22,985 nucleotides of DNA from a virus. The first letter of the stretch is position 1; each line of letters begins with the position of its first letter. The notes below the pieces were generated by a model. That model was not told the DNA's origin. It saw only the letters and a program-made list of their open reading frames with translations, and did not search any database. Below, piece after piece: positions 1 to 22,985 of this stretch. Both the position numbers and the translations under genes were made by a program. Location: IMG/VR virus record IMGVR_UViG_3300043119_000229, positions 1-22,985 of that record. One strand, 5' to 3'.

Positions 1-287
1 GAGAAGTCCATCGGCACATGGCTGCGCTCGTACTTGAGGATGCGCTTGTCTGGTGTGATGACGAGCATCCCAACAAAATCATCTGTCTTCTGAAACGCTG
101 GCATCTTCTCAGGCTCAGCGCCCTTCTCGTACCAGTCAAACACTTCCTGTCCTCTGTCCCAGTCCCCGCTCACGGCGACCAAGTTCCCTCGAATGCGGCG
201 AATCTTTGTGACCTTCCGCACCAAGTCATTGGTCGTGGCTTGCTTGTCCGCTGCCAACACACTCCCATCCCAAACAACAATCGTCAT
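1..287 (-). CDS. HslV-like Ntn-hydrolase (proteasome-type) protein, partial
   Basis: The gene starts at an ATG (287-285) that overlaps the TGA of the RusA gene and stays open to the window edge, giving 95 codons. The N terminus reads MTIVVWDGSVLAADKQAT, then a basic KVTKIRRIRG stretch and NLVAVSGDWDRG. This is the pattern of HslV and other proteasome beta-type subunits: a Thr directly after the initiator Met (the Ntn nucleophile once Met is removed), a short beta strand, the AAD-QAT turn, then K-IRRI and a Gly-rich turn. HslV normally works as a dodecameric protease with the HslU ATPase; no unfoldase gene is visible here, so substrate and partner are unknown. It is the last visible gene of the leftward early operon. 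The C-terminal part lies outside the window, so length and active-site completeness cannot be judged. Confidence 0.7.
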   Translation of the reverse strand, partial: MTIVVWDGSVLAADKQATTNDLVRKVTKIRRIRGNLVAVSGDWDRGQEVFDWYEKGAEPEKMPAFQKTDDFVGMLVITPDKRILKYERSHVPMDF

Positions 288-694
288 GGCGACTCCCAAA
301 ATTCATCTGTTGAAACCGTAACTGTCATGCCGCCACCCTCAATGGGCTGGCGCAATCGAATCCTAATGTCTGTGATTTGTCTGTCATCTTCATAGGCCGC
401 ACCCTGCATCGCATCGAGTGCAACCTTGAGTGCGTTGTCTAAGTCCACGCGCCTCACGCCAAGCCCCCACTTCGGGTCTTTCTTGGCTCGCTTCTCCCAG
501 TCCTTTGGTCTGTCGGGGTGGAAGTGTATGTCTACCTTGACGCACCCCTTGAACTCATCGGCAATCGCCTCGCTTGCAATCTGCGACACCTCGTCCTTGT
601 AGTCAACAGCCGCTTTGCTTCTGACCATTCTGTTGCGGAACATCCGCCAGTATCGGTTCGTGCTTGGCGGGTATGGGAACAGCATCTTAATCAT
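284..694 (-). CDS. rusA: RusA-family Holliday junction resolvase
   Basis: A 136-aa protein of typical RusA length (E. coli RusA is 120 aa). The N-terminal PYPPSTNRYWR segment and the central RRVDLDNALKVALDAMQG followed by YEDDRQI match the family signature. Asp84 and Asp86, with Asp103 or Asp104, correspond to the catalytic Mg2+-binding aspartates, and Lys90 to the conserved Lys. RusA is a homodimeric endonuclease that resolves four-way junctions made by recombination or replication. In phages it commonly sits in the early operon and clears branched DNA before packaging. The ATG overlaps the stop of the upstream zinc-cluster gene by 4 bp, and its own stop overlaps the start of the HslV-like gene, so translation is probably coupled. 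Together with the exonuclease/annealing genes of the rightward operon it completes the phage recombination set. Confidence 0.92.
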   Translation of the reverse strand: MIKMLFPYPPSTNRYWRMFRNRMVRSKAAVDYKDEVSQIASEAIADEFKGCVKVDIHFHPDRPKDWEKRAKKDPKWGLGVRRVDLDNALKVALDAMQGAAYEDDRQITDIRIRLRQPIEGGGMTVTVSTDEFWESP

Positions 695-1218
695 GGCTTA
701 GCCTTTGGCTTTGGCCCACGCTTCTTGGGTGTGTTAATGGCGGTGAGCTGTTGCTCGATAACAGATGCCGGGGGCAGCGCAACTATCGGCCCGGACATTC
801 CCATCACAGCCTTCTCCCACGCGCCCGTCTTCCCCTCGCCTGTGATTGACACCCCAATTAAATCACCAGAGTGATTGTCCGAGCGGATGAACACAGTCTC
901 TGCGTGTGAGCACATCCCCTTGCTCATCATTTCCTGTTTGAACTTGGGTGTGCAGTCCTTGCAGTAATCAATCGCTCTCGTGTTGGAGCTGTTGACCACA
1001 GCAATGGTTGTCGCGACAACGTACTGCCGCCATGCTGACACCGTGTCAAAGCATGATGGTGGTGTTGGGTGCGTGACACCCTTGTTGACAGCGTTCACGA
1101 AGTGGCGAACGATGTCTCTTGGTTCGTGCTTCTTGCACACGCCAAACATTGTTGCAGTGCCGTTGCACCCTATGTGCTTGCACTTGCGCGGCGAAAGGGA
1201 TAAGGACAACTCAATCAA
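691..1218 (-). CDS. Putative zinc-cluster protein of unknown function
   Basis: A 175-aa protein I do not recognise. Cys/His pairs suggest two zinc sites: an N-terminal cluster (CKHIGC near residues 13-18, then GVCKKH near 27-31) and a central one (YCKDC followed by MCSH). The C-terminal tail KKRGPKPKAKP is basic and resembles an AT-hook, so DNA binding is plausible but inferred. The start chosen is TTG at 1218-1216, preceded by GAGAGG at suitable distance; it overlaps the stop of the DUF968 gene. The next in-frame ATG would remove the first Cys pair, which favours the TTG. Its place between two nuclease-type genes suggests an accessory DNA-transaction role, which remains a guess. Confidence 0.7.
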   Translation of the reverse strand: MIELSLSLSPRKCKHIGCNGTATMFGVCKKHEPRDIVRHFVNAVNKGVTHPTPPSCFDTVSAWRQYVVATTIAVVNSSNTRAIDYCKDCTPKFKQEMMSKGMCSHAETVFIRSDNHSGDLIGVSITGEGKTGAWEKAVMGMSGPIVALPPASVIEQQLTAINTPKKRGPKPKAKP

Positions 1219-1549
1219 ACTTCAACCTCTCTTCATGCAACGCTTGCAACAGAGTCAGTGCAGCGAACTCAAACTGTGAACCATACTTCTCTTCCCATGC
1301 TCGAACGTCGTGATGCAGTTCGTCATGGTGAAGGCGACAGATAGGTATCACCCACCAATCAGGAACCTTGCTACCCATCCCCTTGTACCCAACCCCATGA
1401 GGATGATGTGGGTCATCAGCGGGAGCACCGCAACTCACGCACTTGAGTGACTTCACCCAGTCCATGTACTTGCGATTCTCCATGCGTGGCACATAGCCGC
1501 GAACGAGTGCGTCGCGGAACGTCATGTACGAGGGGATGAGCTTAGACAA
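1211..1549 (-). CDS. DUF968-like HNH-type nuclease/recombination protein
   Basis: A 112-aa protein with a Cys/His pattern typical of DUF968 phage proteins: CVSCGAPADDPHHPHG (Cys37, Cys40, His48, His49), GMGSKVPDWWVIPICRLHHDELH (shown as GMGSKVPDWW plus Cys71, His74, His75, His79), then WEEKYG. The paired CxxC and CRxHHDELH elements are those of a zinc-stabilised beta-beta-alpha (HNH-like) nuclease fold; members are often annotated as NinG/Rap-like or HNH proteins. The predicted start is a TTG at 1549-1547 overlapping the upstream stop (TAA); an ATG eight codons further in is an alternative. Role inferred: processing of branched DNA in phage recombination, beside rusA. Catalytic activity has not been shown for most of this family. 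Confidence 0.75.
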   Translation of the reverse strand: MSKLIPSYMTFRDALVRGYVPRMENRKYMDWVKSLKCVSCGAPADDPHHPHGVGYKGMGSKVPDWWVIPICRLHHDELHHDVRAWEEKYGSQFEFAALTLLQALHEERLKFD

Positions 1550-1844
1550 TGCCGCGCTCTTTCAGAACAGACATGCCCAAGTAAACGATTGCGCCAAACA
1601 CCTCTGTCTCGAATGCCTGACCTTCGCGTGTGCTGGCTGCCTCTTCCAGCTTCTTGGCTGCCTGTCCTGTGAGGAACCCGCGCCCGTGCATCTTTCCGTA
1701 GTGAACCCAAGGCTGCTCAAGGAATGGCATTGCGTTGCCGCCGTGACGCTCACCCTTCCCGAACATTGCTTGCTCAACAGCCGCCAACAGAACTGGCGTT
1801 AGTGGGTGAGCGAGGATGGCCTCTTGTTGCTTGGTCAATTTCAT
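1542..1844 (-). CDS. Small alpha-helical phage protein, unknown
   Basis: A 100-aa protein beginning MKLTKQQEAIL. I chose the ATG at 1844-1842 rather than an upstream in-frame ATG because AAGGAG lies 7 bases before it and the longer form would run into the preceding gene. The sequence is predicted mostly helical, with conserved-looking elements RHGGNAMPFLEQPW, HGRGFLTGQAAKKLEEA and FGAIVYLGMSVLKERG. The RHGGN and HGRGFLTGQA-KK patterns recall small phage proteins distantly related to MazG-type pyrophosphohydrolases, but the metal-binding ExxE signature is not clear, so I leave the function open. It lies in the middle of the leftward early operon and its stop overlaps the DUF968 start. Confidence 0.65.
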   Translation of the reverse strand: MKLTKQQEAILAHPLTPVLLAAVEQAMFGKGERHGGNAMPFLEQPWVHYGKMHGRGFLTGQAAKKLEEAASTREGQAFETEVFGAIVYLGMSVLKERGIV

Positions 1845-1854
1845 CGTGTACTCC

Positions 1855-2076
1855 TTACTTGGTTTGTCGTGATTGAATTTTTCGCATCGCAAAGAACAAG
1901 CCTTCGCGTCTTCCGTGGTCTGCAACAGATGCTTCGTCCCTCAGCTCTTCGCAGATTGCACTGCACTGTTCACGTTCGTGTTCAGCGCCAGCGGTGTAGG
2001 CATTGAACAGCGCCTGTATGGTGTTGTGGTTTGCACCAGTCTCAGCCAACTGTTCAATGAACTGTGCTCGTGTCAT
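1855..2076 (-). CDS. Small hypothetical phage protein
   Basis: A 73-aa protein starting MTRAQFIEQLAETG, placed 7 bases after the stop of the upstream coiled-coil gene. An in-frame ATG further upstream would overlap that gene substantially, so the short form is preferred, although no strong ribosome binding site is visible and translational coupling is likely. The body (AYTAGAEHEREQC-AICEELRDEA, then GLFFAMRKIQSR) follows a common pattern of short phage early proteins: a helix with EREQC, a Cys-containing turn and a second basic helix. No function can be assigned. The gene ends 10 bases before the next start. Confidence 0.55.
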   Translation of the reverse strand: MTRAQFIEQLAETGANHNTIQALFNAYTAGAEHEREQCSAICEELRDEASVADHGRREGLFFAMRKIQSRQTK

Positions 2077-2083
2077 AGTTTGC

Positions 2084-2422
2084 TTATGCACCGTATGCCC
2101 TCCGCTCTGCGCGTTGGTTTGCATTCTCTGTTTGCCATACTGCGATGCCCATCTTGGCAACTTCCAAATGCCAGCGCAGCTTCTCGCTCTTCTCGATTGC
2201 CGTCTTCAAATCAATCAACAGGTCAAGGAACTCTTCGTGTGCTCGCGCCTCACGCTCCTGTGCTGCTGTTGTTTTGTGTCCGTCCATCTCTGCCTTACGC
2301 ATCAACAGAGCCAATTTAGATTTGCGGAACTCTTCAAGGTAGATGCGCTCCGAGTATGCGGTTGCAAACTCTTCCGACATCTGGCGCAACTCCGCTAGTC
2401 TCGCTTCTGTTTTCTCACTCAT
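2084..2422 (-). CDS. Coiled-coil hypothetical phage protein
   Basis: A 112-aa protein rich in Glu, Lys, Ala and Leu over almost its whole length, predicted to form one or two long helices (LAELRQMSEEFATAYSER, then FRKSKLALLMRKAEMDG and LLIDLKTAIEKSEKLRWHLE). No enzyme motif, signal peptide or membrane segment is visible. The start is well supported by GAAGGAGACAGC just before the ATG at 2422-2420. The gene overlaps the stop of the upstream 86-aa gene by 4 bp. A structural or adaptor role with another early protein is conceivable, but I do not recognise the family. Confidence 0.7.
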   Translation of the reverse strand: MSEKTEARLAELRQMSEEFATAYSERIYLEEFRKSKLALLMRKAEMDGHKTTAAQEREARAHEEFLDLLIDLKTAIEKSEKLRWHLEVAKMGIAVWQTENANQRAERRAYGA

Positions 2423-2679
2423 GCTGTCTCCTTCTTTGTCTTCTTGCTCACGGGTCTGGATGGGTAGTAGTCGGGTGGTATGGTGAACACCTTGCTTGGG
2501 TCTGGCTCTTCCTTCTTGCCAACCTCAGCACCTGTCACCAAGTCCTTCCCATAAATCAATTTCATTCCGGGGAACTGTTCACGCAACTCATCGACAAGAG
2601 CCGCAAGGTTTGGGGCCTTCTCTCTGTTCTTGCGCTTCTCTTCCTCGAACTGTTGCTTGCGGTATTCGGCGGGTGTCAT
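2419..2679 (-). CDS. Small charged hypothetical protein
   Basis: An 86-aa, strongly charged protein: a basic/acidic N-terminal helix (EYRKQQFEEEKRKNREK), a short segment with LAALVDELREQFPGMKLIYG, and a Pro/Lys-rich tail. No catalytic motif, zinc site or membrane segment is seen. The ATG lies inside the stop region of the upstream gene (4-bp overlap) and the stop overlaps the next start, so it is part of the continuous, translationally coupled operon between helicase and recombination genes. Function unknown. Confidence 0.65.
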   Translation of the reverse strand: MTPAEYRKQQFEEEKRKNREKAPNLAALVDELREQFPGMKLIYGKDLVTGAEVGKKEEPDPSKVFTIPPDYYPSRPVSKKTKKETA

Positions 2680-3182
2680 GCGGGATTACTCCAACCTGCC
2701 GCCATCCTTGCTTGTGCGGCGCTCATCGTTGCCGCCTTTGATGGATGCAACTTCTTCATCTGTTCGCAAACAGACTCCAACTCTCCGCCCGTCTTGACGA
2801 TTCCGTAGTCCATCAAAAAATCTGCTGCCATCTCAAGAGTCTTCTTACGCACATCAGCCTCTGTTGCAACAGCGCGCGGTGTTGTGCTCTTCATCTCAAG
2901 GTCAAACGACAACTGCTTGACTGCTGCCTTGTACTTCTCAAGCTCCATCTTTAGTGCGTCGAGTTCGCTTCTGTTGTCGTTCTTCAACTCACTGACCATC
3001 GCCTTGATTCGCATGTCAATGTCTTCGTAATCGCTGAACGTGTTGTAGATGGATTTCTCCCCCATCTGCAAACGAACATGCGTCATGTACGTCAGATGGT
3101 CTGTTTGATAGACCATCGTGATGCCTTGGCTGTGTAGCGCACGTTGCAAACTGTCCATCATTTGTGTGTTTGTCGCTTTCAT
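2676..3182 (-). CDS. Hypothetical protein downstream of helicase
   Basis: A 168-aa protein with an N-terminal alpha/beta part (residues 1-60, including QRALHSQGITMVYQTDHLTY), a central coiled-coil stretch (near 65-98, SELDALKMELEKYKAAVKQL) and a C-terminal helical part ending in an Ala/Met-rich segment. No known domain is recognised. The ATG at 3182-3180 is preceded by GAGGTAG and overlaps the helicase stop by 4 bp. Immediate coupling to the helicase gene suggests a replication accessory role (for example a helicase or primase partner), but this rests on position only. Confidence 0.7.
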   Translation of the reverse strand: MKATNTQMMDSLQRALHSQGITMVYQTDHLTYMTHVRLQMGEKSIYNTFSDYEDIDMRIKAMVSELKNDNRSELDALKMELEKYKAAVKQLSFDLEMKSTTPRAVATEADVRKKTLEMAADFLMDYGIVKTGGELESVCEQMKKLHPSKAATMSAAQARMAAGWSNPA

Positions 3183-4138
3183 ATTGCTACCTCGCGTTCG
3201 CTCTTGATGAATGGTCGGTAGTCATAGCCGTTGCTAGTCCTGCCTTGGTGACGTGCGTAATGCAGTGGCCCTTGTGAGAAGTACAAACCAATCGAACCTT
3301 CCCATTCGCCGTGTCTGTTCTTGTCGCATCGAAGGATTGCGTCTGGCTTCGTCATGTCGTAGTCCTTGTTGCCAGCGCGAACAGCCTCTTCCTTTTTCTT
3401 GTTGCGCCAGACAACAAATGACTGGTCAACTTGGTCAACGATTGCGCCACTACCCTTCGCGTCCATCTTGCCGGGCAACTGGCTCTCGTCTTGCAGCTTG
3501 CGGCTGTGATGCACGAGGTGGATGTGAATGTTCTCGTCTTGCGCCAGCGTACACAGACTGTTCACGAAATCCTTCTGTCCGTTGTAGTCGTCCTCGCCCT
3601 TCACGCACTTCATCAACGAGTCAATCACGAACTGCTGAATGCCATGCTTGCGAACTGCGTAGCGAATGATGCCGAGCAAGTTCTGTGCATCGACGTTGCC
3701 TTGCTTGTCGTACAGGTACAGCTTGCCAATCGCGTGGTCAATGAAGCCGTGAATGAATGCTTCTGTTGGAGAGCTTGCCATTGCAGCTTGACGCGCCATG
3801 CGAGCGAGTGTTGCCTTGGGCTTCATCTCGAACGAGGCAATGCAAACCTTCTGGCCTTGATGGATAAAGTCGAGAAACACTTGGCTGGTCAACAGACTCT
3901 TGCCGTGTCCGTTCATACCCATCCACAGACTCACCTCTCCCGGACGGAATCGGATGTTGTCATGCGTCTCACCCCAAGGCAATGTCGCGCCGTAGGTTTG
4001 GCCAGTACCCATGAGGTAGTCGATGGTGTCTTGGCGAAATCCATCTGGCGATACCAAGCGTTCAACATCTATTGGCTCGCTGGCCAGCTCTTCGAAGTTG
4101 ATGGTGTCGTCTGAAATTGTTAGGTCTTGGAAACTCAT
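3179..4138 (-). CDS. DnaB/T7 gp4-type replicative DNA helicase (helicase domain only)
   Basis: A 319-aa RecA-fold ATPase. Residues 66-88 hold the Walker A region with GMNGHGKS (74-81). SFEMKPKATLARMARQ (102-117) contains the catalytic Glu104 typical of DnaB/gp4 helicases. FVIDSLMKC (170-178) is Walker B with Asp173, IHLVHHSRK (207-214) is motif H3, and GSGAIVDQVDQSFVVWRN (229-246) is the motif-4/arginine-finger region. The C-terminal DKNRHGEWEG segment matches the end of the T7 gp4 helicase domain. There is no zinc/TOPRIM primase domain and no DnaB N-terminal domain, so priming must come from another protein or the host. It presumably acts as a hexameric ring loaded by the initiator encoded two genes upstream. 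Starts and stops overlap both neighbours by 4 bp. Confidence 0.88.
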   Translation of the reverse strand: MSFQDLTISDDTINFEELASEPIDVERLVSPDGFRQDTIDYLMGTGQTYGATLPWGETHDNIRFRPGEVSLWMGMNGHGKSLLTSQVFLDFIHQGQKVCIASFEMKPKATLARMARQAAMASSPTEAFIHGFIDHAIGKLYLYDKQGNVDAQNLLGIIRYAVRKHGIQQFVIDSLMKCVKGEDDYNGQKDFVNSLCTLAQDENIHIHLVHHSRKLQDESQLPGKMDAKGSGAIVDQVDQSFVVWRNKKKEEAVRAGNKDYDMTKPDAILRCDKNRHGEWEGSIGLYFSQGPLHYARHQGRTSNGYDYRPFIKSEREVAI

Positions 4139-4596
4139 AGCGGTGCTACACCTTCAAATGTCTTGATGTCCCAACGACTCACAGGGTGAGCGCTGAACTC
4201 TTCGGGGATGCCGTCAATGTCCCACTCGGGAATTGGTTCAATGCCGCGCCACCAGTTCAACTGGCTGGCAATCTTGCTGGTGGTGTTCCACATCCACAAG
4301 TACCCAAGGTGCTTGCTGAACGGGGCATAGCCACCATTCGGTGCGTTGCGAAGGATAGACTGGCAGGTAGCCCACATACGGGCCTTGTTGACCGTCTCGT
4401 CAAACACAAGGGTGGTGCTCAGGTCTACGACCCAACGCCACTCACAGCTTTCTGGCTTGACATCTGGAGGGATAGCAACGCATGGCCCAACATTCAACTC
4501 GCCAACAAGACTGACAAACACCACAGTGCTTGGCTTCTTGCCGGACAGACGCATGTTCCAAATCTCACGGGCTGTTGGCAACATTACTTTTGACAT
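4135..4596 (-). CDS. Hypothetical protein between initiator and helicase
   Basis: A 153-aa protein, beginning MSKVMLPTAREIWNMR, that I cannot assign. Trp-rich segments stand out (CEWRWVVDLSTTLVFDE, YLWMWNTTSKIASQLNWWRG, PVSRWDIKTF). There is no P-loop, zinc site or membrane helix. The ATG at 4596-4594 shares one base with the stop of the initiator gene (TGATG); a GTG one codon earlier is also possible. A G-rich stretch just upstream could serve as the ribosome binding site. It sits where a helicase loader or initiator partner gene often lies, so a role in replisome assembly is possible, but the sequence shows no AAA+ loader motifs. Confidence 0.65.
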   Translation of the reverse strand: MSKVMLPTAREIWNMRLSGKKPSTVVFVSLVGELNVGPCVAIPPDVKPESCEWRWVVDLSTTLVFDETVNKARMWATCQSILRNAPNGGYAPFSKHLGYLWMWNTTSKIASQLNWWRGIEPIPEWDIDGIPEEFSAHPVSRWDIKTFEGVAPL

Positions 4597-5366
4597 CACA
4601 TCACCCCCGCAAATGTGTCGTCTTCCCCTGTCTTGGGGATGCCATCTTTCCAGCGTTGCTGATTGATGTAGGTCATGGGTGCTGGCTCAAAACCTCGCTT
4701 CCAGTCATCCGTCTCTTTCATAAATCGCAAGTGGGCAAGGATTTCGTCAGCCTCTTTCGCCAACTCACGAGTCACCCATTTTTTCTGTATGGCAATCATC
4801 CCCGCCTTGCGAGGGCCAGAAGGCCAAGTCTTCCAGAACTCAGCGCATCCGTGCATGTCATCAAACGCAACATCAATCTGTTCGACACCATCCCCCTCTG
4901 GGGGGTTAGGGGGGTTAGAAGATGAAGATGAAGATGAAGATGAAGGGGTTGGTTTTTGCTTATCCTTCTTTTGAACCTTGGGCTTATCCTTGAGGTTAAC
5001 CTTGTGGTTATCCTTCAAGTTGGGGTTGCCACCTAGCTTGCCGCCCGCAGCCCGCACTGCTCTTAGGTTCTCGTCTCGAATCATGCGGCGAGAAAAGATT
5101 GCGCCCTCTTCATCGACCTCATAGACTCCAGCCTCTTCGAGTTCTTCGAGCCAACCTTCGACCTCTTGCGTGGTTAACCCACACATGCGAGCAAGGTTGG
5201 GTGGAAGGATAACCTTGTCACCAACCTTCAAGTAACCATAGGGGTTGCCTTCGTGCATGTAACAAATCATGTCAATCCACAGGCCACGAGCGCCAGTAGA
5301 GCAAGACCGAAGCGCGGTGTCGCGCAACCAGTCGGATGGGTAGAACTGAAATGATGGGCGCTTCAT
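4596..5366 (-). CDS. Phage replication initiator-like protein (winged helix, lambda O-like layout)
   Basis: A 256-aa protein in three parts. Residues 1-110 form a winged-helix type domain seen in many phage replisome organisers: YPSDWLRDTALRSCSTGARG, WIDMICYMHE, LARMCGLTTQEVEGWLEELE, then SRRMIRDE. A low-complexity linker (about 111-160) carries a four-residue Lys/Asn/Asp repeat, a run of nine serines and Pro/Gly. The C-terminal domain (about 175-250; EFWKTWPSGPRKAGM, HLRFMKETDDWKRGF, PMTYINQQRW) resembles the C-terminal region of phage O/DnaD-like proteins that contact the helicase. It is the first gene of the leftward operon, two genes before the helicase. The ribosome binding site (GGTTGG) is weak. 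The linker DNA contains tandem 12-bp repeats, as lambda O carries ori. Confidence 0.72.
   Translation of the reverse strand: MKRPSFQFYPSDWLRDTALRSCSTGARGLWIDMICYMHEGNPYGYLKVGDKVILPPNLARMCGLTTQEVEGWLEELEEAGVYEVDEEGAIFSRRMIRDENLRAVRAAGGKLGGNPNLKDNHKVNLKDKPKVQKKDKQKPTPSSSSSSSSSNPPNPPEGDGVEQIDVAFDDMHGCAEFWKTWPSGPRKAGMIAIQKKWVTRELAKEADEILAHLRFMKETDDWKRGFEPAPMTYINQQRWKDGIPKTGEDDTFAGVM
4900..4944. repeat. Short tandem repeats in the initiator linker (G6TTA x2 and GAAGAT x4.5)
   Basis: Two perfect copies of GGGGGGTTA (4900-4917) are followed directly by four and a half copies of GAAGAT (4918-4944). On the coding (minus) strand they encode an NPPNPP segment and the nine-serine run of the initiator linker. 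Such runs are prone to slippage, so linker length may vary between related phages. The strand bias (purine-rich plus strand) adjoining the 12-bp repeats could also ease melting at an origin, which is inference. Confidence 0.8.
4956..5015. repeat. Five tandem 12-bp repeats, candidate origin iterons
   Basis: Reading the minus strand from 5015, five consecutive 12-bp units begin with AAGGAT or AAGGTT: AAGGATAACCAC, AAGGTTAACCTC, AAGGATAAGCCC, AAGGTTCAAAAG, AAGGATAAGCAA. The first seven bases are the best conserved. They lie in the low-complexity linker of the initiator gene. A further copy, AAGGATAACC, occurs on the plus strand at 5205-5214, also within this gene. Lambda-type phages place origin iterons inside the initiator gene O, so an origin function is plausible. 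A simple coding repeat of a Lys-rich linker is the alternative. Confidence 0.6.
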
Positions 5367-5407
5367 GCTGCCAACCAGTTCTTCGTGTGTGTCATAAAAG
5401 CCTTACG

Positions 5408-5484
5408 AAAAAAGCCATAGACGGGACTCTCGCCTTTCGGCGTTGGCGGACTGGGTAACACCAGCAGAGTCCCGACTATGGCTT
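5408..5484 (-). ncRNA. Structured RNA with three-way junction and U-tail (C4-antisense-like or attenuator)
   Basis: On the minus strand a 19-nt arm (5484-5466, AAGCCATAGTCGGGACTCT) pairs with 5430-5412 at 18 of 19 positions. Inside are two hairpins: CUGG-UGUUAC-CCAG (5464-5451) and CGCC-GAAA-GGCG (5442-5431), the latter closed by a GNRA tetraloop, joined by UCCGCCAA. The closing stem runs into six U residues (5413-5408). The GNRA loop exists only on the minus strand, which sets the orientation. It lies on the leftward transcript about 45 bases before the initiator start. It could be a free regulatory RNA with its own terminator, or an attenuator of the replication operon. The layout reminds me of phage C4 antisense RNAs (P1/P22 immI); this is from memory and unverified. 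Confidence 0.6.
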
Positions 5485-5615
5485 GCTACAAAACGCCGCC
5501 AAGCGTTGCTTCCTCCTTTCAACCCAAAGGGGACGGGCTTCACCTCGTATGAAAGGAACAAAGTTCAGAGGTTTTCCAGTGCAGATAGCGAGTAAGCACC
5601 TGCCCGTCACCAACA

Positions 5616-5644
5616 AGTATCTTTGTGTCTTGATACTGTGTCAA
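5616..5644 (-). promoter_or_regulatory. Leftward early promoter overlapping a 22-bp palindrome
   Basis: On the minus strand a perfect -35 TTGACA (5644-5639) is followed after 17 bases by GATACT (5621-5616; 4 of 6 matches to TATAAT), giving a start near 5609. The -10 element is one arm of the inverted repeat AGTATC-N10-GATACT (5616-5637), whose other arm lies in the spacer, a typical place for a repressor operator. It would drive the structured leader and the replication operon. Repression by the adjacent CI-like protein is inferred. Confidence 0.6.
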
Positions 5645-5699
5645 TCAAATATCCTTGTGTTTTAGTGGGAGATAGGGGAAAGTTAGGTAACACATGTAT

Positions 5700-5766
5700 T
5701 TGACTGAATAACAAGGACGAGTTAGTATTTGTCAGGTATTGTGACAATTAGTTAAAGAAAGTATTA
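5700..5766 (+). promoter_or_regulatory. Candidate rightward repressor promoters and operator
   Basis: Two possible promoters for the repressor gene overlap here: TTGACT (5700-5705) with TAGTAT (5723-5728), spacing 17, and TTGTGA (5740-5745) with TATTAC (5763-5768), spacing 17. An inverted repeat TTGTCA-N7-TGACAA (5729-5747) covers the -10 of the first and the -35 of the second, so a protein bound there could autoregulate the repressor. Which promoter is used cannot be decided from sequence alone. Confidence 0.4.
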
Positions 5767-5804
5767 CTAATAACAAGAAGCATTTACTTTGAAATGGAGA
5801 GGCG

Positions 5805-6443
5805 ATGTCCGACCTAGGCGCAAGAATCAGAAGAGTTCTTACCGAAAAACATATCACGCAGTCGCAATTAGCGCGGCTCGTAGGAGTCAAGCAGCAGACC
5901 ATTAGCTACATCTGCTCACCAGACTCACCAGCTACAACATCACGCTACGCAACCAAGATTGCCCAAGTGCTTGGGGTAAATCCTGCGTGGCTTCAATCTG
6001 GCGAAGGAGACCAGTTCGACCCAATGGTTCGCATTGAACTTGAGGGGGTGTTGTTGTCTGTTGTGCGTATCCCGCTCCTTGCGCCAGCAGAAGTTGTCGC
6101 TTTTATTGCATCAGGAGAAAACAAAAATAAGAGGTTGATGATGACTGACTCAGAGATAGGCGAAGGCTCTTTCGCCGTTGAGATAGAAGGCGAGAGTATG
6201 TCGCCAATGTTTAAGCAGGGGGACAGGGTTGTGATTGACCCAAAGCTGGCCGCAGAGCCGGGGGATTTTGTTGCCGCCCAAATTGGAGGGGCAGTTACAT
6301 TCCGAAAGTTCCGACAACGAGACTCCGGCAGCTACGAGCTTGTGCCGCTGAACAGCGACTGGCCATCAGTCAGCTCAAAAGATACCGACATCAAGATGCT
6401 CGGGGTAATGGCAGAGCACCGCAGCTACCGCAAATTCAAGTAG
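5805..6443 (+). CDS. CI/LexA-type phage repressor
   Basis: A 212-aa protein with an N-terminal XRE/Cro-type HTH (residues 5-65; ITQSQLARLVGVKQQTISYI) and a C-terminal LexA/S24 peptidase-like domain (about 85-210). The catalytic pair is present: Ser131 in EGESMSP and Lys168 in TFRKF. The start is supported by GGAGAGG six bases before the ATG. In this family the protein binds operators at divergent early promoters and may inactivate itself when RecA is activated. Unusually, the expected cleavage zone (near residues 90-104, PLLAPAEVVAFIASG) has no Ala-Gly pair, so SOS cleavage may be lost or use another bond. The flanking palindromes at 5616, 5729 and 6539 are plausible operators. A terminator-like hairpin follows. 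Confidence 0.9.
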   Translation: MSDLGARIRRVLTEKHITQSQLARLVGVKQQTISYICSPDSPATTSRYATKIAQVLGVNPAWLQSGEGDQFDPMVRIELEGVLLSVVRIPLLAPAEVVAFIASGENKNKRLMMTDSEIGEGSFAVEIEGESMSPMFKQGDRVVIDPKLAAEPGDFVAAQIGGAVTFRKFRQRDSGSYELVPLNSDWPSVSSKDTDIKMLGVMAEHRSYRKFK

Positions 6444-6453
6444 TCTCACCACC

Positions 6454-6480
6454 GCAAAGCCCACAGGCACAGGGCTTTGC
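6454..6480 (+). terminator. Terminator-like hairpin after the repressor gene
   Basis: A perfect 9-bp inverted repeat GCAAAGCCC/GGGCTTTGC with a 9-base loop begins 10 bases after the repressor stop. No long U tract follows (only AAACTTTCCC and later CTTTT), so intrinsic termination may be weak. It could instead protect the 3' end of the repressor transcript. Confidence 0.5.
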
Positions 6481-6538
6481 AAACTTTCCCCCACTTTTAA
6501 TCAGCAGCAAACCCCTACAAGCTCCGCTTGTGACACAC

Positions 6539-6563
6539 ATATCCTTGTGATTCACTAGGACAT
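6539..6563. promoter_or_regulatory. 25-bp near-perfect palindrome, candidate repressor operator
   Basis: The site is centred on T6551: the left half ATATCCTTGTGA mirrors the right half TCACTAGGACAT, with 10 of 12 positions symmetric. It lies 13 bases upstream of the -35 of the rightward promoter. The half-site TATCCTTGTG also occurs at 5650-5659, with a variant TATCTTTGTG at 5619, inside the leftward promoter. This suggests one protein, most simply the CI-like repressor, acts at both promoters. Confidence 0.55.
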
Positions 6564-6575
6564 TAACAAAAACCC

Positions 6576-6604
6576 TTTACATCCTACAAGGGCGCACGCA
6601 TAAT
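6576..6604 (+). promoter_or_regulatory. Strong rightward early promoter
   Basis: TTTACA (6576-6581, 5 of 6) and CATAAT (6599-6604, 5 of 6) are separated by exactly 17 bases, predicting a start near 6611. It precedes the annealing-protein gene at 6649 and the whole rightward operon, and follows directly after a near-perfect palindrome. It is the best sigma70-type promoter in the window. Confidence 0.7.
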
Positions 6605-6612
6605 CCATCTCA

Positions 6613-6634
6613 GAAAACAAACTTCCTTGTTTTC
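6613..6634 (+). promoter_or_regulatory. 5'-leader hairpin or operator
   Basis: A perfect 8-bp inverted repeat GAAAACAA/TTGTTTTC with a 6-base spacer (ACTTCC) lies at the predicted 5' end of the rightward transcript, 15 bases before the first ATG. As RNA it would form an AU-rich stem near the ribosome binding site, which is itself weak; as DNA it could be a second operator, since it contains CCTTGT as in the other half-sites. Confidence 0.45.
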
Positions 6635-6648
6635 AGAACGGATTAACC

Positions 6649-7266
6649 ATGACACAGACACCAACCCCCGCGCCCACAGGCACGCCTGTGAACTTCAATG
6701 ACCTTCGCAAAGTCAACGTCAACGAGCACATTGAAAAGAAGAACGGCCTCTCCTACCTGAGCTGGGCCTATGCGGTTGACGAACTCCTCCAACGAGACCC
6801 CTCTGCCACTTGGGAATACCGCTTCGGCATCGACGCCGCTACCGCCCTGCCCGTCCCCTTTGTGGATATTGGCGGCACAGCAATGGTCTTCTGCACCGTC
6901 AACGCATTTGGTGTGTCACGCACCGCGCAGTTGCCAGTGATTGACCACCGCAACAAGCCCATCACCAACCCTGACGCATTCCAAATCAACACCTCCATGC
7001 AGCGATGCTTGGCCAAGGCGATTGCGTTGCACGGTCTGGGCCTCTACATCTACGCTGGCGAAGACTTGCCAGACGAAGGTGACAAGCCTGAGCCAAAACC
7101 AAAACCAGAACCAAAGGTCACGGCAGCAGCCTTGACCAAAGCCAAGGAAGACTTAGCCAACTGTGAATCTGTTGAAGCCCTCCGCGCTTGCTTCTCGAGG
7201 CTGAGCAAAGAGTTGCAAGCTGCAACAACAGAGTATTCACAAGCACTGGCCAAAGGTCTGGAGTGA
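6649..7266 (+). CDS. DUF1071-type single-strand annealing protein (Sak3-like recombinase)
   Basis: A 205-aa protein. The first 140 residues carry the DUF1071 pattern: DLRKVNVNEHIEKKNGLSYLSWAYA, split here as VNVNEHIEKKNG and LSYLSWAYAVDELL, then ATWEYRF, TAMVFCTVNAFG, LPVIDHRNKPI and MQRCLAKAIALHGLGLYIYAGED. Members of this family are phage ssDNA annealing proteins of the Rad52/Erf-like superfamily. They form rings and pair homologous strands, working with a 5'-3' exonuclease. A Pro/Lys/Glu-rich linker (about 145-157) separates the core from a C-terminal helical tail. The next gene, a YqaJ exonuclease, starts at GTG inside this gene's stop, which supports a working pair. The ribosome binding site before the ATG is weak, and the leader hairpin may affect translation. 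Confidence 0.85.
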   Translation: MTQTPTPAPTGTPVNFNDLRKVNVNEHIEKKNGLSYLSWAYAVDELLQRDPSATWEYRFGIDAATALPVPFVDIGGTAMVFCTVNAFGVSRTAQLPVIDHRNKPITNPDAFQINTSMQRCLAKAIALHGLGLYIYAGEDLPDEGDKPEPKPKPEPKVTAAALTKAKEDLANCESVEALRACFSRLSKELQAATTEYSQALAKGLE

Positions 7267-7898
7267 GTACCCCCGACAACCACAACCCTCACCAGAAAAC
7301 GGCTGAGTGGTTCAAGGCTCGCGAAGGCAAGCTGACCGCATCCCAGTTTGGGCAAGCGGCTGGCCTTGGCCCCGGCTCTCGCCAACAGTTGTGGCGCAGA
7401 CAGATGGGCATGGAGATTTTCGAAGGCAATCCAGCAACGATGTGGGGTGAAGAGCATGAGAGCGATGCAGTGGCTGCGTACCAAAACTCAGAATCTGTTG
7501 TCGTCGATTTGGTGGGGTTCGTACCGCACCCGACGCTGGCTTGGCTTGGCTGTTCACCCGATTTTCTTGTTGGGTCTGAGGGCTTGGGCGAAATCAAATG
7601 CCCGTTCTCCCAAATCATTTACCCAGAAATCCCAACCTATTACATGGCGCAGATGCAGGGCGGGATGCAAATCACAAACACACAGTGGTGTGACTTCGTG
7701 GTCTGGACACCAGAAAAAATGAGCATTAGGCGTGTTGCCCGTTCCAATGAATATTGGGATTGGCTGCACCTAAGACTGGCCGACTTTTGGACTTGGGTGG
7801 CTGCCCAAGTCGAGCCACCAAGAGAGAAGAAGCAGCCGCCCCATTCGACAGATGGCCTGATTCTGTCGGAGCGAATCATCAACTTAACAGAAGGATAA
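7263..7898 (+). CDS. YqaJ-family (lambda-exonuclease-like) recombination nuclease
   Basis: A 211-aa protein when started at GTG 7263, which overlaps the previous stop (GTGA) and has CTGGAG just upstream. Motifs fit the YqaJ/lambda exonuclease fold: WFKAREGKLTASQFG (15-30), WGEEHESDAVAAYQ (61-74), GCSPDFLVG (97-104, Asp100), GEIKCP (109-114, Glu110 and Lys112 of the E-x-K catalytic pair), and YYMAQMQGGMQIT (126-138). The enzyme would degrade the 5' strand of duplex ends processively, leaving 3' overhangs for the annealing protein encoded just upstream. An ATG further upstream would lie wholly inside the previous gene and is rejected. A normal family length and all metal-binding residues suggest an active enzyme. 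Confidence 0.9.
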   Translation: MSTPDNHNPHQKTAEWFKAREGKLTASQFGQAAGLGPGSRQQLWRRQMGMEIFEGNPATMWGEEHESDAVAAYQNSESVVVDLVGFVPHPTLAWLGCSPDFLVGSEGLGEIKCPFSQIIYPEIPTYYMAQMQGGMQITNTQWCDFVVWTPEKMSIRRVARSNEYWDWLHLRLADFWTWVAAQVEPPREKKQPPHSTDGLILSERIINLTEG

Positions 7899-7901
7899 GG
7901 C

Positions 7902-8213
7902 ATGGCTTACGACAACAACAACACCGGAATGCTCGCGAAGAATGAGCGTATGCGCGAGGGCAAGAAAGACCCTGAGTACACAGGCTTCGTGACCGTTGAC
8001 GGTCAGGAGTATTGGCTCAAGGCTTGGGTACGCGAAGGCAAGGAAGGCTCACGCATGGAAGGCAAGAAGTTCTTCTCGCTGGCGCTTGACCCGAAGGAAG
8101 CACAAGCACCTGCACCACGCGAGCGAGCAGCACGACCAGCAGCACCGGCACGACCAGCAGCACGTCAACCTGCACCGCAGCACGACGACATGGACGACGA
8201 CATCCCGTTCTAA
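7902..8213 (+). CDS. SSB-like single-stranded DNA-binding protein
   Basis: A 103-aa protein. Residues 1-65 include GMLAKNERMREGKKDPEY, then GFVTVDGQEYWLKAWVREG and KKFFSLALDPKE, matching small phage proteins with an OB-like core of antiparallel strands. Residues 66-95 form an Ala/Pro/Arg-rich disordered linker with an 18-bp DNA repeat. The last residues, DDMDDDIPF, are the acidic D-D-D-I-P-F tip by which bacterial SSB recruits partner proteins. I infer a minimal SSB acting with the annealing protein and exonuclease encoded directly upstream, and possibly with host SSB partners. The ATG is preceded by AGAAGGATAAGG. The core is shorter than a classical SSB OB fold, so the exact fold needs a structure prediction. 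Confidence 0.68.
   Translation: MAYDNNNTGMLAKNERMREGKKDPEYTGFVTVDGQEYWLKAWVREGKEGSRMEGKKFFSLALDPKEAQAPAPRERAARPAAPARPAARQPAPQHDDMDDDIPF
8130..8163. repeat. 18-bp-period direct repeat in the SSB-like linker
   Basis: GCACGACCAGCAGCAC occurs perfectly at 8130-8145 and again at 8148-8163. It encodes the repeated Arg-Pro-Ala-Ala segments of the disordered linker and probably arose by slippage. Confidence 0.8.
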
Positions 8214-8215
8214 CC

Positions 8216-8545
8216 ATGCAACAGACGCAAGCAGAAATGTTTCGTGACGACGGCATCAAGCGTGCCGTTGACCACGCAGACAAAGTTCACGAGAGCTGGT
8301 CAGACAAGGCGTTTGACCTTCTCAAAGATTACGTCGGCGTGATAGGGACAGATTCCGAATGCACATCAGAAATGGTTCGGCATTACGCAGAAGCCAACGG
8401 CCTACCCCACCCACCAGACAAGCGTGCATGGGGAGGTGTGATGCTTAGAGCAGCAAGAGCAAACATCCTGCTCAAAAAAGGATGGACGACAGCAACAGAC
8501 CCCAAGGTTCACTGCAACCCAGTGTCATTGTGGCAAGTGAAATAG
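8216..8545 (+). CDS. Conserved-looking small phage protein, possible winged-helix
   Basis: A 109-aa protein starting 3 bases after the SSB-like gene. An N-terminal part (DDGIKRAVDHADKVHESWSD, cited by its start, then KAFDLLKDYVG) is followed by a segment resembling a small winged helix (CTSEMVRHYAEANGLPHPP, RAWGGVMLRAARANIL) and a C-terminal NPVSLWQV. I have the impression of similar proteins in many recombination cassettes of proteobacterial phages, where they are left hypothetical. DNA binding is plausible but not shown. No catalytic residues are evident. Confidence 0.72.
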   Translation: MQQTQAEMFRDDGIKRAVDHADKVHESWSDKAFDLLKDYVGVIGTDSECTSEMVRHYAEANGLPHPPDKRAWGGVMLRAARANILLKKGWTTATDPKVHCNPVSLWQVK

Positions 8546-8554
8546 GAGATTGAA

Positions 8555-8725
8555 ATGGACAGAACACAACTTCGCAAGTCGATGCGAGAACGTGCAAAAA
8601 AACGCATGAAGGCTATCCAGAAATTGATGGGTATTCCTAAGTGCTTCATACAGCACGCTCGTCATCACGGCAAAACAGCGCACGACATCGGAACTGAATA
8701 TCGAAAGGCAGGTTACACACTATGA
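8555..8725 (+). CDS. Small basic protein (56 aa), unknown
   Basis: An ORF of 56 residues starting MDRTQLRKSMRERAKKRMK, preceded by AGGAG 7 bases before the ATG and ending in an ATGA overlap with the next gene. It is very basic in its N-terminal helix and has His-rich and Tyr-containing C-terminal segments (CFIQHARHHGKTAHD, EYRKAGYTL). The ribosome binding site, the operon position and the stop/start overlap make it a believable gene despite its size. The charge suggests nucleic-acid contact, but no family is recognised. Confidence 0.62.
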   Translation: MDRTQLRKSMRERAKKRMKAIQKLMGIPKCFIQHARHHGKTAHDIGTEYRKAGYTL

Positions 8726-8991
8726 CAACAGAAAACAAAGTGACAGAAGACAGCATCAAGGCTCGCGTTGAAAGCGTGAGTTGCATCCGTGTTGAAGAGA
8801 CAACGCTGACCATTTGCATCATCAAGATGGTCAATGGCTTCACAGTTGTTGGCGAGTCGGCTTGCGCTGACCCTGCAATCTTTGATGCACAGATTGGTGC
8901 TGAGCTTGCACACGCCAACGCATTTGAAAAGTTGTGGCAGCTCGAAGGCTACTTGCTCAAGGAGCGCATGTACCAAGGAGCAGCAGCATGA
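8722..8991 (+). CDS. Phage N4 gp49 / Sf6 gp66 family protein
   Basis: An 89-aa protein matching the phage gp49/gp66 family: VTEDSIKARVESVSCIRV at the N terminus, TLTICIIKMVNGFTVVGES, ACADPAIFDAQIGAELA and NAFEKLWQLEGYLLKERM. The hallmark is the NGFTVVGESACxDPxxFDxxxG stretch followed by the WxLEGYLLKER end. These small proteins are widespread in early accessory regions of phages, and their molecular function is not established as far as I know. The start ATG overlaps the previous stop by 4 bp and its stop overlaps the next ATG, so it is cotranslated with the flanking genes. Confidence 0.85.
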   Translation: MTTENKVTEDSIKARVESVSCIRVEETTLTICIIKMVNGFTVVGESACADPAIFDAQIGAELAHANAFEKLWQLEGYLLKERMYQGAAA

Positions 8992-9434
8992 AGCCATACA
9001 TCGGCGTGAAGGTTATCAATGCCAAGCCAATGACACGGCTTGAGTACAACAGCTTCCGTGGTTGGGATGTACCAACAGACGAGAACCCAGATGACGAAGG
9101 CTTCTTGGTTGAGTACACAGACGGCGGCAAAGCAAACACCAAAGCATTTGTTGGCTATGTGTCATGGTCTCCAAAGACTGTGTTTGAAAAAGCATACCGT
9201 CAAATCAAGAGCCTGAACTTCGGGCTTGCTGTTGAGGCCATGAAGCAAGGCGCAAAGGTTTCTCGCTCAGGATGGAATGGCAAGAACATGCACATCCAAC
9301 TTGTCAGCATGAGCACGTTGCCGCCCGGCCACTTGCCGTACATCGAAATGAAAACGGTAGACGACAAGCGCGTGCCTTGGCTTGCGAGCCAAACAGATTT
9401 ACTTGCAGAAGATTGGAGTGTTGTGAATGACTAA
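8988..9434 (+). CDS. Two-domain protein with C-terminal Tad2/DUF2829 domain (predicted anti-Thoeris)
   Basis: A 148-aa protein starting at the ATG that overlaps the previous stop. Residues 1-72 form a domain found in many phage early proteins (YIGVKVINAKPMTRLEYN, FRGWDVP, DDEGFLVEYTDGGKAN, GYVSWSPKTVFEKAYR). Residues 74-146 match DUF2829: LNFGLAVEAMKQGAKVSRSG, WNGKNMHIQLV, PYIEMKTVDDKRVPWLASQ, TDLLAEDWSVV. DUF2829 includes Tad2 of phage SPO1, which binds and sequesters the cyclic ADP-ribose signal of the Thoeris defence system. Tad2 proper is about 90 aa; here it is fused to an extra N-terminal domain of unknown role. Activity against Thoeris is inferred from the family, and not every DUF2829 protein has been tested. 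Confidence 0.8.
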   Translation: MKPYIGVKVINAKPMTRLEYNSFRGWDVPTDENPDDEGFLVEYTDGGKANTKAFVGYVSWSPKTVFEKAYRQIKSLNFGLAVEAMKQGAKVSRSGWNGKNMHIQLVSMSTLPPGHLPYIEMKTVDDKRVPWLASQTDLLAEDWSVVND

Positions 9435-9891
9435 TTTTGAACGAACTAAAAACTGGCTCATCGCTTGCGGCAAAGAGCCATCAGCAGAGAACTTGTCTGT
9501 GCAAGTCGGCTGCCACCTCGAAGAGTTCATGGAGTTCATGGACACGCTAGGCATTGCATCGAACCAAGAAGGTCAGGTCTACCCCACCCCTACGCAGTTG
9601 CAAGCTGCGCTTGAGACGATGAATCTGTTGGCCACCAGCCTCAAGGATGGCGTGCTGCGCGTTGAAGTGATGGAAGAGTTCCGTGAAGAATGTTTGGATG
9701 CGCTGTGTGACTTGGAAGTTACAGGCAATGGTGTCGCCTACCTCGCTGGCTTTGCAAAAGATAGCGCTGACTTGGAGGTGCTCGCTGCCAATGAACGTAA
9801 GTTGGTTGACGGCAAGCCTGTTCTGAAACCGAACGGCAAGATTGGCAAACCAGAAGGCTGGGTTGCACCCGACTTGAAGCCGTTTGTATGA
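9427..9891 (+). CDS. MazG-like nucleotide pyrophosphohydrolase
   Basis: A 154-aa, mostly helical protein. Glu32, Glu33 and Glu36 in HLEEFMEFMD, followed by CLDALCDLEVTGNGVAYLAG with Asp91 and Asp95, give the ExxE...(D/E)xxD metal site of all-alpha NTP pyrophosphatases. The end, NERKLVDGKPVLKPNGKIGK, then KPEGWVAPDL, is typical of phage MazG-like proteins. Such enzymes hydrolyse (d)NTPs to monophosphates and PPi; in phages they are proposed to adjust nucleotide or alarmone pools during infection. The start overlaps the end of the Tad2-domain gene by 8 bp, so coupling is likely. Substrate cannot be told from sequence. Confidence 0.75.
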   Translation: MTNFERTKNWLIACGKEPSAENLSVQVGCHLEEFMEFMDTLGIASNQEGQVYPTPTQLQAALETMNLLATSLKDGVLRVEVMEEFREECLDALCDLEVTGNGVAYLAGFAKDSADLEVLAANERKLVDGKPVLKPNGKIGKPEGWVAPDLKPFV

Positions 9892-10073
9892 GCGACCAAC
9901 AGACTCCAGCAATCAAACCCGACACGATGTTGTTGATGGCGACCATCCACACCACCAACGAAACCGTGTCGATGCGAACAGAGATGCACGACCTCGATGA
10001 AGTGCTCGCAACTTTGCAGCGGTTCTTGATTGCATCAGGTTACAAATTCGAGGGCGACCTCATCATTGCTTAA
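9888..10073 (+). CDS. Small hypothetical protein (61 aa)
   Basis: A 61-aa protein (MSDQQTPAIKPDTMLLMATI at the start) whose ATG overlaps the stop of the MazG-like gene by 4 bp. A beta strand (TMLLMATIHTTN) is followed by an amphipathic helix (DLDEVLATLQRFLIASGY) and a short C-terminal strand. It is acidic overall, with no Cys and no membrane segment. I do not recognise a family. Small acidic proteins in this operon position are often host-takeover or counter-defence factors, which is only a contextual guess. Confidence 0.6.
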   Translation: MSDQQTPAIKPDTMLLMATIHTTNETVSMRTEMHDLDEVLATLQRFLIASGYKFEGDLIIA

Positions 10074-10090
10074 CAACACTAGGAAAATTT

Positions 10091-10342
10091 ATGACAACAG
10101 CTAAACAGAAACAACATCGCATCTACCTCGTTGGTCACGGCCAAGAGACACGCCTCGTGCGTGCAGCGCACCGCGCTCAAGCCGTGGGCCATGTGGCTCG
10201 CTCCATCATCAACGTGAAGGTGGCCAGCCAAGACGAACTCGTTCACGCGCTGGGCATGGGTACGAAGATTGAGATGGCAACAGACCAAGACACCGCCGAG
10301 TTGCCGTTTGAGTCTGGCACAGAAGCCCAAGCAGCAGCATGA
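10091..10342 (+). CDS. Small hypothetical phage protein (83 aa)
   Basis: An 83-aa protein with AGGAAAA upstream of its ATG. The N-terminal part is basic (HRIYLVGHGQETRLVRAAHR), followed by AQAVGHVARSIINVKVASQ and DELVHALGMGTKIEMA, and an acidic tail. The pattern RLVRAxxRAQAxxHVA with VxVASQDELVxALGxGxKVE seems familiar from proteobacterial prophages, but I know of no function. There is a 17-bp gap after the previous stop, and its own stop overlaps the membrane miniprotein start by 4 bp. Confidence 0.68.
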   Translation: MTTAKQKQHRIYLVGHGQETRLVRAAHRAQAVGHVARSIINVKVASQDELVHALGMGTKIEMATDQDTAELPFESGTEAQAAA

Positions 10343-10473
10343 CTGGTCGAGACTACAAAGAGGTGCTGGGGTTTGAACCACCCCTCACCACCATCACCGC
10401 CCTCATCTTGATAGTGGTGGTGTTTGCCATCAGTTGCATCGCCATTGGTTTTGCAATCGCGAAGTATTTTTAA
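10339..10473 (+). CDS. Single-pass membrane miniprotein (44 aa)
   Basis: A 44-aa ORF with a 4-bp ATGA overlap with the previous gene. After a polar N terminus (MTGRDYKEVLGFEPPL) comes one strongly hydrophobic helix of about 25 residues (TTITALILIVVVFAISCIAI, then GFAIAKYF), predicted to span the inner membrane with the short basic end inside. The overlap and the clean hydrophobic profile support a real gene. It is far from lysis or late genes, so a holin role is not favoured; superinfection exclusion or an accessory role is possible. Confidence 0.6.
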   Translation: MTGRDYKEVLGFEPPLTTITALILIVVVFAISCIAIGFAIAKYF

Positions 10474-10482
10474 GGAAGCGCA

Positions 10483-10686
10483 ATGCGTGAAGTAATCACC
10501 CTACCCGAAGTCGCCAAGATGCTTGGTATCAATCCAGAGACGGCTCGCCGATGGGCAGTGAGCGGGAAGATTCCCGTTTTCCGCTACAACGGAGCTGGTC
10601 GCTGGCGTGCATTCCGCGACGAGATTGACAAGTTTTTGTCGGCACAGCAAAATGCTAGCTCGACTGGGCAAGTCGGTAGCGCGTAA
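10483..10686 (+). CDS. Excisionase-type HTH protein (Xis-like)
   Basis: A 67-aa protein with a MerR/excisionase-type winged HTH: VITLPEVAKMLGINPETARR, WAVSGKIPVFRYNG, GRWRAFRDEIDKFL. This is the helix-turn-helix_17 pattern of recombination directionality factors and small phage regulators. It lies 25 bp upstream of the integrase gene on the same strand, the usual position of xis, and has TAAGGAAG before its ATG. The expected role is to bend DNA near attachment sites and push integrase toward excision. A purely regulatory role on int is an alternative. Confidence 0.78.
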   Translation: MREVITLPEVAKMLGINPETARRWAVSGKIPVFRYNGAGRWRAFRDEIDKFLSAQQNASSTGQVGSA

Positions 10687-10711
10687 TAGTGAATCAAGAA
10701 AGGAACACACT

Positions 10712-11776
10712 ATGGCGCTATACAGAAGAGGTAAATCGAAAATCTGGTATCTGAAAATTACCAGACCCGATGGTTCTCAACACCGGGCATCAACCGGGAC
10801 AGAGAACAAGCAGTTGGCAACAGAGCTGCACGACAAGTTGAAAGCAGAGATGTGGGAGCACAGTCGTCTGGGTATCAAACCCAACGTGCTCTTCACAGAA
10901 GTGGTGAAGATGTTCTTAGAGGACAAGGGAACCAAACGCAAAGGCTCAACACTTGACGGGTATGTGCTGTTGCTCGATTGGTGGTGCGAGCAGTTCAAGG
11001 GTTTAAATGTGCGAGACATTACCCAAGACCTGATTGTGCGAACAATCAAAAAGAAAGAGCGCGACACATCAGGCGCAACTTGCAACCGCTACCTTGCGGC
11101 ACTGCGAGCCACCCTGAGACTAGCGCACTTGAAGTATCAGTTGACCGAAGTGCTGCCCAAGTTCTTCATGTACGACGAGCCGAGAGAGCGTGTACGTTTT
11201 CTCAAGCCCGATGAAATTGCTAGGTTGTTAGAAGTGTTGCCTCCTCACCTCAGTGACATGGCCGCCTTCTCTCTGGCAACAGGGTTACGGCAAGCGAACG
11301 TGTTGCGTTTGAAGTGGCATGAAGTAGACCTTGTGAACAAAGTCATCGTGATTGACGGGGACAAGATGAAAAACGGACAGACCTTTGGTTTGCCACTGCC
11401 ACAAGCAGCCGTTGACATCATCACCCGACAGATTGGCAAGCACCACGAAGCGGTGTTTACCTTTCGCGGCAAGCCTGTGAAGTGCATCAGCAACGACACA
11501 TGGAAGGCGTGCATCAAGAGGGCTGGTATCGAGGACTTTCGGTGGCACGATATGCGGCACACATGGGCATCAACGCTGGTTCAAGCCGGTGTTCCTGACA
11601 GTGCGCTGCAAGTGCTAGGGGCTTGGGAGACGCCGGGCATGGTGAAGAAGTACGCTCACCACGCAACAGAGTCTGTCCGGTCACATGCTGAGGTAGTAGA
11701 CGCAGCGATTGGAAATGCGCTGGCTAGGGTTGTTGAGGTTGTCCCAATGCGGGAGAGACTCAGACTGGTCGGCTAA
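10712..11776 (+). CDS. int: Tyrosine-type site-specific integrase
   Basis: A 354-aa protein with a beta-rich arm-binding N terminus (residues 1-50: RRGKSKIWYLKITRPDGSQH), a SAM-like core-binding domain (about 58-150) and the catalytic domain (160-330). The tyrosine-recombinase residues are visible: Arg193 (TGLRQANVL), Lys218 or Lys220 (GDKMKNGQ), His279 and Arg282 (HDMRHTWAS), Trp305 in the H/W position (GAWETPGM) and Tyr314 (VKKYAHH). The ATG at 10712 has AAAGGA upstream; an earlier in-frame ATG would overlap the xis-like gene. The stop lies four bases before the 3' end of a tRNA-Ser gene, pointing to tRNA-targeted integration. All catalytic residues are present, so the enzyme is probably functional. 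Confidence 0.95.
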   Translation: MALYRRGKSKIWYLKITRPDGSQHRASTGTENKQLATELHDKLKAEMWEHSRLGIKPNVLFTEVVKMFLEDKGTKRKGSTLDGYVLLLDWWCEQFKGLNVRDITQDLIVRTIKKKERDTSGATCNRYLAALRATLRLAHLKYQLTEVLPKFFMYDEPRERVRFLKPDEIARLLEVLPPHLSDMAAFSLATGLRQANVLRLKWHEVDLVNKVIVIDGDKMKNGQTFGLPLPQAAVDIITRQIGKHHEAVFTFRGKPVKCISNDTWKACIKRAGIEDFRWHDMRHTWASTLVQAGVPDSALQVLGAWETPGMVKKYAHHATESVRSHAEVVDAAIGNALARVVEVVPMRERLRLVG

Positions 11777-11870
11777 TGTTTGGCGGAAGAGGTGAGATTC
11801 GAACTCACGGAAGGTTTAACCCTTCGATAGTTTTCAAGACTATTGCAATCGACCACTCTGCCACTCTTCC
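11777..11870. other. Probable phage attachment site (attP) within tRNA-Ser
   Basis: Tyrosine integrases of this kind commonly use the 3' half of a tRNA gene as crossover site, and int ends four bases from the tRNA 3' end here. The identity block with the host tRNA could extend from the CCA end at 11781 into the T arm or anticodon arm. Phage genes lie on both sides, so this would be attP rather than attL or attR. The exact core cannot be set without the host sequence. Confidence 0.5.
11781..11870 (-). tRNA. tRNA-Ser (anticodon UGA), complete, CCA encoded
   Basis: On the minus strand the gene folds as a class II tRNA. The acceptor stem is GGAAGAG/CTCTTCC with discriminator G and encoded CCA. 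The D arm contains AGTGGTCGA. The anticodon stem ATAGT/ACTAT encloses CTTGAAA with anticodon TGA. The long variable arm is GAAGG-GTTAAA-CCTTC, and the T arm is GTGAG-TTCGAAT-CTCAC. All arms are intact, so it is probably functional, reading UCN serine codons. Its 3' end faces int at 4 bp distance. A perfect TATAAT lies about 35 bp upstream of its 5' end. Confidence 0.95.
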
Positions 11871-11903
11871 AAACACGTTTTACATTGCTGCGATTTGTTG
11901 AGA

Positions 11904-11932
11904 ATTATAGGGGCAAGTAGTGGGAAAACACA
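11904..11932 (-). promoter_or_regulatory. Probable tRNA-Ser promoter
   Basis: On the minus strand a perfect -10 TATAAT (11909-11904) stands about 34 bases before the tRNA 5' end, predicting a start near 11897. No good -35 is seen at 16-18 bp (TGTGTT region). This suggests the tRNA is transcribed on its own rather than with late genes, which are cut off by the terminator at 12018-12042. Confidence 0.5.
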
Positions 11933-11979
11933 GTTTAGTACACACCCACCCGCAAACCCTTATGCCATCAACAGATTTC

Positions 11980-12009
11980 ACCAGTTTTCAAGTCTCAAGG
12001 GGAACTGGT
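11980..12009. repeat. Inverted repeat ACCAGTT/AACTGGT
   Basis: A perfect 7-bp inverted repeat with a 16-base spacer lies between the tRNA and the minus-strand terminator. It could be a protein-binding site in the attachment region or a weak hairpin. No function is assigned. Confidence 0.4.
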
Positions 12010-12017
12010 TAATGCTT

Positions 12018-12042
12018 AAAAAAATACCCTGAGAAATCAGGG
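12018..12042 (-). terminator. Rho-independent terminator, minus strand
   Basis: On the minus strand CCCTGA-TTTC-TCAGGG (12042-12027) forms a 6-bp stem with a 4-base loop, followed by TA and seven U residues (12024-12018). It is well placed to end the leftward late transcript after the 2513-aa gene, having crossed the plus-strand gene at 12157-12636, and keeps late transcription out of the tRNA and int. Confidence 0.8.
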
Positions 12043-12083
12043 ACTTGCGTTACTGACTTGCCCAATTTTCAAACCACAAAAGC

Positions 12084-12145
12084 ACACATGTGTCCACCAT
12101 TTCCTGCCTATCCCTAGGTATGTTTGGACACACATTTGGACACAC
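12084..12145. repeat. TGGACAC repeats in the attachment region
   Basis: TTTGGACACAC occurs twice in direct orientation (12123-12133 and 12135-12145, period 12), and the inverse GTGTCCA lies at 12090-12096 within the palindrome ACACATGTGT (12084-12093). Short direct repeats near attP often are integrase arm-type sites, and these lie about 220-360 bp from the tRNA. They also directly precede the 12157 gene, so an operator for that gene is an alternative. Confidence 0.45.
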
Positions 12146-12156
12146 CCTAGAAGCAC

Positions 12157-12636
12157 ATGGCCAAGAACAAAAAACCCACGAAAAAGTACAAGCCACGGTA
12201 TGCCAAAGACACCTTGCCCGTGGTCTACCGATTCTCGCAAGGCAACGAGACAGACCTGCAACTCATCCCTCACACGTCGCTGTCCAAGTTCAAGGAAGGG
12301 GCCGCCGACTCACAGGATTGGCACACCCTTGCCTCGCGCCTGAACCTTGGCAACACCCTCGCCTACACCCACTATGAGGGCGAGGTGAAGGCCATGATGG
12401 ACAAGGCGACCATAGCCCTTGGCAGCGTGTTTAAGCGCCACGAAAAGACTGGGGTATGGGGTTGCACCGGAGACGAGTTCAACTCGATGGGCGATGGCCT
12501 GAACCTCACAGACCAGATGCAGAAGGAATGCACCCGCCGTGAGCTTCAAGACGCGATGGCCCACGTCATTGAGGTTGCGGCCGTAAACCGAGGCAGGGTT
12601 CCTGCCAAGGTCATGGCTGTCAATCTGGGGCTTTGA
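12157..12636 (+). CDS. Hypothetical phage protein, convergent with late operon
   Basis: A 159-aa protein with a basic N-terminal tail (AKNKKPTKKYKPRYAK) and a largely helical body (LASRLNLGNTLAYTHYEG, VKAMMDKATIALGSVFKRH, ECTRRELQDAMAHVIEVAA). No motif is recognised. The start ATG has only a weak AGAAG upstream. It is the only plus-strand gene beyond the tRNA, and its 3' end overlaps the 3' end of the 2513-aa late gene by 17 bp, so late read-through transcripts would be antisense to it. The basic tail suggests nucleic-acid contact. It may be expressed in the lysogen or early. Confidence 0.75.
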   Translation: MAKNKKPTKKYKPRYAKDTLPVVYRFSQGNETDLQLIPHTSLSKFKEGAADSQDWHTLASRLNLGNTLAYTHYEGEVKAMMDKATIALGSVFKRHEKTGVWGCTGDEFNSMGDGLNLTDQMQKECTRRELQDAMAHVIEVAAVNRGRVPAKVMAVNLGL

Positions 12637-15600
12637 TGCCCCTTGTCTTTGGCACTGAGTAGTAGCGGTCTCCGCGCTTCACAATCTCCGAGCCTCGCTC
12701 CTGCTCACCCTTGTCTGCCAAGTCCCAAGTCTCATGCTTGCGACCCTTGAGAACAATGTAGCTGTCATCCGGCAAGCCGTGCATCTTCTTGTCCTCATCG
12801 CTTGCCATCGTGACCGAACCCCAGTGACCAGCGTTTTCACCAGTTCCGTCTGGGCCTAGGCCAGCAGCCTTGGCTGTTGCGTAGTCATAGTCTGAACTCT
12901 CAGGGTCAAACTTCACCTCGCCGCCATCAGCAAACTCCGGCTTGTTGCGAGAGCGACTGATTCGCATCTCTTCGGCTCGCTTGGCCAACTCAGATTTCAG
13001 GGCGTTCAAGCGGTCAATCTCGATTCGCTTGGCCGCGCCGTCCATCTGTTCGTTCTCCTGAACCATCTTGATGCGCTTGCCCACTTGAGCCAACGTGTCG
13101 GCAGTCTGTGTGTAAGCCTTGCTCAAGGTAATCAGGTCGCGCTTCTCGCTCAACAGTTCAGCAGCCTTGGCTGTCTCGCCAGCATTGAGGTACATGCGAT
13201 AGTCTGACGCAACAGTAGAAATCTCCTTGGCGTTTTCATAGAACGAACTGACGTACTTTGACTGTGACTGCGGCATTGTCTTGACATAGTTGCCAACAAC
13301 AAACAGGTCATCAATCCGCTTGTCTGGAGACTCACCGGGTTTCAGTGGGCTAAGCAAGAAATTACCAGACGCTTGCATCACAGTCCCGACCCAGCCCAGA
13401 TAACCACGAATTGTGTAATCCATCTGGATTGGAGAGAGCTGCATGTTTTCAGCGTTTGCTCCGGTCACAGCAGACACCACCTCAGCACCAATCTGGTTTA
13501 TCTTGGCCAAGCCAATGCCTACGCTGGATGTGCCAGCATTAACGCGATTAGCTTTGGACAGACGCTCCATACCCATTGACTCGATTGGCCTACCAGTAAA
13601 TCCATCCTTGTTGCTGTCCAGTTCAAGGACAGGGCGAAACATTTGGGGAACCGGATTGATGGCCAAGTTGTCGTGCAACAGAGCCAGCAGACGCTTACCA
13701 AACAACTTGCCCTCGACAGTTGGGTCAACAAACTGTTCTGTTGCTCGACCAATCGCAGTACCGATAGCGCCAAGCTCGAACGGCTTTGGAACTCGAACGG
13801 CTGTTTCTGTGCCGGGAATCTTGAACCAATAGAACGAATCCTTGTCCCACTCTTCCCGCTTCTTCCAGTCATCGTCATCCATCTGAGCCAAGTACAGAGA
13901 AAGCTCAACGAGCGTCACAGCGCCGAGAACGATACCAAACTTTGCAGCCTTCTTGCGCTCAGAATCTGTTGGCTCGCCAAACATGACAGAGCGCACGGGG
14001 TCGATACCGTCGCGGCCAATCTTGTAGAGACCTTGCAGTCGAGCGTTGAAATACGGTAGCACTTGGCTTGCCCAGCGAATCGCCTCCCAGCTACCTTGCA
14101 AGCTAAAGTCTTGCAAGTCACGAGCTGCGTATGCTGCATCAAGTGGACTTCCGCCTTGGGCAATCACCTTGTTGTAAAGATTAATGCGGTTTGCATTCTC
14201 CATCGCGTCGCTAATCTCATCGTACTTGTCTTGGTACTTTCCAAACCAAGCCTTTGCCTTTTCTGTTGTAGTCAACACGTTCTGATTGTCTACGCCGGAT
14301 TTGATGATGCGCTTCAATGAGACGCTCTGGTCTCCATCCCCCGCATTGCCCATCGCGAATACGCCGCCAGATGCCAGAGCATCAGCATGGTCGTGCTTGT
14401 ATGAGCGGTAGCCCTCTATCGCGTTTGCAATAGGATTCTTACCGTTGTCAGACAAGGCAAGCGACTGCACAGAATCACGAACCAAGTTGTTAATCTTGAA
14501 TGTTGGCGACAGAGACACAAAGCGCGTCAAGGTTGTTTTGAATGGGCGAGCAATATCAAGGAACCAGTTGCTCGCGCCTACGTTGGCAATTTTATCTAGG
14601 GCCGTCAGAAGAAACTCGTCTTTGACCTCGTAGTGAACGGGCTTGCCTTTCTCCATGACCTTGACCGTGTACTTCAATGGAACAGCGTTGCCACCTTCAT
14701 CCTTGCCAAACTTTTCATCAACCTTTGTTACCTTGTTTACAACGCCAATCTGTTGGGCGTAGTTAAGCGTCTCAACAGCAGCACCGTTCTTCATGCTCGC
14801 CGACATGATGTGAGACCAGTTAAGAAGCACGTTCTCAAGCAGGTCATTCAATGGGCGAGAGCTGCCCTTCAAAGCCTTTGACATGTACTGACCGACGTGA
14901 CCAGATGAGTTCTGCGCAGCCGACAGCGAGCCATCCTCTTCCATCTGGCGATAGAAGGGAACATACCAAACATCTGCTGCAAACTTCTTGTAGCCAGCTT
15001 CATCAATCAGACCTTTGAACTTTGCCAAATCAAGGATAGAACGATTCAGCTCATTCATGCCTTGAAGCGTCTTGATGTAAGTTGCCACGCGAGACTTGCC
15101 ATCCTTCATCGTGCCAAGGTTCAGGCGCTTGAGGTTGGTGATTTCTTCGTCAGTAAAGAAGTTCTCGCGGTCTTGCTTCTTGAGTTCGCCAGCGCGGTTT
15201 GCCGCAATCCACAGCAGGAAGCGGTCAACCTCTGGGCCGACTGGCTCAAGAATCTTTTTCAAGCTATCTGTTCCCTTTTTCAACTGGAGAACACCGCCGA
15301 CATCTTTGACTTGGCCGTAATGAAGGACAGTCTTCAAAGCCCCGTCTTGCAAACCGTTGGACATGCGAACCATCTTGTAGACAGTTTCATTGATGTCTCG
15401 AATTGGACGGTACTTATCGAACAGACCCTGAACAATATGCTTACCGAAGTTTGCGCGCAGTGAGTTAATCCGCTCGCTGACTGTTGGAGGACTGACGTGA
15501 CCCTTGGCCATAGCCATTGCACGCACGTTAGCGGGAACATCAGCAAACTGAGCCTCGTATTCACGGGCGCGGAACAGTGGAAGGCCATCCTCCTCGACGG

Positions 15601-18600
15601 CCCTTTGCAGCTTTTCAGGAATGACGAAGCCAAGCTGTTGGCCAGTGCCTTCAATGGTCATTATCTCAACCTTGCCGTCAAAGCCTTTGAGGACTTCTTT
15701 CGCGACAGATGGAACCTTTGTGTCGTAGTAGTAGGCGAGACCATCATCAGCATCGCTGCCATATCGCTCAACCTGCTGCTCGCCGCGCGTCCAAGCAATC
15801 TTGTTGATGCCAGACTTTTGGGCGTAAGCAATCGCACGCTTCAATAGTAGAGCAGTCCATGCTTCGCTATTGTTCGTGAATGGCGCGTCCGGCACATCTG
15901 TTGGGACGTGCTGTTTGATTTTGTTGGCTGCGGCGGTGGTTGCGTCAAGCTCCTCTTTGAGCTTTGCTTTTTCTTCCGAACTCGCTGCCGCCGCAATCTT
16001 TTCCTTAATGGAGGAGATTGATTCCATCATCTCGTTGTACTTGGCACGCTTGCGCTTGTTCTGCTGGCGCTGACTTTGCAGCTCCTCAATGAACAGAACT
16101 TTATCGCCGCGCGTGTCTTCGCGTGTGTTCATTCGCAACCAGCCAATAGCCTTGCCGCCAGACACATCGCCGTAGTGAATGATGTCCTTTTGCGCGTATG
16201 GCGCAACAGTCGGGTCAAGCAGCACCAACTCTGTGTAGTTCTTGCCGCCCTTCAACACAAGGTTGTGGCCTTCGTCGCCATGCTTTGTCTTGATTGATTT
16301 AATGGACTGCTGGTAGTCGCGGACAAAATTCTTCATGCCAATCGAATGGCTAATGATTGACTTCATCTCCTCTTCGTCCATAAAGGCAACACTTGCCTCG
16401 GTGTCGTCAATGTCGCCATTGTCAATTAAGTCGTAGATTGCTTGGCGCATGTCGTCCTGAGTTGGCACTTCGCTGACTTCGCTAAGGATGATGTCGTTCA
16501 GGTTTACCTTATTGCCGCCAATAAAGTTGAGCACCTGCTCCTTGGTGACTTTGCCATCTTGCATATCAAGCCAGTCGTTGATGCCGACCCACTTAATCTC
16601 TGCCGCACGCACTCCCATCTTTGGCGCGTTACTTGCAAGCCAAGCCTTCCACTGTTCTGCTGGCATGTTCTCTTGCTTTGCGCCACGGAATGCACGCTCA
16701 AGCGCAGAGTAAAAAGTTGGAGTGCCAGCGCGCGCAGCCATCGCATCTTTAACAGATTTGGCAGCGGCCTCTGTTCCACCAGCGCCCATCTCGCCCTTGC
16801 CTTCAATGACATAGGCGCGAGCGTTGGCAACAATCTGGCGAACTTCTTCGTCTGACACGGACTTGATGCCGAACTTGTCGCGCAACCATGCACGCACAGC
16901 TTCGTACAACTTGCGAAGCGCAGACTTCTCCGCGACCTTCAAGTCGGCTGGGTCTTTCTCGGCCATGTCAGCAAGAACTTCCTCCACTGCAATAGCCTTG
17001 CCCAATCCTTCTTTTATGTCCATCGCATCAGCGAGCTTGCGAACTTCTGAGTTGCCGTTGTAGATGCTCATCATCACGTCAGCATGGTTCTCACCAAATA
17101 GTGAGCGCATACCGAAGTGACCTGTGATTTCGTGGGCCACAGTCAGGATTGCATCCTCTGCGTTGTGCATGTTTCCAGCAACCAGCCAGACCTTGTTGTT
17201 GTAGAACAGACCGGGGACTTTGTTGTCCATGCCCTTCTTCTTGATGGTGGTTAGGGCGCGGATTGGCAAGTCGTCTTCTGTTTCGACAACTTTGATTTCT
17301 GGCAAGCGCTTCCACTTGGAAACCATGTCCTCAACAATCTTGTCCACGGCAGCCTTAGACATGCCGGTGTCGCCAACGGTGGTGACACGGAACACGCCGT
17401 CCATGCTGGCCTTGTTGCGATTCTCTTCTGCGAGTGCGTTGACTCGTTTTGCACGAGCGTCACGCATCACGCTGCGAACGAGTTGGTCGTGGTACTCGGC
17501 AGTGCTAAATGGCTTCTCGCCATCTTCCGGCGCGTAGGCGTTAATCCAATCGCCCTGCGCTTGCTTGGGCAACTTGTTGAACGGGATGTGTGCCACCACG
17601 CCATCATCGTTGTCTTCCCAGCTATCAATCGCTTCGAGCTTGATTTGCTTGGCGTTTGGCTTCTCTTCCTTGGCCTTTGGTTCTGGCTTTGCTTTAGGCT
17701 CAGGCTTGGCTTCAACCTTCTGTTCAACAGACGTGTCGATTTCAGGCTCGACTTTCGACACAACAGGCGCTGGCTTTTCTTCCTTCACTTGCTTCGCCTC
17801 TTCATCAACAGCCGCTTTGCGCTCGCTGATTGCAGCAGCAACCGGCTTCACCTCTGTTGTTGTGTCAGCAACCGCAGGAATATTCTCGACGTTTTCTTGC
17901 GAGACGACTTGCTCGGTGATGACCTCGTTGGTTTTGTTGTCGCGCTGTTGCGCCACCACATCGGCTGGCTTAACCTGCTCTGTTGCAGTCGGCTCAACAT
18001 AGCCAAGGGTTTCACCCATCGCCTGTTTAAAGCCAACCTTCTTGATGCGCTTTTGAACCTTCGCGCCAATGCCCTTGTCTTTCGAGACGACAACAGACTC
18101 AGCGCCTGTCTCTGGGTCTTTGACCGTAACCTTGGTCAAGCCTTTGGTGTTGAGGTTTTTAGACTCTTGCTTGCCAACGACAGCGGCTGGCTTGCGGCCA
18201 TCTGCCACAGCGTCAACCTGAGCTTGCACCTGACTTGCTGATTCCGGCTGGAACCCAGCACTGTTCACTGCGACTGCACCGTCTGGTGTTTTCACAGTCT
18301 GCATGTCGCTTGCTGTTTGGCTCTGTTGCTTCTCGCGACTTTCGATGAAGTAGAACGAGCCACCGCCAGCTTCTTTGGAGCGCTTGCCCTGACGAATCTG
18401 GAACTCAGCATCGTCAACACTTTCAGCAAAGCCGCCTTCACGCTTGCCGGTCTCCTTGTTCACGGGGCCGTACAAGAATGTCTCTGCCAGTTTGGGAGAG
18501 ACGAAGCTGTTGCTGACCGCCTTGCCTTCGATTTGCAATGGGATTGCTTGCCAACCGGCTTGGCTCGACACCATGTCTTCTGGCGACATTGCAACCGTAC

Positions 18601-20161
18601 TGCCCTCTTGATTGAGTAGCGCTGGCTTAGCGTCTCCTTCGAGAGTCTTGGTCTCTTCGTTGGGTGTGACAGATGAGCGCTGAATTACCGGCGCATTTGC
18701 GCCAGTGCCAACACCAATGCTGGTGGATGCGGTGTCGCCGAATGCGGCTTGCACATCCTCGCCACGCTCTTTGCGTGTTTTCTCTTGCTCTTCTGCGCTC
18801 TTGATGTCCAGCTCTGCAAGCTGACGGTCAAGTTTGCCAATCTGTGTGGCGAGACCTTGGAAGCGTGGGTCGTCCGCGCTCTCGATGCCAGCGCCCTGAA
18901 TGATTGCGGAGGTGCGTTCATCCTGCATCATCGCATCAAAGATTTGCTGACGAGCGGCAGCACCCTCTTCGCGCAGGTCTGTGAGGATTTTCTCTTTCTG
19001 CTCTGGAGTTGCCTCTTCGAACATCTTTTGCAATGCGAGCTGGCCGCCTTTGAAGCCGCCGCCAGCCAAGCCGCCAATGGCAACAGACTCAGAGAACCCT
19101 TCGCCGACGGGTTTGTAGCCCAGCTTGTTGGTCAACAGGCTCTGCGTGCCTTCTTCCCCACCCTCTGTCAGGAAGGTCATGCCAATCTGTTTCGCAGCGC
19201 CACCGCTGTCAGCAAACAGACCGACCTTGTTCATTGCAAAGTTCAGCGGCAGGTTGACCATGTAGGCTTTCCAAGCCTGTTCGTTGGCGTGCTCCTTGTT
19301 GCCAGTCTCAGACATTGCCTTTTCGAATGTCTCTTGAGCAACACCCGCCGACTCCATCAGGGCGGCTAAGCCAGCACCACCCGCGCGCGCGGCAGCAACG
19401 CCAGCGCCAGCCAACTGCAAGCCCTTCACTGCGCCAGCACCGGGAGCCACGAAAGCCAACATGGAGCCAACAGCACCAGACAGCTTCTGTGCGGTGTCTT
19501 GTTCGCGTGGAGTCAAAGCCTGAGCTTCACGTTTGCCAGCCTGAGCCAAGCTGCGGATTGAGTCAGAACCAACAGAGTCGCCAACCCATTCAAGCGTGCC
19601 AGACACAGCACTGCCAAAACCGGCAGCAGCGGAGTCAAACATCTTCATGGCGTAGCCACGGTCTTTTGAATCTGTTCCCAGCTCAACACGACGCTTGGCC
19701 ACGAGAGCATTTTGCTCAGCCTCTTCTGCGTTGTACTGAGCGAGACCTTGCTGGTCTACCTTGGCGGCCTCTGGTTTGTTCTCGCCAAATGCCTTGGTGA
19801 TTCCAGTGTCAACAGCCTCGCCGATGCGCGACAACATGCCGGGCTTCTTCTCTGGAGTCAAGTCTGCGAACAGTGGCTGGTACGCGATACCGCCTTCGGC
19901 TTGCTTTGGCTGGGCCATCTGGGACTCAGGCTTTGAAGACAGGTCGCCAAACAAGGGTTGGTACGAGATTACCGCTGGCTGCTCCTTGCTTGGTGCAGCA
20001 ACAGATGGGCGCTTCTCTTCAACAGGACGACCAAGACGCAGCTCGGCTGCGCGTTGGTTCACCTGTGTATTTGCTTCGTTGAAGGTCTTGTAAATTGAAG
20101 ATGGGTTCGAGCTACCCAAGTTCAGTTCATCATCTTCCAAACCTAGGATTCCGGTACTCAT
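12620..20161 (-). CDS. Giant polyvalent internal virion protein with metallopeptidase-like motif (T7 gp16-like position)
   Basis: A 2513-aa protein, started at ATG 20161 with AAGGAG nine bases upstream. The N terminus (1-110) carries a duplicated YQPLFGDL/YQPLFADL motif. Gly/Ala-rich hydrophobic helices lie near 225-265, and a Lys/Pro/Glu-rich linker near 775-840. Residues 1000-1020 hold AHEITGHFGMR (His1010, Glu1011, His1015), the HExxGH form of phage polyvalent metallopeptidases. About 1150-1500 (EELQSQRQQ, IAWTRGEQQVERYG) matches a domain common in large polyvalent proteins, and 1560-2440 resembles LPD38-type internal virion proteins (FKINNLVRDS, DFSLQGSWEAIRWASQVLPY), with a hydrophobic helix near 2077-2095. 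The last 75 residues form a small domain with GRKHETWD. By position and content it is probably ejected into the host with the DNA. Peptidase activity is inferred. Confidence 0.85.
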   Translation of the reverse strand: MSTGILGLEDDELNLGSSNPSSIYKTFNEANTQVNQRAAELRLGRPVEEKRPSVAAPSKEQPAVISYQPLFGDLSSKPESQMAQPKQAEGGIAYQPLFADLTPEKKPGMLSRIGEAVDTGITKAFGENKPEAAKVDQQGLAQYNAEEAEQNALVAKRRVELGTDSKDRGYAMKMFDSAAAGFGSAVSGTLEWVGDSVGSDSIRSLAQAGKREAQALTPREQDTAQKLSGAVGSMLAFVAPGAGAVKGLQLAGAGVAAARAGGAGLAALMESAGVAQETFEKAMSETGNKEHANEQAWKAYMVNLPLNFAMNKVGLFADSGGAAKQIGMTFLTEGGEEGTQSLLTNKLGYKPVGEGFSESVAIGGLAGGGFKGGQLALQKMFEEATPEQKEKILTDLREEGAAARQQIFDAMMQDERTSAIIQGAGIESADDPRFQGLATQIGKLDRQLAELDIKSAEEQEKTRKERGEDVQAAFGDTASTSIGVGTGANAPVIQRSSVTPNEETKTLEGDAKPALLNQEGSTVAMSPEDMVSSQAGWQAIPLQIEGKAVSNSFVSPKLAETFLYGPVNKETGKREGGFAESVDDAEFQIRQGKRSKEAGGGSFYFIESREKQQSQTASDMQTVKTPDGAVAVNSAGFQPESASQVQAQVDAVADGRKPAAVVGKQESKNLNTKGLTKVTVKDPETGAESVVVSKDKGIGAKVQKRIKKVGFKQAMGETLGYVEPTATEQVKPADVVAQQRDNKTNEVITEQVVSQENVENIPAVADTTTEVKPVAAAISERKAAVDEEAKQVKEEKPAPVVSKVEPEIDTSVEQKVEAKPEPKAKPEPKAKEEKPNAKQIKLEAIDSWEDNDDGVVAHIPFNKLPKQAQGDWINAYAPEDGEKPFSTAEYHDQLVRSVMRDARAKRVNALAEENRNKASMDGVFRVTTVGDTGMSKAAVDKIVEDMVSKWKRLPEIKVVETEDDLPIRALTTIKKKGMDNKVPGLFYNNKVWLVAGNMHNAEDAILTVAHEITGHFGMRSLFGENHADVMMSIYNGNSEVRKLADAMDIKEGLGKAIAVEEVLADMAEKDPADLKVAEKSALRKLYEAVRAWLRDKFGIKSVSDEEVRQIVANARAYVIEGKGEMGAGGTEAAAKSVKDAMAARAGTPTFYSALERAFRGAKQENMPAEQWKAWLASNAPKMGVRAAEIKWVGINDWLDMQDGKVTKEQVLNFIGGNKVNLNDIILSEVSEVPTQDDMRQAIYDLIDNGDIDDTEASVAFMDEEEMKSIISHSIGMKNFVRDYQQSIKSIKTKHGDEGHNLVLKGGKNYTELVLLDPTVAPYAQKDIIHYGDVSGGKAIGWLRMNTREDTRGDKVLFIEELQSQRQQNKRKRAKYNEMMESISSIKEKIAAAASSEEKAKLKEELDATTAAANKIKQHVPTDVPDAPFTNNSEAWTALLLKRAIAYAQKSGINKIAWTRGEQQVERYGSDADDGLAYYYDTKVPSVAKEVLKGFDGKVEIMTIEGTGQQLGFVIPEKLQRAVEEDGLPLFRAREYEAQFADVPANVRAMAMAKGHVSPPTVSERINSLRANFGKHIVQGLFDKYRPIRDINETVYKMVRMSNGLQDGALKTVLHYGQVKDVGGVLQLKKGTDSLKKILEPVGPEVDRFLLWIAANRAGELKKQDRENFFTDEEITNLKRLNLGTMKDGKSRVATYIKTLQGMNELNRSILDLAKFKGLIDEAGYKKFAADVWYVPFYRQMEEDGSLSAAQNSSGHVGQYMSKALKGSSRPLNDLLENVLLNWSHIMSASMKNGAAVETLNYAQQIGVVNKVTKVDEKFGKDEGGNAVPLKYTVKVMEKGKPVHYEVKDEFLLTALDKIANVGASNWFLDIARPFKTTLTRFVSLSPTFKINNLVRDSVQSLALSDNGKNPIANAIEGYRSYKHDHADALASGGVFAMGNAGDGDQSVSLKRIIKSGVDNQNVLTTTEKAKAWFGKYQDKYDEISDAMENANRINLYNKVIAQGGSPLDAAYAARDLQDFSLQGSWEAIRWASQVLPYFNARLQGLYKIGRDGIDPVRSVMFGEPTDSERKKAAKFGIVLGAVTLVELSLYLAQMDDDDWKKREEWDKDSFYWFKIPGTETAVRVPKPFELGAIGTAIGRATEQFVDPTVEGKLFGKRLLALLHDNLAINPVPQMFRPVLELDSNKDGFTGRPIESMGMERLSKANRVNAGTSSVGIGLAKINQIGAEVVSAVTGANAENMQLSPIQMDYTIRGYLGWVGTVMQASGNFLLSPLKPGESPDKRIDDLFVVGNYVKTMPQSQSKYVSSFYENAKEISTVASDYRMYLNAGETAKAAELLSEKRDLITLSKAYTQTADTLAQVGKRIKMVQENEQMDGAAKRIEIDRLNALKSELAKRAEEMRISRSRNKPEFADGGEVKFDPESSDYDYATAKAAGLGPDGTGENAGHWGSVTMASDEDKKMHGLPDDSYIVLKGRKHETWDLADKGEQERGSEIVKRGDRYYSVPKTRGIKAPD

Positions 20162-20175
20162 CGACGATTCACTCC

Positions 20176-21438
20176 TTACTGTTTCTGCTGAATCAAGCTG
20201 CGAGGAATGAGGACGCGAGCACCCGCATAATCAGCTTGTAGATAGTTGGCACGTTGCTCTTCGCTAAACGAGGAAGGCAACTCTGTAACGCGAGCCTTAC
20301 CTGTTCCGAGGCCGCGAGCAACACCAGCAAGTGTAGCGGCGTTGGCCTTTTCGTTGCCCGGAATACCGTACAGATTTCGCGCCAGCGAGCCGGTGCGAGT
20401 GATTGTTTCGCGCTGTGTATCGTCGAGCATTTCTGGATTCTTGCCACGGAACAATTCGCTCTCAAGTTCTGTTGTGAACTGTTGGCTTCGCTTGCGCTCT
20501 GCTTCGCCTTGGCGATAGTCCTGTTGGTTCTCTTGAGCGATTCCGCGCATACGCGAATACTCTTTAGCCTGAACAACACTTGCATTTGCGCGTGTCTCAT
20601 CAGCCTTGGCTGAGCGCTCTTTGATGTCGAACTCGCGTGTCTTGTCTTGGCGGCCAACGGTGTACTCAACCAGCTTCTCTGGAGAGAGGTAGCCGATTGT
20701 TGACATCAAGCTGACAGCGCTCAAGTCCTGCACGTTTTCTTTGCCATCAGAGCCAATGACTTTGACGCCTTTCCAAGTCTGTGCTTGAGCGTCATACTTG
20801 CCTGTTGATGGGTCGAGCTGAATCCCCAAGCCAGACAATGCTGCCAGCTTGGATGCCATGCCCAACGCGCCAGCGTCACCAGTGGAGATGGCTGCTGCCG
20901 TGGCTTTGCGAAGCTCATCGTATGAGCTAGTGCGCCACTCGTTGATGGACTTATCCACAGTCTGCAACTTCTCGACTTGGCCAGTCTTCTCGTAGTAGTT
21001 GGCAGTGATGTCACGCAAGCGGCCCCAGTAAGCGTCATTCGCTTGCTTCTGGTTCTTGTAGAGACCTTCACCGTTGTTCTTGAAGATGTTGCCGACGTTG
21101 CTAGAAACATCTGGCGCAGCCTTCGGAGCGGCGGCAGGGGCTGGCGCTGCGCCGTCAGTGGGTGCAATGGCAGTGCGAGGCTGTGCATCAGTCTGTTCAA
21201 CTGGTGCTGCGGCTTGTGGCTGCTCAATCAAGTTGCTCTCTTGGCCGGGCAACTTGCCAGTGGCAAACTGAGTGCGAGCCTCTTGCATCTGTTTCTGGAA
21301 CTCAGAACGGGCATCTCGAATCTTCTGACGCTCATCGCGCTCTTGACGCTCATCCTGAATGCGCTCGTGGTCAGACACCATCTGCTGACCTTGTTGAATG
21401 CCGGTGGCCAAGCCGCCAGCGAATGCGCCTAAATTCAT
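20176..21438 (-). CDS. Internal virion protein (T7 gp15-like position)
   Basis: A 420-aa protein with a helical, charged N terminus (LATGIQQGQQMVSDHERIQ, then many Arg/Glu/Gln residues, near 10-60), an Ala/Pro-rich linker (75-110), and a mainly helical body with few Cys. No enzyme motif is visible. Its place between the gp14-like and the 2513-aa proteins, and its Gln/Ala-rich coiled-coil character, match the second ejected core protein of T7-like podoviruses; sequence similarity itself is not recognisable by eye. AAGGGG precedes the ATG, which lies just after the upstream stop (TAA). It is transcribed in the late operon and probably packed in the head or ejected with DNA. Confidence 0.72.
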   Translation of the reverse strand: MNLGAFAGGLATGIQQGQQMVSDHERIQDERQERDERQKIRDARSEFQKQMQEARTQFATGKLPGQESNLIEQPQAAAPVEQTDAQPRTAIAPTDGAAPAPAAAPKAAPDVSSNVGNIFKNNGEGLYKNQKQANDAYWGRLRDITANYYEKTGQVEKLQTVDKSINEWRTSSYDELRKATAAAISTGDAGALGMASKLAALSGLGIQLDPSTGKYDAQAQTWKGVKVIGSDGKENVQDLSAVSLMSTIGYLSPEKLVEYTVGRQDKTREFDIKERSAKADETRANASVVQAKEYSRMRGIAQENQQDYRQGEAERKRSQQFTTELESELFRGKNPEMLDDTQRETITRTGSLARNLYGIPGNEKANAATLAGVARGLGTGKARVTELPSSFSEEQRANYLQADYAGARVLIPRSLIQQKQ

Positions 21439-21440
21439 GT

Positions 21441-22526
21441 TTAACCCCTTGCTGAAATTGCCTGACGACGCTGGATGGCCGCAGGTGTGTGTGTCTTCTT
21501 CACAATCTTGTCCAGCTTGCTGACACCGATTGCCTTCACTGTGTCTGCTGGCAAGACGTATTCGCCGTTCGACAGCTTTGCGTCAATCTTGTCGTCAACT
21601 GGGCCGCCGATACCGCGCACGCGACCACCGCCTTCATGCACCTTGCCGCCATCAGCCATTGTTTTTGTGATGTAGGCAGCACCAAGCTGACCCATGAGTT
21701 GACCAGTGCCAGCGGCTGACGCAGCATCTGCGGACATCTGCGCCTTGTAGCTAGTGCCATAGATGTTGCCAGCGGTTCCATAGGAGTTCGAGGCATTACC
21801 GAGCTGGCTGTTGTACGAGCCGTATGACGCGCCCATGTTTTGACCGGGATTGCCAGCGGTATTTAGAGCTGTCGAACCTGTGTTCGAGGCAGAGTTGCTT
21901 GCGTTCAAAGACACGCCGTAAGCAGTAGACGCATTGGCGGCCAAGTTCCTGCCGAGAGATGCGGCATCTAGCTTGCGCGAGTAGCCAATCTGTTCAGCTT
22001 GAGTGCCAGCATTTGTTGCTGCGCCAGCCTTGTCTGCGGCCTCGCCCTGCGAAAGCTGCGCGTTGATTGCGGCGAACCTGTTCGAGTTCGGGTTGATGCC
22101 GTAGCTTGACAGAGTGGCAAGCGCCTGTTTGCGCTGCGCGTCGTAGGCTGTTGCAACGTCAGCAATGCCTTTGCGAGCAAGCTCCTCACGCTTTGCGTCT
22201 GTGTCGTAGCTGTTTGCATCATCAACCAAGCTCTTCTCAAGAGGGCGGTACGTTTCTTTTTCGTAGTCCGAATACTCTTTGGCGCGAGCCTCGTTGCTGT
22301 CAGCGATGGTTTTCTGTTGAGCCATCAGGTCAAGCTGCGCGTTCGACAGCTTTTCGGCCAACGGCTTTAGGTCTGCATACTGCTGCTTCTGAAAGTCCAA
22401 ATACTCTTTGGCACTCTCTTGCTGCATCTTGCCGACATCGGCAGATGACTGAGCCATTGCATCCATGTTGGTCGTCGATGCACCACTGTCACCGCCGCCA
22501 AAAATTGCGTCAACTACTCCACTCAT
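21441..22526 (-). CDS. Internal virion protein (T7 gp14-like position)
   Basis: A 361-aa protein. An N-terminal helical region (about 30-140, QESAKEYLDFQKQQYADLK; YSDYEKETYRPLEKSL) precedes an Ala/Asn/Ser/Gly-rich middle (160-280) with repeated NAS, SYG and NTG segments. The C terminus (285-345) has ADGGKVHEGG, RVRGIGGPVDDKIDAKLSNG, EYVLPADTVKAIG and KLDKIVKKTH, a motif very common in podoviral internal and tail proteins (GGPVDD-I-A-LS-GEYV-PA). The ATG overlaps the GNAT stop by 4 bp with GGAGAAG upstream. A probable role is as the first ejected protein, forming a channel with the next two gene products; this rests on gene order and composition. Confidence 0.75.
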   Translation of the reverse strand: MSGVVDAIFGGGDSGASTTNMDAMAQSSADVGKMQQESAKEYLDFQKQQYADLKPLAEKLSNAQLDLMAQQKTIADSNEARAKEYSDYEKETYRPLEKSLVDDANSYDTDAKREELARKGIADVATAYDAQRKQALATLSSYGINPNSNRFAAINAQLSQGEAADKAGAATNAGTQAEQIGYSRKLDAASLGRNLAANASTAYGVSLNASNSASNTGSTALNTAGNPGQNMGASYGSYNSQLGNASNSYGTAGNIYGTSYKAQMSADAASAAGTGQLMGQLGAAYITKTMADGGKVHEGGGRVRGIGGPVDDKIDAKLSNGEYVLPADTVKAIGVSKLDKIVKKTHTPAAIQRRQAISARG

Positions 22527-22936
22527 AATTTCTTCTCCATCAATGATGCTCGTTCATTCAGGCCAACTCTTCGGTAAAGACGAGCAGCCGACTCTTTGGC
22601 CAATGCTTGAATCTTCGTGGCCCCGTATGATTTGACAATCTCGCAAATCTGGTCAAACGCAGACTGACTTGCAAGTCCGCGCCCACCAGCACTCACAATG
22701 GTTGCAACCCTGTCAGATGGGTTGTTTGCAAATGCAATCGTGTAAGCGCCAAGAAGGTTCTCCTGCTCATCAAGAGCAATCAGCAAAAGCCAACTGCCAT
22801 TGGTCAAGAAGACCTTGGCCTGTTCGTAATTCAAGTCAGAGTCAGTCAACCCTGCCTCGATGTGATGCTTCACAAGCGGCAAGAACTGATAGGTCAGTTC
22901 TGTTGGGATTGGTTTGACTAAGATGTTTTTAATCAT
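22523..22936 (-). CDS. GNAT-fold acetyltransferase-like protein (T7 gp13 position)
   Basis: A 137-aa protein with a GNAT-like plan: SWLLLIALDEQENLLGAYTI (strands 2-4), ATIVSAGGRGL in the place of the acetyl-CoA loop, FDQICEIVKSYGATKIQALA (helix 3 and strand 5), and SAARLYRRVGLNERASLMEK at the end (the LYRRVGF-type motif B). The canonical R/Q-x-x-G-x-G/A loop is only loosely kept, so catalysis is doubtful. T7-like phages have a small protein of this kind (gp13) just before the internal virion proteins, and the order is the same here. Overlaps join it to both neighbours. A structural assembly role is as likely as acetylation. Confidence 0.7.
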   Translation of the reverse strand: MIKNILVKPIPTELTYQFLPLVKHHIEAGLTDSDLNYEQAKVFLTNGSWLLLIALDEQENLLGAYTIAFANNPSDRVATIVSAGGRGLASQSAFDQICEIVKSYGATKIQALAKESAARLYRRVGLNERASLMEKKL

Positions 22937-22985
22937 GGGCGTTGAGCCTCGCGATTATCTCGTTAATTTTTCCCACAATCAGGGG
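22929..22985 (-). CDS. C-terminal end of an upstream late gene (partial)
   Basis: The minus strand is open from the window edge to TAA at 22931-22929 and would encode the last 18 residues (VGKINEIIARLNAHD at the end), forming an amphipathic helix. The stop overlaps the GNAT start by 8 bp, as is usual in this operon. In T7-like order this would be a tail tubular or related virion gene, but 18 residues cannot identify it. Confidence 0.45.
   Translation of the reverse strand, partial: PLIVGKINEIIARLNAHD

Follow-up and report, generated by a model that had tools for sequence, protein, structure and literature searches.

The window analysed here, a 22,985-nucleotide stretch of DNA of a freshwater phage, carries on its minus strand, ahead of the replication operon, a compact structured RNA that probably decides whether the replication genes are switched on and is probably an immunity RNA. 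We read it, with a probability of roughly 0.55, as a rearranged, self-contained small RNA of the C4/CI class that attenuates transcription of the phage's replication operon and would form an RNA-dependent immunity or bistable switch.

Positions 5408-5484 of the minus strand fold into a three-way junction made up of a closing stem, two hairpins and a UUUUUU tail, with a minimum free energy of -43.3 kcal/mol compared to -20.4 +/- 3.0 kcal/mol for dinucleotide-shuffled versions, none of which, out of 200, folds as well (z = -7.6). The original prediction had described a closing stem of 19 positions with 18 pairs, two inner hairpins and a U6 tail, and the fold bears out all of these elements, the hairpins being GCUGG/CCAGU and CGCC-GAAA-GGCG on the minus strand. 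The plus strand also folds (z = -5.9), as expected because the RNA is a near-palindrome; the U tail is confined to the minus strand. Where the prediction fell short was in extent: the unit it delimited at 5408-5484 folds as proposed but lacks a 5' hairpin, P0 (5507-5492), and a GUAGC linker (5489-5485), both of which belong to the RNA because they pair and covary with the junction across relatives. The complete unit thus runs from 5507 to 5408 on the minus strand and consists of P0, the three-way junction and U6 (Table 1).

Table 1. Elements of the small RNA and its surroundings in the window.
Feature	Positions	Strand	Remarks
Sigma-70-type promoter TTGACA-N17-GATACT, leftward early transcript	5616..5644	-	10/12 matches
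P0 hairpin, loop presents a1	5492..5507	-	stem covaries: ACGC/GCGU, UCCC/GGGA, AUCG/CGAU
a1, UUGGCGG, exact complement of a'	5496..5502	-	a1/a' types change together across relatives
b1, GUAGC, directly abuts P1, complements b' with one G-U	5485..5489	-	
P1 5' strand, closing/terminator stem	5466..5484	-	17/19 pairs with two-sided changes
P2 hairpin GCUGG-UGUUAC-CCAGU	5450..5465	-	b' = 5459-5455 in loop
a', CCGCCAA, unpaired junction linker, complements a1	5443..5449	-	
P3 variable hairpin CGCC-GAAA-GGCG	5431..5442	-	placed after a'
P1 3' strand	5412..5430	-	fold and covariation
U6 tract, intrinsic terminator end of small RNA	5408..5413	-	sequence; T-run also in relatives
Leader ORF MTHTKNWLAA, 10 codons	5363..5395	-	begins 12 nt after U tract; stop overlaps initiator ATG (ATGA)
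Replication initiator-like protein, 256 aa, first large operon gene	4596..5366	-	PHROG replication initiation/primosomal families, E 3e-11 to 2e-10

When the window's initiator was used as a protein query, 56 relatives emerged; one of them (L024) has a clear counterpart of the RNA, with compensatory substitutions in the stem and another sequence at the ribosome site. DNA patterns of the conserved core gave 16 matches at first and then at least 120, and a parser combining the core pattern with an upstream TTGGCGG recovered at least 134 members, corresponding to 108 unique sequences. A variant pattern added 48 matches with the fold, and in loci fetched through initiator homology a covariance model (R1) picked up 17 copies. 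In total, more than 150 relatives come from a sample that is biased toward the core patterns and consists of uncultured phages, nearly all of them environmental contigs, plus one Polynucleobacter genome. From 5' to 3', the family comprises P0 with a1 in its loop, a linker ending in b1, P1, P2, a', P3, P1' and a U tract, where P1 is 19 bp long and commonly has a mismatch near its middle, P2 reads GCUGG-U-b'-CCAGU, a' has 7 nt, a1:a' spans 7 bp, b1:b' usually 5-6 bp, and mostly 4-8 T follow P1'.

Scanning bacterial genomes returned 112 matches, nearly all by chance. The sole genuine copy found there belongs to Polynucleobacter sp. UK-Kesae-W10, where its surroundings resemble a prophage (L293:3105-3208; G001:C1:1107105-1107208), and a covariance-model search of 186 Polynucleobacter genomes produced no further positive; this copy points to freshwater Burkholderiales as hosts. 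The scanned plasmids contain no copy of the RNA. Among public phages it occurs in MW202462 and MW202544, two Manatee Spring records of 34.7 kb each. In the former, the strand opposite the RNA is annotated as encoding a hypothetical protein (MW202462.1 33654-33896), probably not a real gene.

Because members of the first alignment (A1, 44 sequences) had been chosen for having CCGCCAA and P2, invariance at these positions proves nothing; independent tests were therefore made. In A1, 96.8% of cells are paired, two-sided changes number 344 as opposed to 99 after shuffling, and the covariation score is 0.517 compared to 0.167 for shuffled and at most 0.1 for slid versions, the latter pairing only 32-44%. 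All five b1:b' pairs show two-sided changes, with up to four Watson-Crick types per column. b1 comes in 20 types among the 108 unique relatives, at least 4 bp abutting P1 are formed in 107 of the 108, and one relative (L133) has no b1:b' match. Six a1 types change exactly in step with a' (UUGGCGG, UUGGCAG, UUGGCCG, UUGACGG, UUGGUGG and UUGGUCG); members found through protein homology contribute the a'/a1 combinations CCGUCAA/UUGACGG, CCACCAA/UUGGUGG and CGACCAA/UUGGUCG. P2, invariant in the pattern-selected set, becomes GCACC/GGUGU and GGCGG/CCGUU in the protein-homology members. In a second alignment (A2, 46 sequences) all six helices covary, with a1:a' and P2 paired throughout (100%). Across homologous phages, then, P0, P1, P3, b1:b' and a1:a' covary, and P2 does so in A2.

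The relation between a1 and the closing stem also emerged from a blind test, in which the search pattern ignored a1 and left out CCGCCAA-type linkers. All 48 matches with a closing stem carry an exactly complementary a1 (47 UUGGCAG, 1 UUGGCCG), as opposed to none of the 45 matches without one. Note that covariation is identical for cis and trans pairing and cannot separate the two.

Where, then, do a' and b' find their partners? The original prediction had pointed to ACUGGUUGGC at the ribosome site of the initiator gene. This would make the RNA a classic C4 antisense, blocking translation by pairing in trans with the initiator's ribosome-binding region, much as C4 of P1 is annotated with a2/b2 before icd/ant; in the window, GUUGGCAG could form 7 of 8 pairs with a' plus flanking bases, and a GUAA occurs near the initiator start. 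However, neither the complementarity to ACUGGUUGGC nor an a2/b2 pair is conserved in the 108 relatives, the bases concerned are codons of the leader peptide MTHTKNWLAA in the window, and the downstream genes differ. Behind the terminator, the longest runs complementary to a' exceed expectation only slightly, averaging 4.3 compared to 4.0 in shuffled sequence, and there is no excess complementarity to b' (3.75 compared to 3.83 shuffled; 108 unique relatives in both cases). The available flanks of relatives contain no second a-b sites beyond expectation (17 seen, 16.1 expected). An apparent surplus of such sites was traced to the RNA's own complementary strand and vanished after masking. The only conserved partners of a' and b' are a1 and b1. 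Since relatives lack conserved downstream targets, the conserved function does not consist in pairing with the ribosome site of the initiator, and we consider the antisense reading very unlikely. The prediction had also envisaged an attenuation-type switch ahead of the replication genes, and this does fit.

The promoter that had been placed upstream of the RNA is present in the window (Table 1). A sigma-70 promoter scoring at least 6 lies near P0 in 85% of the 108 relatives as opposed to 29% of shuffles, and mostly ends 5-10 nt before P0; the window has no such close promoter, its own lying about 105 nt further upstream, and a divergent S24-type repressor is present. With a close promoter and a terminator of its own in most relatives, the RNA resembles a gene of about 105 nt. 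On the downstream side, the next start codon in relatives mostly follows 8-14 nt behind the U tract. In the window, it is the leader ORF that comes next; its K-N-W motif matches the N-terminus of another class of replication protein (MKIKNW...), so this ORF could represent a remnant or encode a coupling peptide. The initiator-like protein has no match in Pfam, and GATGAA-type repeats at 4918-4945 encode a poly-serine linker within it. The genes behind the RNA in relatives are unrelated in sequence, being largely replication initiators, primosomal proteins, DnaD-like loaders or short ORFs. Given so many unrelated families, a shared action at the level of transcription fits better than pairing with the ribosome site of one gene.

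Immediately upstream of the RNA, several relatives have a P22-Cro-like gene. The RNA is then located between Cro-like and replication genes, the place that nutR/tR1 occupies in lambda. This location, along with the strong terminator signature, might suit an ordinary early terminator coupled to an antitermination site for a phage or host factor, as in lambda nutR/tR1 or HK022 put, but such an arrangement would leave the exact co-changes of a1:a' and b1:b' and the private promoter unexplained, and we regard it as quite unlikely. We find it hard to credit an RNA of the kind that controls plasmid replication, acting as a primer or copy-number antisense on the origin or on primer formation: although the RNA always adjoins replication genes, it is on the same strand as the gene and leads into it, the ATG following 8-14 nt behind the U tract.

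Temperateness was looked at in two cases, the window and the Polynucleobacter copy. The latter has a CI-like repressor and a loader ATPase nearby and an integrase 17 kb off; a search of this genome for TerL (PF03354) gave no match. In the window, a tRNA-Ser(tga) at 11781-11870 (-), likely the attachment site, directly follows an integrase gene at 10607-11776 (+). The window also encodes a 2513-aa protein (12620-20161, minus strand) whose C-terminal third matches PHROG families of unknown function only.

Folding of the nascent RNA bears on how the two conserved pairings might be used. When transcription has reached the end of P3, the state in which a1b1 pairs with b'a' lies within 0.5 kcal/mol of the minimum free energy in 82 of 107 RNAs and beats the fold with a' left free in 100 of 107, on average by 4.3 kcal/mol. 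The complete RNA favours the terminator (P1) by about 15 kcal/mol. In 107 of 108 relatives b1 abuts P1 without a spacer, so that, judging from geometry, b1:b' should be sterically incompatible with complete closure of the 19-bp P1. It is the nascent folding and this geometry, together with the lack of a conserved a2/b2, that lead us to propose an attenuator. While the leader is being transcribed, the 5' a1 and b1 would find b' and a' in cis once these leave the polymerase; the resulting nested helices would hold the 5' half of P1 within a loop and hinder the terminator, allowing polymerase to enter the replication genes. If, on the other hand, a1 and b1 of the nascent RNA were taken in trans by a' and b' of an earlier copy, such as one supplied by a resident prophage, then P1 would close fully, transcription would stop at the U tract and another copy would be released. 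The RNA would hence favour its own termination and would thereby provide both RNA-based immunity and a bistable switch between lysis and lysogeny, with specificity encoded in the b sequence and, to a lesser degree, in a. P1 is so stable, however, that its formation might ignore the state of a1b1.

The trans step is not required by everything we observe. Complementarity is confined to a single RNA of about 105 nt, so that the device could also work purely in cis, with a1:a' and b1:b' as helices of an intramolecular switch, or as tertiary contacts, that sense a protein, a metabolite or the speed of transcription. Every conserved partner within one transcript, no second a-b site in the flanks and no downstream target are what such a device would lead one to expect. 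Against this, the b code is highly diverse (20 types) within an otherwise conserved RNA, a pattern that suits specificity between individuals better than ligand sensing; in its core, the RNA agrees with C4 of P1, which acts in trans; and many relatives have a private promoter and terminator, as small RNA genes do. We therefore consider a purely cis attenuator rather unlikely, albeit worth keeping in mind, and favour the self-targeting attenuator that acts in trans.

Some homologous initiators lack the family RNA, and here inspection of the leaders is suggestive of other RNAs that follow the same pairing logic, the evidence being suggestive only because segments were chosen by eye. One of these leaders (L051:4850-4992) has the C4 hairpin order and a U6 tail, a linker CUUUCAA facing an upstream UUGAAAG, and b' UUCAUCA facing UGAUGAA. 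UUCUUAC pairs with the hairpin loop GUAAGAA in L004 and L006, and GGUUCUA with the hairpin loop UAGAACC in L023 and L032. Each of these 7-nt matches, in segments picked by eye, has a chance of about 0.7-2% in shuffled upstream sequence. Rfam C4 finds no match in L004, L006, L028 or L051. The leaders of L023, L028, L030 and L032 likewise appear to contain sequence-unrelated RNAs in which an upstream hairpin loop complements the junction or terminator linker.

To our knowledge, RNA-based phage immunity comes from few enterobacterial systems, namely P1/P7, P4 and N15. The pairing logic of P1 and P4 is now seen in many aquatic phages, ahead of varied replication genes and in a compact form that packs target, antisense core and terminator into about 105 nt. 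Going further, we tentatively suggest, as an idea held with less than even confidence, that a large family of self-targeting attenuators absent from Rfam constitutes an RNA-coded immunity of temperate freshwater phages, in which released RNA would promote termination on the leader of an incoming phage and b and a would form a swappable code (20 b1 types among 108 relatives, 6 a types); the C4 fold would serve one purpose in two hairpin orders, with further sequence-unrelated versions before homologous initiators. If true, a joint change of b1 and b' should switch immunity, which makes for a simple, testable code.

How does this family relate to C4 itself? The likeness that the original prediction had drawn holds at the level of parts, the a1/b1-b'/a' design being that of P1 C4, but does not extend to membership of the Rfam family. 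RF01695 has no match at E<=10 in positions 5300-5700 of the window, nor at E<=5 in 20 relatives, and the hairpins come in a permuted order. Conversely, R1 misses the C4 sites of P1, P4 and N15. The best matches of other Rfam families over the RNA were sub-threshold miRNA models, which we rejected as uninformative because such models reward any long hairpin. Given the permuted order, the lack of an Rfam match and the failure of R1 to find C4, we regard the RNA as one that works like C4 and CI without being a member of RF01695. The family is one with C4-like pairing logic in rearranged order that is absent from Rfam; the literature compared consists of open-licence papers, and an earlier description is possible.

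The RNA shares with C4 of P1/P7 the three-way junction, the long closing stem and the GCUGG-b'-CCAGU hairpin, followed by a 7-nt a' linker (CUGUCAA in P1, CCGCCAA here), with complementary a1 and b1 upstream. The core is CTGCTGGT-TTCACTAACG-CCAGTCTGTCAAC in P1 C4, with targets a1 TTGACAG and b1 GTTAGTGC, and CTGCTGGT-N(about 5-8)-CCAGTCYGCCAAC in the family, with a1 TTGGCRG and a matching b1. As in c4-a1b1 (RF03163), the loop of an upstream hairpin carries a1 (UUUGGCAG in the Rfam consensus, UUGGCGG here) and b1 follows; P0 is the analogue of the RF03163 hairpin CGGG[UUUGGCAG]CCCG. Missing, besides the RF01695 match, are the C4 hairpin order and the second target pair a2/b2. In C4, the variable hairpin precedes the b' hairpin and a' comes last, whereas here it follows a', and so similar a core in the other order raises the evolutionary question of whether the junction was permuted or reinvented. 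Moreover, the closing stem here runs into a U tract and doubles as an intrinsic terminator; b1 of P1 is about 66 nt from C4, whereas a1b1 and core here fall within ~105 nt; and P1 has icd/ant downstream, whereas here we find replication genes and no conserved a2/b2. RNase P generates the 5' end of C4 at the foot of its closing stem, where a GGW motif is reported (PMC5320573); at this position the window reads AAGCC.

Like CI, the immunity RNA of satellite phage P4, the RNA lies in the leader of a replication operon and has its target upstream of itself. CI halts the replication genes by premature transcription termination (PMC4825925). The P4 CI and N15 RNAs have the C4 hairpin order and match RF01695 at 74.9 and 78.8 bits, P4 also matching c4-a1b1, and P4 differs further in its additional downstream seqC and in a separate isrK-type terminator that precedes its RNA. 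IsrK of Gifsy-1 (RF01394) offers a parallel for a short terminated RNA and a readthrough mRNA that arise from one promoter, the short acting on the long (PMC4825925), as is envisaged here. Its structure is different, however, its terminator stands before the C4-like part, and it activates rather than represses. Premature termination under RNA control ahead of a replication initiator gene is also found in plasmids such as pT181 and pIP501, where a countertranscript read from the other strand does the regulating; here, this role would fall to the terminated product of the leader's own strand.
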